Positions 1 to 64,000 of a stretch of 64,000 nucleotides of DNA are shown one piece after another. Numbering within the stretch: the stretch's first letter is position 1; every line of letters begins with the position of its first letter. A model generated the notes under the pieces. It ran no database searches. It was not told the origin of the DNA and was given only the letters and a program-made list of their open reading frames with translations. Position numbers and translations under genes: made by a program. The DNA is from Kineococcus mangrovi (GTDB taxonomy: Bacteria; Actinomycetota; Actinomycetes; Actinomycetales; Kineococcaceae). Location: NCBI RefSeq assembly GCF_041320705.1, contig NZ_JBGGTQ010000003.1, positions 248,001-312,000 on the forward strand, given 5' to 3'.

Positions 1-1339
1 GCAGGAAGCCGCCCGACGCTGGGACGGCCTGCGGGTGACGACGCTGCCGGCGGGTACCGGGCTCGACGACGGGTACGCGGTCGCCGACCAGGTGCTGGAG
101 ACGGGGGCGACGGCCGTCGTGGCGTTCAACGACCTCGTGGCTTTCGGCGTCCTGGCCCGGCTCAACGAGACCGGGGTCGCGGTGCCCGTCGACCTGTCCG
201 TGGCGGGGTTCGACGGCATCGAGCTGGCGCGCTTCGCGACGCCGCCGCTGACCACCGCCAGCGTCGACCAGGCCGACCTCGGCCGGCGGGCGATGCGGCG
301 GCTGCTGGACCTGGTGGCCGGTCGCGAGGACGTCGTCTACAGCGTCGACGTCCTCGTCCCGAGCCTGCTGGTGCGCGCCAGCACCGGCCCGGTGCCCCCG
401 GCCCGCCGCGAGATGCGGGCGGTCCCGTCCGGGGCTGCCGCGTCGGCCCCGGACGACCCGGCGCGCTGGGTCCTGGAGGGGTCCGGCGCGCACCTGCGGG
501 CCGCGGGCACGGTGCTGGCCCGGCTCGCCGACGGCTCGACGACGCCCAAGGTCCACAGCCCTCGGCCGTTCGTGCACCCCGTGCACTCCCTGGCCGGGGT
601 CCCGGTGAGCGCGGCCGGCTCGGTCGTCCACCGCCACCAGAACGGTCTCTCGCTCGCCCTGCCCGACGTGGACGGCACCAACCACTGGGGCGGTCGGACG
701 TACGTCGCCGACCGGGGGCCGGTGCTGCTCATGGACCACGGCCGGCAGGAGATCGCCGATCTGCGGCTCGGGGAGGACGCGACCCACCCCGGCGCGCGCC
801 TGGAGACGGACGTCCGGTGGATCGACCGGGACGGAGAGCTGCAGCTGCGCGAGGACCGGTCGCTGACCGCGCGGGTCCTGCCCGAGGAGCAGGCATGGCT
901 GCTGGACTGGCGCAGCCGGCTGGTGCCGCGGCGGGACCTGACGCTCACGAGCCCTGTGGCGCGGGGACGGGTCGGCGCCGGGTTCGGCGGGATCCACTGG
1001 CGGCTGGCCCACGCCGACGAGACCCTGCTGTTCACGGCGCAGGCCGAGGGGGAGGCGGCCGTCATGGGGTCCCGGACCCCGTGGCTGGCCTTCGCCCGTC
1101 GCCACGGCCGGTCGTGGTCCAGCGTGCTGCTCGCCCAGGACCCCGGCGGCCCGCTCGTCCCGTGGTTCGCCCGGGTGGTCGACTACGTCGGTGCCGGCCC
1201 CGCCCTCGCGTGGGACGCGCCGGTCGTCCTGCCTGCCGACGCGCCCTTCGACGTGACCCTGCTGACGGTCGTGGTGGACCGGTGCCTCACGCCCTCCTCC
1301 GCCGAGGACCTCCTCCGGCTGGCCCGCGGCTCGGCGTAG
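1..1339 (+). CDS. LacI-type sugar-binding regulator fused to a DUF6807 (PmoA-like) domain, 5' truncated
   Basis: The reading frame is open from the left edge, so the DNA-binding N-terminus lies outside the window. The first ~120 codons are the C-terminal half of a LacI/GalR periplasmic-binding-like effector domain; the stretch FNDLVAFGVL followed by DLSVAGFDG and PPLTT is the family signature. After a proline/alanine linker comes a ~280-residue domain with HPVHS, VHRHQNGLSLALPDVDG and NHWGG, characteristic of the DUF6807/PmoA-like family. That family is often found with sugar catabolic genes and its biochemistry is poorly defined. The fusion suggests a carbohydrate-responsive regulator with an extra ligand or enzymatic module (inference). 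It ends 6 bp from the convergent gene and is not part of the sulfur operon. The domain calls are good; the function is open. Confidence 0.8.
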   Translation, partial: QEAARRWDGLRVTTLPAGTGLDDGYAVADQVLETGATAVVAFNDLVAFGVLARLNETGVAVPVDLSVAGFDGIELARFATPPLTTASVDQADLGRRAMRRLLDLVAGREDVVYSVDVLVPSLLVRASTGPVPPARREMRAVPSGAAASAPDDPARWVLEGSGAHLRAAGTVLARLADGSTTPKVHSPRPFVHPVHSLAGVPVSAAGSVVHRHQNGLSLALPDVDGTNHWGGRTYVADRGPVLLMDHGRQEIADLRLGEDATHPGARLETDVRWIDRDGELQLREDRSLTARVLPEEQAWLLDWRSRLVPRRDLTLTSPVARGRVGAGFGGIHWRLAHADETLLFTAQAEGEAAVMGSRTPWLAFARRHGRSWSSVLLAQDPGGPLVPWFARVVDYVGAGPALAWDAPVVLPADAPFDVTLLTVVVDRCLTPSSAEDLLRLARGSA

Positions 1340-1345
1340 CGGGTC

Positions 1346-2518
1346 TCAGGTGTACAGCGTGAACCCCGGGTGGGTGCCGGTGAGGAAGTGGTTCCCCACC
1401 TCGCGCGCCTTGTACTGCACCGGGTCGTGCAGGGTGTGGGTGCGGACGTTGCGCCAGAACCGGTCGAACCCGTACTTGTTCGACGACGCGCGGGCTCCTG
1501 TCACCTCGTAGATCGTCGACGTCGCCTCGACGGCCAGGTCGGAGGACACGACCTTGAGCGCCGCGATCTCCTCGGCCACCTCCCCGCGCTCGGACCACGT
1601 CAGGTCGGCACCGCGCTCGTGGGCCTGGGACAGGGACTCCCCGACGCTGCGGCCCAGCGCCTCCGCCGCGCGCAGGCGCGCGACGAGCCGGCCGTACGTC
1701 GCCAGGACGTACGGGTCCTCGACGGCGTCCTGCACGTCCGACAGCAGCCACGGCCGCGAGGTGGTGCGGGTGTACTCGGCGGCGGTCTCCAGCGCCCCGC
1801 GGGTGACCCCGAGGTAGAAGTGCCCGAACGCGGCCTGGATGGCCGGGGTCACGAGGGACCCGAACGCGCCGCTCGTGGACGCCGAGCCCAGGACGGCGTC
1901 CGGGGCGATCCGCACGTCTTCGAACCGGACGGACCCCGACGCCGACAGGCGCTGGCCGAGGTTGTCCCAGTCACCGCCCTTGACGAAACCGGGGGTCTCG
2001 CGGGGGACGACCACGAGCAGGTCGCGCCCGTCGTCGGTCAGGCCGCCGACCACGGTGACGTCACCGACGCTCGCCCCGGTGGAGAAGTTCTTCGTGCCCG
2101 ACAGGATCCAGCCGCCGGTCACGTCCGGGTCCGGACGCAACTGCAGGTCCGGGTCGACGGGGTTCACGGAGTCGCCCCACAGCCACTGCTGCCCGGCCGT
2201 CGGGACCCCCCACCGCTGCCGGCCCGCGTCGTCGGCCACCCACACGAGGTTGTGGGCGTTGACGTAGTGGTAGGCCAGCAGCTGCGCGATGGACCCGTCG
2301 GTGCGGGCGACCTCCTTCACGACGTCCAGCGCGACCGACCACGGCAGCCCCGCGCCGCCGATCGACGTCGGCAGGAGGACGGCCGGCAGCCCGGCCTTGC
2401 GCAGCAGTTCGGCCTCGGTGAACGGTTCGGCGTTGGCGCGGTCGCGCTCGAGGGCGTCGAGGCCGAGGTGGTTCGCGACGTCGCGGGCGGCGTCGAGGAC
2501 CTGGTCGCGGGTGGTCAT
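1346..2518 (-). CDS. DszC/SfnB-type flavin-dependent monooxygenase (acyl-CoA dehydrogenase fold)
   Basis: This 390-residue protein has the acyl-CoA dehydrogenase fold: an N-terminal helical domain, a central beta domain (GGWILSGTKNFSTGASVGD, then an LLVVVPRETPG segment) and a C-terminal helical bundle ending with NVRTHTLHDPVQYK. That last motif is typical of the DszC / SfnB / sulfur-acquisition subgroup, which uses reduced FMN and O2 to oxidise sulfur or other heteroatoms rather than dehydrogenating acyl-CoAs. It is the last gene of the leftward operon and starts 40 bp after the DszA-type gene. The ATG at 2518 follows a GGAG-like site (CAGGAGACCCCGC). The likely role is the first oxidation of an organosulfur substrate supplied by the upstream transporter. 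A flavin reductase is not encoded in the window. The substrate is unknown. Confidence 0.85.
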   Translation of the reverse strand: MTTRDQVLDAARDVANHLGLDALERDRANAEPFTEAELLRKAGLPAVLLPTSIGGAGLPWSVALDVVKEVARTDGSIAQLLAYHYVNAHNLVWVADDAGRQRWGVPTAGQQWLWGDSVNPVDPDLQLRPDPDVTGGWILSGTKNFSTGASVGDVTVVGGLTDDGRDLLVVVPRETPGFVKGGDWDNLGQRLSASGSVRFEDVRIAPDAVLGSASTSGAFGSLVTPAIQAAFGHFYLGVTRGALETAAEYTRTTSRPWLLSDVQDAVEDPYVLATYGRLVARLRAAEALGRSVGESLSQAHERGADLTWSERGEVAEEIAALKVVSSDLAVEATSTIYEVTGARASSNKYGFDRFWRNVRTHTLHDPVQYKAREVGNHFLTGTHPGFTLYT

Positions 2519-2558
2519 GCGGGGTCTCCTGGGGTGTTCGGGCGGTTCTCGGGGTGGG

Positions 2559-3944
2559 TCAGCGGGCGTCGGCGGACGCGCGGAAGGCGGCCGCCGGGTG
2601 GTCGTCGCGGACGCGGACCTGCCCCTTGCCGTAGATCGTCTCGCGCAGGGTCTCGCCCTGGTACTCCGTCGGGTAGACGCCGCGGCGCTGCAGTTCGGGG
2701 ACGACGAGCTCGACGATGTCCTCGAAGGTGCCGGGGGTGATGGCGTAGGCGCAGTTGAACCCGTCGACGTCGCCGACGTCCATCCAGCGCTGCAGCTCGT
2801 CGGCCACGGTGGACGGCGACCCGACGACGACCGCCCCCATCCCGCCGATGCCGACCCAGTTCGCGATGTCGCGCGGGGTCCACTTCCGGTCGGGGTCGGC
2901 GGTGGAGAACGCCTCCACGGCGCTGCGGACGGCCTGCGTCTCGGCGTACTCCAGCGGCTCGTCCGGCGGGTAGCTCGAGAGGTCCAGCCCGCTCCAGCCG
3001 CCGTAGAGGTTCAGGGCGCCGTCGTAGCTGACGTACTGCGCGTACTCCTCGTACTTGGCCCGCGCCTCCTCGTCGGTGGGGGCGGTGATGATCGTGACGA
3101 GGGTGAACACCTTGACGCTGCGCGGGTCGCGGCCGGCCTGCTCGGCCTGCGCGCGCAACCGGTCGACCCAGGGGCGCATCACCTCCGGACGGGTGGCGGT
3201 GTTGAAGACCGCCTCGCCGTGGCGGGCGGCGAAGGCGATCCCGCGCGGGGAGGCCCCGGCCTGGAAGATCACCGGCGTGCGCTGGGGCGAGGGGGCCGTC
3301 AGGCCGATGCCTGGGACGTCGAAGAACCGCCCGTGGTGCTCGATCGGGTGCACCTTGGCGGGGTCGGTGAACACCCCGGCCTCGGCGTCGCGGACGACGG
3401 CGTCGTCCTCCCAGGACCCCTCCCACAGCTTGTAGACGACCTCCAGGAACTCCTCGCCGAGCTCGTAGCGCTCGTCGTGGGAGATCTGGGTCGACAGGCC
3501 CAGGTTCTTCGCCGCCGACTCCAGGTAGCTCGTCACCACGTTCCAGCCGACGCGGCCGTTCGTGTAGTGGTCCAGCGTCGCCATCGTGCGGGCGAAGGAG
3601 TAGGGCTGCTCGTACGTCAGCGACACCGTCACCCCGAACCCGAGGTGCTCGGTCACCGCGCCCATCGCCGACACGGCGAGCAGCGGGTCACCCACGGGGA
3701 CCTGGGTCGACTCGCGCAGCGCCGTCTCCGGGCCACCCCGGTAGACGTCGTAGATCCCGAGGACGTCGGCGATGAACAGCGAGTCGAACTTGCCGCGTTC
3801 GAGCAGCTTCGCCAGCTCGGTCCAGTAGCGGAGGTCGTCGAAGCGGTGCGACTGGTCGTCGGGGTGGCGCCACAGGCCGGGGGACTGGTGCCCGACGCAC
3901 GTCATGTCGAAGGCGTTGAGGTGCACCCTGCGGTCTTGCGTCAC
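2559..3944 (-). CDS. NtaA/SnaA/DszA-family FMNH2-dependent monooxygenase (LLM class)
   Basis: I use the GTG at 3944 (461 aa), preceded by GGAGAG, because the family begins with the short strand HLNAFDMTCVGHQSPGLW directly after the start; the longer frame upstream overlaps the permease gene. Family marks include RYWTELAKLLERGKFDSLFIADVLG near the N-terminus, the VSLTYEQPYSFARTMATLDHYTNGRVGWNVVTS block, PVIFQAGASPRGIAFAARHGEAVF and a C-terminal region ending GVYPTEY. Members are two-component monooxygenases needing FMNH2 from a partner reductase; they cleave C-S or C-N bonds (dibenzothiophene sulfone, nitrilotriacetate, pristinamycin IIB). Paired with a DszC-type gene behind a SAM riboswitch, a desulfurisation role is the best reading (inference). 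Confidence 0.85.
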   Translation of the reverse strand: MTQDRRVHLNAFDMTCVGHQSPGLWRHPDDQSHRFDDLRYWTELAKLLERGKFDSLFIADVLGIYDVYRGGPETALRESTQVPVGDPLLAVSAMGAVTEHLGFGVTVSLTYEQPYSFARTMATLDHYTNGRVGWNVVTSYLESAAKNLGLSTQISHDERYELGEEFLEVVYKLWEGSWEDDAVVRDAEAGVFTDPAKVHPIEHHGRFFDVPGIGLTAPSPQRTPVIFQAGASPRGIAFAARHGEAVFNTATRPEVMRPWVDRLRAQAEQAGRDPRSVKVFTLVTIITAPTDEEARAKYEEYAQYVSYDGALNLYGGWSGLDLSSYPPDEPLEYAETQAVRSAVEAFSTADPDRKWTPRDIANWVGIGGMGAVVVGSPSTVADELQRWMDVGDVDGFNCAYAITPGTFEDIVELVVPELQRRGVYPTEYQGETLRETIYGKGQVRVRDDHPAAAFRASADAR

Positions 3945-3967
3945 GGAACTCTCCGTCTCGGTGGGGA

Positions 3968-4798
3968 TCACTTGACGGCCCCGGCGGACAACCCGCCGAC
4001 GAGCCACTTCTGGGCGACGACGGCGAGCACGTACATCGGGACGATCCCGACGAGCGAGGCCGCCGCCTGCTGGCCGAACTGCACGGTGCGGTCGCCCTGG
4101 AACAACGACAGACCGACCGGGAGGGTCTGGCTGTCGGTGCTCTGCGAGAACGACACGGCGAACAGGAACTCGTTGTACGACAGGAACAGGCAGATGAGCA
4201 GCGCGGCCACCAGGCCCGGGGCCAGCAGCGGCAGCACGATGCGGACCAGCCCGCCGGTGGTGGACAGCCCGTCGACCCAGCCGGCCTCCTCGACCTCGAC
4301 CGGGACGCGCCGCACGAAACCGTCGAGCAGCCAGACCGCGACCGGCACGTTGGCCAGGCCGTTGACCAGGATCAACCCGGTCGCGGTGTTCGTGAGGTCG
4401 GCCTGCTTGAGCAGGTAGTACAAGGGCAGCACGGCGACGATGGGCGGTGCGCAGTAGCTGGCGAGCAGCACCGCCTGCAGCCGTTCCCCGCGCGCCCCGG
4501 CGCGGGCCGTCACGTACGCGGCGGGCACCGCCACGAGGGACGTGAGCAGGGTCGCGCCGATCGCGACGACCCACGAGTTCGCGAGCATCGTCGACAGGGG
4601 GACCGTGGAGAACGCCGCGGGGAAGTTCGACCAGACGAGCCGGCTGGGCAACCAGCCGCCGTTGGCGATGTCGTCGACGCTGCGCAGCGACAGCGAGACG
4701 AGGAACAGCAGGGGCAGCAGCGCGACCAGCGCGACGACGGCCAGGACGACGCGGACCCCGCTGCGGCGCAGGGTCGCCGCCGGGCTCGCGGCGCTCAC
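3968..4798 (-). CDS. ABC transporter permease, CUT1 type (MalG-like)
   Basis: A 276-residue inner-membrane permease with about six hydrophobic segments. The first follows a short cytoplasmic tail (VVLAVVALVALLPLLFLVS), and the EAA loop reads EVEEAGWVDGLSTTGGLVRIVLPLLAPG, the coupling-helix signature of MalG-like sugar permeases. I chose the GTG at 4798, which overlaps the stop of the upstream permease in a GTGA arrangement, giving the usual family length. It would pair with the MalF-like partner and the lipoprotein binding protein. No ATP-binding subunit is encoded nearby, so an ATPase elsewhere (MsiK-like sharing is common in actinobacteria) must energise it. The linkage to desulfurising oxygenases suggests the cargo is an organosulfur compound, perhaps a sulfo- or thio-sugar (inference). 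Confidence 0.88.
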   Translation of the reverse strand: MSAASPAATLRRSGVRVVLAVVALVALLPLLFLVSLSLRSVDDIANGGWLPSRLVWSNFPAAFSTVPLSTMLANSWVVAIGATLLTSLVAVPAAYVTARAGARGERLQAVLLASYCAPPIVAVLPLYYLLKQADLTNTATGLILVNGLANVPVAVWLLDGFVRRVPVEVEEAGWVDGLSTTGGLVRIVLPLLAPGLVAALLICLFLSYNEFLFAVSFSQSTDSQTLPVGLSLFQGDRTVQFGQQAAASLVGIVPMYVLAVVAQKWLVGGLSAGAVK

Positions 4799-5760
4799 CG
4801 GTCGGCCCTCACGGCGCGCGCCCGCAGCAGCGTGACGACGGTGGTCAGGACACCCACGACGAGGCCGAAGACGAGGGTCTCGGCCGCGGCCGTGCCGATC
4901 TCGTAGCTGCCGCGCAGGCCCGTCCGGAAGATCTCGAAGCTGGAGACGATGGTGGCCACCCCCGGCCCGCCCTGCGTCACGACCGTCACCAGGTCGAACA
5001 CCTTCAGGCCGATGACGAGTTCGAGCAGCAGGACCGAGAACACGTTCGGGGCGATGACCGGCCAGACGACGTTCGTGAACGACCGGAACGGGCCCGCGCC
5101 GTCGAGGGCGGCCGCCTCGCGCAGTTCTTCGGGGACCCCGAGCAGCGCCGCGAACACGAGCAGCGTCACCAGCGGGGTCCACTGCCAGACGTGCATGACG
5201 ACGAGCGCGCCGAACGCGCCGACGCTGTCGCCGAGGGGGTTCGCGCCGGGGAACCCCAGAGCGGAGAACAACCCGCCGAAGGCGCCGCCGACGGGGGCCA
5301 GCATGAGTTTCCACGCCACCCCGACCATGACCGGCGGGGTGACGAGCGGCAGCAGCAGGATCGTCCCGACGACGCCGAACCGCGTCCCGCGCGCGTGCAG
5401 CAGCAGGGCCAACGCCGCTCCGAGCACCGTCGCCGCCAGCGCGGCGACGACGGCGAACACGACCGAACGCAGGAGGGAGCCGGCGAAGGCGAGGGACTCC
5501 CAGGCGTCGACGAAGTTGTCCGTCCCGGTGAAGCGCTGCAGCGGCCGGGCCAGCGACGACTTCGTCACCGCGAGCGCGACGACGAACAGCGTGGGGTAGA
5601 CGAGCATGAGGGCGAGCCCGGCCAGGCTGGGCGCCGCCAGCCAGGCCGGGACGTGCCCGGGGCGGTGGCGGCCGGGGACCGCGCGGCGGGTGCCGTCGGC
5701 GCGCGACCCCCGCCGCGGCCGCGGCAGCCCCGCACGGGTCCGTTCGTCGAGCTGCGTCAT
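4795..5760 (-). CDS. ABC transporter permease, CUT1 type (MalF-like)
   Basis: A 321-residue membrane protein with an arginine-rich cytoplasmic N-terminus of ~40 residues. Six transmembrane segments follow, starting at WLAAPSLAGLALMLVYPTLF, and a EAA loop (PEELREAAALDGAGPFRSF) near residue 210 has the EAA---G spacing of CUT1 permeases. The ATG at 5760 overlaps the stop of the binding-protein gene (ATGA), and its own stop overlaps the next start, so the three transport genes are translationally coupled. It forms the membrane channel with the MalG-like partner. The family normally moves oligosaccharides, glycerol-phosphate derivatives or sulfoquinovose-type sugars; the exact cargo cannot be read from sequence. 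Confidence 0.88.
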   Translation of the reverse strand: MTQLDERTRAGLPRPRRGSRADGTRRAVPGRHRPGHVPAWLAAPSLAGLALMLVYPTLFVVALAVTKSSLARPLQRFTGTDNFVDAWESLAFAGSLLRSVVFAVVAALAATVLGAALALLLHARGTRFGVVGTILLLPLVTPPVMVGVAWKLMLAPVGGAFGGLFSALGFPGANPLGDSVGAFGALVVMHVWQWTPLVTLLVFAALLGVPEELREAAALDGAGPFRSFTNVVWPVIAPNVFSVLLLELVIGLKVFDLVTVVTQGGPGVATIVSSFEIFRTGLRGSYEIGTAAAETLVFGLVVGVLTTVVTLLRARAVRADR

Positions 5761-7136
5761 CCGAGCGTCTTCTCCCAGCTCTGCGCGGCCTCGTCGAGCG
5801 CGGCCTGCGGCGGGGTCTTCCCCTGGATCGCCAGCGCCAGCTGGTCGACGAGGTCCTGCAGCGCCTTGGGCGCCCCCTGCTGGCTCGGCCACGCCAGCGG
5901 CGTGCCGTCCAGGCCCTCGCGGATGACGTCGGTCGCCTTGCCGGCGGCCTGCGCGTAGGAGTCCGCGTCCAGCACGGACGTGCGGGCCGGGTCGATGCCG
6001 GACCCGGCGGTCGAGGCGAGCAGGAGGTTGTTCTCCCTGCTCGTCGCCCACTGCACGAACGCCGCGGCCGCGTCCTGCTGCTTCGACGCGCTGGAGACGC
6101 CGAGGCCGAAGCCGGCGTCCAGAGCCGTCCGCGGCGTCGTGTTCCTCCCCCCGACCGGCAGCGTCACGACGCCCCACTTGTCGACGATCTTGGAGCTCGA
6201 CGGGTCCTGCGCCTTCAGGCCGAGGTCGGTCCAGGTGTCGAGCATGGCGCCCTGGCCCGACAGGAAGGCCGAGTTGGCCTGGTCGAAGCCCGTCTGCAGC
6301 GGCGTCGGCAGCGCCGAGGGGGACACGTCGATGAGGTGCTGCAGCGCCGCGAGACCCTCCTCGCCCGCGAAGGCCGGCCTGCCGTCGCCGTCCACCAGCG
6401 TCCCGCCGTACCCGGCGAGGCGGTTGATGAAGGAGCAACCCAGGATCATCGGGACCTGCTGGCCCTCGACGATGGCGCCGTAGACCGTCCCGCCGGAGTC
6501 CTTGGTGATCTTCTCGGCGGCCGCGTCGTACTCGTCCCACGTCGTCGGCGGCTCGACGCCGTACGTCTGGAAGACCTCGGCGTTGTAGTAGAGGACGTGC
6601 GTGTCACCGTCGAAGGGCAGGCCGTAGCGCTTGCCGTCGATGAGCGTGTAGGGGTCGTAGATCGACGGCAGGAAGTCGTCGGTGGCGATCTCGCCGTTGG
6701 CGCCGATCCACTCGGTGAGGTCGACGAGGGCGTCGGCCTCCACGAGCTCGCCGAGGCCGAAGTAGAAGTAGTCGAAGACGTCGAACTCGCCGTCCCCGCC
6801 CTGCACGTCGAGGATCTGCTTGCTCGTCAGCTGGTCGTAGGGGATCGCGGTGACCTGGAGCTCGCCGCCGAACTCGTCGGCGAACTTCTTGCCCAGCAGC
6901 TCGGTGAAGGCCAGCACGTGCGGCTGGTTGACCATCAGCTTGAGCGTCGTACCCGTGAGGTCGACGGCCTTCTGCGCGGCCAGGCCCGACGCCGCGGAGC
7001 CCTCGCCGCAGGCGGCGAGGCCACCGGTGGCGGCCAGGGCGCCGACGCCGAGGGCGCCCGACAGGACGCGACGGCGGCTGGCGAGGAGGCGGGCGGTGCT
7101 GGGCTGGGGCAGGTGGGTGCGACGGGGCGCGGACAT
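5757..7136 (-). CDS. Extracellular solute-binding lipoprotein, family 1 (CUT1 transporter)
   Basis: A 459-residue export substrate. The N-terminus has a twin-arginine-like patch (SRRRVLSG), a hydrophobic stretch and a lipobox ending LAAC (Cys about residue 48), so it should be anchored to the outer face of the membrane. The mature part has family-1 binding-protein marks: KLMVNQPHVLAFTELLGKKF, then YGLPFDGDTHVLYYNAEVFQ, PPTTWDEY and a C-terminal AAAFVQWATS segment. The ATG at 7136 gives a plausible signal peptide and has CCGGAG upstream. It is the first full-length gene of the leftward operon, behind a leader with a SAM riboswitch and a short leader peptide, so sulfur status should set its expression. 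The ligand is unknown. Confidence 0.9.
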   Translation of the reverse strand: MSAPRRTHLPQPSTARLLASRRRVLSGALGVGALAATGGLAACGEGSAASGLAAQKAVDLTGTTLKLMVNQPHVLAFTELLGKKFADEFGGELQVTAIPYDQLTSKQILDVQGGDGEFDVFDYFYFGLGELVEADALVDLTEWIGANGEIATDDFLPSIYDPYTLIDGKRYGLPFDGDTHVLYYNAEVFQTYGVEPPTTWDEYDAAAEKITKDSGGTVYGAIVEGQQVPMILGCSFINRLAGYGGTLVDGDGRPAFAGEEGLAALQHLIDVSPSALPTPLQTGFDQANSAFLSGQGAMLDTWTDLGLKAQDPSSSKIVDKWGVVTLPVGGRNTTPRTALDAGFGLGVSSASKQQDAAAAFVQWATSRENNLLLASTAGSGIDPARTSVLDADSYAQAAGKATDVIREGLDGTPLAWPSQQGAPKALQDLVDQLALAIQGKTPPQAALDEAAQSWEKTLG

Positions 7137-7255
7137 GGCTGTGCTCCGGGAGTAGGCGGACGGGACGTCCGTCGGGGGGTGCGCGCGGACGGCGCGCTCG
7201 TGCGGGACGGGGTGTGACGTGGGGTGAGGACCCCGGGGGAGGTGGCGGCGGCCGG

Positions 7256-7369
7256 TCAGGCCGCGGGCGACGTCCTCCGGCACGTCGAGGAGCCCGGGCG
7301 ACAGGCCATGGAGGCTGTGCGCGCGAGGTCGACGTGGTAGCGCCGGGTGAGCTGGGTGCAGCTGTCCAC
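7256..7369 (-). CDS. Short leader peptide (LTRRxHVDL...C type) in the leader of the sulfur operon
   Basis: A 37-codon reading frame starting at GTG 7369 with an ideal GGAGG site seven bases upstream (7377-7381). The peptide contains LTRRYHVDLARTASMACR and a second cysteine at residue 30. Actinobacterial leader peptides upstream of sulfur and cysteine genes share the pattern LTxRRHVDLxRxxSAxC; the family assignment is from memory of that pattern. Ribosome stalling at the Cys codons would be a way to sense cysteine. Its ribosome binding site uses the last two G of the riboswitch P1 strand, so SAM binding could also block its translation. It stops 119 nt before the binding-protein start. The leader role is inferred from position and motif. 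Confidence 0.72.
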   Translation of the reverse strand: MDSCTQLTRRYHVDLARTASMACRPGSSTCRRTSPAA

Positions 7370-7379
7370 TACGAGTCCT

Positions 7380-7464
7380 CCATCGCCCCTGGCGGGAGCA
7401 CCTGCCGCTCGCGCGGTGGTTGCTGTGGCGTCGTCGAGCCAGGTCTCTCGGCCACTCTGGATGG
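7380..7464 (-). promoter_or_regulatory. SAM riboswitch (S-box, SAM-I/SAM-IV superfamily), compact form
   Basis: Read on the minus strand, P1 is CCATC (7464-7460) pairing with GATGG (7384-7380). Then come CAGAGTGGCCGAGAGAC, a GTGGC/GCCAC P2 pairing, the conserved GCAACC, a P3 hairpin CCGC-GCGA-GCGG, and GGTGCTCCC before the closing strand. These are the conserved blocks of the S-box core in the right order and spacing (AGAG..GG, GAGGGAC, GCAACC, GGTGC, GATG). The arm after GGTGC is short (CCC-GCCA-GGG), unlike a full SAM-I P4. The 3' P1 strand runs directly into GGAGG, the ribosome binding site of the leader peptide, pointing to translational control. It lies upstream of transporter and desulfurising oxygenase genes. 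Confidence 0.8.
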
Positions 7465-7474
7465 TGTTGCAGCG

Positions 7475-7480
7475 AGCGTA
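7475..7480 (-). promoter_or_regulatory. Candidate -10 element of the sulfur operon
   Basis: TACGCT on the minus strand places a transcript start about seven bases downstream, near 7468, just ahead of the riboswitch P1 helix. No convincing -35 hexamer is seen at the usual spacing, so the call rests on position and the TANNNT match. Confidence 0.45.
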
Positions 7481-7855
7481 GCGGACGGCGGCGGCCGGTG
7501 GGGACGAGTCCGGCGGACGCGAGTGCGCAGGGTCCCCTCGGACGGGCTGTGCCACACTGAGGACGGCCGTGCGGTCCCTCACACCGGGCGCGCGGTCCGC
7601 CGTCGAGACCGTCGCCTGGTGCGTGGGTCCCGGGCAGCGCCGCGGTCTCGTGGAAGGACCTCGCAGGCGCCCCGGCCCGAGCCCCGGACGACGACCGTCG
7701 GTGGCTCCGGGGGGAGCACGCGCCGCGCGACCCCTCCGGTGCACCAGGACTTCCGTCGGGCGCGGGTCGACCCGCCCGGCGATTCCGACGAGGACGCCCG
7801 GGCGTCCGCGGGGACCAACCGGTGGAGCGGGCGCTGCGGGCCGTGCGGAGCACCC
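7481..7855. other. Intergenic region between the sulfur operon and rne
   Basis: The two transcription units diverge here. I see no recognisable gene, RNA or clear promoter for rne. A long open frame runs rightward through it in phase with rne, but its translation (for example GGGGGGRSGRGRRPP near its start) has no conserved look and it crosses the riboswitch region. CACACT near 7552 is the only weak -10-like hexamer toward rne. Confidence 0.4.
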
Positions 7856-10800
7856 GTGACGAGCACACCTGACGACAACGCCACCACGACGCCGGAGGTG
7901 GCGCCGACGAGGCCCCGCCGCCGGCGAGCGGCCAGCCGGCCCGCGGGCCCCCCGGCCTCCGTGGAGGCGGCCGACCCGACCACTTCCGCCGACGCTCCGG
8001 GCGTTCCCGCGACCACCGGCGCCGGCGGGGCGGGTGACGTCCCGGCTCCCGCCGCCGCAGCCGTCGCCGAGCCCCCCTCCGAGCCCCCCGCCGAGCAGGC
8101 GCCGCCGGTCACCTCCGAGGACGCCCCGGCCCCGCGGCGACGTGCCCGCCGCGCCACCCGCAAGGTCACCACCCCCGAGGTCCCGGCCGCCGAGGTCACC
8201 ACCCCCGAGGTCCCGGCTGCCGAGGCACCCGCGGCGGGCTCCGGCGCCGTCGCCGAACCGGTCGCCGAACCGGTCGCCGAACCGGCTCCGGCCCCCGCCC
8301 GCCGTCGCCGGGCCCGCAAGACCGCCGGCGCACCGGCTGCCGTCGAGACGCCCGCCGAGGCACCTCTCGAGGCGCCCACCGAGGCCGTCCAGGCCGGCGC
8401 CGGGACCGTGGCGGCCCCCGCCGTCGCGGCCGCCGAGGACGCCCCGGTCGAGGAGGCGCCGGTCCAGACCCCCGTCGAGCAGGAGGCGCCCGCCGCCCAG
8501 GACGCACCGTCCGAGGCCGACGACCTCATGGACGACCCGGTCCTGCTGCGCGCGGCCGGCTTCGCCCGCGGCACCCGCCGTGGCGGCACCGACGACCGGG
8601 AGGAGACCGCCGAGCGCGCCGCCGACGCCGCGGCCCGGGCGACCGCGCTGTTCTTCCAGGCCCCCGACGCCGAGACCCCGCCGCGTCGGCGCCGCGCCTC
8701 GGCCCCCGCGGGCCCGCCGCCGGGAGCCCGCCCCCTCGACGAGCACCGCGCGGGCGAGGCCGGTGACCGGGACGAGGGCGACGCCGAGGACGGCGCCGAG
8801 GACGGGTCCCCGCGCGACGGCGAGGTGCTGGACAGCCTGCGGGACCTGCGCCGTTCCCGCGGCACCCGGCGCCGGGACGCCGAGGACACCGACGAGGACA
8901 CCGACGAGGACACCGACGAGGACACCGACGAGGACCGGTCCGAGGAGGCCGACGAGGAGGGCGACGAGGACGGGGACACCCGTGACGAGGACGGCGGCGC
9001 CCCCCGCCGCCGTCGCCGCCGCGGGGGTCGCGGCCGCCGCAGCCGTGGCCGGGACGCCGAGGACGACGCCGCCGACGACGGCGCCGACGGTGCGGACGAC
9101 TCCGCCCCGGAGGGTGCGGACAACTCCGACGAGGACGAGGACACCGACGCCTCCGACGCCCCCGACGACGAGCAGTCGGGCTCCTCGCGGCGCCGCCGGC
9201 GTCGCCGGCGCCGCGGGGGGTCCGGCGACGGGGACGACGTCTCCGGCGACGACCCGCCGAACACCGTCACCCGGGTGCGCGAACCGCGGCGCTCGCGCGG
9301 CACCGGCGAGGACGAGATCACGGCGCTGCGCGGCTCGACCCGCCTCGAGGCCAAGAAGCAGCGCCGCCGCGAGGGTCGCGAGGCCGGGCGCAAGCGCGCC
9401 ATCCTCACCGAGGCCGAGTTCCTGGCGCGCCGCGAGGCCGTCGAACGCGTCATGGTGGTGCGTCAGCAGGACGACCGCACGCAGATCGGCGTGCTCGAGG
9501 ACGAGGTGCTCGTCGAGCACTACGGCGCCCGGCAGGCGCAGACGACGATGGTCGGCAACGTGTACCTCGGCCGCGTCCAGAACGTGCTGCCGAGCATGGA
9601 GGCGGCCTTCGTCGACGTCGGCAAGGGACGCAACGCGGTCCTGTACGCCGGTGAGGTCAACTGGGACGCCGCCGGGCTCGAGGGCCAGCCGCGCCGGATC
9701 GAGGCCGCGCTGAAGTCCGGCGACCCCGTCCTCGTCCAGGTCACCAAGGACCCGGTCGGGCACAAGGGCGCCCGCCTGACCAGCCAGGTCTCGCTGCCCG
9801 GCCGCTACCTCGTGTACGTGCCTCGTGGGTCCATGACCGGCATCTCGCGCAAGCTGCCCGACACCGAGCGGGCGCGCTTGAAGAAGGTGCTCAAGGAGGT
9901 CGTGCCGCCGGGGGCGGGCGTCATCGTCCGCACCGCGGCCGAGGGTGTCCACGAGGACGAGCTGCGCGCCGACGTCCAGCGCCTGCAGGCGACGTGGGAG
10001 GCCATCCAGGCCAAGTCCCGGAGCAAGAACGCGCCGCAGCTGCTGCACGGCGAACCCGACCTGACGGTCCGCGTCGTGCGCGACGTCTTCAACGAGGACT
10101 TCACCAAGGTCGTCGTGTCCGGGGAGCAGGCCTGGGAGGCCGTCCACGGGTACGTCGCCGACGTCGCCCCGGACCTCGCCGACCGGCTGGAGCGCTGGGA
10201 GGGGTCCCGGGACGTCTTCGAGCACCACCGGATCGACGAGCAGCTGCAGAAGGCGCTGGGCCGCAAGGTCTGGCTGCCCTCGGGCGGCTCCCTCGTCATC
10301 GACCCGACCGAGGCCATGCACGTCATCGACGTGAACACCGGGAAGTTCACCGGGGCCGGCGGGACGCTGGAGGAGACCGTCACGCGGAACAACCTCGAGG
10401 CCGCCGAGGAGATCGTCCGGCAGCTGCGGCTGCGCGACGTCGGCGGGATCATCGTCATCGACTTCATCGACATGGTCCTGGAGTCCAACCGCGACCTCGT
10501 CCTGCGCCGGCTCGTGGAGTGCCTGGGCCGGGACCGCACCAAGCACCAGGTCGCCGAGGTGACCTCGCTGGGGCTGGTCCAGATGACCCGCAAGCGCACC
10601 GGCCAGGGCCTGGCCGCGGTCCTGGAGGAGCTCGACGCGGCGGCCGACGCGAACCCCGCGCCGCAGCCGCCGCCGTCCTCCGGTGGCGAGGGCGGTGGCA
10701 ACGGCGGCGGGAACGGTGGCGGGAGCGGTGGCGGCAAGTCCCGTCGCCGCCGCGGCCGGGACCGGTCGGCCGAGGAGGCCCGCCCCGAGGCGGCCGGCTC

Positions 10801-10963
10801 CGACGGCGCCACCGCGAAGGACCCCGGGCAGGAACCCGCCAAGGAGTCGGTGAAGGACCCGGCCGTGCTCGCCGCCATCGCCGCGGTCGCGGCGGCCGGG
10901 CGGCGCGAGCGGGACACCTCCGCGCCCGTCCCTGAACCGGCCGCGACGCCGGCGGGGGAGTGA
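7856..10963 (+). CDS. rne: Ribonuclease E/G with long acidic/basic N-terminal extension
   Basis: Endoribonuclease for mRNA decay and rRNA/tRNA maturation, the probable degradosome scaffold. I use GTG 7856 (1035 aa) behind CGGAGCACC. Residues ~1-510 are low-complexity Ala/Pro/Glu and Arg-rich islands, with tandem DEDT and VTTPEVPAAE repeats. The S1 domain starts near residue 565 (GNVYLGRVQNVLPSMEAAFV). The DNase-I-like catalytic part holds both metal-binding Asp motifs, HVIDVNTG (~residue 825) and IIVIDFIDM (~residue 868), then LGLVQMTRKRTGQGL. The CxxC Zn-link that normally follows this motif is absent; the sequence goes straight into Pro/Gly-rich tail (GGEGGGNGGG) and a basic segment. It precedes rplU-rpmA-obg, the usual actinobacterial context. 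The start is less certain than the family. Confidence 0.9.
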   Translation: MTSTPDDNATTTPEVAPTRPRRRRAASRPAGPPASVEAADPTTSADAPGVPATTGAGGAGDVPAPAAAAVAEPPSEPPAEQAPPVTSEDAPAPRRRARRATRKVTTPEVPAAEVTTPEVPAAEAPAAGSGAVAEPVAEPVAEPAPAPARRRRARKTAGAPAAVETPAEAPLEAPTEAVQAGAGTVAAPAVAAAEDAPVEEAPVQTPVEQEAPAAQDAPSEADDLMDDPVLLRAAGFARGTRRGGTDDREETAERAADAAARATALFFQAPDAETPPRRRRASAPAGPPPGARPLDEHRAGEAGDRDEGDAEDGAEDGSPRDGEVLDSLRDLRRSRGTRRRDAEDTDEDTDEDTDEDTDEDRSEEADEEGDEDGDTRDEDGGAPRRRRRRGGRGRRSRGRDAEDDAADDGADGADDSAPEGADNSDEDEDTDASDAPDDEQSGSSRRRRRRRRRGGSGDGDDVSGDDPPNTVTRVREPRRSRGTGEDEITALRGSTRLEAKKQRRREGREAGRKRAILTEAEFLARREAVERVMVVRQQDDRTQIGVLEDEVLVEHYGARQAQTTMVGNVYLGRVQNVLPSMEAAFVDVGKGRNAVLYAGEVNWDAAGLEGQPRRIEAALKSGDPVLVQVTKDPVGHKGARLTSQVSLPGRYLVYVPRGSMTGISRKLPDTERARLKKVLKEVVPPGAGVIVRTAAEGVHEDELRADVQRLQATWEAIQAKSRSKNAPQLLHGEPDLTVRVVRDVFNEDFTKVVVSGEQAWEAVHGYVADVAPDLADRLERWEGSRDVFEHHRIDEQLQKALGRKVWLPSGGSLVIDPTEAMHVIDVNTGKFTGAGGTLEETVTRNNLEAAEEIVRQLRLRDVGGIIVIDFIDMVLESNRDLVLRRLVECLGRDRTKHQVAEVTSLGLVQMTRKRTGQGLAAVLEELDAAADANPAPQPPPSSGGEGGGNGGGNGGGSGGGKSRRRRGRDRSAEEARPEAAGSDGATAKDPGQEPAKESVKDPAVLAAIAAVAAAGRRERDTSAPVPEPAATPAGE
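8165..8224 (+). repeat. 30-bp direct repeat inside rne
   Basis: Two adjacent 30-bp copies (8165-8194 and 8195-8224, one C/T difference) encode a doubled VTTPEVPAAE unit in the low-complexity extension of RNase E. In-frame tandem duplication, likely length-variable between strains. Confidence 0.85.
8885..8932 (+). repeat. Four tandem 12-bp repeats inside rne
   Basis: GACACCGACGAG is repeated four times without change, encoding a DTDE run in an acidic part of RNase E. The phase is kept, so slippage would change only the length of the acidic tract. Confidence 0.9.
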
Positions 10964-10973
10964 GCGCGTCGTT

Positions 10974-11003
10974 TTGACCCCGGGGGGAAGCGTTCCGTAC
11001 TCT
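10974..11003 (+). promoter_or_regulatory. Promoter of rplU-rpmA
   Basis: A good -35 TTGACC (10974-10979), 18-bp spacer and -10 TACTCT (10998-11003). The start would be near 11010, leaving a ~80-nt 5' leader before L21, long enough for a ribosomal-protein leader structure, though I cannot assign one. Confidence 0.65.
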
Positions 11004-11092
11004 TACCCCTTGGTGCGCCGTCGTGCGCGAGCCCCGGACCGCGTCTGCGGACCGGCGGCGATCCAGTTCGTGACGAGAGAAACGGGTTCGTT

Positions 11093-11404
11093 GTGGTGTA
11101 CGCCATCGTCCGCGCCGGCGGCCGGCAGGAGAAGGTCTCGGTCGGCGACGTGCTGACCATCGACCGGGTCCCCGTGGCCAGCGGGGAGACGCTGCAGCTG
11201 CAGCCCCTGCTCCTCGTCGACGGTGAGACCGTCACTCACGACGCCTCGGCGCTCGCGGGTGTCAAGGTCGTCGCCGAGGTGGTCGAGGAGGCCAAGGGCC
11301 CCAAGATCACCATCCTCAAGTACAAGAACAAGACCGGGTACCGCAAGCGCCAGGGTCACCGCGCGAAGCTCACCCGCGTCAAGATCACCAGCATCGGGGC
11401 GTGA
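11093..11404 (+). CDS. rplU: 50S ribosomal protein L21
   Basis: 103 residues, normal for the family. The start is VYAIVRAGGRQEKVSVGD and the rest follows L21 closely, including KYKNKTGYRKRQGHR and the C-terminal TRVKITSIGA. L21 binds 23S rRNA in the large subunit. Two GTG codons in tandem (11093 and 11096) could start it. It is followed six bases later by rpmA, the universal L21-L27 pair, and has its own promoter after rne. Confidence 0.97.
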   Translation: MVYAIVRAGGRQEKVSVGDVLTIDRVPVASGETLQLQPLLLVDGETVTHDASALAGVKVVAEVVEEAKGPKITILKYKNKTGYRKRQGHRAKLTRVKITSIGA

Positions 11405-11410
11405 CGTCAG

Positions 11411-11665
11411 ATGGCACACAAGAAGGGCGCGAGCTCCTCGCGCAACGGTCGTGACTCCGCCGCGCAGCGCCTCGGTGTGAAGCGCTTCGGTGGCCAGGTC
11501 GTCAGCGCGGGCGAGATCCTCGTCCGTCAGCGCGGCACCCACTTCCACCCCGGTGCGGGTGTGGGCCGCGGCGGCGACGACACGCTGTTCGCGCTGATCC
11601 CGGGGGCCGTCGAGTTCGGTACCCGTCGTGGTCGCAAGGTCGTCAACATCGTCGCGGGCGAGTGA
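11411..11665 (+). CDS. rpmA: 50S ribosomal protein L27
   Basis: 84 residues beginning [16 protein letters not shown], the classic L27 start. The middle has [24 protein letters not shown] and [18 protein letters not shown]. The flexible N-terminus reaches the peptidyl transferase centre. It has no N-terminal extension of the Firmicutes type that needs cleavage. It is co-transcribed with rplU and is followed by a strong hairpin before obg. Confidence 0.98.
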
Positions 11666-11683
11666 CGACCCACCAGTCGTGAA

Positions 11684-11723
11684 CACGAGGGGCGGACCGG
11701 AGCGATCCGGTCCGCCCCTCGTG
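11684..11723 (+). terminator. Strong hairpin between rpmA and obg
   Basis: A perfect 18-bp stem, CACGAGGGGCGGACCGGA (11684-11701) with its complement 11706-11723, closed by a GCGA tetraloop. No T-run follows, which is common for high-GC actinobacterial terminators. It ends 40 bp before the obg start and may partly separate obg expression from the ribosomal genes. Confidence 0.75.
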
Positions 11724-11763
11724 CGTTCCACCAGCGGCTCCACCCCCAGTTCGAGGAGAAGAC

Positions 11764-13314
11764 ATGTCGACGCACTTCGTCGATCGCGTCGTGCTGCACG
11801 CGTCCGGCGGTGACGGCGGCAACGGGTGCGCCTCGGTGCACCGCGAGAAGTTCAAGCCCCTCGGCGGGCCCGACGGGGGCAACGGCGGTCGCGGCGGTGA
11901 CGTCGTGCTCGAGGTCGACCCCCAGGTGACGACCCTGCTGGACCTGCACCGCCGCCCGCACCGCAGCGCGCCCGACGGCCGCTTCGGCATGGGCAGCCAC
12001 CGCAACGGCGCCGAGGGCGACGACCTCGTCATCGGCGTCCCCGACGGCACGATCGTGCGGTCCTCCTCGGGCGACCTGCTCGCCGACATGGTCGGCCCGG
12101 GCACGCGCTACGTCGTGGCCCCCGGCGGTCGCGGTGGCCTGGGCAACGCGGCGCTGGCGACGACCAAGCGCAAGGCGCCCGGGTTCGCCCTGCTCGGCGA
12201 GCCCGGCGAGCAGCTCGACGTCGTGCTCGAGCTCAAGACGCTCGCCGACGTCGCGCTCGTGGGGTTCCCCAGCGCCGGCAAGTCGAGCCTGGTCGCGGCG
12301 CTGTCCGCGGCCCGGCCCAAGATCGCCGACTACCCCTTCACGACGCTCGTGCCGAACCTCGGCGTCGTCGAGGCCGGGTCGACGCGCTTCACCGTCGCCG
12401 ACGTGCCCGGGCTCATCCCCGGCGCCAGCGAGGGCCGCGGCCTCGGGCTGGACTTCCTGCGGCACGTCGAACGCTGCGTGGCCCTCGTCCACGTCCTCGA
12501 CGGCGCGACCCTGGAGACCGACCGGGACCCGGTGAGCGACCTCGAAGCCATCGAGAAGGAGCTCGCGGCCTACACCGTCGACGACGGCACCGTCCCGCTG
12601 CAGGACCGGCCGCGCATCGTCGTCGTCAACAAGGCCGACGTCCCCGACGCCCGCGACATGGCCGACATCGTCCGCGAGGACCTCGAGAAGCGCGGCGCGC
12701 CCGTCTTCGTCGTCTCGGCGGTGTCCCGCACCGGGTTGCGCGAGCTGTCCTTCGCGATGGCCGAGCTCGTCGCGGCCTCCCGGGCGGCCGCCCCCGAGGC
12801 CGTCCCCACGCGGGTCGTCCTCAACCCGCCGGCCGTGGACGCCGCCGGCTTCTCCGTCACGCGCGAGGAGTACGGCGACCCCGAGCGCCCGCAGGTCCGG
12901 TTCCGCGTGCGGGGCGGGAAGCCGCGACGCTGGGTCCGCCAGACCGACTTCACGAACGACGAGGCCGTCGGGTACCTCGCCGACCGCCTCGCGCGGCTGG
13001 GGGTCGAGGACGAGCTGTTCAAGAAGGGGGCGACGCCGGGCGCCGAGGTGGTCATCGGCGACGACGCGAACGCCGTCGTCTTCGACTGGGAGCCCACGAT
13101 GGTCGCCGGCGCCGAGGTGCTCGGCCAGCGCGGGTCCGACCTGCGCCTGGAGGACCAGTCCCGCCCCACCCGCGCGGCCAAGCGCGAGGAGGAGCGCGAG
13201 CGCCGCGCCGCCAAGGCCGCCGCGCGCGGGGAGCTGGAGACCGAGCGCCTCTCCGGGCACTGGACCGCGGACGACGACGGCCGCGACGACGGCGACGGCC
13301 GCGACGAGGACTGA
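11764..13314 (+). CDS. obg: GTPase Obg/CgtA
   Basis: 516 residues with the full actinobacterial Obg layout: glycine-rich Obg fold at the N-terminus ([33 protein letters not shown]), the G domain from about residue 160 with P-loop [10 protein letters not shown] (~169), [10 protein letters not shown] (G3) and NKAD (G4), and a C-terminal OCT domain ([19 protein letters not shown]). A charged ~60-residue tail ends in Asp-rich repeats. Obg is an essential ribosome-assembly GTPase. The ATG follows GGAGAAGAC. It sits nine bases upstream of proB, as is common in actinobacteria. Confidence 0.97.
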
Positions 13315-13323
13315 GGAGCGCCG

Positions 13324-14451
13324 GTGGGTCGTCAGGACCTGGCCTCGGCACGCCGGGTCGTCGTCAAGGTGGGCTCGTCCTCGCTGACGACCGCGGCCGG
13401 GGGCCTGGACGACTCCCGGCTGGACGCGCTGGTCGACGTCCTGGCCCGCCGCCGGCTGGGGGGCGGGGACGTCGTCCTCGTCTCCTCCGGGGCGATCGCG
13501 GCGGGTCTGGCCCCGCTGGGCCTGGCGAAGCGCCCGCGCGACCTGGCGAGCCAGCAGGCCGCCGCGAGCGTCGGGCAGGGGCTGCTGCTCGCCGAGTACG
13601 CGAGGGCCTTCGGGCACGCCGGGCTGACGGTCGGGCAGGTGCTGCTGACGGCCGAGGACGTCGTGCGGCGCACCCACTACGGCAACGCGCAGCGGACGCT
13701 GGAGCGGCTGCTGACCCTCGGCGTCGTGCCCGTCGTCAACGAGAACGACACCGTCGCCACCCACGAGATCCGCTTCGGCGACAACGACCGGCTGGCGGCG
13801 CTGGTGGCCCACCTCGTCCGTGCCGACGCCCTCGTCCTGCTGTCCGACGTCGACGCGCTGTACGACGCGCCCCCCTCGCGCCCCGGCGCGCGGCGCATCG
13901 CGCACGTGCGCGGGCCCGAGGACCTGGCCGGGGTGACGGTCGGGTCGGCGGGGTCGGCGGGCGTCGGCACGGGCGGCATGACGACCAAGGTGGAGGCCGC
14001 GGGCATCGCCACGTCCGCGGGCGTCCCCGCGCTCGTGACGTCGGCCGCGCTGGCCGCCCCGGCCCTGGCGGGCGAGGACGTGGGGACGTGGTTCTCGGTG
14101 CCGCCCACGCGCGCGGCCCGGCGCAGCACCCGCCAGCTCTGGCTCGCCCACGCCGCCGCGCCCGCCGGGCGTCTCGTGCTCGACGAGGGGGCCGTGCGCG
14201 CGGTGCGCTCGAACCGGTCCTCGCTGCTGCCGGCGGGCGTCGTGGGGCTGTCCGGGCGGTTCCGGGCGGGTGACCCGGTCGACCTGGTCGACGGAAACGG
14301 CCACGCGGTCGCCCGGGGGCTGGTGAACTACTCCTCGGAGGAACTGCCGGACCTGCTCGGCCGCACGACGCGCGAGCTGGCTCGGCAGTGGGGTCCGGCC
14401 TACGAGCGCGAGGTCGTGCACCGCGACCACCTGGTCCTCCTGGGACGCTGA
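13324..14451 (+). CDS. proB: Glutamate 5-kinase
   Basis: First enzyme of proline synthesis, ATP-dependent phosphorylation of glutamate. The 375-residue protein has an amino-acid kinase domain (VVVKVGSSSLT, VSSGAIAAG, NENDTVATHEIRFGDND, GTGGMTTKVEAA) and a C-terminal PUA domain (~residues 275-365, LDEGAVRAVRSNRSSLLPAGV). The GTG start is preceded by GAGGAGCGCCG. It follows obg by nine bases and precedes a small unknown gene and proA. Confidence 0.96.
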   Translation: MGRQDLASARRVVVKVGSSSLTTAAGGLDDSRLDALVDVLARRRLGGGDVVLVSSGAIAAGLAPLGLAKRPRDLASQQAAASVGQGLLLAEYARAFGHAGLTVGQVLLTAEDVVRRTHYGNAQRTLERLLTLGVVPVVNENDTVATHEIRFGDNDRLAALVAHLVRADALVLLSDVDALYDAPPSRPGARRIAHVRGPEDLAGVTVGSAGSAGVGTGGMTTKVEAAGIATSAGVPALVTSAALAAPALAGEDVGTWFSVPPTRAARRSTRQLWLAHAAAPAGRLVLDEGAVRAVRSNRSSLLPAGVVGLSGRFRAGDPVDLVDGNGHAVARGLVNYSSEELPDLLGRTTRELARQWGPAYEREVVHRDHLVLLGR

Positions 14452-14484
14452 AGCAACCGGCGACCGGCGCGAACGGAAGGGACC

Positions 14485-14874
14485 GTGGTGGGCGAGCCGT
14501 TGCCCTTGTGGTCGGTGACGTTGACGGTGGCGGGGCACGCCACGGACGTCACGGAGGTGCGGTCGGCCCTGGACCGGCTGCTGGCCGAGCACCCGTTCCT
14601 GTCCAGCGTGCGCTACAGCGCCACGCGCGCCGAGCTGCGCTACTGGGACGAGGCCCGCGACGTCGACGACGCCGCGGCCATGGCGTTGCGGCTCTGGCCC
14701 GAGCACCGGGTCAGCGCCGGCCTGCCGGACTGGTCGGTCGTGGGCGTCGAGGTCGTCGACCGCGCCACGGTGGAGCACCGCGCCGAGGCGCAGGCCGCGG
14801 CCCGGCCCCGGCGCGGTGCGCCCGGCCGCCGGGCCCGGACGCTGGACCTCATCGGGGACATCGCCCCCTGGTGA
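14485..14874 (+). CDS. Conserved hypothetical protein between proB and proA
   Basis: 129 residues from a GTG start (14485), preceded by GGAAGGGACC. I do not recognise a named domain. Sequence features are a short beta-like start (LWSVTLTVAGHATD), an acidic middle (YWDEARDVDDAAAMALRLW, PEHRVSAGLPDWSVVGVEVV) and a basic proline/arginine-rich tail (ARPRRGAPGRRARTL). Small genes of this kind occur beside proA in related actinobacteria as far as I recall; no function is claimed. Codon use matches the neighbours. Confidence 0.75.
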   Translation: MVGEPLPLWSVTLTVAGHATDVTEVRSALDRLLAEHPFLSSVRYSATRAELRYWDEARDVDDAAAMALRLWPEHRVSAGLPDWSVVGVEVVDRATVEHRAEAQAAARPRRGAPGRRARTLDLIGDIAPW

Positions 14875-14898
14875 CCGTTCCGGCGGTGTCGCCGAAAC

Positions 14899-14930
14899 AT
14901 TGTTGAACAATCGGGGGTCGCGGCTAGGCT
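14899..14930 (+). promoter_or_regulatory. Leaderless proA promoter with overlapping palindrome
   Basis: -35 TTGAAC (14903-14908), 16-bp spacer, -10 TAGGCT (14925-14930), and the ATG seven bases after the -10, so transcription probably begins at the start codon. The perfect palindrome ATTGTT-G-AACAAT (14899-14911) covers the -35, an excellent place for a repressor. Confidence 0.7.
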
Positions 14931-14937
14931 GATCGCC

Positions 14938-16230
14938 ATGACCCTCGCCGCGACCCCCGACACCTCGCTCGAGGACGCCGTCCTCGACGTCTGCCGACGG
15001 GCCAAGGTCGCCTCCCGACCGCTGCGGGTCGCGACGCGGGCCACCAAGGACGCTGCGCTGCAGGCGGTCGCGGACGCCCTGGAGGCCGCGACGGACCGCA
15101 TCGTGGCCGCCAACGAGATCGACCTGGCCCGGGGTCGCTCCGAGGGAACCTCCGAGCACCTCCTGGACCGGCTGGCCCTCGACCCCGCCCGGATCGCGGC
15201 CGTCGCCGCCGCCGTGCGCGAGGTCGCGGCCCTGCCCGACCCGGTGGGGGAGGTCGTGCGCGGGTCCACGCTGCCCAACGGGTTGCGGCTGCGGCAGCTG
15301 CGCGTGCCGATGGGTGTCCTCGGCGTCGTCTACGAGGCCCGGCCCAACGTCACCGTGGACGTGGCGGTCCTGGCCCTCAAGAGCGGCAACGCCGTCGTGC
15401 TGCGGGGCGGGTCCGCGGCCCTGGAGTCCAACACCGTCCTCGTCGAGGTCGTGCGCGGGGCGCTGGAGTCCGCCGGGCTGCCCGCCGACGCCGTGACGAG
15501 CATCGACGAGCACGGCCGCGACGGCGTCGGCGTCCTGCTCACCGCCCGCGGCCTGGTCGACCTGCTCGTCCCGCGCGGTGGGGCCGACCTCATCCAGCGC
15601 GTCGTGCGCGAGGCGACCGTCCCCGTCATCGAGACCGGCGTCGGCAACTGCCACGTCTACGTCGACGCCTCCGCCGACCTGCGCCAGGCCGTCGACGTCG
15701 TCCTGAACGCCAAGACCTCCCGGCCCAGCGTCTGCAACGCCGCCGAGACCGTCCTCGTCCACTCGGCGCTCGCGGCCGACTTCCTGCCGTCGCTGCTGAC
15801 CGCCCTGCACGGGGCCGGGGTGGTCCTGCACGCCGACGAGCGCGCGGTCGAGGCGGCGCGGGTGGCGGGCGTGCCCGCGCAGGCCGTGACGGACGACGAC
15901 TGGGCCGCGGAGTTCCACGGCCTCGAGATCGCCGTGGGGGTCGTCGACTCCGTGCAGGACGCGGTGGAGCACATCGGGCGGTGGAGCTCGGCGCACACCG
16001 AGGCGGTCCTGGCGACCGACGTCCGCGTCACCGACTTCTTCTGCGCCGCCGTCGATTCCGCCGTCGTGGCCGTCAACGCCTCCACCCGCTTCACCGACGG
16101 CGGCGAGTTCGGCCTCGGGGCCGAGGTCGGGATCTCGACGCAGAAGCTGCACGCCCGCGGCCCGATGGGGCTGGGCGAGCTGACGACGACGACGTGGCAG
16201 GTCCTGGGCGACGGGCACGTGCGCGGCTGA
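14938..16230 (+). CDS. proA: Gamma-glutamyl phosphate reductase
   Basis: Second enzyme of proline synthesis, NADPH-dependent reduction of glutamyl-5-phosphate. The 430-residue aldehyde-dehydrogenase-fold protein carries [32 protein letters not shown], the catalytic-cysteine region [17 protein letters not shown] and the C-terminal [23 protein letters not shown]. The ATG at 14938 sits right at the predicted transcription start, so the message is probably leaderless. It is separated from proB by one small gene and has its own promoter. Confidence 0.97.
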
Positions 16231-16233
16231 CGG

Positions 16234-17202
16234 TCACGCGTCCTCGTCGAGGGAGTCATTCGCGACGAGGTACGTGGGTCGCTGCTGCAGCTGGACGTAG
16301 AGCCGGCCCACGTACTCGCCGAGCACGCCCAGGCACAGCAGCTGCAGCGTGCCGACGCCCGCGACGACGGCCAGGGTGGACGTCCAGCCCGGCACCGTCC
16401 GGCCGAGCGCGAACGAGGCGAGCACGTACAGCAGCAGCAGCGACGTCGCCAGCGCGCCGCCGAGGCCGAACAGGGACGCCAGCCGCAGCGGGGCCGTGGA
16501 GGACCCCGTGATGGCGTCCATCGACAGCCGCACCATCCGGGCCAGGGGGTACTTCGTCCGGCCGGCGCTGCGGGCCTGGCGCGCGTACCCGACGCTCGTG
16601 GAGGAGAACCCCAGCTCCGGGATGACCAGGCGCAGGACGCGGTGGGCCTCGGGCAGCCGCAGCACGGTGTCGACGACGCTGCGGTGGGTGAAGCGGAAGT
16701 CCCCGGCCTGCTCGGGGGCGCGGCCGCCGAGGGTGCGGACGAGGCGGTAGAACGCCGAAGCCGTCAGCCGCTTGAGGCGGGAGTCCACCGACCTGTCCTC
16801 GCGGACGGCGTAGACGACGTCGTGCCCGCGCCCGGCCGCCGCCAGCAGCCGGGGGAGCACCTCGGGCGGGTCCTGCAGGTCGGCGTCCATGGTCACCACG
16901 CCCGCCCGGGCCCGGGCGCGGGCCAGGCCGGCCGACAGGGCCGCCTGGTGCCCGGAGTTGGCCCGCAGGCGCACGACCCGCAGCTGCGGCCAGTCGCGCC
17001 GCAACCGGGCCAGGACGACGGGGGTGGCGTCGGTGCTGCCGTCGTCGACGACGAGGACCTCGTACCCGCCGAGCCCCTCGGCCAGCAGCCCGTCGAGCAC
17101 CGGTCGCAGCCGGGCCGCGAAGGCGGGGAGCACCTCGGCCTCGTCGAAGGCGGGCACGACGACGGACAGGGCCGGTGCGTCGCGGGACGGGGCGGAGGAC
17201 AC
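16234..17202 (-). CDS. Family 2 glycosyltransferase, polyprenyl-phosphate type (GtrB/DPM1-like)
   Basis: 322 residues. The GT-A domain starts [16 protein letters not shown], has [11 protein letters not shown] and the metal-binding [15 protein letters not shown], and keeps [11 protein letters not shown]. Two C-terminal membrane helices (about residues 225-305, [16 protein letters not shown] and [20 protein letters not shown]) are typical of GtrB/ArnC-like enzymes that load a sugar onto polyprenyl phosphate at the membrane. It converges on proA (3 bp apart). The donor sugar is not predictable. Confidence 0.9.
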
Positions 17203-17294
17203 GGGCCGATCCTGCCGCAGCGCCCGGGTGGGGGACGTGCGAGACTGGCGCGCACCGCCCCACCGCTCGTCGCACCCCGCAGGAGGACCCGACC

Positions 17295-17453
17295 ATGCTG
17301 CACGCGCTCGTCGCCGAAGCCGCTCAGCAGACCGAGGAGACCCACGGCGCCGGCTTGCCCTCGCCCTACGTCTTCGGCATCGTCGCCCTCTGCGTCCTGG
17401 CCTCGATGCTCATCGTGACCGTGGCCTTCCGCAGCGTCGGGACCCGTCACTGA
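17295..17453 (+). CDS. Small single-pass membrane protein
   Basis: 52 residues from ATG 17295 with a textbook AGGAGG eight bases upstream. It has an acidic N-terminus ([14 protein letters not shown]), then a transmembrane helix ([21 protein letters not shown]) and a short basic end RSVGTRH. Its stop lies 17 bp before the nadD start, so it is probably co-transcribed with nadD-rsfS. Function unknown. Confidence 0.75.
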
Positions 17454-17470
17454 CCTCCGTCCCGCAGGAC

Positions 17471-18124
17471 GTGCCCGGACCCCCGCCGTCGCGGCGGCCC
17501 CGGCTGGGGGTGATGGGCGGCACGTTCGACCCGGTCCACCACGGTCACCTGGTCGCGGCCAGCGAGGTCGCGGCCCGGTTCGCCCTGGACGAGGTCGTCT
17601 TCGTGCCGACGGGCCGGCCCTGGCAGAAGTCGCGCGGGGACATCGCCCCCGCCGAGCACCGCTACCTCATGACCGTCATCGCGACGGCGTCCAACCCCCG
17701 CTTCACGGTCTCGCGCGTCGACATCGACCGCGGCGGGTTCACCTACACGATCGACACGTTGCGCGAACTGCGCGACCTGCGGCCCGAGGCCGACCTGTTC
17801 TTCATCACCGGGGCCGACGCGCTGGCGCAGATCCTGCAGTGGAAGGACGTCGCCGAGCTCTGGTCGCTGGCGCACTTCGTCGGCGTGAGCCGGCCCGGGC
17901 ACGCCCTGAGCGACGACGGCCTGCCGATGGACGGGGTGAGCCTGCTGGAGGTCCCGGCGCTGTCGATCTCCTCCACGGACTGCCGCCGGCGCGTCGCCGA
18001 CGGTCTGCCCGTCTGGTACCTCGTGCCGGACGGCGTCGTGCAGCACATCTCCAAGCACCGCCTGTACGCCCCCGCGGCGGTGGACGGTCCCGCGGTCCCC
18101 GCCGTGGGAGGATCGAGGGGCTGA
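17471..18124 (+). CDS. nadD: Nicotinate-mononucleotide adenylyltransferase
   Basis: Makes deamido-NAD from nicotinate mononucleotide and ATP. The nucleotidyltransferase motif [15 protein letters not shown] and the C-terminal [25 protein letters not shown] are diagnostic. I use the GTG at 17471 (217 aa), which leaves a short tail before the catalytic strand; the ribosome binding site there (GCAGGAC) is weak, so a neighbouring start is possible. It is followed by rsfS, the standard neighbour. Confidence 0.93.
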
Positions 18125-18168
18125 ACCGCCCGACCCCGCCTGACCGCGTGCCTTTCCCGAGGAGTCCC

Positions 18169-18549
18169 GTGCCCGCATCCGACCGTTCTCTCGAGCTCGT
18201 CCACGCCGCCGCGGCGGCGGCCGCCGACAAGCTCGCGACCGACGTGATGGCGCTGGACGTCTCCGACCAGCTGTTCATCACCGACGCCTTCCTGCTGGCC
18301 TCCGCGCCCAACGAGCGCCAGGTGCGCGCCATCGCCGAGGCCGTCGAGGAGAAGCTGCTGCCGCTGGGCGCCAAGCCGGTGCGGCGCGAGGGTGAGCGCG
18401 AGGGCCGCTGGATCCTGCTCGACTTCGTCGACGTCGTCGTCCACGTCCAGCACGTCGAGGAGCGCGAGTACTACGCCCTCGAACGGCTGTGGAAGGACTG
18501 CCCGCTGCTGGAGCTGCCGCAGCCGGCGACGAGCGACCAGCAGGCGTGA
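18169..18549 (+). CDS. rsfS: Ribosomal silencing factor RsfS
   Basis: 126 residues of the Iojap/RsfS family, which binds L14 and blocks subunit joining during starvation. Family marks are DVMALDVSDQLFITDAFLLASAPNERQVRAIA and the RWILLDFVDVVVHVQHVEEREYYALERLWKD block. GTG start with GAGGAG upstream. It follows nadD by 44 bp and overlaps the next gene by four bases. Confidence 0.95.
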   Translation: MPASDRSLELVHAAAAAAADKLATDVMALDVSDQLFITDAFLLASAPNERQVRAIAEAVEEKLLPLGAKPVRREGEREGRWILLDFVDVVVHVQHVEEREYYALERLWKDCPLLELPQPATSDQQA

Positions 18550-19178
18550 GCGCCCGCCGCGTCGTCCTCTGGCGGCACGGCCGCACCGCCTCCAACGCCC
18601 AGAACCGCTTCCAGGGCCAGCTCGACGTCCCGCTCGACGACGTCGGGCGCGCCCAGGCCGCCGACGCCGCGGCGCACCTGGCGGCGACGGCGCAGGACGT
18701 CGCCGCCGTCGTGTCCTCCGACCTGTCCCGGGCCGTCGACACCGCGCGCGCCTTCACCGCGCTCACCGGTCACGAGCTCGTCCAGGACTCCGCGCTGCGC
18801 GAGGTCGACGCCGGCGCGTGGCAGGGCCTGCTGGGGGAGGAGATCGCCGCGCGCTGGCCGGACGAGCACGCCGCCTGGCGCCGCGGTGAGGACGTCCGGA
18901 TGGGGGGTGGGGAGTCCCGCACCGAGCTCGGCCTGCGGGTCGCCGACGCCGTCGAGCGCCACGCCGCGGGCGTCGAGGGCACCCTCCTCGTCGCCTCCCA
19001 CGGGGCCGCGCTCAAGGCCGCCGTCGTGCGCCTGGTCGGCCTGCCCGTGACGGCGGGCGGCTCGCTCACGGGGTTGCGCAACTGCCACTGGGCGGTCCTC
19101 GGCCGGCGCGGTGACGGGTGGGTGCTGGAGGAGTACGACGCGGGGCCGGCGGGGGCCGGGGTCGGCGCCGAGGGCTGA
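18546..19178 (+). CDS. Histidine phosphatase family protein (phosphoglycerate-mutase-like)
   Basis: 210 residues. The catalytic RHG motif (VVLWRHGRTASN), SSDLSRAVDTARAF, the acid/base region LREVDAGAWQGLLGEEI and the second catalytic His (VASHGAALKAAV) are all present, so it should be an active phosphatase of the cobalamin-phosphatase/PhoE type. The start GTG 18546 overlaps the rsfS stop (GTGA), making translational coupling likely. The substrate is not clear; in this position the genes are often annotated as phosphoglycerate mutases without proof. Confidence 0.9.
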   Translation: MSARRVVLWRHGRTASNAQNRFQGQLDVPLDDVGRAQAADAAAHLAATAQDVAAVVSSDLSRAVDTARAFTALTGHELVQDSALREVDAGAWQGLLGEEIAARWPDEHAAWRRGEDVRMGGGESRTELGLRVADAVERHAAGVEGTLLVASHGAALKAAVVRLVGLPVTAGGSLTGLRNCHWAVLGRRGDGWVLEEYDAGPAGAGVGAEG

Positions 19179-19280
19179 CCGGGACCGGCCCGGCCGGGCG
19201 ACGCGGGTGGTCACGACCACCGCCGCCGGTGCGGTAGTGTTGTCCTCGTTGCCGGGGGAAACCCACGGTGACGAGAGCGA

Positions 19281-19353
19281 GGGGCTGTGGCGCAGCTGGT
19301 AGCGCACCTCCATGGCATGGAGGGGGTCAGGGGTTCGAGTCCCCTCAGCTCCA
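19281..19353 (+). tRNA. tRNA-Ala (GGC)
   Basis: 73 nt cloverleaf: acceptor GGGGCTG pairs with CAGCTCC, the D-arm holds GCGCAGCTGGTAGCGC, and the anticodon stem CCTCC/GGAGG has loop ATGGCAT with anticodon GGC. The T-arm is GGGGTTCGAGTCCCC and the discriminator is A. The 3' CCA is not encoded. A -10-like TAGTGT lies at 19235-19240. Confidence 0.97.
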
Positions 19354-19360
19354 CCCCGAC

Positions 19361-19388
19361 GAGGGCCCGGACGGTTGTCCGGGCCCTC
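19361..19388 (+). terminator. Terminator of the tRNA-Ala gene
   Basis: A perfect 12-bp stem GAGGGCCCGGAC / GTCCGGGCCCTC with GGTT loop, seven bases after the tRNA, followed by the pyrimidine-rich TCTCGTTCC. Confidence 0.85.
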
Positions 19389-19405
19389 TCTCGTTCCCGG
19401 GGCGT

Positions 19406-19433
19406 CTCCCCGGGGCGGTGCAGCCCCGGGGAG
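19406..19433 (-). terminator. Terminator of the leftward LLM oxidoreductase gene
   Basis: An 11-bp stem CTCCCCGGGGC / GCCCCGGGGAG with a 6-nt loop, eight bases beyond the stop of the convergent gene at 19442. It may also back up tRNA termination. Confidence 0.7.
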
Positions 19434-19441
19434 GGTCCCCG

Positions 19442-20467
19442 TCAGCGTGCGGGCTGCCAGCCCAGGGCCGGGGCCACGTGCTCGACGATCGAGCGCATGA
19501 GGTGGGCGTTGTAGTCCACGCCCAGGGCGTTCGGGATCGTCACCAGGAGCGTGTCGGCCTCGCGCACGGCCGCGTCCTTGGCCAGGTCCTCGGCCACCTG
19601 GTCGGGGTCGCCGGCGTAGGTCTTGCCGAAGCGCGCCAGCCCGGGTTCCCCGAGCGAGCCGACCTGGTCGGTCGAGCCGCGGTCGCGGCCGAAGTACGCC
19701 TCGTCGAGGTCGTCGACGATCGGCATCACGCTGCGGCTGACCGAGACCCGCGGTTCGCGCGCCCAGCCCGTCTCGCGCCACACCTGCCGGTAGAGCGCGA
19801 TCTGCTCGGCCTGCAGCTCGTCGAACGGGACCCCGGTGTCCTCGGTCAGCAGGGTCGAGCTCATGAGGTTCATGCCCTGCTCGGCCGCCCAGCGCGCGGT
19901 GGCCCGGGTTCCCGACCCCCACCAGATCCGCTCGGACAGCCCGGGGGACTGGGGCAGGACCGGCAGCCGCACGCTGCGCCCCGTCATCCGCGGGTTCGAC
20001 TCGGCGACCCCGGCCCCGGCGATCGCGCGCCGGAAGACGTCGGTGTGCCGGCGGGCCATGTCCGCCTCGGTCTCGCCCTCGGCGGGGACGTACCCGAAGG
20101 TCGCAGGGCCGTGCAGGGCGGGCTCGGGTGAGCCCCGGCTCACGCCGAGCTGCAGGCGGCCGTCGGAGATCAGGTCCGTCTGCGCGGCCTCCTCGGCCAT
20201 GTAGAGGGGGTTCTCGTACCGCATGTCGATGACGCCGGTGCCCAGCTCGATGCGGTTGGTGCGGGCGGCCATGGCGGCGAGGACGGGGAACGGGGCGGCC
20301 TGCTGGCGGGCGAAGTGGTGCACCCGCACGTAGGCGCCGTCGAAGCCGAGCTCCTCGGCGGCCACCGCCAGTTCGACGGTCTGGACGAGGGCCTCGCGCG
20401 CGGTCCGCGCGGCCGAGCCGGGGACCGGTTGGTAGTGCCCGAAGGACAGGAAACCGATGCGCTTCAC
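19442..20467 (-). CDS. LLM class flavin-dependent oxidoreductase
   Basis: 341 residues of the bacterial luciferase-like TIM-barrel family. It starts KRIGFLSFGHYQPVPGSA and has NRIELGTGVIDMRYENPLYMAEEAAQTDLIS, LQLGVSRGSPEPA and SERIWWGSGTRATARWAAEQGMNLMSS, the flavin-binding layout. GTG start at 20467. It uses FMN or F420; which one, and the substrate, cannot be told. It is divergent from the shikimate-dehydrogenase-like gene across a 47-bp gap that contains a long inverted repeat, so the two are probably co-regulated. Confidence 0.88.
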   Translation of the reverse strand: MKRIGFLSFGHYQPVPGSAARTAREALVQTVELAVAAEELGFDGAYVRVHHFARQQAAPFPVLAAMAARTNRIELGTGVIDMRYENPLYMAEEAAQTDLISDGRLQLGVSRGSPEPALHGPATFGYVPAEGETEADMARRHTDVFRRAIAGAGVAESNPRMTGRSVRLPVLPQSPGLSERIWWGSGTRATARWAAEQGMNLMSSTLLTEDTGVPFDELQAEQIALYRQVWRETGWAREPRVSVSRSVMPIVDDLDEAYFGRDRGSTDQVGSLGEPGLARFGKTYAGDPDQVAEDLAKDAAVREADTLLVTIPNALGVDYNAHLMRSIVEHVAPALGWQPAR

Positions 20468-20512
20468 GCCATCATTGAACCATCAACAACGGCGTCGTGT
20501 TCCATGATGGCG
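20467..20512. promoter_or_regulatory. 14-bp inverted repeat between divergent genes
   Basis: CGCCATCATTGAAC (20467-20480) and GTTCCATGATGGCG (20499-20512) are inverted copies with one mismatch and an 18-bp spacer. They are placed symmetrically just inside the two GTG starts (20467 and 20515). Each arm ends ATGATGGCG close to a start codon. This looks like an operator controlling both directions. Confidence 0.6.
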
Positions 20513-20514
20513 GG

Positions 20515-21387
20515 GTGAACTCGCCGGAGACCTCCCGAGACCTGCCCGACCGCATCACGAAGGACACCCGGCTGTGCCTGTCGCTGTCGGGACGGCCCAG
20601 CAACCTCGGCACCCGCTTCCACAACTTCCTCTACGCCGAGCTGGACCTCGACTTCGTCTACAAGGCGTTCACCACCGACGACCTGCCCGCCGCGGTCGCG
20701 GGCATCCGCGCCCTCGGGATCCGCGGCGCAGGCGTCTCGATGCCGTTCAAGGAGGCCGTGATCCCGCTCGTCGACGAGCTCGAGGCGTCCGCCGCGGCCA
20801 TCGACTCCGTCAACACCGTCGTCAACACGCCCCGCGAGGGCCGCTCGCACCTCGTCGCGCACAACACCGACTACCTCGCCGTCGCCGGGCTGCTGGCCCA
20901 GCACGGCATCACCCCGCAGGGCACCCCCGGCACCGCCGCGGTCCTCGGCAGCGGCGGGATGGCCAAGGCCTGCCTCGCGGCGCTGCGCGACGCCGGGTTC
21001 CCCGACCTGCTCGTCGTCGCCCGCAACGAGGCCACCGGCGCCCCGCTCGCCGCGCGGTACGGCGCCCGCTGGCTGCCCGCGCTCGAGGGCGCCGGACCCG
21101 ACCTGCTGGTCAACGCCACGCCCGTCGGGATGGCCGGTGGGCCCGCGGCGGGCGACCTGCCCGCCCCCCGTGAGGCCGTCGTCGCGGCGAAGGCCGTCGT
21201 CGAGGTCGTCGCCGTCCCCGAGGAGACGCCGCTGGTGCGGCTCGCGCGCGAGCTCGGCACCCCCCTCGTCACCGGGACCGAGGTCGCCGCCTGGCAGGCC
21301 GCCGAGCAGTTCGCGCTCTACACCGGCGTCCGCCCGAGCGCCGACCAGGTCCGCCGAGCGGGTGAGTTCTCGCGGCGCACCGTGTGA
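20515..21387 (+). CDS. Shikimate 5-dehydrogenase-like protein
   Basis: 290 residues, AroE family. The substrate-binding half has LSLSGRPSNLGTRFHNFLY (variant of the GxPxxHSxSPxxHN motif) and GAGVSMPFKEAVIPLVDEL with the catalytic Lys, followed by SVNTVVN and HNTDYLAV with the catalytic Asp. The NAD(P) half has VLGSGGMAKACLAAL. The altered N-terminal motif places it in a divergent branch, probably acting on shikimate or quinate analogues rather than serving as the main AroE (inference). I use GTG 20515; an upstream GTG at 20497 would lie inside the inverted repeat. Confidence 0.85.
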   Translation: MNSPETSRDLPDRITKDTRLCLSLSGRPSNLGTRFHNFLYAELDLDFVYKAFTTDDLPAAVAGIRALGIRGAGVSMPFKEAVIPLVDELEASAAAIDSVNTVVNTPREGRSHLVAHNTDYLAVAGLLAQHGITPQGTPGTAAVLGSGGMAKACLAALRDAGFPDLLVVARNEATGAPLAARYGARWLPALEGAGPDLLVNATPVGMAGGPAAGDLPAPREAVVAAKAVVEVVAVPEETPLVRLARELGTPLVTGTEVAAWQAAEQFALYTGVRPSADQVRRAGEFSRRTV

Positions 21388-21438
21388 ACCTCGCCCGGTC
21401 GGGCCCCGCGGGTCGGACGAGGACCGCATGATCGAGGC

Positions 21439-22407
21439 ATGTCCTCACCCGCTCGCCGTCTCCAGCCCGGCCCCGGTGGTGCCGAGGGGGAGGGGGTGAC
21501 CACTGCGCCCGGACCCCGCGACGACGGCGCCGGCGACCCCGCCGCCCCCCGGCCCGCGTCCGCCGACCCGTCCGCGGCCCCCGCTGCTGTCGCCGCCCGC
21601 CGCGGCACGGGGGGCCTCGACAGTCGCGGCCGCACCGCGGCGCTCGTCCTCGTCCCGGTGGCCGGGGCCGTGGCCGTGGCCGTCGCGGCGGTCCTCGCCT
21701 CGACACCCGTCGTGCTCGTCGTGGCCCTCCTCGCGCTGGGGGCCGTCACCGCGGCGCTCGCCGTCGCCCTCGCGGTGACCGTCCGCGCCCACCGCGAGGC
21801 CGAGCGCTCGGTCGGCTCGCTGCTGGCGGCCCTGGAGGCCGCCCGGGACGAGACGGTGCAGGACGCCGTCACGGGGCTGCTGAACCGTCGCGGCCTGGTC
21901 CTCGTCGGGCACCAGGTGATGGAGTCCGCGCGCCGCTCCGGGGGCGCGGTGCACGCGTGCGTCGTGGAGGTCACCCCGGGGGTCCAGCTCGGCGGCAGCC
22001 GGTCGGTCGAGGAGGTCCGTGCCCAGCGCGAGACCGAGTGGGCCGCGGCCGCGGCCGCCCTGCGCGGGGCGACCCGCACGTCCGACGTCGTCGCGCGCGA
22101 GGGTGAGGGCCGCTTCGTCGTGCTCGGTCCCGGCGCCGGGTTGCACGCGCAGGAGCTCGAGCGCCGCATCCGCGTGGGGCTGGCCCAGGGCCGGCTCGCC
22201 GGTGGTGGCGAGCGCGCGCCGCGGCTGGCCGTCGAGGCGGGGGCCGCCGTGCTGGCCCCGTGGGACGAGGGCGGTGTCAGCGACCTCCTCGTGCGGGCCG
22301 AGCAGGCCCTGGCCCAGCGCCGCGCCCTGCGCCGCAGCGTGCCGCAGCACGGGTGGGGCCGTCGCCGCGGCGACCGCAGCGCCCGCCCGGAACGCCCCGG
22401 GGCCTGA
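21439..22407 (+). CDS. Membrane protein with degenerate GGDEF domain
   Basis: 322 residues. A ~65-residue disordered Pro/Ala-rich start is followed by two membrane helices (about residues 72-115, AALVLVPVAGAVAVAVAAVLAS and VVALLALGAVTAALAVALAVTV) and a GGDEF-like domain that keeps DAVTGLLNRRGLVLV. The signature loop reads VVAREGEGRFVVL where active enzymes have R-GGDEF, so the catalytic Asp/Glu pair is lost. Diguanylate cyclase activity is unlikely; a c-di-GMP or nucleotide sensor or structural role is possible. Confidence 0.8.
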   Translation: MSSPARRLQPGPGGAEGEGVTTAPGPRDDGAGDPAAPRPASADPSAAPAAVAARRGTGGLDSRGRTAALVLVPVAGAVAVAVAAVLASTPVVLVVALLALGAVTAALAVALAVTVRAHREAERSVGSLLAALEAARDETVQDAVTGLLNRRGLVLVGHQVMESARRSGGAVHACVVEVTPGVQLGGSRSVEEVRAQRETEWAAAAAALRGATRTSDVVAREGEGRFVVLGPGAGLHAQELERRIRVGLAQGRLAGGGERAPRLAVEAGAAVLAPWDEGGVSDLLVRAEQALAQRRALRRSVPQHGWGRRRGDRSARPERPGA

Positions 22408-22462
22408 CCCCCTCCTCGTCCGCGTCCCCGCAGCGCCCCGTCGGCGCCCGGCCGCCACGGAG

Positions 22463-22562
22463 TAGGCTGTGCGGGTGTCCTCCCGCCGACTTCCCAGCCG
22501 GTGCTGAGCTGCTGCGACCTCGCAGGTGCTCGCACCGAGACCCCTCCTGCGCGAGGGGTCTT
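22463..22562 (+). promoter_or_regulatory. leuS leader with possible attenuator
   Basis: -10-like TAGGCT (22463-22468) is followed seven bases on by GTG 22475, which opens an 11-codon leaderless frame ending TGA at 22507. Downstream, GACCCCTC / GAGGGGTC (22539-22546 and 22553-22560, plus flanking A-T) forms a hairpin ending in TT, like a terminator. CCTCGCAGG (22519-22527) can pair instead with CCTGCGCGAGG inside that hairpin. Mutually exclusive pairing plus a short peptide is the layout of an attenuator, but the peptide is not Leu-rich. Confidence 0.45.
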
Positions 22563-22618
22563 CCGCTGTCAGGGGCAGGTCGCAGGTGCGGGACGCACGC
22601 GAGCACCGGGAGGACGGG

Positions 22619-25138
22619 ATGACTGACGTGTCGGTTGAGCAGACCGAGGAGCACGACGAGCAGCGCTACGACGCCTTCGCGCTGCAGGAGAAGTGGTTGC
22701 CGGTCTGGGACGACCTCAAACCCTTCCGCAGCGGGCAGGCGGGCGACGAGCGCCCGAAGAAGTACGTGCTCGACATGTTCCCGTACCCCTCCGGCGACCT
22801 GCACATGGGGCACGCCGAGGCGTACGCGCTGGGCGACGTCATCGCGCGGTACTGGGTGCAGCGCGGGTTCGACGTCATGCACCCCATCGGCTGGGACGCG
22901 TTTGGCCTGCCCGCGGAGAACGCGGCCATCAAGCGCGGCCTGGACCCGCGGCGGTGGACGTACGACAACATCGCCCAGCAGCGCGCCTCGATGCGCCGCT
23001 ACGCCTGCTCCTTCGACTGGGACCGCGTGCTGCACACGTCGGACCCGGAGTACTACAAGTGGAACCAGTGGCTGTTCCTCAAGCTGTACGAGAAGGGCCT
23101 GGCCTACCGCAAGGACTCCCTCGTCAACTGGGACCCGGTCGACCAGACCGTGCTGGCCAACGAGCAGGTCCTGCCCGACGGCACGTCGGAGCGCTCCGGC
23201 GCCAAGGTGGTCAAGAAGAAGCTGACCCAGTGGTACTTCCGGATCACCGAGTACGCCGACCGGCTGCTGGACGACCTGGACCGCCTCGAGGGTCAGTGGC
23301 CCGCCAAGGTCATCTCGATGCAGCGCAACTGGATCGGGCGTTCGATCGGCGCCGAGGTCGAGTTCGCGATCGAGGGCCGCGCCGAACCCGTCACGGTCTA
23401 CACGACCCGGCCCGACACCCTGCACGGCGCGACGTTCATGGTCGTCGCGGCCGACTCCGACCTGGCCGAGGAACTGGCCGCCGGCGCCACCCCCGAGGTC
23501 CGCGAGGCGTTCGAGGCGTACCGCACGCAGGTGCAGGAGACCTCCGAGATCGACCGCCTCTCCTCCGAGCGCGAGAAGACCGGCGTCGACCTGGGCCGCG
23601 TCGCGGTGAACCCCGTCAACGGCGAACGCCTGCCGATCTGGGCCGCCGACTACGTGCTGGCCGACTACGGCACCGGCGCCGTCATGGCCGTGCCCGCCCA
23701 CGACCAGCGCGACCTCGACTTCGCCCGTGCGTTCGCCCTGCCCGTGCGGGTCGTCGTCGACGTCCGCGACGCCGAGGGGAACCCGCTGCCCGACCCGGCG
23801 GAGTCCGGCGAGGCCACGGCCGGCGACGGCGTGCTGGTGAACTCCGGCCCGCTGGACGGCCTGGACAAGGGGGCCGGCATCGCGAGGGCGATCGAGCTGC
23901 TGCAGGCCGAGGGCAGGGGCCGGCCGGCGAAGAACTACCGGCTGCGCGACTGGCTCATCTCCCGCCAGCGGTACTGGGGTACCCCGATCCCGGTCGTGCA
24001 CACCGAGCACGGCGAGGTCCCCGTCCCCGAGGACCAGCTGCCCGTGCTGCTGCCGCCGTCGGAGGGGCTGAACCTCACGCCGAAGGGCACGAGCCCGCTG
24101 GGGGCGGCGCAGGACTGGGTCAACGTGCCCAGCCCGGTCGACGGGTCCCCGGCGCGCCGCGACCCGGACACGATGGACACGTTCGTCGACTCGTCCTGGT
24201 ACTACCTGCGGTTCGTGTCCCCGGACGACGACACGAAACCCTTCGACACCGACCTCATCGCCCAGTGGGGTCCGATCGACCAGTACGTCGGCGGGGTGAC
24301 CCACGCGATCCTGCACCTGCTGTACGCGCGGTTCATCACCAAGGTCCTGCACGACCTGGGGTACCTGCCGTTCGACGAGCCGTTCACCCGCCTGCTGAAC
24401 CAGGGCATGGTGCAGATGGACGGCTCGGCCATGAGCAAGTCCAAGGGCAACCTGGTCCGGTTGTCCGACCAGCTCGAGGAGCACGGCGTCGACGCCGTCC
24501 GGCTGACGATGGCGTTCGCGGGCCCGCCCGAGGACGACATCGACTGGGCCGACGTCTCCCCGTCGGGCTCGGCGAAGTTCCTGGGCCGCGCGTGGCGGCT
24601 GGCGCGCGACGTCACCTCGCCGGTCGGGGCCGACGCGGCGAGCGGTGACGTCGGCCTGCGACGGGTGACCCACCGGACGCTGCACGACGTCGCCGGGCAC
24701 GTGGAGGCGTTCCGCTTCAACGTGGCCGTGGCGCGCGTCATGGAACTGGTCAACGCGACCCGCAAGGCCATCGACTCCGGTCCGGGCGCGGACGACCCCG
24801 CCGTGCGCGAGGCCACCGAGGCCGTGGCGGTCGTGCTGTCCCTGTTCGCGCCGTACGTGGCCGAGGACATGTGGTCGCTGCTCGGCCACGAACCCGCCGT
24901 CGCGCGGGCCGGGTGGCCGGCGGTGGAGGAGTCGCTGCTGGTCGAGGACACCGTGACGTGCGTCGTCCAGGTCAAGGGCAAGGTCCGCGACCGCCTCGAG
25001 GTCGCTCCCGACATCACGAGTGAGGCGTTGCAGGAGCTGGCGATGGCCTCGGAGAAGGTGCAGGCGGCCCTGGCCGGTGCGGGGATCCGGACGGTCGTCG
25101 TCCGGGCCCCGAAGCTGGTCAACATCGTCCCGGCCTGA
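22619..25138 (+). CDS. leuS: Leucyl-tRNA synthetase
   Basis: 839 residues, class I synthetase charging tRNA-Leu. ATG 22619 has GGGAGGAC upstream. The HIGH motif is HMGH in [18 protein letters not shown]; the CP1 editing domain (about residues 230-420) contains [19 protein letters not shown]; and the KMSKS motif is AMSKSKGN. The C-terminal tRNA-binding region ends with a typical [13 protein letters not shown]. Length and domain order are normal. A leader with hairpins lies upstream. Confidence 0.97.
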
Positions 25139-25650
25139 TGGCCGCAGCACCTGCGGCCCTGCCGCCGTCCACCCCGCGGCTGCTGCTGCGGCGGTGGACG
25201 GCGGGCGACCGCGAACCGTTCGCGGCGATGAACGCCGACCCCGAGGTCGTGCGGTACGTCCCGGCGATCCCGGACCGCGCGAGCTCGGACCGGCTCGCCG
25301 ACTACGCCGACGGGTGCTTCGACCGGCTCGGGTTCGGCCTGTCCGCGCTCGAGCGCCGGGACACCGGGGAGTTCGTCGGGTTCACCGGGCTGCACCGGAT
25401 GCGCTGGTACCCCGAGGACGTCGAGATCGGCTGGCGCCTGGCCCGGTCGGCCTGGGGGCGGGGGTTCGCGACCGAGGCCGCCCGCGCGTGGGTCGAGCAC
25501 GCCCGGGGGCTGGACCTGCCCCGGCTCATCTCGGTCGTGGACCCGGGCAACGCCGCCAGCCTGGCCGTCACCGGCAGGCTGGGGATGACCGAGGGGTGGC
25601 GCGCCGAGCGCGAGGGACGGCCGCACGTCGTCATGGTCCTGGACCTGTGA
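25138..25650 (+). CDS. GNAT family N-acetyltransferase (RimJ/RimL-like)
   Basis: 170 residues. It starts with TPRLLLRRWTAGDREPFAAMNADPEVV, the RimJ/RimL-type opening, and has the acetyl-CoA loop as IGWRLARSAWGRGFATEAARAWV and the NAASLAVTGRLGM motif. These enzymes acetylate N-termini or small amines; the substrate is unknown. The ATG shares a base with the leuS stop (TGATG), so it is probably translated from the leuS message. Confidence 0.88.
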   Translation: MAAAPAALPPSTPRLLLRRWTAGDREPFAAMNADPEVVRYVPAIPDRASSDRLADYADGCFDRLGFGLSALERRDTGEFVGFTGLHRMRWYPEDVEIGWRLARSAWGRGFATEAARAWVEHARGLDLPRLISVVDPGNAASLAVTGRLGMTEGWRAEREGRPHVVMVLDL

Positions 25651-25671
25651 CGCGCGGCCGCCCGCCCCGGC

Positions 25672-27939
25672 TCAGCCGGGGATGAGACCCGGCAGGTCGT
25701 GCTCCGCGATCGGGAACCCGGGGAAGCGGGTGAGCCGCACCAGCGGGATGGCCCGCATCATCGCGCCGTGCTGCGGGTCGAACACCATGCCCGCCCACGG
25801 GGTGTCCTCGAGGCGTTCGCGGACGAGGGGACCGGCGCTCGGGTGCGCCAGCCACACGTCGAGCTCGGAGTCGACCTGCAGCGGGACGCTCACCCCGTCC
25901 CCGGCCAGGGTCACGGTGCTGGCCAGCCGCACGTCCCGCGAGGACGCCCCCACGCGGACGCCGAACTCGCCGCCCTCGACGACCCAGCGGCCGGTCGCGC
26001 TGTGCCAGAACGAGAACGCCCGCTCGTCCAGCGCGATCGAGACCTCCTGCGCCTGACCCGGCTCCAGGTGGACGCGGGCGAAGCCCTTGAGCTCGGCGTC
26101 CGGTCGGAACACCGTCGCGTCCAGGTCGGCGACGTACACCTGGACGACCTCTGCGCCGGCGACCTCCCCGGTGTTCGTCACGGTCACGTGCACGTCGACG
26201 CCGCCTGCCGCGCCGGGTTCCACCCGCAGGTCGGAGTACCCGAACGTCGTGTAGGACAACCCGTGCCCGAACGCGGCGGCGACGGGCAGGGAGTGCGCGT
26301 CGTACCAGCGGTACCCGATGAGCAGGCCCTCGCCGTAGCGGACGTGGCCGTGCTCACCGGGGAAGTTCCCGACCGTGGGGTTGTCCCGGTAGTGGACGGG
26401 GATCGTCTCGGCGAGCTTGCCCGAGGGGTTCGCGACGCCGGACAGCAGGTCCGCGACGGCGCCGCCGCCGGCCTGCCCGCCGAGCCAGCCCTCGAGGACG
26501 GCCGGCACCGAGTGCTGCCACGGTTCGAGGTTGACGACGGACCCGTTGGCCAGCACGACGACGGTGCGCGGGTTCGCCGCCACGACGGCCTGCAGCAGGT
26601 CGAGCTGCTCCGGCGGCAGGTTCGTGTGCTCGCGGTCGTAGCCCTCGGACTCGTAGGAGGCGGGCAGGCCGAGGAACAGCACGACGACGTCGGCGGCCGC
26701 GGCCTGCTCGACGGCCTCGGCCACGAGTGCCCGCGCGCCCTCGCCCGCCGCGTCGTCCGGGTCGGCCTCGGGGACGTAGCCGGCCGCGAACGTCACCTCC
26801 CGGGAGCCGTCGAACTGCGCGCGCAGCGCGGTGAGGGCGTCGTCCAGGCGGGTGGGGTTCACCTGGGAACTGCCCGCGCCCTGGTAGCGCGGGGTGCGGG
26901 CGAACTCGCCGACGACGGCGATCGTCCCGCCGGTCGCGGTCAGCGGCAGGACCCGGTCCTCGTTCTTCAGCAGGACGGCGCTGGCCCGGGCGGCCTCGCG
27001 GGCCAGGGCGTGGTGGGCGTCGACGTCGACCGTGCCGGGGTCGGCGAGCGCCGGCCGGGCCTTTTCGACGAGTTCCAGGACGCGCAGGACGGCTCGGTCG
27101 AGGTCCTCGGTGGTGAGGCTGCCGGTGCTGACGGCCTCCAGGATGCGCTGGGTGCCGGCGCCGGAGGAGGACGGCATCTCCAGGTCCAGACCGGCGCGGA
27201 CCCCGTCCTCGCGGACGTTGACGGCCCCCCAGTCGGAGACGACGAGGCCGGAGAAACCCCATTCGCCGCGCAGGACGTCGGTGAGCAGCCACGGGTCCTC
27301 GGAGGCGTAGACGCCGTTGATGCGGTTGTAGGAGCACATGACCGTCCACGGCTGGGCGGTGCGGACGACCCGTTCGAACGCGGTGAGGTAGACCTCGCGC
27401 AGCGTGCGCTCGTCGACGTCGGCGGAGACCGTCATGCGCTGGGTCTCCTGGTTGTTCGCCGCGAAGTGCTTCAGCGAGGTCCCGACGCCCTGGCTCTGCA
27501 CGCCCTGCACGAGGGCGGCGGCGAGGTCGCCGGCCAGCACCGGGTCCTCGGAGAAGTACTCGAAGTTCCGCCCGCACAGCGGCGACCGCTTCATGTTGAC
27601 GCCGGGGCCGAGCAGGACGGCCACGCCCTCGGCGCGCGTCTCGCGGCCCAGCGCCTGCCCGACGCGGTGCAGCAGGTCGACGTCCCAGGAGGAGGCGAGC
27701 CCGGCCGCGGGCGGGAAGCAGGTGGCCGGGACGGAGTTCGTCAGCCCCAGGTGGTCGTCCCCCTCGGCCTGCTTGCGCAGCCCGTGCGGGCCGTCGGTGA
27801 CCATGAGCGCCGGGACGCCGAGGCGTTCGACGGGCTCGGTGTGCCAGAAGTCGGAGCCGTCGAGGAGGGCGGCCTTCTCCTCCAGCGTCAGTTCGGCGAG
27901 CAGTCGCGCCGGGGAGCGGGTGACGTCGGTGTCGGTCAT
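25672..27939 (-). CDS. Glycoside hydrolase family 3 beta-glucosidase
   Basis: 755 residues from ATG 27939. The (beta/alpha)8 barrel has DGPHGLRKQ, KHFAANNQE and the catalytic nucleophile in GLVVSDWGAV. The alpha/beta sandwich has VLFLGLPASYESEGYDREHTNLP, with a Glu in the acid/base region. A C-terminal fibronectin-III-like domain (TVTNTGEVAGAEVVQVYV) follows. No signal peptide, so it is cytoplasmic and should act on imported beta-glucosides or related glycosides. The start lacks a clear ribosome binding site; TACCCT six bases before the ATG suggests a leaderless message. It is divergent from a TetR regulator. Confidence 0.92.
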   Translation of the reverse strand: MTDTDVTRSPARLLAELTLEEKAALLDGSDFWHTEPVERLGVPALMVTDGPHGLRKQAEGDDHLGLTNSVPATCFPPAAGLASSWDVDLLHRVGQALGRETRAEGVAVLLGPGVNMKRSPLCGRNFEYFSEDPVLAGDLAAALVQGVQSQGVGTSLKHFAANNQETQRMTVSADVDERTLREVYLTAFERVVRTAQPWTVMCSYNRINGVYASEDPWLLTDVLRGEWGFSGLVVSDWGAVNVREDGVRAGLDLEMPSSSGAGTQRILEAVSTGSLTTEDLDRAVLRVLELVEKARPALADPGTVDVDAHHALAREAARASAVLLKNEDRVLPLTATGGTIAVVGEFARTPRYQGAGSSQVNPTRLDDALTALRAQFDGSREVTFAAGYVPEADPDDAAGEGARALVAEAVEQAAAADVVVLFLGLPASYESEGYDREHTNLPPEQLDLLQAVVAANPRTVVVLANGSVVNLEPWQHSVPAVLEGWLGGQAGGGAVADLLSGVANPSGKLAETIPVHYRDNPTVGNFPGEHGHVRYGEGLLIGYRWYDAHSLPVAAAFGHGLSYTTFGYSDLRVEPGAAGGVDVHVTVTNTGEVAGAEVVQVYVADLDATVFRPDAELKGFARVHLEPGQAQEVSIALDERAFSFWHSATGRWVVEGGEFGVRVGASSRDVRLASTVTLAGDGVSVPLQVDSELDVWLAHPSAGPLVRERLEDTPWAGMVFDPQHGAMMRAIPLVRLTRFPGFPIAEHDLPGLIPG

Positions 27940-27960
27940 GGCGGGAGGGTACGCCCGAAC

Positions 27961-27978
27961 ACCTACCGGTTGGAAGGT
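27961..27978. promoter_or_regulatory. Candidate TetR operator
   Basis: ACCTACC-GGTT-GGAAGGT is an inverted repeat of 7-bp arms with one mismatch, in the 59-bp gap between the GH3 gene and the TetR gene. Both starts are within ~21 bp, so binding could block both. Confidence 0.55.
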
Positions 27979-27998
27979 ATTGGTGGTAGGGATGTGCC

Positions 27999-28580
27999 GT
28001 GGCCGCGCGCGGGGAGTACGCCAAGGGCAGGGCGCGGCGCGAGCAGATCCTCGCCGAGGCCGTCGGGCTGTTCGGCGAGTCGGGCTACCGGGCCGCGTCG
28101 CTGCGCGACCTCGCCGGGCGCTGCGGGCTGACGCTCGCCGGGCTGCTGCACCACGTCGGCAGCAAGGAGGCGCTGCTGCTGGCCGTGCTGGAGCAGCGCG
28201 ACGCCGAGGACGCCGAGCTCGTGGGACCGGACGTGCCGCCACCGGGGGAGCAGCAGCTCGAGGCGTTGCTGGACGTCGTGCGCCGCAACACCGCCCGCCG
28301 GGGGGTCGTCGAGCTGTTCTGCGTGCTGTCGGCCGAGGCGACCTCCCCCGACCACCCCGCGCACGCGTTCTTCGACGAGCGGTACCGGCGGGTCGTCGCC
28401 ACCTTGAGCGCGGCGTTCACCGCCTGCGGGCACCCCTCGCCCGCGTCCGCGGCGCGCCGGCTCGTCGCCGTCATGGACGGGGTGCAGGTGCAGTGGCTCC
28501 TGCACCCCGACGACGTCGACATGGTCGCGGAGGTGCGGGCGCAGGTGCAGCGGGAACTGGGGACCACGGCCCGCCGGTGA
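27999..28580 (+). CDS. TetR/AcrR family transcriptional regulator
   Basis: 193 residues. The N-terminal helix-turn-helix region reads RREQILAEAVGLFGESGYRAASLRDLAGRCGLTLAGLLHHVGSKEALLLAVL, a standard TetR domain, followed by an alpha-helical ligand domain (HPDDVDMVAEVRAQVQREL at the end). GTG start at 27999. It most likely represses the divergent beta-glucosidase gene through the inverted repeat at 27961-27978 and its own promoter; the inducer would be a glycoside or metabolite (inference). Confidence 0.9.
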   Translation: MAARGEYAKGRARREQILAEAVGLFGESGYRAASLRDLAGRCGLTLAGLLHHVGSKEALLLAVLEQRDAEDAELVGPDVPPPGEQQLEALLDVVRRNTARRGVVELFCVLSAEATSPDHPAHAFFDERYRRVVATLSAAFTACGHPSPASAARRLVAVMDGVQVQWLLHPDDVDMVAEVRAQVQRELGTTARR

Positions 28581-28675
28581 CGTCCCGGTCCCCACAGCGC
28601 GTCGCGGGGGCTCCCCCGTCCACAGGTCCTGCCGCGCCCGGCCCCCGGGACCGCCTGCCCGCCTAGGTTTCCCGG

Positions 28676-29542
28676 GTGCCCACACCCCCTCCTCGCCGCG
28701 TCGCGGCGGCCCGCGCCCGCGAACTGGCGGTGCGGCAGTTCCGGGCGGCCGGAGGGGACCCCGACGACGAGTTCGGCGACGAGTTCGGGGACGGGTTCGG
28801 CGACGAGTCCGGGGACCCGGTGGGTGAGCGGACCCGACCCGGCCTGGTCGGCGAGTGGTCGCGGCGCCTGGCCGACCGCACCCCGCCGGGCTGGCGCGCG
28901 GTGCGGCTGCGCGTCGGGTCGCGCGCGGTCGCGGGCGCGGTCCTGGCCTGCCTCCTCGCGGCGGCCGGTCTCGGGTTCGCCGCGTGGCGGTCCTGGCCGG
29001 ATCCCGGCGCGCAGCAGGGGGAGGCGGTGCCCGCGCGGACGGCCCCGGTCGCCTCCGGCTCCGCGCCGAGCACACCCACCCCGTCGGTGCCGGCCGGTGC
29101 CGCGCCGACCTCCGGATCGGTCGTCGTGCACGTCGCCGGGCGGGTGCTGCACCCCGGCGTCGTCACGGTGTCCGCGGGCAGCCGCGTGGCCGACGCCCTC
29201 ACGGCCGCGGGCGGTCCGGCCGCCGACGCCGACCTGGACGCGCTGAACCTCGCCCGGGTGCTGCAGGACGGCGAGCAGGTCCTCGTCCCGGCGCCCGGTC
29301 AGCCGGCGGCGGCCCCGGCACCGGTGGCGGGGACCGCCGGGGCGCCGGCCGGGCGGGTGGACCTGAACGCCGCCACGGCCGCCGACCTCGACGCGCTGCC
29401 GGGGGTGGGTGAGGTCCTCGCCGGCCGGATCGTGGCGTGGCGCGAGGAGAACGGCCGGTTCACCTCCGTCGAGGACCTCGGCGAGGTGCAGGGCATCGGC
29501 CCCAAGGTGCTCGACGGGCTGCGGGACCTGGTGAGCGTGTGA
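28676..29542 (+). CDS. comEA: ComEA-like DNA-uptake protein
   Basis: 288 residues. The N-terminal cytoplasmic segment has a short FGDEFGDGFGDE repeat; a membrane helix (VAGAVLACLLAAAGLGFAAW) lies about residues 82-103; a SLBB domain starts near 142 (VVVHVAGRVLHPGVVTVSAGSRVADALTAAGG); and paired helix-hairpin-helix motifs end the protein (VDLNAATAADLDALPGVGEVLAGRIV). ComEA binds DNA outside the membrane and feeds the ComEC channel, whose gene follows with a 4-bp overlap. GTG start. Confidence 0.92.
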   Translation: MPTPPPRRVAAARARELAVRQFRAAGGDPDDEFGDEFGDGFGDESGDPVGERTRPGLVGEWSRRLADRTPPGWRAVRLRVGSRAVAGAVLACLLAAAGLGFAAWRSWPDPGAQQGEAVPARTAPVASGSAPSTPTPSVPAGAAPTSGSVVVHVAGRVLHPGVVTVSAGSRVADALTAAGGPAADADLDALNLARVLQDGEQVLVPAPGQPAAAPAPVAGTAGAPAGRVDLNAATAADLDALPGVGEVLAGRIVAWREENGRFTSVEDLGEVQGIGPKVLDGLRDLVSV

Positions 29543-31974
29543 GCGCGGCGGGACCGCTCGACGTGGGCCCGGACCGCGCGGTGGGACCACCACCGGTCCC
29601 CCTCGACCTGCGGCTCGCGGCGGCGGCGTCCGCCGCCTGGGGCGCCGCGTTCGCCGCCACCGGTCACCCGGACGTCGCGGGGTGGGTGCTGCTGGGCTCT
29701 GCCACCCTGCTCGTCACCGTCCTCGCCGTGCTGCTGCGCCGCGGCCGTGGCGCCCGCGCCGGTCTGGTCCTCACCGCGACCACCCTCGTCCTGTTCTCGG
29801 TCTGCGTGCAGTACAGCCGGTCCACGGCGGGCCAGGTCGAGGACCTGGCGCAGCGGCGGGTGTCGGGGGAGTTCTCCGCCGTCGTCACCGCCGACCCGCA
29901 CGCGCTGCCCGCCCGCCGCGACGGCGAACCGCCGCGGGTCGTCCTCGACGTGCGGCTCACGGGGGTGGACGCGCGGGGCGCGGCGCGCGAGCTCGCCGCC
30001 CCGGCGACGGTGTTCGCGCGCGCCGACCGGTGGCAGGACGTGCGCTGGGGTGACCGGCTCGCCTTCCGCGGCCGGCTCGGCCCCGCCGACCCCGGCGGGC
30101 GGTCCGTGGTCCTCGTCTCGGCGGGGGACCTCCTCGGCACCGACCGCCCGGCGGGGGTGCTGGAGGTGTCCGAGACCCTGCGGGCGGGGTTGCGGCAGGC
30201 CGTGTCCGGGCGCTCGGCCGACGTGCGCGGGTTGCTGCCCGGGCTGGTCGTGGGGGACACCTCGGCGCTGCCGCCGGACCTGGAGGCGGCGATGCGATCG
30301 GTCGGCCTCACCCACCTCACCGCCGTCAGCGGTTCCAACACCACGCTCGTGGTGGGGTTCCTCGTCCTGGCCGCCTCGTGGGCCGGGTTCGGGCGTCGGG
30401 CCCGGCTCGTCGTGGCCGGGTGCGGGCTGGTCGGGTTCGTCGTGCTGGCCCGTCCCGAGCCCAGCGTGCTCCGCGCCGCCGTGATGGGTGGCGTGGGCAT
30501 GGCCGGGCTCGCGACGGGCCGGCCGGTGCGGGGGACCCCCGTCGTCGCGGCCGCGGTGCTCGTCCTGCTGGTGGCCGACCCGTGGCTGGCGCGGGAGTTC
30601 GGGTTCGTGCTGTCGGTGCTGGCCACCACGGCCCTCGTGCTGCTCGCCCGGCCGTGGGCGGACCGGCTGACGCGGGCGGGGGTTCCGCGGGTCCTCGCGT
30701 ACGCGGTCGCCGTTCCCGTGGCGGCGCAGGCGGTCTGCGGCCCCGTCGTGGCGTTGCTGCAACCGGCGGTGAACGTCGTGTCCGTCCCGGCGAACGTCGT
30801 CGTGGCACCCGCCGTCGGCCCGGCGACCGTCCTCGGTCTGGCCGCGACGCTCCTGTCCCCGGTGTGGCCGGCGGGGGCTGGCGTCGTGGCCCGGCCGGCG
30901 GGCTGGTGCGCAGCGTGGATCGCCGCGGTCGCGCGGGTCGCCGCGCGGGCGCCGACCTCGCTCGCCGTCCCACCGGGCGTCGCGGGGGCGCTCGTGGTGG
31001 GTCTGCTGACGCTGCTCGTCCTGGGCGCCGTGGCGGCCGTGCTGCGGTGGCGGCACGGTCCGGCCCGCCGCTGGCCGGCCCTCGCCCTCGCGCTGGTCCT
31101 GTCCGCCGCGCTGCTCGTGCGCTGCGCCCCGCGCTGGGGCGGACCGGCGGGTCCGTGGCCGCCGCCGGACTGGCTCGTCGTCGGCTGCGACGTCGGCCAG
31201 GGCGACGCGGTCGTCCTGCGGTCCGGGCCGGCCTCGGCGGTGCTGGTGGACGCCGGACCCGACGACGTCCTCGTCGACGGGTGCCTGGACCGGCTCGGGG
31301 TGGACCGGCTCGACGCGGTCGTGCTGACCCACTTCCACGCCGACCACGTCGGCGGCCTCGCCGGGGCCCTGGCCGGTCGCGACGCCGGGGTCGTCCACGT
31401 CTCCCCGCTCGCGGTGGAACCGGCCGCCGGGCGGGTGCGCGAACTGTCCGGGTCCACCCCGGTGGTCCCGCTCGGCGCGGGGGACACCGGCGGCGCCGGG
31501 CAGGTCACCTGGACGGTGCTCGGGCCCGAGCCGGACGTGGCGCGCGTGCGGGCCCCGGACTCCGCGCAGGTCAACGACTCCAGCGTCGTCCTGCTGGCCG
31601 ACGTGCAGGGGGTGCGGGTGCTGCTGACCGGTGACGCCGAACGCGACGAGCAGCGGGAGGTGCTGGCGCGCTGGCCCGCCGGGGTCGTCGCCGACGTCGT
31701 CAAGGTCGCCCACCACGGCTCACCGACCCAGGTCCCGGCGCTGTACGCGGCGGCCCGGCCGCGGGTGGCGCTGGTCGAGGTGGGGGCGGTCAACGACTAC
31801 GGCCACCCCGCCGCCTCGACGCTGGACGTGCTGGCCGCGACGGGCGCGCGGGTGCTGCGGACCGACACCGGCGGGGACCTCGCCGTGGCGGGGACGGCGG
31901 CGGCGCTGCGGACGCTGGAACGCGGACCGGACCCGCGCGAGGCCGGACGGCGGGCCCGGTACGGCAGCGGGTGA
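29539..31974 (+). CDS. comEC: ComEC/Rec2-type DNA transport channel
   Basis: 811 residues from GTG 29539, overlapping the comEA stop. About ten hydrophobic segments include the Competence domain marks LLPGLVVGDTSALPPDLEAAMRSVGLTHLTAVSGSN. The C-terminal ~260 residues are a metallo-beta-lactamase domain with LVVGCDVGQGDAVVL, VLTHFHADHVGGLAGAL (HxHxDH), VLLTGDAE and VVKVAHHGS. All metal ligands are present, so the nuclease part should be active. It imports single-stranded DNA. Conservation of competence genes does not prove natural transformation here. Confidence 0.94.
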   Translation: MSAAGPLDVGPDRAVGPPPVPLDLRLAAAASAAWGAAFAATGHPDVAGWVLLGSATLLVTVLAVLLRRGRGARAGLVLTATTLVLFSVCVQYSRSTAGQVEDLAQRRVSGEFSAVVTADPHALPARRDGEPPRVVLDVRLTGVDARGAARELAAPATVFARADRWQDVRWGDRLAFRGRLGPADPGGRSVVLVSAGDLLGTDRPAGVLEVSETLRAGLRQAVSGRSADVRGLLPGLVVGDTSALPPDLEAAMRSVGLTHLTAVSGSNTTLVVGFLVLAASWAGFGRRARLVVAGCGLVGFVVLARPEPSVLRAAVMGGVGMAGLATGRPVRGTPVVAAAVLVLLVADPWLAREFGFVLSVLATTALVLLARPWADRLTRAGVPRVLAYAVAVPVAAQAVCGPVVALLQPAVNVVSVPANVVVAPAVGPATVLGLAATLLSPVWPAGAGVVARPAGWCAAWIAAVARVAARAPTSLAVPPGVAGALVVGLLTLLVLGAVAAVLRWRHGPARRWPALALALVLSAALLVRCAPRWGGPAGPWPPPDWLVVGCDVGQGDAVVLRSGPASAVLVDAGPDDVLVDGCLDRLGVDRLDAVVLTHFHADHVGGLAGALAGRDAGVVHVSPLAVEPAAGRVRELSGSTPVVPLGAGDTGGAGQVTWTVLGPEPDVARVRAPDSAQVNDSSVVLLADVQGVRVLLTGDAERDEQREVLARWPAGVVADVVKVAHHGSPTQVPALYAAARPRVALVEVGAVNDYGHPAASTLDVLAATGARVLRTDTGGDLAVAGTAAALRTLERGPDPREAGRRARYGSG

Positions 31975-32043
31975 GACCCGGGCCGTCCGTGCCCGGTGCG
32001 GGGCGGCACGATGTCCGGACGGAACCACCGACAGGAGGCCCCT

Positions 32044-33489
32044 GTGCTCGTCCTGCACGACGTCCGCCACCCCCTCGGCGGGCCGGGGCCCCTCGACGTG
32101 GCGCTCGCGGACGGCCGCGTCGTCGCGATGGGCGCGGGCCTGGCGAGCACCGCGCCGTGGTCGGCGGCCGAACGCCTCGACGCCCGCGGTGCGGTGCTGC
32201 TGCCCGGCTTCGTCGACCACCACGTCCACCTCACGCAGTGGGCCGCCGCCCGGCGGCGCGTCGACGTCCTGAGCGCCCGGTCCGCCGCGGAGGCCGCCGA
32301 GCTCGTGCGCGTGGGCGCCGGCCCGGGGGACGACCTCGTCGTCGGGCACGGGTACCGCGACGCGCTGTGGAACTCCCCGCCGCACCGCGACGTCCTCGAC
32401 GCCCGGTTCGGCGAGCGCCCCGCGGTCGTCGTGAGCGCGGACCTGCACGCCGTCTGGGTGAACTCCGCCGCCGCCCGCCGGTTCGGGGTCCAGGAGCCGA
32501 CCGGGGTGCTGACGGAGGGCCCGGCGATGGAACTGCTGGCCCGCGCGAGCACCGTGGGGGACGCCGTGCAGGACCGGTGGATCGCCGAGGCCGCGGCGGC
32601 CGCGGCCGCCCGCGGCGTCACGGGCGTCGTCGACCTCGAGTACGCACCGGTCGAGGAGTGGACGCGGCGGGCCGAACCGGCCGTCCGCGTCGCCGCCGGC
32701 GTGTGGCCGGACTGGCTGGAGGAGACGATCGCCGCCGGACGCCGCAGCGGGGACGTCCTGGCGGGCGAGCGCGTCCGCGTCGGGCCCGTGAAGCTCGTCG
32801 TCGACGGGTCCCTCGGGACCCGGACGGCGTTCTGCCACGAGGAGTACCCGACCGGTGGCCACGGCGTCCTGCGCATCCCGCCCGCCGAGCTGGAGGCCTC
32901 GCTGCGGCGGGCCACGTCGCGCGGGCTGGGGGTCGCCGTCCACGCGATCGGCGACGACGCGGTCCGGGTCAGCCTCGACGCCTTCGCCGCCGTCGGGTGC
33001 CGCGGCAGCCTGGAGCACGCCCAGCAGGTCCACCCCGACGACGTGCCGCGGTTCGCGCGGCTGGGCGTCGTCGCGAGCGTCCAGCCCCGGCACGTCGTCG
33101 ACGACCGCGACGCCGTCCACGTGCACTGGCCCGAGGGCGCCGGGCGCGCCTACCGGTACGCCGACCTGCACGCCGCGGGCGCCGAGCTGCGGCTGGGCTC
33201 GGACGCCCCGGTCGCGCCGCTGGACCCGTGGGATGCCCTCGCCAGCGCCGTGCACCGCACGGTCGACGACCGGGAGCCCTGGCACCCCGAGCAGCACCTG
33301 CCGTTCGACGTCGCCCTCGCCGCCGCGTGCGGGGGGCGGCGCTCGGTGTTCGTCGGGGACGTGGCCGACCTCGTCCTCGTCGCCGACGACCCGGCGGGCG
33401 CGTTCGCCGCCGGGGGAGCGGAGGCCTTGCGGCGCAGCGAGGTCGTCGCCACCCTCGTCGGTGGCGCGTTCACGCACCGGCCGGGGTGA
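32044..33489 (+). CDS. Amidohydrolase family protein (YtcJ-like)
   Basis: 481 residues from GTG 32044 with a strong AGGAGG upstream. The amidohydrolase_3 signature is GFVDHHVHLTQW early, followed by a VVVSADLHAVWVNSAAARRFGV block, KLVVDGSLGTRTAFCHEEY, VHAIGDDAV and LGSDAPVAPLDPWDAL. These are the metal-binding residues of the family. It hydrolyses an amide or related bond; the substrate is unknown. It lies 69 bp after comEC and is followed by holA. Confidence 0.88.
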   Translation: MLVLHDVRHPLGGPGPLDVALADGRVVAMGAGLASTAPWSAAERLDARGAVLLPGFVDHHVHLTQWAAARRRVDVLSARSAAEAAELVRVGAGPGDDLVVGHGYRDALWNSPPHRDVLDARFGERPAVVVSADLHAVWVNSAAARRFGVQEPTGVLTEGPAMELLARASTVGDAVQDRWIAEAAAAAAARGVTGVVDLEYAPVEEWTRRAEPAVRVAAGVWPDWLEETIAAGRRSGDVLAGERVRVGPVKLVVDGSLGTRTAFCHEEYPTGGHGVLRIPPAELEASLRRATSRGLGVAVHAIGDDAVRVSLDAFAAVGCRGSLEHAQQVHPDDVPRFARLGVVASVQPRHVVDDRDAVHVHWPEGAGRAYRYADLHAAGAELRLGSDAPVAPLDPWDALASAVHRTVDDREPWHPEQHLPFDVALAAACGGRRSVFVGDVADLVLVADDPAGAFAAGGAEALRRSEVVATLVGGAFTHRPG

Positions 33490-33532
33490 CCACGACCCGT
33501 GACGTGTCCGACGTCCGTGCGACAGTGACGCC

Positions 33533-34555
33533 GTGCCCACCGCCAGGAAGACCGCCGCGAAGAAGACCGCCGGTGCCGCACCCGGGATCGCCCCGCACGA
33601 CCTCGCCCCGGCCCCCGTCGTGCTCCTCGCGGGCTCGGAGGAGGCGCTCGCCGACCGGGCCCTCACCGCGCTGCTGACGCGCATGCGCGAGCTCGACCCC
33701 TCCTTCGAGCGCACCGACGTCGCGGCCGCCGGGTACCAGCGGGGGCAGCTGGCGACGTGGACGTCCCCCTCGCTGTTCGACGAGCGCTCCCTCGTCCTCG
33801 TCGACGGGGTCGACGCCGCCAGCGACGCCTTCGTCGAGGACGTCCTGGAGTACCTGCGGGCCCCCGTCGACACGGTCGTCCTCGTCCTGCGCCACCGCGG
33901 GGGCAACCGGGCCAAGAAGGTCCTCGACGAGGCCCGCGCGGTGCCGGGTGCGGCGGAGGTGGCCTGCCAGCCGCTCAAGCGCGACCAGGACAAGGTCGAC
34001 CTCGTCCTGTCCGACGTCCGGCGGGCCCGCCGCTCGATCGACGTCGAGGCCGCCCGCGCTCTCGTGGCGGCCCTCGGCAGCGACCTCGGCGAGCTCGCCG
34101 CCGCCGTCGACCAGCTGCTCACCGACACCGAGGGCACGGTCGGGGAGGAGGCCGTGCACCGCTACCACGGGGGCCGCCGGGAGGCGAGCGGCTTCGAGGT
34201 CGCCGACGCCGCCGTCGAGGGGCGGGAGGGGCAGGCCCTCGTCCTGCTGCGCCACGCCGAGGCGACCGGGGTGCCCGCCGTCGTCGTCGTGGCGGCGCTC
34301 GCGTCCCGGTTGCGGCAGCTGGCCAAGGTCGCCGGCGCCGGCCGGGGGCGCCCGGCCGACCTCGCGCGCGAGCTGGGGATGGCGCCGTGGCTGGTGGAGA
34401 AGGCCCAGCGGGAGGTGCGCGGCCTGTCCCCGGACGGCATGGCCGAGGCGATCCTGGCCGTCGCGGCCGCCGACCACGCGGTCAAGGGTGGCGGTGCGCA
34501 CGCCGAGCACGCGCTCGAGAAGGCCGTCCGGGTGGTCGCCGCCGCCCGGCGCTGA
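33533..34555 (+). CDS. holA: DNA polymerase III subunit delta
   Basis: 340 residues. A basic ~25-residue start (KTAAKKTAGAA) leads into PVVLLAGSEEALADRALTALL, the degenerate AAA+ opening of HolA. Later segments include SLFDERSLVLVDGVD, VVLVLRHRGGNRAKKVLDEA and the C-terminal helical collar domain (VAALASRLRQLAKVAGAGRG, APWLVEKAQREVRGL). Delta opens the beta clamp in the clamp loader. The neighbourhood comEC ... holA-rpsT-lepA is the normal one. Confidence 0.94.
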   Translation: MPTARKTAAKKTAGAAPGIAPHDLAPAPVVLLAGSEEALADRALTALLTRMRELDPSFERTDVAAAGYQRGQLATWTSPSLFDERSLVLVDGVDAASDAFVEDVLEYLRAPVDTVVLVLRHRGGNRAKKVLDEARAVPGAAEVACQPLKRDQDKVDLVLSDVRRARRSIDVEAARALVAALGSDLGELAAAVDQLLTDTEGTVGEEAVHRYHGGRREASGFEVADAAVEGREGQALVLLRHAEATGVPAVVVVAALASRLRQLAKVAGAGRGRPADLARELGMAPWLVEKAQREVRGLSPDGMAEAILAVAAADHAVKGGGAHAEHALEKAVRVVAAARR

Positions 34556-34575
34556 GCGCTCGGGCGGGCCGGACG

Positions 34576-34614
34576 CACGGAGGGCCGGCCCCCGACGGGG
34601 ACCGGCCCTCCGTG
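34576..34614. terminator. Bidirectional terminator between holA and rpsT
   Basis: CACGGAGGGCCGG (34576-34588) pairs with CCGGCCCTCCGTG (34602-34614), extended by CCCC/GGGG around a short loop. The hairpin lies between convergent stops and would serve both genes. Confidence 0.8.
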
Positions 34615-34627
34615 GAGGATCCGAGGA

Positions 34628-34888
34628 TCAGGCCTTGGCCGCGGCCTTGGCGATGGCCGACTTGCGGTTGGCGGCCTGGTTCTTGTGGATGACGCCCTTG
34701 CTGACGGCCTTGTCGAGCTTGCGGCTCGCGACCTTCAGCGTCGCCTGCGCCTTCTCGGCGTCGCCGGCGGCCAGGGCCTCGCGGAACGCGCGCACGGCGG
34801 TGCGCAGCTCCGACTTGACGGCCTTGTTGCGCAGGCGCGCCTTCTCGTTCGTGAGGATGCGCTTCTTCTGCGACTTGATGTTCGCCAC
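34628..34888 (-). CDS. rpsT: 30S ribosomal protein S20
   Basis: 86 residues, beginning [20 protein letters not shown], the typical S20 start; later [15 protein letters not shown] and [20 protein letters not shown]. Binds 16S rRNA early in 30S assembly. GTG 34888 with GGAAGACGGAG upstream. A -10-like TAACCT (complement at 35015-35020) may drive it, leaving a leader of ~120 nt. Confidence 0.97.
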
Positions 34889-35058
34889 GTGCTCCGTCTT
34901 CCTGTTGGTCTGATCGGTGTCAGAGGGCGGTCGCTCCACCGGGGACTCCGGCGTGGGGACACCGGGAGGGACGGCGGGTGACCGTGACCTCCGCACGGAG
35001 CGAAGGCGTCCTCAAGGTTACCAGCGGTGGCGCGGGGCCGGGGACAGCCGGCCTCGAC

Positions 35059-35101
35059 CCCGCACCGGACCCGCGCCGGACCCGCACCGGACCCGTCCCG
35101 G
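35059..35101. repeat. Tandem 11-bp repeats in the rpsT / ATP-grasp gap
   Basis: CCCGCACCGGA occurs three times (the middle copy has A to G) followed by a degraded fourth copy, in the 291-bp gap between divergent genes. The rest of the gap holds the rpsT leader and the promoter of the rightward gene; no ORF or RNA is apparent. Confidence 0.75.
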
Positions 35102-35166
35102 GCAGCCCGCCCGCCACGACACACGGGGGAAACCGGCAGGCAACTCGCGGGAAACGTGGACTTCCC

Positions 35167-35172
35167 TAGGGT
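35167..35172 (+). promoter_or_regulatory. Leaderless -10 element of the ATP-grasp operon
   Basis: TAGGGT lies seven bases before ATG 35180, so the transcript probably starts at the start codon. No clear -35 hexamer. Confidence 0.5.
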
Positions 35173-35179
35173 GCGCCCC

Positions 35180-36805
35180 ATGGGTGACGTCTTCGAGGGC
35201 TACCAGGACTCCCCGACGGGTGCCGCCGGGGGCAGGGCGGCCGACGAGATGTTCGACGGCGAGGGTCGTCCGCGGCCGGAGTGGCAGGCCCTGGCCGCCA
35301 CCCTGGCCGACCTGCCGGCCGCCGAGCTGCACGCCCGCGCCGACCAGCTCGCCAGCACCTTCCTCGACCGCGGGGTCACCTTCGACTACGCCGGTGAGGA
35401 GCGGCCCTTCCCCCTGGACGTCGTCCCGCGGATCATCGACGCGGCCCAGTGGGCGCGGGTGGAGAAGGGCGTGGCCCAGCGCGTGCGGGTCCTGGAGGCC
35501 TTCCTCGCCGACGTCTACGGGCCGATGCAGGTCGTCGAGGACGGCGTCGTCCCGCGTCGCGTCATCACCTCCTCCAGCCACTTCCACCGCGCCGCCGTCG
35601 GCGTCGAGGTGGCCGGCGGCGTCCGCATCCACGTCGCCGGCATCGACCTCGTCCGCGACGAGCACGGCGACTTCCGCGTCCTGGAGGACAACGTCCGCGT
35701 CCCGAGCGGGGTGAGCTACGTCCTGGAGAACCGGCAGGCGCTCACCCAGGTGCTGCCCGAGGCGCTGCAGGCCCACCGCGTGCAGCCCGTGGCCGACTAC
35801 CCGCAGAACCTCCTCACCGCCCTGCGCGCGGCGGCACCCAGCGGGATCGACGACCCGGTCGTCGTCGTCCTCACCCCCGGGGTCTACAACTCGGCCTACT
35901 TCGAGCACTCGCTGCTGGCCCGCGCGATGGGCGTCGAGCTCGTCGAGGGCCGCGACCTCGTCTGCCGCGGCAACCGCGTCTACATGCGCACCACCTCGGG
36001 GGACCGGCGGGTCGACGTCGTCTACCGGCGCGTCGACGACGACTTCCTCGACCCCCTCCACTTCCGCCGCGACTCCGTCCTGGGCTGCGCGGGCATCCTC
36101 AACGCCGCCCGCGCCGGCGGGGTGAGCATCGCCAACGCCGTCGGCAACGGCGTGGCCGACGACAAGCTCGTCTACACCTACGTCCCGGAGCTCACGAAGT
36201 ACTACCTCGGGGAGGAGCTCGTGCTCGACAACGTGCCGACCTACCGCTTCGAGATCCCCGACGAGCGCGCCGAGGCGATGGACCGGTTGGGCGAGCTGGT
36301 CGTCAAACCCGTCGACGGTTCCGGCGGCAAGGGTCTCGTGGTGTGCCCGGACGCCTCGCCCGAGCAGGTCGAGGACCTGCGCCGGCGGGTGCTCGCCGAC
36401 CCGCGCGGGTGGATCGCCCAGCCCGTCGTGGCGCTGTCGACGGTGCCGACGCTGGCGGGTACGCAGATGCGGCCGCGGCACGTGGACCTGCGGCCCTTCG
36501 CGGTCAACGACGGCCGGTCGGTGCGGGTCCTGCGCGGTGGGCTGACCCGGGTCGCGCTGCGCGAGGGATCCCTCGTCGTGAACTCCAGCCAGGGCGGGGG
36601 GTCGAAGGACACGTGGGTCCTGGCGGGTCCGGACACCGTCGCCGACCCCGTTCCCGACCCCGTGCCGGTCCCCGCCCCGGCCGCGCCGTCGCCGGCGGAG
36701 CAGCACCCCGTGACCGACCCGGGCCCGGGTGCCGGCTCGGACCAGGCCCAGCAGCAGCAGCAGTCCTGCGAGCGCACCACCGACCACGCGACCCGGGAGG
36801 GGTGA
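35180..36805 (+). CDS. Circularly permuted ATP-grasp protein (type 2)
   Basis: 541 residues, COG2308 family. Landmarks are AFLADVYGPMQVVEDGVVPRRVITSSSHFHR, HVAGIDLVRDEHGDFRVLEDNVRVPSGVSYVLENR, and the ATP-binding KPVDGSGGKGLVVCPDA and DLRPFAVNDG. The final ~55 residues are a Pro/Gln-rich tail (VPDPVPVPAP, QAQQQQQS) not conserved in the family. These enzymes are thought to form amide bonds, but the natural product is unknown. It is the first gene of a tight trio with an alpha-E protein and a transglutaminase-like protein, an arrangement conserved across many bacteria. Confidence 0.9.
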   Translation: MGDVFEGYQDSPTGAAGGRAADEMFDGEGRPRPEWQALAATLADLPAAELHARADQLASTFLDRGVTFDYAGEERPFPLDVVPRIIDAAQWARVEKGVAQRVRVLEAFLADVYGPMQVVEDGVVPRRVITSSSHFHRAAVGVEVAGGVRIHVAGIDLVRDEHGDFRVLEDNVRVPSGVSYVLENRQALTQVLPEALQAHRVQPVADYPQNLLTALRAAAPSGIDDPVVVVLTPGVYNSAYFEHSLLARAMGVELVEGRDLVCRGNRVYMRTTSGDRRVDVVYRRVDDDFLDPLHFRRDSVLGCAGILNAARAGGVSIANAVGNGVADDKLVYTYVPELTKYYLGEELVLDNVPTYRFEIPDERAEAMDRLGELVVKPVDGSGGKGLVVCPDASPEQVEDLRRRVLADPRGWIAQPVVALSTVPTLAGTQMRPRHVDLRPFAVNDGRSVRVLRGGLTRVALREGSLVVNSSQGGGSKDTWVLAGPDTVADPVPDPVPVPAPAAPSPAEQHPVTDPGPGAGSDQAQQQQQSCERTTDHATREG

Positions 36806-36809
36806 CGCC

Positions 36810-37751
36810 GTGCTCAGCCGCATCGCCGAGTCGTTGTTCTGGATCGGCCGCTACGTCGAGCGGGCCGACTCCACGGCCCGCATCCTCGACGTCCACGTCG
36901 AGCGCACCCTCGCCGACCCGTGGATCGACGAGAGCGCCGTCTCGACCTCGCTGCTGTCGGTGATGGGTTCGCCCGCCGACCCCGACCGCCGCGTCGGGCG
37001 CAGGGAACTGCTGGAGACGCTCGCCCACGACCCGGTGAGCCCCAGCTCCATCACCGGGGCGCTGGGCGCGGCGCGCGAGAACGCCCGCCGGGCCCGCGAG
37101 ACCGTCTCCAGCGACATGTGGGAATCCCTCAACACCACGTGGAACGCGCTGGCCTCGGGACGGTGGCGCGCCGCCAGCCCGCACCGGTTCTTCTCCTGGG
37201 TCCGCGAGCGCACCGCCGTCGTCTCCGGTCTGGTGGACGCCACGATGAGCCGGGACGACTCCTGGCAGTTCTTCGTCCTGGGCCGGTCCCTGGAACGGGC
37301 GGACATGACGGCCCGCCTCGTCGACACCCGCGCGGTGTCCGGTTCCGGCAGCCAGTGGCCGCTGCTGCTGCGCTCCACGGGTGCCTACGAGGCGTTCCTG
37401 CGCGCCTACCACGGTTCGAGCACCGGGGCGGCGGGAGAACTGCACGCCGCGGAGTTCCTGCTGCTGGACCGGTTGTTCCCGCGTTCGGTCGTCAACGCGC
37501 TGGAGACGGCCGAGGCGTGCCTGGACGCGATCGACCCGCCGCAGCGTCGCGCGGGGTACACCGAGGACGCCCGCCGCATCGTCGGGATGGCCCGCACGCG
37601 GCTGGAGTTCCAGAGCCCCGAGGACCTCCTGGGGGACCTGCACCACCAGATGAGACTGGTCACCGAGGCCTGCTCGGCGGCCTCGGAGGCGGTCGCGATG
37701 CGGTTCTTCCCCATGGCGGGGGCGGTTTCCTGGACGGCGGGGAGGTCCTGA
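36810..37751 (+). CDS. Alpha-E domain protein (DUF403)
   Basis: 313 residues from GTG 36810, preceded by GGGAGGGG. It starts LSRIAESLFWIGRYVERADSTARILDVHVE, the hallmark of COG2307, and continues with mostly helical sequence (RENARRARETVSSDMWESLN, FFVLGRSLERADMTARLVDTR). Function unknown; it always accompanies the circularly permuted ATP-grasp and transglutaminase-like proteins and probably works with them. Its stop overlaps the next start by one base. Confidence 0.9.
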   Translation: MLSRIAESLFWIGRYVERADSTARILDVHVERTLADPWIDESAVSTSLLSVMGSPADPDRRVGRRELLETLAHDPVSPSSITGALGAARENARRARETVSSDMWESLNTTWNALASGRWRAASPHRFFSWVRERTAVVSGLVDATMSRDDSWQFFVLGRSLERADMTARLVDTRAVSGSGSQWPLLLRSTGAYEAFLRAYHGSSTGAAGELHAAEFLLLDRLFPRSVVNALETAEACLDAIDPPQRRAGYTEDARRIVGMARTRLEFQSPEDLLGDLHHQMRLVTEACSAASEAVAMRFFPMAGAVSWTAGRS

Positions 37752-38593
37752 TGCGGCTGCGCATCGTGCACACGAGCACGCACACCTACCAGGGCGAGGT
37801 CATCGCCAGCTTCAACGAGGCGCGCATGACGCCGTTGACGCTGCCGGACCAGACGGCGCTGGACACCCGCGTCGAGGTGAGCCCGCCGGCGTCGGTCTCG
37901 CGCTACTGGGACTACTGGGGCACGCACGTCACGGCCTTCGACCTGCACACCCGCCACGACCGCCTCGTGACGACCGCGACGTCGCTGCTGGAGACCGAGC
38001 GGCGCACCGGCCACAGCCCGCGGCGGTCGGCGACGTGGGAGGACCTGGCGGGACCGGACGTCGTCGACTCCCTCGCGGAGTTCCTGGCCCCGACGCCGCG
38101 GACGACGGCGCCGGCGGAGGGTTTCGCCGACGCCGTGCGCGACCTCGTCGCCGGGGCCGACCCCCGCGAGGCGGCGCACCGGGTCTGCAGCTGGATCCAC
38201 GACGAGGTGAAGTACGTCCCGGGCGCGACGGGGGTGCACGCCACGGCGGAGGAGTCGTGGGCCCAGCGCAGCGGCGTCTGCCAGGACCTGGCCCACCTCG
38301 TCCTCGCCGGTCTGCGCACGGTCGGGATCCCCGCCCGCTACGTCTCGGGCTACCTGCACCCCCGTCGGGAACCCGAGGTGGGGGTCGAGGTCGCGGGCGA
38401 GAGCCACGCCTGGATCGACTTCTTCGACGGGGCGTGGACGGCGTGGGACCCCACGAACGACATCCCCGTCGGGGACCGGCACGTCGTGGTCGCCCGCGCC
38501 CGCGACTACTCCGACGTCTCCCCGTTGCGGGGCGTCTACTCCGGGCCGAGGTCGACGGTCGCGGCGCAGGTGCTCGTCACGCGGGTGGCCTGA
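37751..38593 (+). CDS. Transglutaminase-like protease (COG1305)
   Basis: 280 residues. An N-terminal beta domain (RIVHTSTHTYQGEVIASFNEARMTPL) is followed by a transglutaminase core whose catalytic Cys is in AQRSGVCQDLAHLVLAGLRTVGIPARYVSGYL, His in ESHAWIDFF and Asp in TAWDPTND. All three catalytic residues are present, so it should be an active cysteine peptidase or acyltransferase. Third gene of the ATP-grasp trio. Confidence 0.92.
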   Translation: MRLRIVHTSTHTYQGEVIASFNEARMTPLTLPDQTALDTRVEVSPPASVSRYWDYWGTHVTAFDLHTRHDRLVTTATSLLETERRTGHSPRRSATWEDLAGPDVVDSLAEFLAPTPRTTAPAEGFADAVRDLVAGADPREAAHRVCSWIHDEVKYVPGATGVHATAEESWAQRSGVCQDLAHLVLAGLRTVGIPARYVSGYLHPRREPEVGVEVAGESHAWIDFFDGAWTAWDPTNDIPVGDRHVVVARARDYSDVSPLRGVYSGPRSTVAAQVLVTRVA

Positions 38594-38638
38594 GCGGGCG
38601 ATCGGGACGTCCCGGACGAGCGGGGCGGGGTGCTGCGG

Positions 38639-39583
38639 TCACGAGGTCGCGCGGGCCGGGTCCTGCGGGGACCGGGTGCGGCGCCGACGCAGCACCCACC
38701 ACAGGGGCGCCCCCACGAGGGCCAGCGGCAGGACGAAGGGGAGCACCGCGCCGATGACGAGCGCCGCGACGCGCCCCGCCGCGCCGAGCGCGTGCCACCC
38801 GGCCGTCAGCCCGCCGACGAAGCCGGGGTCGGGGGCGGTGACGGCGGTCAGCGGGGCCCCGCGCGTGAGGTCGACGTCCACGGTGGCCAGGGCGGTCTGG
38901 TCGGCCAGGACCCGCTGCCGGGCCTGCAGCGCCTCGAGGTCGGCCTGGCGACGGGCGATCTCGCCCTCGATCGCCAGGACGTCCGGGATCGTCCTCGCCT
39001 CCGGCAGCCGGGCCCGGAAGGTCGCCAGGACCGCCTGGGCGGAGGTGACGCGGCTGTCGACGTCGGCCACCTCGGCGGTCACGTCGGTGCTGGTCGTGGT
39101 GCGGTCGGTCTCCTGGCCCAGCCCGGCGAGGTCGTCGAGGACGCCGGGGTAGGCCGGTGCGGGCACCCGCAGCGTGAGGTGCGCGGTCTCGGCACCGTCC
39201 ACCCCGCCGGACCGGCTGGCCGCGACGATCCCGCCGGCCCGGACCGTGCGGGTCGTGGCGGCCTCGACCGCGGTGGGCAGGTCGCCGACGCGGACGGCGA
39301 GGGTGGCGGTGGAGACCACGGCGCGGCCCTGGGCGGCGACGTCGGTGCCGGCGAGCCCCTGCACCTCGCCCGTGGACCCGCCGCCGGACGCCGCGACGGC
39401 GTCACCGCCGGCGGCGTCCGCGTCCTGCGCGGAGGAACCCGACGAGCCCGACGAACCCGAGGAACCCGCGCCGCCACCGCTGCAGGCGGCCGCCCCCAGC
39501 AGCAGGCTCAGGGCGAGGACGGGCGCCGCCCAGCGACGGGCCGCGTGCGGTGCCGGTGCGGGGGAGGGGGTGGTGGGACGCAT
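38639..39583 (-). CDS. DUF4349 lipoprotein
   Basis: 314 residues. It has a signal peptide with lipobox (LALSLLLGAAAC, Cys ~34), then a Gly/Ser linker. The DUF4349 domain contains RAVVSTATLAVRVGDLPTAVE, RTVRAGGIVAASRSGG and a coiled-coil (EGEIARRQADLEALQARQRVLADQT). A C-terminal membrane helix (VAALVIGAVLPFVLPLALVGAPLWWVL) is followed by a basic tail. It should be anchored at both ends in the membrane. Function unknown. Divergent from lepA. Confidence 0.88.
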   Translation of the reverse strand: MRPTTPSPAPAPHAARRWAAPVLALSLLLGAAACSGGGAGSSGSSGSSGSSAQDADAAGGDAVAASGGGSTGEVQGLAGTDVAAQGRAVVSTATLAVRVGDLPTAVEAATTRTVRAGGIVAASRSGGVDGAETAHLTLRVPAPAYPGVLDDLAGLGQETDRTTTSTDVTAEVADVDSRVTSAQAVLATFRARLPEARTIPDVLAIEGEIARRQADLEALQARQRVLADQTALATVDVDLTRGAPLTAVTAPDPGFVGGLTAGWHALGAAGRVAALVIGAVLPFVLPLALVGAPLWWVLRRRRTRSPQDPARATS

Positions 39584-39734
39584 CGGGCACCTCCGTCGGG
39601 TGCGGTCGCCGTGACCGCAGCCCTCGGACGCCGTGGCCGCCCCCGCGGTTCCGGTGGCGCGGCCCCGTGGCGGGGGCCCACCCGTGCGACCATGGGGGCT
39701 GCCCGCCGTCCCGACCGAGAGGTGCTCCCCGCCC

Positions 39735-41603
39735 GTGTCCCCGAGAGCCGCCGACGCACCGGCACCCGCCGCGACCGCGCCGCCGCTGCTGCGCAACTTC
39801 TGCATCATCGCCCACATCGACCACGGCAAGTCGACGCTGGCCGACCGGATGCTGCAGCTGACCGGCGTCGTCGACGAGCGGGCCATGCGGGCGCAGTACC
39901 TCGACCGGATGGACATCGAGCGCGAGCGCGGCATCACGATCAAGTCGCAGGCCGTGCGCATGCCGTGGGACGTCGACGGCACGGCGTACGCGCTGAACAT
40001 GATCGACACCCCGGGCCACGTCGACTTCACGTACGAGGTGTCCCGTTCGCTCGCCGCGTGCGAGGGCGCCGTGCTGCTCGTCGACGCCGCGCAGGGCATC
40101 GAGGCGCAGACCCTGGCGAACCTCTACCTCGCCATGGAGAACGACCTCACGATCATCCCGGTCCTGAACAAGATCGACCTGCCCGCGGCCCAGCCGGAGA
40201 AGTTCGCCGAGGAGCTGGCCAAGCTCATCGGCTGCGAACCCGACGACTGCCTGCGCGTCTCGGGCAAGACCGGGGTCGGCGTCGACGTCCTGCTCGACCA
40301 GATCGTCCAGCAGGTTCCGGCCCCGGTGGGCGACCCGGACGCCCCGGCGCGGGCGATGATCTTCGACTCGGTGTACGACACCTACCGGGGCGTCGTGACG
40401 TACGTCCGCGTCGTCGACGGCAAGCTCGCCCCGCGCGAGCGCATCGCGATGATGTCGACGCGGGCCACCCACGAACTGCTGGAGATCGGGGTCAGCTCCC
40501 CCGAGCCGACCCCGTCGCAGGGCCTGGGCGTCGGTGAGGTCGGGTACCTCATCACCGGGGTGAAGGACGTCCGGCAGTCCAAGGTCGGCGACACCGTCAC
40601 GAACGCGCAGAAACCCTCCGCGCAGGCCCTCGGCGGGTACCGCGACCCCAAGCCGATGGTGTTCTCCGGCCTGTACCCCATCGACGGGTCGGACTACCCG
40701 CTGCTGCGCGACGCGCTCGACAAGCTCAAGCTCAACGACGCCGCGCTGACGTACGAACCCGAGACGTCCGTGGCGCTGGGTTTCGGGTTCCGCATCGGGT
40801 TCCTCGGCCTGCTGCACCTGGAGATCGTGCGCGAACGCCTCGAGCGCGAGTTCAACCTCGACCTCATCTCGACCGCGCCGAGCGTGCCGTACGAGGTGAC
40901 GCTGGAGGACAAGCGGGTCGTGGAGGTGACGAACCCCTCGGAGTTCCCCGAGGGGAAGATCGCCGAGGTCCGCGAACCCGTGGTGCGCGCGACGATCCTC
41001 GCCCCGTCGGACTTCATCGGCGCCATCATGGAGCTGTGCCAGCAGCGCCGCGGTGACCTGCAGGGCATGGACTACCTGTCCGAGGACCGCGTCGAGATGC
41101 GCTACCGGCTGCCGCTGGCCGAGATCGTCTTCGACTTCTTCGATCAGCTGAAGTCCCGCACCCGCGGGTACGCCTCCCTCGACTACGACGTGGACGGTGA
41201 GCAGGTCGCGGACCTGGTGAAGGTCGACGTGCTGCTGCAGGGCGAGCAGGTCGACGCGTTCAGCCAGATCGTGCACCGCGAGAAGGCGTACGGCTACGGC
41301 GTCATGATGGCCGGCAAGCTCAAGGACCTCATCCCGCGCCAGCAGTTCGAGGTGCCCATCCAGGCCGCCATCGGGGCCCGGGTCATCGCCCGCGAGAACG
41401 TCCGCGCGATCCGCAAGGACGTCCTGGCCAAGTGCTACGGCGGTGACATCACCCGCAAGCGCAAGCTGCTGGAGAAGCAGAAGGAGGGCAAGAAGCGGAT
41501 GAAGATGGTCGGGCGGGTCGAGGTGCCCCAGGAGGCCTTCATCGCCGCGCTGTCCTCCGACGCCGCGGGCGACAAGGCGAAGGACAAGAACGCCAAGAAG
41601 TGA
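39735..41603 (+). CDS. lepA: Elongation factor 4 (LepA)
   Basis: 622 residues from GTG 39735. The GTPase domain has [34 protein letters not shown] and NKIDLPAA; then come domains II and III, and the LepA-specific C-terminal domain with the [45 protein letters not shown] block. A back-translocating translation factor. The N-terminal ~20 residues before LLRNF are Ala/Pro-rich, so the exact start is open. The final [10 protein letters not shown] is a lysine-rich tail. Confidence 0.96.
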
Positions 41604-41627
41604 GGCGCGGGGTGCCGCCACCCCGGC

Positions 41628-41667
41628 CCGCGCGGTCTGACCACCCCGGTGGTGGTCGACCGCGCGG
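41628..41667. terminator. Terminator between lepA and the convergent small gene
   Basis: Two nested stems: CCGCGCGGT / ACCGCGCGG outside and GACCACC / GGTGGTC inside with a CCGGT loop. It sits exactly between the two convergent stops. Confidence 0.8.
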
Positions 41668-41670
41668 TGG

Positions 41671-42072
41671 TCAGCGGCCCGCCGGGGACGGGGGGCCGTC
41701 GGGGACGCGGGCTCCGCTGCTCGCCGTGATGCGGGCCTCCAGGGGAGCCGGCAGCCCGTCGAGGTCGACGGGCTCGCCGGCCAACCACGTCTCCAGCAGG
41801 CCGACCTCGACGGCGCTCAGGTCGCCGAACCACGCCACGAACCCGACCTGCGGTGAACTCCACCGGTACTCGAAGCCGATGCCGACGGACGTCCCGGGCG
41901 GGTTCGCGCCCGGGTGGGTGCGCAGGAGGACCTGACGTTCCGCGCGCCGGACGACGCGACGCGCGCGGTGCTCCAGGCCCGGCTGGTCGGCCGGGACCAG
42001 GATCCAGGTGTGGACGACGGGGGAGGGGTCCACGGGGTCTCCAGGGGGTCTCGGGGGCTGGGGTACTGTCAT
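41671..42072 (-). CDS. Hypothetical protein next to a Zur-like box
   Basis: 133 residues from ATG 42072. I recognise no domain. It has a Pro-rich start (VPQPPRPPGDPVDPSP), then a compact part with HTWILVPADQPGLEHRARRVVRRAERQVLL and EYRWSSPQVGFVAWFGDLSAVEVGLLETWL, and an Arg/Pro-rich end. The Zur-like box begins six bases upstream and CATTAT in it could serve as a leaderless -10 for this gene. It may belong to the zinc-starvation response by position only. Confidence 0.7.
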   Translation of the reverse strand: MTVPQPPRPPGDPVDPSPVVHTWILVPADQPGLEHRARRVVRRAERQVLLRTHPGANPPGTSVGIGFEYRWSSPQVGFVAWFGDLSAVEVGLLETWLAGEPVDLDGLPAPLEARITASSGARVPDGPPSPAGR

Positions 42073-42077
42073 CCTAG

Positions 42078-42092
42078 CGATAATGGTTCTCA
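42078..42092. promoter_or_regulatory. Zur-like box between the hypothetical gene and mrf
   Basis: CGATAATGGTTCTCA, an imperfect 7-1-7 palindrome. Twelve of 15 positions match the box at 45663-45677 read on the minus strand (TGATAATGATTCTCG). Actinobacterial Zur sites have the shape GAAAATGATTTTC. The box covers the likely promoters on both sides. It does not resemble the DmdR/IdeR iron box. Confidence 0.65.
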
Positions 42093-42104
42093 TTGGAGGT
42101 GTCT

Positions 42105-43199
42105 GTGCCCCGGCTCCAGGTCACGATCGTGACGTCCGTCCACCCGTTGCCCCGAGACCTGACGACGGCCGCCGTCGTCTGCGACGTCCCCGACGCGGTC
42201 GTGCTCCGGTACGACCTGGGGGCGGAGGGTCTGCGCCGGGTCGTCAGCGACTTCGGGGGCCTGGTCGAGGACGTCCGGGTCCCGCTGGAGCACGCCTGCC
42301 TCGGGTGTGCCCAGCGCGAGGAGATCGTCCCGACGGTGGCGGCGATCGCCGCGAACGAGCGCTGGTCCACCCTCGTGCTCGCCCTGCCGGTCGGTGGCGA
42401 CCCCACCCCGGTCGTGGCCGCGCTGACGGCGGCCCCCGAGCTGCAGGACGTCGCCGTCCTCCGCGGCGTGGTCGCCGCGGTCGACGCGGGGCAGCTGGTC
42501 GACGACCTCCTGGGTGAGGACCTGCTGTCCGAGCGCGGCCTGGGGCTGGGCGAGGACGACGAGCGCGCCGTGGGGGAGGCGCTGGCCGAGCAGCTCGCCG
42601 AGGCCGACGTCGTGCTGACCGACGGCGTCGCCGACCGGCGCGGCCGCGACCTGATGGCGCACGTGTGCGGTCCGCGGGTCCCCGTCCTGGGTCTGGAGGG
42701 GGTCGACCCCCGCGTGCTGACGATGCCCTGCGGAGGTGAGGTGCGCTCGGCCGCGCGCGCCGATCCGCTGACCGCCCGCCGTCACCCCGTGACGGACACG
42801 GCGCAGGTGTGGACCCTGGAACTCGTGTCGCCGCGCCCGTTCCACTCCGCCCGCCTGCTGGAACGCATCGAGGACCTCGGTGCCGGCCGGTTGCGGGCCC
42901 GCGGGACGTTCCGCATCACGACCCGCCCCCACGTGGTGTGCGCGTGGGAGGGCGCCGGGGGTCAGCTCAGCGTCGGGGAGGTCGGACCGTGGAGCCCCGG
43001 CGACCGCGGGACGCACCTGGTCGTCACCGGCACCGACTGGGGTGAGCGCCGGCGGATCCAGCAGGCCTTCGCCGAGGTCCTGGCCACCCGGGAGGAGGAG
43101 CAGGCGGTCGCCGCCACCGTCGGTGTCGAGGACGGTTTCGAACCCTGGCTCGGCGACCGCGACGCCCACCTCCTGCACGACCCGCTCGAGGTCGAGTGA
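42105..43199 (+). CDS. mrf: COG0523-like protein without P-loop, MRF-type ribosome hibernation recruiting factor
   Basis: 364 residues from GTG 42105 with GGAGG five bases upstream. The N-terminus VTIVTSVHPLPRDLTTAAVV sits where CobW-family GTPases have GxxGxGKT, so nucleotide binding by a P-loop is lost. The family's GCxCC motif survives as ACLGCAQREEI. The C-terminal CobW-C domain reads SPRPFHSARLLERIEDLGAGRLRARGTFRI and ends with DGFEPWLGD. This combination matches MRF of mycobacteria, a zinc-starvation protein that recruits the hibernation factor to ribosomes under Zur control. The Zur-like box directly upstream agrees. The name is by resemblance recalled, not by search. Confidence 0.75.
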   Translation: MPRLQVTIVTSVHPLPRDLTTAAVVCDVPDAVVLRYDLGAEGLRRVVSDFGGLVEDVRVPLEHACLGCAQREEIVPTVAAIAANERWSTLVLALPVGGDPTPVVAALTAAPELQDVAVLRGVVAAVDAGQLVDDLLGEDLLSERGLGLGEDDERAVGEALAEQLAEADVVLTDGVADRRGRDLMAHVCGPRVPVLGLEGVDPRVLTMPCGGEVRSAARADPLTARRHPVTDTAQVWTLELVSPRPFHSARLLERIEDLGAGRLRARGTFRITTRPHVVCAWEGAGGQLSVGEVGPWSPGDRGTHLVVTGTDWGERRRIQQAFAEVLATREEEQAVAATVGVEDGFEPWLGDRDAHLLHDPLEVE

Positions 43200-43236
43200 G
43201 CGCCCCGGGCGTCCTCCCCGCAGGTCCTGCGTCCCC

Positions 43237-43923
43237 TCAGCGCCGGTGCCCCGAGCACGGCGTCGACGGGCCCGACCCCCTCGGGAGGGCGACGCACGTG
43301 ATCACGTGATCGCCGCTGTCGAGCGTCACCTCCTGCCACCTCCGTGGGCGAGGGGCGCCGGTGACCGGTGCGCGGCCGACCCACGCCAGCGTGCCGTCGT
43401 CGCGGACGTCGACGCCGCGGGGATCGAGGGTCAGGCCCGTCCCGAGGGCCTTGAACAGCGCCTCCTTGCGGGTCCACTGCCGGGTGCGCCACCAGGAGCG
43501 CTCCTGCACGTCCACGCCCGCCAGCCGGCGCCGCTCGGCCGGGTGCAGCGCGATGTCGTCGAACCCCGGGAACTCCGTCCGCCCCAGGGGTTCGGCGTCC
43601 ACCCCGACTCGGGCGCCGACGGCGCCGAGGGCGGCGACGACCTGCCCGGAGTGCGTGCTCGACAGGTGGACGGTGCGGTCGCCGAGGACGGTGGGGCGAC
43701 CGTGGTCGCCCGGCCCGCAGGCCGGGCACACGCGCACGAGGCGCACGTCGCCGGGGTGGAGCCCGCACAGCCGGCCCGCGACCTCGTGCAGCAGCACGGC
43801 CGCCGTCAGGCGTCGGGACCGGTCGACGTCGCGGTGCGACCGGTCGGCGCGGTGGACCTCGCCGACCGGCAGCCAGTCCGGGACGTCGGGCACGGGTGGT
43901 CGGACCAGGACGTGGACGCCCAT
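43237..43923 (-). CDS. Sfp-type 4'-phosphopantetheinyl transferase
   Basis: 228 residues. The family core is GVDAEPLGRTEF, then a ~35-residue spacer and WTRKEALFKALGTGLTLDP; the first Asp/Glu and the WxxKEA motif are the magnesium and CoA-binding parts. The N-terminal half has HLSSTHSGQVV. It should activate the three PCP and one ArCP domains of the adjacent synthetases by attaching 4'-phosphopantetheine. ATG 43923 (a GTG at 43926 is an alternative) lies ten bases after the aryl ligase stop, so both are co-transcribed leftward from the Zur-like box. Confidence 0.9.
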   Translation of the reverse strand: MGVHVLVRPPVPDVPDWLPVGEVHRADRSHRDVDRSRRLTAAVLLHEVAGRLCGLHPGDVRLVRVCPACGPGDHGRPTVLGDRTVHLSSTHSGQVVAALGAVGARVGVDAEPLGRTEFPGFDDIALHPAERRRLAGVDVQERSWWRTRQWTRKEALFKALGTGLTLDPRGVDVRDDGTLAWVGRAPVTGAPRPRRWQEVTLDSGDHVITCVALPRGSGPSTPCSGHRR

Positions 43924-43933
43924 CACCTCGGGC

Positions 43934-45661
43934 TCACCCCGAGCCGACGTCGGCCAGCACCGCTGCCCGGTCGATCTTGCCGATCGCGGTGAGGGGGAGC
44001 CGTTCGCGACGGACCACGGCGTCGGGGACCTTGTAGGCGGCTACGCCGCGCTCGGCGAAGAACACGGCGATCGTCCGGCGGTCGGGGACGCCGGCGCCGC
44101 CGACGAGCACGGCCACGGTGCGCTCGCCGCGCTCGGGGTCCGGCACGGCCACGACGGCGGCCGCCGTGATCCCCGGGTGGGCGAGCAGGTGACCCTCGAC
44201 CTCCGCGGGGGAGATCTTCTCCCCGCTGCGGTTGACCAGTTCCTTGGCCCGGCCGACGACGACGAGGTGGCCGCTGGGCAGCCGGCGCACGAGGTCACCG
44301 GTCCGGTAGAACCCGTCGGCGGTGAAGCCGTCCGTGCCCGCCGGGGCGGCCAGGTAGTCCCGGATCGTCGCCGGACCGCGGGTGAGCAGGTGCCCGGGCG
44401 CCCCGTCGGGAACGCCGTGGCCGGCGTCGTCGACGACGCGGATCTCGTCCCACTCCGACAGCGGACGGCCCTGGGTGGTGGTGACGAGGTCGTCGGGGTC
44501 GTCCAGCGCGGTGTAGCAGTTCAAGCCCTCGGCCATGCCGAACACCTGCTGCAACCGGGCGCCCAGCAGGCCCTGGACGCCGGCCGCCGTCGTGTCGTCC
44601 AGCCGCGCCCCGCCCACCTGGACGACGCGCAGCGACGACAGGTCCTCGACCGGGCCCGTCGGTGCGAGCCGCTCGTCGAGCCACGTCGCCAGCAACGAGG
44701 GCACCGCCGCCGTGTGCGTCACCCCGTGGCGGGCGACGAGGCCGAACACCGTCGCCGGGTCGGGGGAGGGGGCCACGACGACCGTCGCCCCGACCGCGAC
44801 CGCGCCCACCGTCCCGGGGGAGACGAGGGTGAAGTTGTGCGCCACCGGCAGCGCCGCGAGGTAGGTCGAGGTCGCGTCCAGGCCGGCGGCGTCCGCGCTG
44901 GCGACGGCGTTCCAGGCGTAGTCGTCGTGGGTGCGGGCGATGAGCTTGGGGGTTCCCGTGGTCCCACCGGACAGCAGGACGAGCGCGGTGTCCGACGGTT
45001 CCGGGCCCGGCCCACCGGGGCCGGTGACGTGAGCCGCGGGACGACCACCGATCTCGAGGTCGGACAGGGTGCACCAGCCGTCCCGGCCGTCGTCCTCGGG
45101 GCCGGCCAGGTCACCGGCGACGACGACGGTCCGCACCGACGGCACGTCCTGCTGCACCGCCCGCGCCAGGGGGCGGTGGTCGAAGCGGGCGTGCACACCG
45201 GGGACGACGAGCGCCACGGCCTGCGCGGCGCGCGCGACGGCCGTGAGCTCGGTGCGCCGGTGCGCGGGCAGCGCCAGGACGGGGACGACCCCGGCGCGGG
45301 CCAGCCCGAACAGGACGGGCAGGAACTCACCGCCGCTGGGCAGCTGGACGACGACCCGCTCACCCCGGTCCAGACCGCGGGACCGCGTTCCGGCGGCGAT
45401 CGCGTCGACCCGGCGGTCCAGCTCGGCGTAGGTCCAGCGCCGCCCGCCGGCCACCACGGCGGTGCGGTTCGGGTGTTGTGACGCGCTGTCCCGCAGCAGG
45501 TTCCCGAGAGTCCGTCCCGTCCACAGGCCGGCGGCCCGGTAGGTCGCGGCGGCCACGCGGGGGTCCTCGAAACCCGAGACGTCGACGGTTCCGGGGCGGC
45601 CGGCGGGGGGAGGGGGGCTGGTGGTCCGGATCGAGGGTGTGGTTGCATGGCCTTTTCGCAT
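43934..45661 (-). CDS. 2,3-dihydroxybenzoate-AMP ligase (aryl starter activation)
   Basis: 575 residues. An adenylating enzyme of the EntE/DhbE class, with VLLSGGTTGTPKLIARTHDDY, the aryl pocket PVAHNFTLVSPG, QVGGARLDD, QVFGMAEGLNCYTALDDPDD, and DGFYRTGDLVRR, ELVNRSGEKISPAEVEGHL, LPLTAIGKIDR near the end. In the pocket, Asn precedes Phe and a Ser stands where salicylate ligases have Cys, as I recall, which fits dihydroxybenzoate and the EntA-type gene downstream. It should load the ArCP of NRPS 1. The ATG at 45661 lies one base from the Zur-like box, so translation is probably leaderless. Confidence 0.9.
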   Translation of the reverse strand: MRKGHATTPSIRTTSPPPPAGRPGTVDVSGFEDPRVAAATYRAAGLWTGRTLGNLLRDSASQHPNRTAVVAGGRRWTYAELDRRVDAIAAGTRSRGLDRGERVVVQLPSGGEFLPVLFGLARAGVVPVLALPAHRRTELTAVARAAQAVALVVPGVHARFDHRPLARAVQQDVPSVRTVVVAGDLAGPEDDGRDGWCTLSDLEIGGRPAAHVTGPGGPGPEPSDTALVLLSGGTTGTPKLIARTHDDYAWNAVASADAAGLDATSTYLAALPVAHNFTLVSPGTVGAVAVGATVVVAPSPDPATVFGLVARHGVTHTAAVPSLLATWLDERLAPTGPVEDLSSLRVVQVGGARLDDTTAAGVQGLLGARLQQVFGMAEGLNCYTALDDPDDLVTTTQGRPLSEWDEIRVVDDAGHGVPDGAPGHLLTRGPATIRDYLAAPAGTDGFTADGFYRTGDLVRRLPSGHLVVVGRAKELVNRSGEKISPAEVEGHLLAHPGITAAAVVAVPDPERGERTVAVLVGGAGVPDRRTIAVFFAERGVAAYKVPDAVVRRERLPLTAIGKIDRAAVLADVGSG

Positions 45662-45662
45662 A

Positions 45663-45677
45663 CGAGAATCATTATCA
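45663..45677. promoter_or_regulatory. Zur-like box of the NRPS cluster
   Basis: CGAGAATCATTATCA (reverse TGATAATGATTCTCG). It lies in the 27-bp gap between the divergent aryl-ligase and NRPS starts, and is the only AT-rich sequence there. GATAAT on the minus strand and CATTAT on the plus strand are placed as -10 elements for the two genes, so a repressor here would shut both. Near-copy of the box at 42078-42092. Confidence 0.68.
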
Positions 45678-45688
45678 GAAACGAGCTC

Positions 45689-48600
45689 ATGACGACAGCG
45701 CCCGTGGACCGATCTGCGTCGCTCACCACAGAGCTGACGACCCAGGTGCGCGAAACCCTCGGCGTCGACGACCTCGACCCCGACGAGGACCTCTTCGCCG
45801 CCGGCCTGGACTCCCTCACCCTGATCCGCCTCGTCCAGCGGCTGCGGCGGACGGGGTACGACACGTCGTTCGAGGAACTCGCCGGGAACCCGACGCTCAC
45901 CGCCTGGAGCCGGCTGCTGGGTGAGGCCGCACCACGACCGCGGCCGAGCGTGCCCGCCACCGCCGCGGAGCTTGCGGAGGAGTTCGAGCTCGCCACGCTG
46001 CAGCACGCCTACTGGGTCGGCCGGGACCCCGAACAACCCCTGGGCGGAGTGGCGGCCCACTTCTTCACCGAGTTCGACCGACCCGCCGGGGAGGGTCTGG
46101 ACCCCGGACGCCTGGAGTCCGCGGTGCGGGACGTCGTCGCCCGCCACCCCATGCTGCGCACCGTCGTCCTCGACGGGTCCCGCCAGCGCACCGGGGCCCC
46201 CGACGTGTGGCCGGGACTCGTCGTGCACGACCTGCGCGAGCACGCGCCGGCGGAGGTCGAGACCGAACTGGAGGTGCTGCGCCGGCGGCTCACCCACCAG
46301 CGGCTCGACGTGGCGGCCGGCCACGTCCTGGACGTCCACCTCAGCCTGCTCCCCGGCGGGGCCTCCCGGGTCCACGTCGACCTCGACATGATCGCCGCCG
46401 ACGCGCTGAGCCTGCGCGTCGTGCTGGACGACCTCCGCCGCCGCTACGCCGGGCAGGTGCTGCCGGACCTGCGGTACGACGTCCGCCGGTACCGGGCCGA
46501 CGCGGAGCGGACGCTCGCGCCGGACGTGGCCCGCGACCGCGAGCACTGGCGGTCCGTGCTGGCCGACCTGCCCGACCCGCCGGAACTCCCGCTCAGCCCC
46601 GCTGCCGCCGGTGTCGACCCGACCCGCTCCCGCCGGCTGCACCACCACCTCACCGCGGCGGAGGTCTCGGCGCTGCAGCACCACGCCCGCCGCCACGGGG
46701 TCACCGTCGCCGCCGCCCTGGCGACCGCCTTCGCGGAGGCCCTGGCCACCACCACGTCGTCCCAGCGGTTCCTGCTGAACCTCCCGCTGTTCCACCGCGC
46801 CCCCGTCGACGCAGAGGTCGACGCGCTCGTGGGTGACTTCACCAGTTCCGTGCTCCTGGACACCGACGTCAGCCGGCACCGGGAGTTCGGCGAACAGGCC
46901 CGCGGCGTGCAGGAACGGTTGCGCACCGCCGTCAGCCACGGCGCGTACTCCGGGGTCGAGGTCCTGCGCGACCTGGCCCGGCACCGGGGAATCCCGCAGG
47001 TCATCGCCCCGGTGGTCTACACCAGCGCCATCGGCCTCGGAGAACTGTTCACCGGGCCGGTCCGCGCCGCCCTGGGAGAACCCTCGTTCATCATCTCGCA
47101 GGGGCCGCAGGTCGTCCTCGACGCGCAGGTCACCGAACTCGACGGCGGGCTGCTGCTGAACTGGGACGCCCGGGCCGAGGTGCTGCCCACGGGCCTGCTC
47201 GAGACGGCGTTCGCCGGGTACGTCGACCTGGTGCGCGGTCTCATCGACGGCACGGCCTGGAGCGTCCCGTTCGACCCGCGCAGCGACCACCCCGCCGGTC
47301 CCGGGAACCTCGACCGCCGCGACGAGACCCCCGGACCCCGGACGCTGCACGAACGTTTCTTCCAGCACGCCCGCCGCGCACCGGACGCGACCGCCCTGGT
47401 CGAGGAGACGGGGGAGCACGTCCCCTACGGCGAGCTCGCGGACGACGCCCTGCGCATCGCCGGGTACCTCACCGCCCGGGGTGTCACCCGGGGGACGACG
47501 GTGCTCCTCGACCTGCCCCGCGACCGCCGCCAAGTCGCCGCAGCCCTCGGGGTGCTGGCCGCCGGGGCGGCCTACGTCCCGCTGGGGGCCGCCTGGCCGC
47601 AGGCGCGACGGGACGCCGTCCGGGCCTCGGCCGCCGCGAGCGCCGCGCTGGACCCGACCACCCTCGCAGCGGCCCTCGCGCACGCACCGCTGACGGCGAG
47701 CGTGGACGTCGCACCCGAGGACCTCGCCTACGTCCTGTTCACCTCCGGCTCGACCGGGGAACCGAAGGGGGTCGAACTGCCGCACCGCGCCCCCGCCGCG
47801 ACCCTCGACGCGCTGAGCGCCGACCTCGGTCTCGGGCCGGGGGACCGGACGCTGGCGCTGGCCGACCTCGAGTTCGACATGTCGGTGTTCGACCTCTTCG
47901 CCCCGCTGTCGGTCGGTGCGGCGGCCGTCCTGGTGTCCCCGGAGCGTCGGCGGGACGGAGCGGCGCTGGCCCGCACCGCTGTCGGCCACGGTGCGACGGT
48001 CGTCAACTGCGTCCCGGGACTGCTCGACGCGCTGCTCGCCGGGGCGTCCGGCACGCCCCTGCCCCGGCTGCGCGCCGTCCTGCTCGGCGGGGACCGGATC
48101 GCCCCCGCCCTCGTGGGCCGGCTCGCCGAGCTCGCGCCGGGGGCGCGCTTCCTGGCGCTCGGGGGGATGACCGAGGCCGCCGTGCACTCCACGATGCACG
48201 AGGTCCGCGGTCCCGACGCCGTCGACCCGGGCTGGACCTGCGTGCCGTGGGGGACCCCGCTGCCCGGCGTCGCCTGCCGCGTCGTCGACCCCCGCGGGCG
48301 TCGACGTCCACGGGGCGTCGCCGGTGAGCTCGAGGTCGCCGGCACCGGGCTCGCCCGCGGGTACCGCGGCCGCGCGGACCTCACGGCGGAGCGCTTCGTC
48401 CAGGACGAGCGGGACGGGGGTCCAGAGGCGGGCCGGTGGTACCGCAGCGGTGACGTCGTCGTCGAGACGGGGGACGGCCGCCTGGGCTACGTCGGCCGCA
48501 CCGACGGCCAGGTCAAGGTCCGCGGGGTGCGGATCGAGCTCGGCGAGGTCGTCGCCGCGCTGGAGGCGCAGCCCGGCGTGGAAGCCGCCGCCGCGGTCCT

Positions 48601-51600
48601 GCTCACCGAACCCTCCCCGGCCGTCGGTGCCGTCGTCGTGGGGCGCGACCTGCCCTCCACGGCGGGACTCGCCGCCGCGGCGGGCCTGCGTCTACCCGCT
48701 GCGGCCGTTCCGCGCACGATCCTGCCGGTGCAGACGATCCCGTTGACCCGCAACGGGAAGGTCGACGCGGACGCCGTGCGGCAGCTGCTGACCCGACCGG
48801 CCGGGACGGACCTCGCGCGGCGGACCCCGGTCCGCACGCCCGCCGAACGGGCCGTCGCCGCCGTCTGGTCGGACCTGCTGGGCGCGGCCGACCCGGCCCG
48901 CGAGGACGACTTCTTCGTGCTCGGGGGTGACTCCCTCCTGGGGACCCGGTGCCTGGCCGCGCTGCGCGCCCGGGGTCTCGACGGCCGCCTGCGCGACCTG
49001 TTCCAGGCGCCGGACCTCGCGGGTTTCGCGGCGCGGCTGGTGCGCGGCGACGGGCCGGTCCCGGTGGTGGTGCCCGCCGACCCGCGGGGACGGTTCGCAC
49101 CGTTCGAGCTCACCGACGTCCAGCGCGCCTACCTCACGGGCAGGGACCCCGAGCTGCCGCTGGGCGGTGTCGGGACCCACCACTACACCGAGTACGACGG
49201 CGTCGACGTCGACCTCGACCGCGTCGCCCGCGCCTGGGACGCGCTCGTGCAGCGGCACGACATGCTGCGCGCCGTCGTCGTCGCGGACCCCGACGGCACG
49301 CCGCGCCAGCGCGTCCTGCCGCACGTGCCGCCGACGCGGATCCCCGTCGTCGACGTCACCGACGCCGACGAGGCGACCGTCGAGGCCGCGCTGGCGGGGT
49401 TGCGGGCGGACCACTCGCACTGGGCCGGCGATCCGGCCCGGTTCCCCCTGCACGCCCTGCGGGCGGTGCGGTACTGGCGGGCGGGCCTGGTGCGCACCCG
49501 CACGGCCGTGAGCCTGGACTACCTCGTCCTGGACGCGACGAGCATCCTGCTGCTGCACGCCGAGCTCGACGCCCTGTGCGCGGGGCGCTCGCTGCCGGAA
49601 CCGGCCGGGCTGACGTTCCGCGACTACCAGCGCCACGTCGGGGCCGAGCGCGGTTCCGCGGACGCCGAGGCGTACTGGGACCGGCGCAGCGCCGAACTGC
49701 CCCCCGCACCCGACCTGCCGACGGCGCTGGACCCGACGACGGTGCGGGCCCCCCGCACCGCGCGGCGCGAGTTCGTCCTCGACGCCGACCGGTGGGACCG
49801 GTTGCAGGAGAACGCGCGGCGGCACGGGCTGACCCCGTCGGCGGCTCTGCTGGACTGCTACGCGCAGGTGCTGGGTGCGTGGAGCGGGCAGGACGCCCTG
49901 AGCCTGACCCTCACGGTGTTCGACCGCCGCGCCGTCCACCCGGACGTCGACCGGGTCGTCGGTGACTTCACCTCCCTGGCCCTGACGTCCTGGCACGCGG
50001 ACCCCCGCGCCGACGGCAGGACGGGACGCGTGGCGCGCATCGCGGCCCTGGCCCGCCGGCTCGCCGAGGACCTCGACCACCGCGGGGTCCCGGCCACCGA
50101 GGTGCTGCGACGCCTGGCCCGTCGCGAGGGCCGACCGCTGCCGGTCCCCGTCGTCTTCACCAGTTCCGTCGGACTGAGCGGCGGCGCCGCCGGACCCGGC
50201 GGGGCCCAGGGCGCACTGGGCCGCCGGGTCGCGGGTCTGTCGCAGACCCCGCAGGTGCTGCTGGACGACCAGGTGCTCGAGGTGGACGGGGGCGGGTTGC
50301 TCGTGGCCTGGGACGCCGTCGAGGAGGTGTTCCCGGCCGGGGTCCTGGACGGGATGTTCGAGGTCCACTGCCGCCTCGTGGAACACCTCGCCGAGACCGC
50401 CGACTGGGACCTCGACCTCGCACCGGACGGCCTGCTGCCCGCCGACCAGGTCCGCGTCCGGCGCGCGGTCGAGGCCGCCGCGGCGCAACCCCGCACCGGC
50501 GGGGCCGCCCGTGCCGCCTCCGCCCACGGGCCCCGCCTGCACGACGGGTTCTTCCACCGGGCCCGGCAGGACCCCGGACGACCCGCCGTGCTGGCCGCCG
50601 GCACCACCTGGACCTACGCCGAGCTGGCCGACCGGGCGCTGCGCGTGGGGGCGGCCGTCCGCGGCGTCCTCGGAGCGCGCGGTGCCGCGGAGGAGCTCGT
50701 CGCGGTCGTCCTGCCCAAGGGGCCCGAACAGGTCGCCGCCGTCCTCGGGGTCCTCGCCGCCGGCGCGACCTACGTCCCGATCGGCGTCGACGTCCCCGAC
50801 CGGCGGCGCGAGGAGGTGCTGGCCCGGGCCGGGGTCCGCGCCGTCCTCCACCCCCCGGGCAGCGCACCGGGGCCGGTGCCGGGCCTGGACGTCCCCGCGG
50901 CCCTGACGCACGACCCCCTGCCCGGGCCGCTGCCCGGTGACCCGGGGTCGCTGGCCTACGTCATCCACACCTCCGGTTCCTCCGGGGTCCCCAAGGGCGT
51001 CGAGATCACCCACCGCGCCGCCGTCGCGACCGTCGCCGAGGTGGCCTCGCGCTGGGACCTCGGCGAGACCGACCGGGTGTTCGCGCTGTCCGCCCTCGAC
51101 TTCGACCTGTCGGTGTTCGACGTGTTCGGCGCGCTCGCCACCGGCGGCGCCCTCGTCCTGCCCCACGAGGACGAGCGGCGCGAGCCGTCCCGGTGGGCCG
51201 AACTCGTGGACGAGCACGCCGTCACGGTGTGGAACTCCGTCCCCGCCCTCCTCGACGTCCTCCTGCGGACCCGGGACGGGGCGTTCGGCTCCCTGCGCCT
51301 GGCGCTGGTCTCCGGCGACTGGGTCGGCACCGACCTCGCCGGCCGCCTGGCGGCGGCCACCGCCGGTCGCGGGCGGCTCGTCGCCCTCGGCGGCGCCACG
51401 GAGGCCTCCGTCTGGTCCAACGCCCACGAACCCGACCCCGCGAGCGCCGCGGAGCTGACGTCGGTCCCCTACGGGCGGCCGTTGCGCGGTCAGCGGTTCC
51501 GCGTCGTCGGTCCCGGCGGGCGGGACTGCCCCGACCTCGTGGCGGGGGAGTTGTGGATCGGCGGTTCCGGGGTGGCCCGGGGCTACCGCGGCGATCCCGC

Positions 51601-52321
51601 ACGCACCGCCGCCGCGTTCGTCACCGCCGCCGACGGCGAGCGCTGGTACCGCACCGGCGACCGCGGCCGGTACCTGCCCGGCGGGGTCCTGGAGTTCCTC
51701 GGCCGCCTCGACGGGCAGGTCAAGGTGTCCGGTCACCGGCTGGAGCTGGGCGAGGTGGAGGCCGCGTTGCTCGCCGACGAGCGGGTGCTCGCCGCCGTCG
51801 CGTACACCGTCGGTGGGCGGGGGGCGCGGACGTTGCGCGCCGCGGTCGTCCCGAGCGACCCGGGGGCGCTCCCGCCCCACGAGGTCGCCTCCGTGCTCGG
51901 GGCGCTCGCCGACCGCCTGCCCGGGTGGGCCGTCCCGGCCGCCCTGGACGTGCTCGGGACCCTGCCGCTGACCGCCAACGGCAAGGTGGACCGGGCGCGG
52001 CTGGCCGGGACGGCCCTCGCCGTCCCGGCAGTGGGGGACGAGCTGCCCGGCGGGGACGTCGACGACGCGACCCGGACCGTGGTCGCGGCGTGGACGGCCG
52101 AACTCGGCCGCGGCCCCGCGTCGGCGACCGAGAACTTCTTCGCCGCCGGTGGCGACAGCCTCACCGCGCTGCGCCTGGTCGCCACCCTGCGCGGCCGCAC
52201 CGGCCGCGTCGTCGAGGCCCGGCAGTTCCTGTCGGCCCCGACCGTGGCCGGGCTGGCCGCGACCCTGCGCCGCGCCCCCGCGACCCCCGACGAACCCGGC
52301 ACCGAGACCGGAACCCTCTGA
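45689..52321 (+). CDS. Siderophore/zincophore NRPS 1: ArCP-Cy-A-PCP-Cy-A-PCP
   Basis: 2210 residues from ATG 45689. The aryl carrier protein has FAAGLDSLTLIRL (Ser42). Cyclisation domain 1 has the DxxxxDxxS motif as DMIAADALS (from Asp233). Adenylation domain 1 (~565-1040) has LFTSGSTGEPKG; PCP1 has GGDSL (Ser1082). Cyclisation domain 2 has DYLVLDATS (from Asp1277). Adenylation domain 2 runs from ~1590 with HTSGSSGVPKG to NGKVDR at ~2097; PCP2 has GGDSL (Ser2157). By aligning to known A domains I read pocket residues D-M-F-N-L-G-L-V-H-K for A1 and D-L-F-N-L-S-L-V-W-K for A2; the latter is close to the Cys code of HMWP2/PchE. The chain would grow from an aryl starter through two heterocycles. 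No epimerase or methyltransferase in this gene. Confidence 0.93.
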   Translation: MTTAPVDRSASLTTELTTQVRETLGVDDLDPDEDLFAAGLDSLTLIRLVQRLRRTGYDTSFEELAGNPTLTAWSRLLGEAAPRPRPSVPATAAELAEEFELATLQHAYWVGRDPEQPLGGVAAHFFTEFDRPAGEGLDPGRLESAVRDVVARHPMLRTVVLDGSRQRTGAPDVWPGLVVHDLREHAPAEVETELEVLRRRLTHQRLDVAAGHVLDVHLSLLPGGASRVHVDLDMIAADALSLRVVLDDLRRRYAGQVLPDLRYDVRRYRADAERTLAPDVARDREHWRSVLADLPDPPELPLSPAAAGVDPTRSRRLHHHLTAAEVSALQHHARRHGVTVAAALATAFAEALATTTSSQRFLLNLPLFHRAPVDAEVDALVGDFTSSVLLDTDVSRHREFGEQARGVQERLRTAVSHGAYSGVEVLRDLARHRGIPQVIAPVVYTSAIGLGELFTGPVRAALGEPSFIISQGPQVVLDAQVTELDGGLLLNWDARAEVLPTGLLETAFAGYVDLVRGLIDGTAWSVPFDPRSDHPAGPGNLDRRDETPGPRTLHERFFQHARRAPDATALVEETGEHVPYGELADDALRIAGYLTARGVTRGTTVLLDLPRDRRQVAAALGVLAAGAAYVPLGAAWPQARRDAVRASAAASAALDPTTLAAALAHAPLTASVDVAPEDLAYVLFTSGSTGEPKGVELPHRAPAATLDALSADLGLGPGDRTLALADLEFDMSVFDLFAPLSVGAAAVLVSPERRRDGAALARTAVGHGATVVNCVPGLLDALLAGASGTPLPRLRAVLLGGDRIAPALVGRLAELAPGARFLALGGMTEAAVHSTMHEVRGPDAVDPGWTCVPWGTPLPGVACRVVDPRGRRRPRGVAGELEVAGTGLARGYRGRADLTAERFVQDERDGGPEAGRWYRSGDVVVETGDGRLGYVGRTDGQVKVRGVRIELGEVVAALEAQPGVEAAAAVLLTEPSPAVGAVVVGRDLPSTAGLAAAAGLRLPAAAVPRTILPVQTIPLTRNGKVDADAVRQLLTRPAGTDLARRTPVRTPAERAVAAVWSDLLGAADPAREDDFFVLGGDSLLGTRCLAALRARGLDGRLRDLFQAPDLAGFAARLVRGDGPVPVVVPADPRGRFAPFELTDVQRAYLTGRDPELPLGGVGTHHYTEYDGVDVDLDRVARAWDALVQRHDMLRAVVVADPDGTPRQRVLPHVPPTRIPVVDVTDADEATVEAALAGLRADHSHWAGDPARFPLHALRAVRYWRAGLVRTRTAVSLDYLVLDATSILLLHAELDALCAGRSLPEPAGLTFRDYQRHVGAERGSADAEAYWDRRSAELPPAPDLPTALDPTTVRAPRTARREFVLDADRWDRLQENARRHGLTPSAALLDCYAQVLGAWSGQDALSLTLTVFDRRAVHPDVDRVVGDFTSLALTSWHADPRADGRTGRVARIAALARRLAEDLDHRGVPATEVLRRLARREGRPLPVPVVFTSSVGLSGGAAGPGGAQGALGRRVAGLSQTPQVLLDDQVLEVDGGGLLVAWDAVEEVFPAGVLDGMFEVHCRLVEHLAETADWDLDLAPDGLLPADQVRVRRAVEAAAAQPRTGGAARAASAHGPRLHDGFFHRARQDPGRPAVLAAGTTWTYAELADRALRVGAAVRGVLGARGAAEELVAVVLPKGPEQVAAVLGVLAAGATYVPIGVDVPDRRREEVLARAGVRAVLHPPGSAPGPVPGLDVPAALTHDPLPGPLPGDPGSLAYVIHTSGSSGVPKGVEITHRAAVATVAEVASRWDLGETDRVFALSALDFDLSVFDVFGALATGGALVLPHEDERREPSRWAELVDEHAVTVWNSVPALLDVLLRTRDGAFGSLRLALVSGDWVGTDLAGRLAAATAGRGRLVALGGATEASVWSNAHEPDPASAAELTSVPYGRPLRGQRFRVVGPGGRDCPDLVAGELWIGGSGVARGYRGDPARTAAAFVTAADGERWYRTGDRGRYLPGGVLEFLGRLDGQVKVSGHRLELGEVEAALLADERVLAAVAYTVGGRGARTLRAAVVPSDPGALPPHEVASVLGALADRLPGWAVPAALDVLGTLPLTANGKVDRARLAGTALAVPAVGDELPGGDVDDATRTVVAAWTAELGRGPASATENFFAAGGDSLTALRLVATLRGRTGRVVEARQFLSAPTVAGLAATLRRAPATPDEPGTETGTL

Positions 52322-52334
52322 ACCACCCTCCCGG

Positions 52335-52367
52335 AAGGAGACGGCGCCTCGGCGCCACCCCGCGATG
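52335..52367 (+). promoter_or_regulatory. Distant ribosome binding site of NRPS 2 with intervening hairpin
   Basis: AAGGAG (52335-52340) lies 24 bases before ATG 52365, too far for a normal site. Between them GGCGC-CTCG-GCGCC (52343-52356) folds into a hairpin that would bring the site to about 10 bases. Confidence 0.5.
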
Positions 52368-55300
52368 ACCACCACCGACCAGAACCCCGCCACGACCGAC
52401 CGCGCCGGGTCCGGCGACCTGGACCTGAACCCGGACCTGGACCTGGACCGCGCCCGCCGCCTCGTCGCCGAACTGCACGACGACGGGGTGCAGCTGTGGG
52501 TCGAGGACGGCGGCCTGAGGTTCCGCGCTCCCGCCGGGGTCCTCACCGACGACCGGCGCGCCGTGGTGCGCGCCCAGCGCGAGGCGGTCCTGGCCGTCCT
52601 GGCGGCCCCCGACGACGTCGAGATCACCCCGGCACCCGAGCACCGCCTGCGCCCCTTCGGTCTCACCGAGATGCAGTCGGCCTACCTGCTCGGCCGCGGC
52701 GACGCCTACGAGTTCGGCGGCACGGCCTGCCACGCCTACGCCGAGATCGAGGTCGACGACCTCGACCCCGACGCCCTGAGCGCCGCCTGGCACCGGCTGC
52801 TGGAACGCCACGACGCGTTGCGCACCGTCGTCTCGCCGGACGGCTACCAGCAGACCGTCCCGCTGCGGGCGGCACTGGCCGGGACCGACCTGCCCGTCGT
52901 CGCCGTGCAGGACCTGCGCGGCCGGGACGAGGCGAGCGTGCGGGCGGAGCTCGCCCGGACCCGCGCCGAGCTCGACCACCGGGTGGCCGCCACCGACCGC
53001 TGGCCGCTGGTGGTCCTGCGCGTCACGCGCACCGACCGCACCGCGGTGCTGCACCTGTCGGTGGACCTGCTCGTGGCCGACCAGGACAGCGTGCGGATCC
53101 TGCTCGGCGAGCTGCGCACCCTGCACGACGACCCGGCAGCCGAGCTCCCGGTGCTGCAGGTCGGGTTCCGCGACCTCGTGCTGGCCGGTCAGCGGGCCAC
53201 GACCACGGCCCGGTACCGCGCCGACCGCGAGCACTGGCTCGCCCGCCTCGACGACCTGCCGGCCGCCCCGGAACTCCCGCTGGCCGCCCGCGGCGCACGC
53301 GGAAGAGGCCCGGTGCGGTTCTCGCGGTACGCCGGCCGGCTCGACCCGCAGCAGTGGCGGCGGTTCGGCGACCGGGCGGCCGCCGCGGGCATCACCCCCA
53401 CGGCGGCGGTGATGGCCGCCTTCGCCGAGGTCGTCGGCCGGTTCAGCCGCACCCGCCGGTTCACCCTGGACGTGCCGGTCAGCCGGCGGCCGACCGGCCA
53501 CCCGCAGGCGGCCGCCGTCGTCGGCGAGTTCACCGACGTCGACCTGCTCGCCGTGGACCTCGGCGAAGAGCTGCCCTTCGCCGACCGCTCCCGCCGGCTG
53601 GCCGGGCAGCTCCTCGACGACCTCGCCCACGCCGCCTTCGGGGGCACCGAGGTGCTCGCCGAACTGGCCCGCCGGCGCGGTCAGGGCGCTGCCCTGATGC
53701 CGGTCGTGTTCACCAGCGCCCTGGCCGGTCCCAGCACCGGGGCGGGCTGGGGTCGCGAGACGTGCTCGATCACCCAGACCCCGCAGGTCTGGCTCGACTG
53801 CCAGGTGCGGCCCGACGTGACGGCGGACGGGGACGGGGTGCTCCTCGCCTTCGACGTCCGCGACGGCGTGCTGGCCGAGGGGGTCGCGGCCGCCGCGCAC
53901 GAGAGCTTCCTGGAACTCCTGCACGCCCTGGCCGCCGACGGGGAGGAGGCCGCCGCCCGGTGGTCCGAGCCCGCCGAGGTCCCGCTGCCGCGGGCGCAGG
54001 CCGCCGTGCGCGCGGCCGTCAACGCCACCGGTGAACCTCCTGCCGACCGCGGTCTGCTGCACGAGGACGTCGTCCGGCAGGCGCTGGCCGACCCGGGCGC
54101 CCCCGCCCTGGCCGGGGGCGGGGCGATGACCCGCGGAGAACTCCTCGCCCGGTCCGCACGCCTCGTGCAGGTGCTGCAGCAGAACGGGGTCGAACGTGGT
54201 GACCGGGTCGCCGTCGTCATGGACAAGGGCCCCGAGCAGGTGGTCGCGGTCCTGGCGACGTCGCTGGCGGGCGCGGTGTACCTGCCGGTGGACACCAACC
54301 AGCCGCAGGCCCGGCGCGAGGCCGTGCTCACCGACGCCCGGGTCGCGCTGGTCCTCACCCAGCCGTGGCTGGACCCGGCCGGCGGGCGGCCCCACCTCGC
54401 CGTGGACCTGACCACGCCCGCGCCGGACCTGCCGCAGCGGTTGCCGGACACCGGCGACGTGGCCCCCGAGCAGGCCGCGTACGTCATCTACACGTCAGGT
54501 TCCACGGGCACCCCGAAGGGGGTCGTCGTCTCGCACGCGGCCGCGACGGCCACCCTCAGCGACGTCGTCCAGCGGTTCGGCGTCGGTGCCGGCGACCGCG
54601 TCCTGGGGCTGGCCCAGCTCGGTTTCGACCTGTCCGTCTTCGACGTGTTCGGGGTCCTCGGCACCGGCGGGGTCCTCGTGCTGCCCGAGGCCGCCCGCCG
54701 CGGCGACCCCTCGCACTGGGCCGACCTCGTCGCCGAGCACCGCGTCACGCTGTGGAACTCCGTCCCGGCGCAGCTGCAGATGCTGCACGACTACCTCGGG
54801 GGGTCGGAACACGGGACGGGTCCCGACGAGGACCTCGCCTCGTTGCGGGTCGCCCTGCTGTCCGGGGACTGGCTGCCCGTCGGGCTGCCGGACGCCGTGC
54901 GGCGGCGGGTCCCGGGACTGCGGGTCGTCAGCCTCGGCGGGGCGACCGAGGCCGCCATCTGGTCGATCGTGCACGAGGTGGGCGCCGTCGACCCCACCTG
55001 GTCGAGCATCCCCTACGGCACGCCGCTGACCGGGCAGCGCTGGCACGTCCTGGACGAGGGGTTCCGGCCACGGCCCGACCTGGTCCCCGGCGAGCTGTTC
55101 ATCGCCGGGGCGGGCCTGGCCAGCGGTTACCTCGGCGACCCCGAGCGCACCACGGCCCGGTTCGTCCACCACCCGCGCACCGGGGAACGCCTCTACCGGA
55201 CCGGTGACCTGGGCCGGTACCTGCCCGACGGGACCCTGGAGTTCCTCGGCCGCGAGGACACCCAGGTGAAGGTCCGCGGTCACCGCATCGAACTCGCCGA

Positions 55301-57914
55301 GGTCGAGACCGCCGTGCAGAGCCACCCGGGCGTCGCGGCGGCCGCCGTCCTGGCCGTCGGCGACCCGCGCGGTGCGCGCCGCCTCGTCGGTTTCGCCGAA
55401 CCCGCCCGCCGTGCCGGGGCGGACGCCGTGCAGCGCCGCGTCAGCGACGAAGCCGTGGCGGCGGCCGGGGCGGCCGCCGCCGACCTGACCCGCGACGTCG
55501 ACGGGGCAGCGCTCACCGAGTTCCTCACCGCCCTGGACGACCTCGCGCTGGACGCGGCGCGCACCGCCCTGGCCGAGGTCCCCGCCGACGAGGTCGACCC
55601 CCGGCACCACCGGCTGGTCGGGCGCTGGCGGCGGGCGCTGGACCAGCACCCGGCACGACCGGCACCCGGCGCGGACGTGCTCGACGCGCTGGAGCGCCGG
55701 GTCGGCTGGAGCACCGACCTCGTCGAGTACGTGCGCACCTGCGTCCAGCGGCTGCCCGAGCTCCTGCGCGGCACCCTCGACGCCCGCTCTCTCCTGTTCC
55801 CGGGGGCGCAGACCGACGTCGCCGGTTCGGCCTACCGGGACAACCTCGCCGTGCGCCACCTCAACGCGGCCACGGCGGCCGCCGTCCGCCGGATCGCGCG
55901 GGCCCGGTCGGAGGCCGGGGAGGACCCGCTGCGGGTCCTGGAGATCGGCGGCGGCACCGGCGGCACGACGTCCGCCCTCGTCCCGGCCCTGGCCGACCTC
56001 GGCGTCGACTACTTGTTCACCGACGTCTCGCCGTTCTTCGTCGGTGAGGCGCGCGAGCAGTTCGCCGACTTCGACTTCCTGCGGTACGCGACCTACGACC
56101 TCGACGTCGACCCGGCGGCCCAGGGCGTCGCCGCGCACTCCGTCGACGTCGTCGTGGCCGCCAACGTCCTGCACGACGCGGCCGACGTCGCCCTGGCGCT
56201 GCAGCGGGTCCGGCAGGTCCTGGCCCCCGGTGGGTGGCTGGTCCTGCTGGAGACGACGCGGGACCTGCAGCCTGCGCTGCTGGTCTCGATGGAGTTCGTC
56301 GAGGGGCTGACGCAGGCCCACGACGACCTGCGGGCCGCCGAGGACCAGACGTTCGTCACCCTCGAGCAGTGGCGCGCCCTGCTCGCCGCCGAGGGGGCCG
56401 CCGAGCACCTCGTGCTGCCCCGGGCCGGTGAACCCCTCGACGCCGTCGGCCAGCACCTGCTGCTCGCGCAGTTCGGCCTGGACCGCGAACCGGTCAGCAC
56501 CGGCTCGCTGGCCCGGCACACCGCCCAGCAGCTGCCGGACCACATGGTGCCCACGGCCTGGCACCTGCTGGACGCCCTGCCCCACACCGCCAACGGCAAG
56601 GTCGACCGGAGCGCCCTGGCCGGGCTGCTGCTCCCGGACCCCGCGTCGTCCGGTGCGACCTCCGGTGCGGCGGCGGGGACGTCCGCTCCGCCGGCCGACG
56701 ACCTCGAACGCGACCTCGCCCGGTTGTGGGCGGACCTGCTGGAACAGGGCGGGGTCGGTCGCGACGACGACTTCTTCGCCCTCGGCGGGGACTCCCTGCT
56801 CGTGGCACGCATGGTCGGGCAGCTGCGCGACCGGGTCGGTGCCCACGTCCCCGGCGTCGCCGACCTGGAGTGGGAGGTGGTGCTGCGGCACATGCTGCGC
56901 ACCCCGACGGTCGCCGGGCTCGCGGAGTACCTGCGGTCCACGGTCGAGGACGCCGGCACCTCGCCGGAGGGTCCCGCGTCCCCGTACGTGGTGCTGCACG
57001 GTGCCGGCACGGACCCGGTGACGGCGCTCGTGCACGCCGGCACGGGAACCCTCACGCCGTACCGCGCCCTCATGACCGAGGTCCGCCGCCGCAGCGGCGG
57101 GGGCTCGTCGCTGGTGGGGCTGGAACTGCCCGACGTGGCGGAGTTCCTGTCCGCCGACCCGGCGCGGATCATCACCGACTGGGCCGAGGGGTACGCCCGG
57201 TCGCTGCTGGACAGCGGTGCCCGGCGGTTCCACGTCGTGGGCTACTGCCTCGGCGGGCTCATCGCCACCGAGGTCGCCCGCTCGCTCACCGACGCGGGCG
57301 CCCAGGTCGAGTCCCTCACCGCGATCAGCACCCACCGGCCCCCGTTCCGCCTGGACGACGAACTCATCTCCGAGTACGCGTTCGCCGTCATGATGGGCAT
57401 CGACCCCACCGAGGTGGGTTTCCCCGCCGACGAGGACCGGGTGTCGGCCGCCTCCGACGCCGTCCTGGCCGCGACCCCGGGGCTGCTCGGGGACGGGGCC
57501 GTGGCCGCTCTGGAGGGGGAGTTCGCCGACGTCGCGGAGAGCTTCCGCGCGCTGGGCGCCGTGCCCCGCGCCGAGCGCATCGCCCGGTACTGCGCGGCCG
57601 TCCCGGCGTCCGGGGGCAGCTACACGCCCGAACAGCTGGAGTCGATGTTCGCGGTGTTCCGGCAGAGCGTCTTCGCGATCTCGCGGTACGAACCCGAACC
57701 GTACGCGGGCGACATCACGTTCCTGCGGCACTCCGGGTCCTACCCCTTCCCGGGCAACAAGGAGAGCGTCACCGACTACTGGGAACGGCTCACCCTGGGC
57801 ACGCTCGACGTCGTCGACGTCCCCGGCGACCACTTCAGCCTGCTGAGCGTGCCCTACGCCCCCGGCATCGCGCGGATGCTCGACGGGCTGACCGCGGGGG
57901 ACCTGCTGCGGTGA
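52365..57914 (+). CDS. Siderophore/zincophore NRPS 2: docking-Cy-A(MT)-PCP-TE
   Basis: 1849 residues. The N-terminal ~85 residues (DLDRARRLVAELHDDGVQLWVEDGGLRFRAP) are a TubC-type docking domain. The cyclisation domain has DLLVADQDS from Asp234. The A domain has YTSGSTGTPKG (~710), FDLSVFDVFG and LLSGDW, and a pocket I read as D-L-F-N-L-S-L-I-W-K, close to the known Cys code. A methyltransferase with LEIGGGTGGTT (~1192) is inserted between A8 and A10 (NGKVDR, ~1410), as in PchF. PCP Ser1477 is in GGDSLL. The TE has GYCLGG with Cys1628 as nucleophile, not Ser, and GDHFSLL (His1823). This is the terminal module: third ring, methylation and release. Its stop overlaps the next start by 4 bp. Confidence 0.93.
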   Translation: MTTTDQNPATTDRAGSGDLDLNPDLDLDRARRLVAELHDDGVQLWVEDGGLRFRAPAGVLTDDRRAVVRAQREAVLAVLAAPDDVEITPAPEHRLRPFGLTEMQSAYLLGRGDAYEFGGTACHAYAEIEVDDLDPDALSAAWHRLLERHDALRTVVSPDGYQQTVPLRAALAGTDLPVVAVQDLRGRDEASVRAELARTRAELDHRVAATDRWPLVVLRVTRTDRTAVLHLSVDLLVADQDSVRILLGELRTLHDDPAAELPVLQVGFRDLVLAGQRATTTARYRADREHWLARLDDLPAAPELPLAARGARGRGPVRFSRYAGRLDPQQWRRFGDRAAAAGITPTAAVMAAFAEVVGRFSRTRRFTLDVPVSRRPTGHPQAAAVVGEFTDVDLLAVDLGEELPFADRSRRLAGQLLDDLAHAAFGGTEVLAELARRRGQGAALMPVVFTSALAGPSTGAGWGRETCSITQTPQVWLDCQVRPDVTADGDGVLLAFDVRDGVLAEGVAAAAHESFLELLHALAADGEEAAARWSEPAEVPLPRAQAAVRAAVNATGEPPADRGLLHEDVVRQALADPGAPALAGGGAMTRGELLARSARLVQVLQQNGVERGDRVAVVMDKGPEQVVAVLATSLAGAVYLPVDTNQPQARREAVLTDARVALVLTQPWLDPAGGRPHLAVDLTTPAPDLPQRLPDTGDVAPEQAAYVIYTSGSTGTPKGVVVSHAAATATLSDVVQRFGVGAGDRVLGLAQLGFDLSVFDVFGVLGTGGVLVLPEAARRGDPSHWADLVAEHRVTLWNSVPAQLQMLHDYLGGSEHGTGPDEDLASLRVALLSGDWLPVGLPDAVRRRVPGLRVVSLGGATEAAIWSIVHEVGAVDPTWSSIPYGTPLTGQRWHVLDEGFRPRPDLVPGELFIAGAGLASGYLGDPERTTARFVHHPRTGERLYRTGDLGRYLPDGTLEFLGREDTQVKVRGHRIELAEVETAVQSHPGVAAAAVLAVGDPRGARRLVGFAEPARRAGADAVQRRVSDEAVAAAGAAAADLTRDVDGAALTEFLTALDDLALDAARTALAEVPADEVDPRHHRLVGRWRRALDQHPARPAPGADVLDALERRVGWSTDLVEYVRTCVQRLPELLRGTLDARSLLFPGAQTDVAGSAYRDNLAVRHLNAATAAAVRRIARARSEAGEDPLRVLEIGGGTGGTTSALVPALADLGVDYLFTDVSPFFVGEAREQFADFDFLRYATYDLDVDPAAQGVAAHSVDVVVAANVLHDAADVALALQRVRQVLAPGGWLVLLETTRDLQPALLVSMEFVEGLTQAHDDLRAAEDQTFVTLEQWRALLAAEGAAEHLVLPRAGEPLDAVGQHLLLAQFGLDREPVSTGSLARHTAQQLPDHMVPTAWHLLDALPHTANGKVDRSALAGLLLPDPASSGATSGAAAGTSAPPADDLERDLARLWADLLEQGGVGRDDDFFALGGDSLLVARMVGQLRDRVGAHVPGVADLEWEVVLRHMLRTPTVAGLAEYLRSTVEDAGTSPEGPASPYVVLHGAGTDPVTALVHAGTGTLTPYRALMTEVRRRSGGGSSLVGLELPDVAEFLSADPARIITDWAEGYARSLLDSGARRFHVVGYCLGGLIATEVARSLTDAGAQVESLTAISTHRPPFRLDDELISEYAFAVMMGIDPTEVGFPADEDRVSAASDAVLAATPGLLGDGAVAALEGEFADVAESFRALGAVPRAERIARYCAAVPASGGSYTPEQLESMFAVFRQSVFAISRYEPEPYAGDITFLRHSGSYPFPGNKESVTDYWERLTLGTLDVVDVPGDHFSLLSVPYAPGIARMLDGLTAGDLLR

Positions 57915-59146
57915 GCGGGCCCGTGGACACCACCGGAGCCCGGAACGGCCCGCAGGTCGACCCGCAGGTCGACCCGCAGATCGACCCGCAGATCGACGTG
58001 GCGGTGCTGGGGGCGACCGGCGCGGTCGGCCGGGCCGCCGTGGAGGCGTTGCGCGGCAGCGGGTTGCACCTGCGGCTCGGAGCCCGCACCGTCCCACCCC
58101 TGCAGCAGCTGGCCGCGGCGGTCCCCGGCGCGCACGCGCAGGTGACCGACGTCGACGACCCGGCCTCGCTGACGCGGTTCTGCGAGGGGGCGCGGGTGGT
58201 CCTGACCTGCGCCGGGCCCTCGTACCGCATCGGCGCGGCCGTCGCCGTGGCCGCCGCGGCGGCCGGCGCCGACAGCGTCGACGTCACCGGTGACGACCCC
58301 GTCGTCGACGAGCTGCGCCGGCGCGGCCTGCCCGGGCCGGGGCGGACCGCCGTCGTGGCCGCCGGGCTGCTGCCCGGGCTCGGGGCGCTGCTGCCGCTCC
58401 TGGCCACCGACGGTCTGACCCGGGTCCACCGCGTCGGGGGGACCTCCGGCGGCCTGGAGCGGGCCACCCCCGCCGCCGCGGCCGACGTCGTCCTGTCGAT
58501 CGACGTGCGCGACGGGTCCGGCGCGGCCCTGGGGGAACCGCTGGCCGCCGTGCGCGGGGGAGTGCGCAGGGCCCGGGTGCTGCGGGCGGCCACCGGCGTG
58601 CGGTCGCCGTTCCACCCCCGGCCCGTCGCGGTCCACCCGTTCCTCACCACCGAGGTCGAACGGCTCGCCCGCTCCCTGGGGGCCGAGGACGCGGACTGGA
58701 GGATCGTCTACCCCGGACCCCGGGTGCACGGCGTCCTGTCCCAGGCGCGGTTCGCGGGACCGGACGCGCTCGGCGAGCGGTTGCGCGCCGCCGCCGAGGC
58801 CGACCTCGCCGGGCGCGAGCCGTACTACCTGCTCGTCGTCGACGTCGAGGGGGAGGTCGAGGGGGAGGTCGAGGGGGAGGTCGAGGGGATCGACGCGGCG
58901 GGGGGACCGGTGCGGCGCACCGTCGTCCTGCGGACCCCGGACAGCTACCGGGTGACCGGCACGGTCGGGGCGCTCACCGCGCGCGCCGTCCTGGCCGGCG
59001 GTGTCCCGCCGGGCGTGCACCGGGCCTGCGACGTCCTGGACCCCGGGGCGACCCGCGACGCCGTCGTGGCCGCCGTCCCGGGCACCACGATCCGCGTCCT
59101 GACCTCCGCCCCCGAACTCTCCGGTGTCGAGGAGGGGGTCCTGTGA
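57911..59146 (+). CDS. Saccharopine-dehydrogenase-like NAD(P)-binding reductase
   Basis: 411 residues from GTG 57911. After a repetitive start (PQVDPQVDPQIDPQID) the Rossmann motif is VAVLGATGAVGRAAVEAL, followed by VVLTCAGPSYRIGAAVAVAAAAAGADSVDVTGDDP and the catalytic-like region GLLPGLGALLPLLA, RVGGTSGGLERATPAAAADV. This is the saccharopine-dehydrogenase / trans-acting enoyl-reductase superfamily. Near residue 310 an EGEV repeat interrupts the sequence. In the operon between NRPS 2 and the PchG-type gene, a tailoring reduction is likely; its substrate is unknown. Confidence 0.75.
   Translation: MSGPVDTTGARNGPQVDPQVDPQIDPQIDVAVLGATGAVGRAAVEALRGSGLHLRLGARTVPPLQQLAAAVPGAHAQVTDVDDPASLTRFCEGARVVLTCAGPSYRIGAAVAVAAAAAGADSVDVTGDDPVVDELRRRGLPGPGRTAVVAAGLLPGLGALLPLLATDGLTRVHRVGGTSGGLERATPAAAADVVLSIDVRDGSGAALGEPLAAVRGGVRRARVLRAATGVRSPFHPRPVAVHPFLTTEVERLARSLGAEDADWRIVYPGPRVHGVLSQARFAGPDALGERLRAAAEADLAGREPYYLLVVDVEGEVEGEVEGEVEGIDAAGGPVRRTVVLRTPDSYRVTGTVGALTARAVLAGGVPPGVHRACDVLDPGATRDAVVAAVPGTTIRVLTSAPELSGVEEGVL
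57949..57996 (+). repeat. Four tandem 12-bp repeats at the start of the reductase gene
   Basis: CCCGCAGGTCGA twice then CCCGCAGATCGA twice, coding for PQVD/PQID. In frame, between the start codon and the Rossmann fold. Confidence 0.9.
58844..58889 (+). repeat. Tandem 12-bp repeats inside the reductase gene
   Basis: GTCGAGGGGGAG occurs three times plus a partial fourth copy, coding for VEGE units, probably a surface loop. Confidence 0.9.
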
Positions 59147-60192
59147 CCGCGCGGATCGTCGTGTGCGGCAGCGGCTTCGGGTCCTACACCGCGCGCGGGG
59201 TGGCGGCTGCCGACGACCTCGAGCTCGTCGCGGTGCTGGGCCGGGGCAGCGCCGCGACGCAGCGCCTGGCCGCCGAGGTGGGGGTCCGTGCGGTCGACCG
59301 CGTGGACGACCTCACCGGCCCGGTGGACCTGGCCCACGTCGCCGTGCCCGGCGGGGTCCTCGGCGGGCACGGCACGGAGCTGGCCCGGGAGTTCCTGCGC
59401 CGCGGCACCAGCGTCCTGCAGGAGCAGCCCGTCCACCCCGACGAGGTCGCCGAGCTCCTCGCGCTGGCCCGCCGGCACGGCGGCCAGTACCGGGTGTCGA
59501 CCTTCCACCGGCACACCCGCGCGCTGGACCGGTTCCTGCGGCTGGCCGGCGACCTGGCCACCGCCCACCGGGTCGTCGCCGTCGAGGCGTCCGCGGGCAC
59601 TCAGCTGCTGCAACCCGTCCTCGACGTGGTCACCCGGGCCGTGGGCCGGACCCGCCCGTGGAGCACGACCGGCGTGCTGGGCGTCGGCGGTTTCCGGCTG
59701 CTCACCGCCGACCTCGGCGGGGTCGCCGTCTCGCTGCGCGTCCAGCACCAGCTCGACCCGGCCGACGGGGACAACGGGGCCGCCCCGTGGTTGCGGGCGG
59801 CGCTGACCCTCGACGCCGGTGTCCTGGGGCTCTCGGACGTCCACGGACCGGTGACGTGGTCCCCCCGCCTGCACGTGGCCCGCGACGGCGCCGGCCGCCT
59901 CGACGTCTCGGCGACGGTGCCCCCCGGCCCGGCCACCGGGGTGCTCGGGCCGGTGGTGGTCCCCTCCTGGGCGGAGGTCTTCGGACGGGACTGGCCGGCG
60001 GCCGGGGCCGCCGGTGTCCGGGAGGTCCTGCGGGACGCCGCGGCCGGGCTCGACCCGTTGCGCGCCGGGGCGGGCGACCTCGCCGTGGCCGGCACCTGGC
60101 GGGAGACCTCCGTCCTGCTGGGACGCCCGGACCTCGTCCGGGTGAGCACCCCGCCCTCCGTCGACCCCGCACGGCTGGAGGCCCTCGCGTGA
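59143..60192 (+). CDS. Thiazolinyl imide reductase (PchG/Irp3 family)
   Basis: 349 residues of the Gfo/Idh/MocA fold. Starts ARIVVCGSGFGSYTARGV (NAD(P) loop) and has HVAVPGGVLGGHGTELAREFLRRGTSVLQEQPVHPDEVAELL, RVSTFHRHTRALDRFL and VEASAGTQLLQPVLDVV, which match PchG/Irp3/YbtU rather than sugar dehydrogenases. It should reduce one thiazoline to a thiazolidine on the NRPS, using NADPH. Overlaps the reductase before and the thioesterase after by 4 bp each, so it is translated with the synthetase genes. Confidence 0.87.
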   Translation: MTARIVVCGSGFGSYTARGVAAADDLELVAVLGRGSAATQRLAAEVGVRAVDRVDDLTGPVDLAHVAVPGGVLGGHGTELAREFLRRGTSVLQEQPVHPDEVAELLALARRHGGQYRVSTFHRHTRALDRFLRLAGDLATAHRVVAVEASAGTQLLQPVLDVVTRAVGRTRPWSTTGVLGVGGFRLLTADLGGVAVSLRVQHQLDPADGDNGAAPWLRAALTLDAGVLGLSDVHGPVTWSPRLHVARDGAGRLDVSATVPPGPATGVLGPVVVPSWAEVFGRDWPAAGAAGVREVLRDAAAGLDPLRAGAGDLAVAGTWRETSVLLGRPDLVRVSTPPSVDPARLEALA

Positions 60193-60959
60193 ACAACCCC
60201 TGGGTTCGTCGCTGGACGCGGGAGTCCGGACCGCCCGCGCTGCAACTGGTCTGCTTCGCCCACGCCGGCGGAGGCGCGGGCAGCTTCCGCGGCTGGGCGC
60301 CGCTCCTGCCTCCGTCGGTGGAGCTCCTGGCGGTGCAGTACCCCGGCCGGGAGGACCGCAGCGGCGAGGAGTTCGCGCGCACGGTCGAGGATCTGGTGGG
60401 CGACGTGACAGCCGCGCTGCTGCCCGTCCTGCGCACCCCGTACGTCGTGTTCGGGCACAGCATGGGCGCCCTGCTGGCCCACGACGTCACGCACGCCCTC
60501 GTCGCGGCGGGGGCACCGGTGCCCCACCACCTCGTCGTGTCCGGTCGCCGGCCCCCGCAGGACGACCTCGGCGGCCGGTTGCACCTGGGCGACGACGAGG
60601 ACCTGGTGGCCGAGGTGGTGCGCCTGGGAGGGACCTCGCCGGAAGTCCTGGCCGACGAGGGCTTCCGCCGTCTGGTCCTGGGGTACGTCCGCGCCGACTA
60701 CCGCCTCGTCGAGACGTACGTGCCGCGCCGGCGCGTCCCGCTCACCTGCCCGGTGACGGCCTACGTCGGCGACGCCGACCCCGAGGTGACGCCGCAGCAG
60801 GCGGCCCGCTGGGCCGACGTCACCGCGGCCGGGTGCGACGTCCGCACGTTCCCCGGCGACCACTTCTACCTCGTGCCGCAGCGCCGGGCGGTGGTCGCGG
60901 ACCTGCTGCGCCGCACCGCGCCCGACCTGGTCCGGCCGGAGTGGCCGGAAACCCCCTGA
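60189..60959 (+). CDS. Type II thioesterase
   Basis: 256 residues from GTG 60189. External thioesterase of the GrsT/YbtT kind: LVCFAHAGGGAGSFRGWAP, VEQL-like VQYPGREDRSGEEF, the nucleophile in VVFGHSMGALLAHDV (Ser, unlike the TE domain of NRPS 2), and the Asp/His region CPVTAYVGDADPEV and FPGDHFYLVPQRRAVV. It clears misprimed carrier proteins in NRPS assembly lines. Confidence 0.93.
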   Translation: MNNPWVRRWTRESGPPALQLVCFAHAGGGAGSFRGWAPLLPPSVELLAVQYPGREDRSGEEFARTVEDLVGDVTAALLPVLRTPYVVFGHSMGALLAHDVTHALVAAGAPVPHHLVVSGRRPPQDDLGGRLHLGDDEDLVAEVVRLGGTSPEVLADEGFRRLVLGYVRADYRLVETYVPRRRVPLTCPVTAYVGDADPEVTPQQAARWADVTAAGCDVRTFPGDHFYLVPQRRAVVADLLRRTAPDLVRPEWPETP

Positions 60960-61000
60960 ACGTCGCAGCAGCTCCCGAGCAGACCCGGAGGTCCCACCTC

Positions 61001-61744
61001 GTGATCGACTACTACAGCCCCGCCGCCGAGTTCTTCGACCTCGTCGGGCCGAGGCACATGAGCACCAGCGGGCCGGCGGTGCGCGCAGCCCTCGCCGGGC
61101 TGGACACCTCCCGCGGTCCCGTCCTGGACGTCGGGGCCGGGACCGGCCTGGTCACCGCGCTGATGGCGGGGTTCCTGCCGGACGCCGAGTTCGTGTGCGC
61201 CGAACCCTCCCCGACGATGCGGGCCATCCTCACCAGCCGGGTCGCGACGGACCCGGAACTGCGCCGACGGGTCACGGTCGTCCCGGAGTCGGCCCAGGAG
61301 CTCGCGGCCGGGCAGGCGCTGCCCACCGCCCTGTCGGCCGCCGTCGTGTTCGGCGTGGCCGGGCACCTCACGCAGGACGAACGCCGGCAGTTGTGGAAGA
61401 GGCTCGCTGAGGCGCTGCCGTCGGGGGCCCCGATCGTCGTGGAACTCATGGGGGTGGACCGGCCGCGGTCCATCCCACCGGTGCGGATGGTGCGCGAGCT
61501 CGTGGGCGCTCAGACCTACGAGTGGTGGATGAGCGGAGAACCCTCCGGCCCCCGGACGATCCACTGGTCCACGCGGTGGAAGGTCTTCCGTGACGGCGAC
61601 CTCGTCCGCGAGGTCGAGGACTCCTACGAGTGGGAGACCTTCGGCGTGGCCGACCTCGTCGCCGAGTCCGGGCTGCAGCACCGGCCGCTGGCCGTCTCGG
61701 GACGCGGTGCGACCCCCGAGATCGGCGTCCTGCTCGCCCCCTGA
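61001..61744 (+). CDS. SAM-dependent methyltransferase
   Basis: 247 residues from GTG 61001, GGAGG upstream. Class I fold with VLDVGAGTGLVTALMAG, FVCAEPSPTMRAIL and AAVVFGVAGHLTQDERRQLWKRLAEAL, ending in EIGVLLAP. It stands apart from the methyltransferase inside NRPS 2, so the product may carry a second methyl group or this enzyme methylates the aryl part. It follows the thioesterase by 41 bp. Confidence 0.88.
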   Translation: MIDYYSPAAEFFDLVGPRHMSTSGPAVRAALAGLDTSRGPVLDVGAGTGLVTALMAGFLPDAEFVCAEPSPTMRAILTSRVATDPELRRRVTVVPESAQELAAGQALPTALSAAVVFGVAGHLTQDERRQLWKRLAEALPSGAPIVVELMGVDRPRSIPPVRMVRELVGAQTYEWWMSGEPSGPRTIHWSTRWKVFRDGDLVREVEDSYEWETFGVADLVAESGLQHRPLAVSGRGATPEIGVLLAP

Positions 61745-61767
61745 CCACCTCAGACCTGGAGGCCACC

Positions 61768-63003
61768 GTGTCCACCACCGAAACCCCCGCGCACCCCCTC
61801 GAGGCGTCCGGTGCGTTCCCCGCAGCCCGGCGTTGTCCGTTCGCCCCGCCGCCGGAGTACGCGCGGTGGCGCGCGGAACCCCGGCTGCCGCAGGTCGTGC
61901 TGCCCAGCGGGAAGCGGGCCTGGGTCATCACCCGGTACGCCGACGCCCGGGCCGTGCTGGCCGACCCGCGGATCTCCTCCGACGCGCGGAACCCCGGGTT
62001 CCCGGGGCTGGGCGCGGGGGAGCAGGCCGTCGCGGCCGAACTGCGGCCGTTCATCCGGATGGACCCCCCGGAGCACACCGACGTCCGGCGGATGCTGCTC
62101 GGCGAGTTCACCGTCCGGCGCAGCGAGGCCCGCGAACCCGGGATCCGTGCCGTCGTCGACGAGGAACTGCGCCGGTTCAGCACCGGACCGCGACCGGCCG
62201 ACCTGGTGGACGGGTTCGCCGCGCCGGTCGCCACCCGGCTCATCCTGCGGTTGCTCGGCGTCCCCGGCGACGACACCGCGTTCTTCCGCGGGGTCACCGC
62301 GGTGTCCGGCGGCCGGAACTCCAGCGCCGAGGAGGTCGGTGCGGCGCTGCGGGAGATGTTCGGCCTGCTCGACGCCCTCGTGGAGCGCAGGACCGCCGAC
62401 CCCGGTGACGACCTCATCAGTCGCCTGGTCACCGGGCCGTTCGCCCGCGGTGAGATCAGCCGGCCGTCGCTGCTCAGCCAGATCGGCATCACCCTCAACG
62501 CCGGTCACGAGACGACCCGCAACATGATCGCGCTGTCGGTCCTCACCCTGCTGGAGCACCCCGACCAGCTCGCCCTGCTGCGCGCCGAACCCGAGCGGTG
62601 GCCGGACGCCGTCGAGGAACTCCTGCGCCACCTGTCCGTGGCCGACACCGTCCCCCTGCGGGTCGCCACCGCCGACCTGGAGGTGGGTGGGCGGACCGTC
62701 CGCGCCGGTGACGGGGTCGTCGTCCCGCTGGCCGCGGCGAACCACGACCCGGCCTCCTTCGACCGCGACGACGTGACGGCCGGGCAGTTCGACCTGCGCC
62801 GCAGCCCGAACCGGCACCTCGCCTTCGGGTTCGGGCCGCACCAGTGCCTGGGGCAGCACCTGGCCCGGGTGGAACTGCGGACCGCGCTGCGCCGGCTCGT
62901 CGAGGAACTGCCGGACCTGCGGCTGGCGCGGCCCGCGGCGGACCTGCCGCTGGCGTTGAACTCCTCCATCTTCGGCGTCGACGAGCTCCCGGTGACCTGG
63001 TGA
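61768..63003 (+). CDS. Cytochrome P450
   Basis: 411 residues from GTG 61768, CTGGAGGCC upstream. Hallmarks are the I-helix ITLNAGHETTRNMIAL, the K-helix ExxR in VEELLRHLS, and the heme loop FGFGPHQCLGQHLAR with Cys360. Bacterial class I type, fed by a ferredoxin; the ferredoxin gene overlaps by 4 bp. It should hydroxylate or desaturate (for example thiazoline to thiazole) the peptide product. Coelibactin-type clusters also carry a P450. Confidence 0.94.
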   Translation: MSTTETPAHPLEASGAFPAARRCPFAPPPEYARWRAEPRLPQVVLPSGKRAWVITRYADARAVLADPRISSDARNPGFPGLGAGEQAVAAELRPFIRMDPPEHTDVRRMLLGEFTVRRSEAREPGIRAVVDEELRRFSTGPRPADLVDGFAAPVATRLILRLLGVPGDDTAFFRGVTAVSGGRNSSAEEVGAALREMFGLLDALVERRTADPGDDLISRLVTGPFARGEISRPSLLSQIGITLNAGHETTRNMIALSVLTLLEHPDQLALLRAEPERWPDAVEELLRHLSVADTVPLRVATADLEVGGRTVRAGDGVVVPLAAANHDPASFDRDDVTAGQFDLRRSPNRHLAFGFGPHQCLGQHLARVELRTALRRLVEELPDLRLARPAADLPLALNSSIFGVDELPVTW

Positions 63004-63194
63004 GCGCCCCCCTCGCCGCCGACCGCTCGGTGTGCACGGGTGCGGGGCAGTGCGTCCGTGCCGCCGCCGACGTCTTCGACCAGGGGGACGACGGGCTCGT
63101 CGTCGTCCGTCGCCAGCCCGCGCCGGCCGAGCACCTCGACGTCCTGGCGGCCGTCGACGCCTGCCCGTCCCGAGCCCTGAGCTGGTCGGCGTGA
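63000..63194 (+). CDS. [3Fe-4S] ferredoxin for the P450
   Basis: 64 residues from GTG 63000. Cys motif CTGAGQCVRAAADVFDQ and the distal DACPSRAL give the three cysteines of P450-linked 3Fe-4S ferredoxins. It overlaps both neighbours by 4 bp. It probably passes electrons to the P450. Confidence 0.93.
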   Translation: MSAPLAADRSVCTGAGQCVRAAADVFDQGDDGLVVVRRQPAPAEHLDVLAAVDACPSRALSWSA

Positions 63195-63958
63195 GCGGCG
63201 CGGGGGCCGGTGCGGGAGTCGTGGTGGTGACGGGGGCCGCCGGGGGGATCGGTTCGGCCGTCGTGGCCGAGTTCACGGGGACCGGGTCCAGCGTCCTGGC
63301 CGTCGACCGGGACGCCGACGGCCTGGCGCGCCTGCCGGCGGAGGTGACGCCCCTGGCGCTCGACCTGACCGGAGCGGTTGCGGCGCAGCAGGTCGCGGAC
63401 GTGGCGGGGGAACTGGGCGGGGTGGACGCCCTCGTCCACTGCGCCGGTGTCCTGCGCCCGGCGCCGGTGGCCGAGGCCACCGACGCCGACTGGGACGCCA
63501 CGTTCGCCGTGAACACGACGGCGCTGTTCCGGTTGTGCCGGGCGATCGTCCCGGCGATGGCCGCCCGCGGCCACGGGTCGGTGGTGGCCGTGGCCTCCGA
63601 CGCCGCCCGGACCGCCCGGCAGGGGATGGCCGCCTACTGCGCGTCGAAGGCCGCGGTCGTGGCCCTCGTGCGCAGCCTCGGCCTCGAGGTCGCCGCCTCG
63701 GGGGTCCGGTGCAACACCGTCAGCCCGGGCGCCACCGACACCGCGATGCAGCGCTCGCTGCCGGGCGGGGGTGACCCGGCCGTCCTGGACCGGGTGGTGA
63801 CGGGTGACCCCGGGCGGTTCCGCTCGGGGATCCCGCTGGGCCGCCGGGCGGACCCGCGCGACGTCGCCGCCGTCGTCGCGTTCCTGGTCTCGGGCCGGGC
63901 GCGGCACGTCACGCTGCAGGACGTCGTCGTCGACGGAGGAGCTGGTCTCGGTGCGTGA
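63191..63958 (+). CDS. entA: 2,3-dihydro-2,3-dihydroxybenzoate dehydrogenase
   Basis: 255 residues from GTG 63191. Short-chain dehydrogenase with VTGAAGGIGSAVVAEF and catalytic Ser / YxxxK region (VASDAARTARQGMAAYCASKAAVVAL). The last third runs SGVRCNTVSPGATDTAMQRSL, then SGIPLGRRADPRDVA and ARHVTLQDVVVDGG, which follows EntA/DhbA closely. It makes 2,3-dihydroxybenzoate from the 2,3-dihydrodiol, supplying the starter for the aryl ligase. The partner isochorismatase and isochorismate synthase are expected beyond the edge. Confidence 0.9.
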   Translation: MSGAGAGAGVVVVTGAAGGIGSAVVAEFTGTGSSVLAVDRDADGLARLPAEVTPLALDLTGAVAAQQVADVAGELGGVDALVHCAGVLRPAPVAEATDADWDATFAVNTTALFRLCRAIVPAMAARGHGSVVAVASDAARTARQGMAAYCASKAAVVALVRSLGLEVAASGVRCNTVSPGATDTAMQRSLPGGGDPAVLDRVVTGDPGRFRSGIPLGRRADPRDVAAVVAFLVSGRARHVTLQDVVVDGGAGLGA

Positions 63959-64000
63959 ACCCCGCACACCCCCGCCGCGGACGGTGACCTTCGCCGGTCC
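63951..64000 (+). CDS. Start of another operon gene, cut by the window
   Basis: A GTG at 63951 with GGAGGAG nearby opens a frame to the window end (VREPRTPPPRTVTFAG) and overlaps the entA stop by 8 bp. Too short to identify. Isochorismate synthase would be logical after entA; that is a guess. Confidence 0.45.
   Translation, partial: MREPRTPPPRTVTFAG

Follow-up and report, generated by a model that had tools for sequence, protein, structure and literature searches.

SAM-I riboswitches adjoining putative cysteine leader peptides in Kineococcus mangrovi and related actinobacteria

SAM-I riboswitches followed directly by a short ORF of the actinobacterial cysteine leader type are a recurrent architecture in Kineococcus mangrovi and its relatives and not a product of chance. 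On slightly better than even terms, we read this arrangement as a two-input sulfur sensor in series, in which the SAM-I switch would act first and the cysteine leader second. A broader reading, held tentatively and at a little under even terms, is that a class-wide actinobacterial cysteine sensor (Arg, Asp-Leu and a Cys nine residues past the Asp, here termed Asp+9, with UGU as stall codon) was placed behind two SAM riboswitch classes in Kineococcus and relatives, which would create an AND gate for sulfur scavenging that responds to low SAM together with low cysteine. Each part is known; what appears to be new is the recurrent coupling of the SAM switch to a cysteine leader and the UGU codon rule. 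No report of a SAM riboswitch combined with a cysteine leader, or of the UGU rule, was found in the literature searched, outside of which subscription journals mostly fell.

Riboswitch, leader and operon of the window

All coordinates refer to the window, the whole 64,000-nt stretch of K. mangrovi DNA that was analyzed, and the riboswitch locus within it is labeled L004. The original prediction had placed a SAM riboswitch on the minus strand and had proposed a covariance search of 7370-7470 (-), which returned a SAM-I aptamer (Rfam RF00162) at 7467-7377 (-) that spans the full model and scored above gathering (53.6 against 44.4 bits, E 1.6e-9 for the window). It was the sole SAM-I match in the window. 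The predicted -10 element was likewise present as a -10-like hexamer, TACGCT (7480-7475, -), whose end lies 7 nt from the aptamer 5' end. At -19 to -6 of the aptamer 5' end the pattern TANNNT occurred in 48 of the 90 family loci compared to a mean of 0.06 in shifted windows, and in 58/81 order loci, which are the better-scoring among the matches listed, compared to a mean of 1.6.

The two strands of P1, CCATC (7464-7460, -) and GATGG (7384-7380, -), are each present in 90/90 family aptamers. In agreement with the predicted run of GATGG into GGAGG and on to the GTG of a leader peptide, the Shine-Dalgarno sequence of the leader, GGAGG (7381-7377, -), begins with the last two G of GATGG and so reaches into P1, and a 7-nt spacer separates GGAGG from the GTG start codon (7369-7367, -). 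An RBS within the P1 3' strand, which is the criterion for direct translational control by SAM-I, was found in the window, and P1 of the predicted SAM-I riboswitch overlaps the RBS of the leader; control of peptide translation by the riboswitch is predicted from this anatomy. The core columns of the aptamer were invariant across 22 aligned actinobacterial aptamers, and two-sided changes with pairing kept were observed in 8/24 predicted pairs of the aptamer alignment. Since P1 is nearly invariant, covariation gives no support to this helix. When folded freely, the window aptamer was no more stable than its shuffles, and P1 was part of the centroid and absent from the optimum. P4, described earlier as unusually short, is short in relation to the Rfam model but not in relation to its relatives, as the P4 segment of the 22 aligned aptamers differs from that of the window by 0 or 1 nt.

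The leader ORF of 37 codons plus stop (7369-7256, -) is kept in congeners and translates as VDSCTQLTRRYHVDLARTASMACRPGSSTCRRTSPAA, followed by the stop. Its peptide carries the motif of NCBIfam NF042934 (cis_reg_atten, 'putative leader peptide') with a Cys at Asp+9, RRYHVDLARTASMAC, and this Cys is encoded by TGT (7303-7301, -), in line with the codon rule detailed below. Because the match (22.8 bits, E 5e-5) is under the curated cut-off of 27, the peptide resembles cis_reg_atten without being counted among its members; two Cys-rich leader models of NCBIfam matched it weakly. cis_reg_atten is a known family of actinobacterial leader peptides. NF042934 was matched above cut-off somewhere in 7/12 family genomes. 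The gap from the leader stop to the ATG of the binding-protein gene measures 119 nt (7255-7137, -) and is rich in C, with a (C-G)/(C+G) value of 0.40 when the last 14 nt are excluded.

The operon behind this gap encodes a CUT1-type solute-binding protein (7136-5757, -; PF01547 2.1e-35, matching sugar-binding proteins in PDB), two sugar-type ABC permeases that are UgpA-like (5760-4795, -) and MalG/GlcU-like (4798-3968, -) and score under the equivalog cut-off, an NtaA/DmoA-family FMN-dependent monooxygenase (3944-2559, -; TIGR03860, 579 bits with a cut-off of 279.7), and a DszC/SfnB-like oxidoreductase (2518-1346, -; NF043015 1.2e-87 and TIGR04022 1.6e-77, both under cut-off). These profile matches fit sulfur-acquisition genes and bear out the earlier description as a CUT1 transporter with desulfurizing monooxygenases. 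Sulfoquinovose uptake was considered and rejected: the binding protein matches SmoF (E 9.7e-17), yet four other sequences match better.

The closest named relatives of the binding-protein gene belong to Kineococcus vitellinus (86%) and K. siccus (75%). For the original prediction, relatives that keep the operon while losing the switch blocks would have counted against the riboswitch, and the loci gave a divided answer on this point. Switch and leader are kept before the same binding-protein gene in six congener loci (L081, L083, L085, L086, L091 and L124), and the same leader is common to L124 and L010 of K. siccus, but neither switch nor leader was detected in 38/42 binding-protein relatives by a pattern search of the loci that applied a looser SAM-core pattern, with Rfam run on 15/42. 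Among these 38, L009 (86% identical) has only 32 nt of upstream sequence, while the other 37 are 42-69% identical and a few of them also have less than 2 kb upstream.

Recurrence in the family and order and spread through the class

The 4.36-Mb genome containing the window exhibited eight SAM-I matches (Rfam), with L003, L004 (window), L005 and L007 leading into HVDL-type peptides, L001, L006 and L008 leading directly into genes, and L002 leading into a mini-ORF that overlaps metF. Across 12 family genomes there were 90 matches, 87 above gathering and three (L130, L131 and L132) below. Under a fixed rule, an HVDL-type short ORF was located directly behind SAM-I in 41/90 of these, compared to 1/8600 shuffled downstream trials. 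Sorting by eye yielded the same 41 HVDL leaders along with 38 switches directly on a gene and 9 metF mini-ORFs, the rest being L071 (Cys mini-ORF overlapping metF) and L106 (ambiguous). The order sample consisted of 82 non-family SAM-I matches, the better-scoring among the matches listed; 12 of these 82 had an HVDL-type leader directly behind the switch, and these 12 fall in four other families. Cys ORFs lacking the HVDL motif (e.g. L139, L140 and L211) were left out of this count; L139 (G026) is a SAM-I followed by a Cys-rich ORF without this motif, ending LTCRCCL.

The second riboswitch class, SAM-IV, was present on the same strand directly upstream of NF042934-type leaders in L219, L220, L226, L228 and L258. 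Divergent pairs were observed as well, with two SAM-I back to back in L154 (G078:C30 25482-25777) and two SAM-IV in L258. At the aptamer 3' end of L007 and L104 two candidate P1 3' strands follow each other, GATGGGAG and then GATGGAGC, and the leader ATG lies inside the second.

Similar leaders also exist without a switch. The comparison was limited to the 43 family NF042934 matches that reached E 0.003 or better, and RF00162 was found within 200 nt upstream in 17 of them. The remaining 26 comprise six without a locus and 20 with a locus that was examined, and these 20 divide into 12 with TANNNT positioned as for a leaderless ORF, four with SAM-IV and four with neither. As many of these leaders have a leaderless-type promoter, the riboswitch looks like an added gate. 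In a class sample, NF042934 was matched at E 0.01 or better in 215/296 genomes compared to 0/14 controls; at E up to 1, 6/14 control genomes match too. Among 40 class loci, which like the 30 class loci used for the codon counts below are best-scoring NF042934 matches and not a random draw, Rfam identified one SAM riboswitch upstream on the same strand, the SAM-I before the leader of L293, which is outside the order. SAM-IV was present on the strand opposite to the leader in L284, while SAM-like patterns in the class loci L280 and L295 were not supported by Rfam. With a SAM switch in 1/40 class loci, gating by SAM appears to have been added locally to a sensor that is itself widespread.

Peptide consensus and the cysteine codon

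The 52 peptides behind SAM-I share the consensus LxRRRHVDLxRxxSxxCR, and 43/52 match NF042934 at E 0.1 or better. R10 and D14 are invariant and L15 and C23 are present in 90% or more, all at fixed spacing. For codon counts, the Asp+9 register was set as nine residues past the last Asp-Leu/Phe/His; 67 leaders were collected, of which 13 without this motif and three without a Cys at Asp+9 were left out, giving 51. The Asp+9 codon was TGT in 48/51 and TGC in 3/51, compared to TGT in 3/47 other Cys codons of the same leaders and in 20/266 Cys codons of 103 gene-like ORFs from the family loci and the window. At Asp+2, Cys was encoded by TGC in 19/19. Leaders that had been collected by the codon-blind protein model (20 from the family, three of them without a Cys at the register, and 30 from the class) showed TGT at Asp+9 in 17/17 and 30/30, respectively, and a further class sample in 39/40, with TGT in 3/42 other Cys codons. 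The remaining Cys codons of the 30 class loci, many of which have poly-Cys leaders, were mixed (35 TGT and 61 TGC). HVDL leaders without any Cys codon were seen behind SAM-I in L052 and L053.

CAC (His) and GAC (Asp) are the usual codons of a GC-rich genome, and they were used in 29/29 and 53/54 cases, respectively. Synonymous variation was seen near Asp+9 in the codons of Arg and Ser and in most of those for Val and Leu. Because these neighbors vary while TGT opposes the preference of the genome, the peptide is selected as a peptide and the Asp+9 codon as a codon; as the leaders are related, the codon counts are not independent. UGU would be explained most simply if the codon that does the sensing had to be read slowly, by wobble pairing, while a structural role may be an alternative reason.

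The same conservation could point to arrest by the nascent chain: the Arg, Asp and Leu that precede the Cys by 8-13 residues would act within the exit tunnel, and what is sensed might be cysteine or another sulfur compound instead of tRNA charging. The fixed spacing of R10, D14, L15 and C23 and the synonymous variation in their codons speak for such an arrest, but a pure peptide effect would not predict a codon rule and the poly-Cys leaders seen in the class fit codon starvation better, and we consider this explanation unlikely.

Proposed mechanism and relation to known systems

In the proposed sensor in series, the transcript would start near the aptamer 5' end, as suggested by the -10-like hexamer. 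On binding of SAM, a P1 of 5 bp would close over the first two Shine-Dalgarno G and the leader would stay untranslated, while at low SAM ribosomes would enter the leader; the anatomy for this step is present, and switching is assumed by analogy to published SAM-I riboswitches with the RBS in P1. The leader would then sense cysteine in the manner of the actinobacterial cis_reg_atten peptides, and scarcity of charged tRNA-Cys would lead to a stall at the conserved UGU, a step suggested by the codon constraint that was observed. The stalled ribosome would permit expression of the operon. This is the weakest step of the scheme; protection of the C-rich gap from Rho is the most likely route, more so than exposure of the RBS of the gene itself. 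Expression of this operon for the uptake and oxidation of organosulfur compounds would be confined to conditions in which SAM and cysteine are both low.

The folding data concern this last step. With a ribosome stalled at the last Cys, which differs from the Asp+9 Cys in L004, L091 and L115, the mean accessibility of the gene RBS in 54 leader-to-gene stretches was 0.51 before and 0.51 after the modeled stall, and in the window it changed from 0.51 to 0.56. Release of the downstream RBS by the stalled ribosome was not convincing in these folds, with a gain >0.2 in 1/54. A consistent hairpin at the Cys codon was not found across the 54 leaders (mean z -0.50 and z < -1.5 in 10/54, with control values of -0.13 and 6/54), and a hairpin starting at UGU, clear in the metY-type loci L007, L104 and L114, was weak in general. 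Inspection of the window, L085 and L091 showed GCTCC of the leader able to pair with GGAGC of the gene; this pairing was absent in L081, L083 and L086 and was set aside. In the window gap, no run of T of the kind expected behind the hairpin of a classical terminator was noted by reading. For 36 leaders the gap had a C-G skew of 0.37, compared to -0.01 in the sequence preceding the promoter and 0.20 at the beginning of the gene, and a C-rich, G-poor gap may fit Rho, although the evidence is weak. Rho was proposed for mycobacterial cys leaders by Seliverstov and colleagues, who called the proposal weak (PMC1262725).

Two explanations would dispense with cysteine sensing or with the peptide altogether, and we regard both as quite improbable and equally so. 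The leader could be a mere relay, in which the switch gates leader translation and the operon is reached by coupling or reinitiation. Mini-ORFs behind SAM-I do overlap the metF start by ATGA/GTGA in 17/17 picked cases, and Mycobacterium tuberculosis ppe2, located behind a B12 riboswitch, works in this way (PMC11260477), but the 54 Cys or HVDL leaders lie 41-202 nt ahead of their genes, the window leader 119 nt, a distance that is long for reinitiation, and a relay leaves the conserved motif and the TGT rule unexplained. The riboswitch could also repress without any role for the peptide if SAM produced an untranslated leader and Rho or decay then removed the transcript. The C-rich gap agrees with this, as more RNA would be open to Rho if the leader were not translated, but the peptide and its TGT are conserved also where a SAM riboswitch was not found, and SAM control does not depend on a leader, as 38/90 family switches, sorted by eye, are followed directly by a gene. 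It is very improbable that the short ORF is no more than a chance reading frame and that the switch has some other target: although the peptide of the window scores below the cut-off of NF042934, conservation in congeners, the shared Shine-Dalgarno and start geometry, the 41/90 compared to 1/8600 trials and the TGT rule all oppose it.

Cysteine leader ORFs are reportedly also a subject of Canestrari 2020. The peptides of the series proposed here are of the conserved RR-HVDL-C type of NCBIfam NF042934, NF042933 (Ms5788A) and NF042936. The comparisons that follow draw on portions of the cited sources. As in SAM-I (S-box) riboswitches with the RBS on the P1 3' side (RF00162; PMC2258182), the aptamer class is the same and translational control would require no added expression platform, but the ORF predicted to be controlled in the window is a leader peptide and not a metabolic gene as in PMC2258182. 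Like the actinobacterial cysteine leaders (PMC1262725 and PMC4633059), the window ORF is short, has a Cys close to its end and precedes sulfur genes. The published mycobacterial leaders are, in these portions, described as leaderless, whereas the window leader starts from a Shine-Dalgarno sequence inside a SAM riboswitch. As proposed for the window, a riboswitch controls translation of an upstream ORF that the gene requires in M. tuberculosis ppe2, where the B12 riboswitch acts through uPPE2 (PMC11260477), but this system involves B12, an AUGA overlap and reinitiation where the window has SAM and a gap, and in the portion available uPPE2 is not described as an amino-acid sensor. The Xanthomonas SAM-I riboswitch (PMC7270179) reportedly has a second input linked to translation, as is proposed here; this input is uncharged initiator tRNA, reportedly sensed by the riboswitch itself and not via a leader peptide. 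The uORFC-8-2 cysS attenuator of Rhodobacterales (PMC8632094) is a uORF with conserved Cys codons and a proposed cysteine attenuator, as is proposed here; its codons are mostly UGC in contrast to the UGU rule, it has an intrinsic terminator, and no riboswitch is mentioned in the portion available.

The two-input sensor would place two known RNA-level sensors, an aptamer for a metabolite and a translated sensor for an amino acid, within a single leader, which would read sulfur metabolism at two of its ends. At 41/90 SAM-I matches in one family the coupling is frequent enough for study as natural logic. The fixed UGU provides a cheap handle on widespread cysteine leaders, in which a synonymous change from UGU to UGC should matter.

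Other short ORFs were also observed behind SAM-I. The metF mini-ORFs, whose stop overlaps the metF start, were picked from the family (L002, L054, L055, L062, L063, L066, L067, L068, L071 and L089) and the order (L151, L152, L159, L160, L161, L170 and L204); they lack the HVDL motif, 3/17 peptides contain a Cys (L071, L151 and L152), and by analogy they may act as a relay like the one in ppe2. In L017 (4601-4760) and L021 (4698-4860), SAM-I is followed by an 8-codon ORF (e.g. VSSCMPLR) and then the binding-protein gene, so that adjacent Cys and Met codons are found in place of the HVDL leader, and similar 8-codon Cys/Met ORFs are present in L140, L144, L145 and L195.
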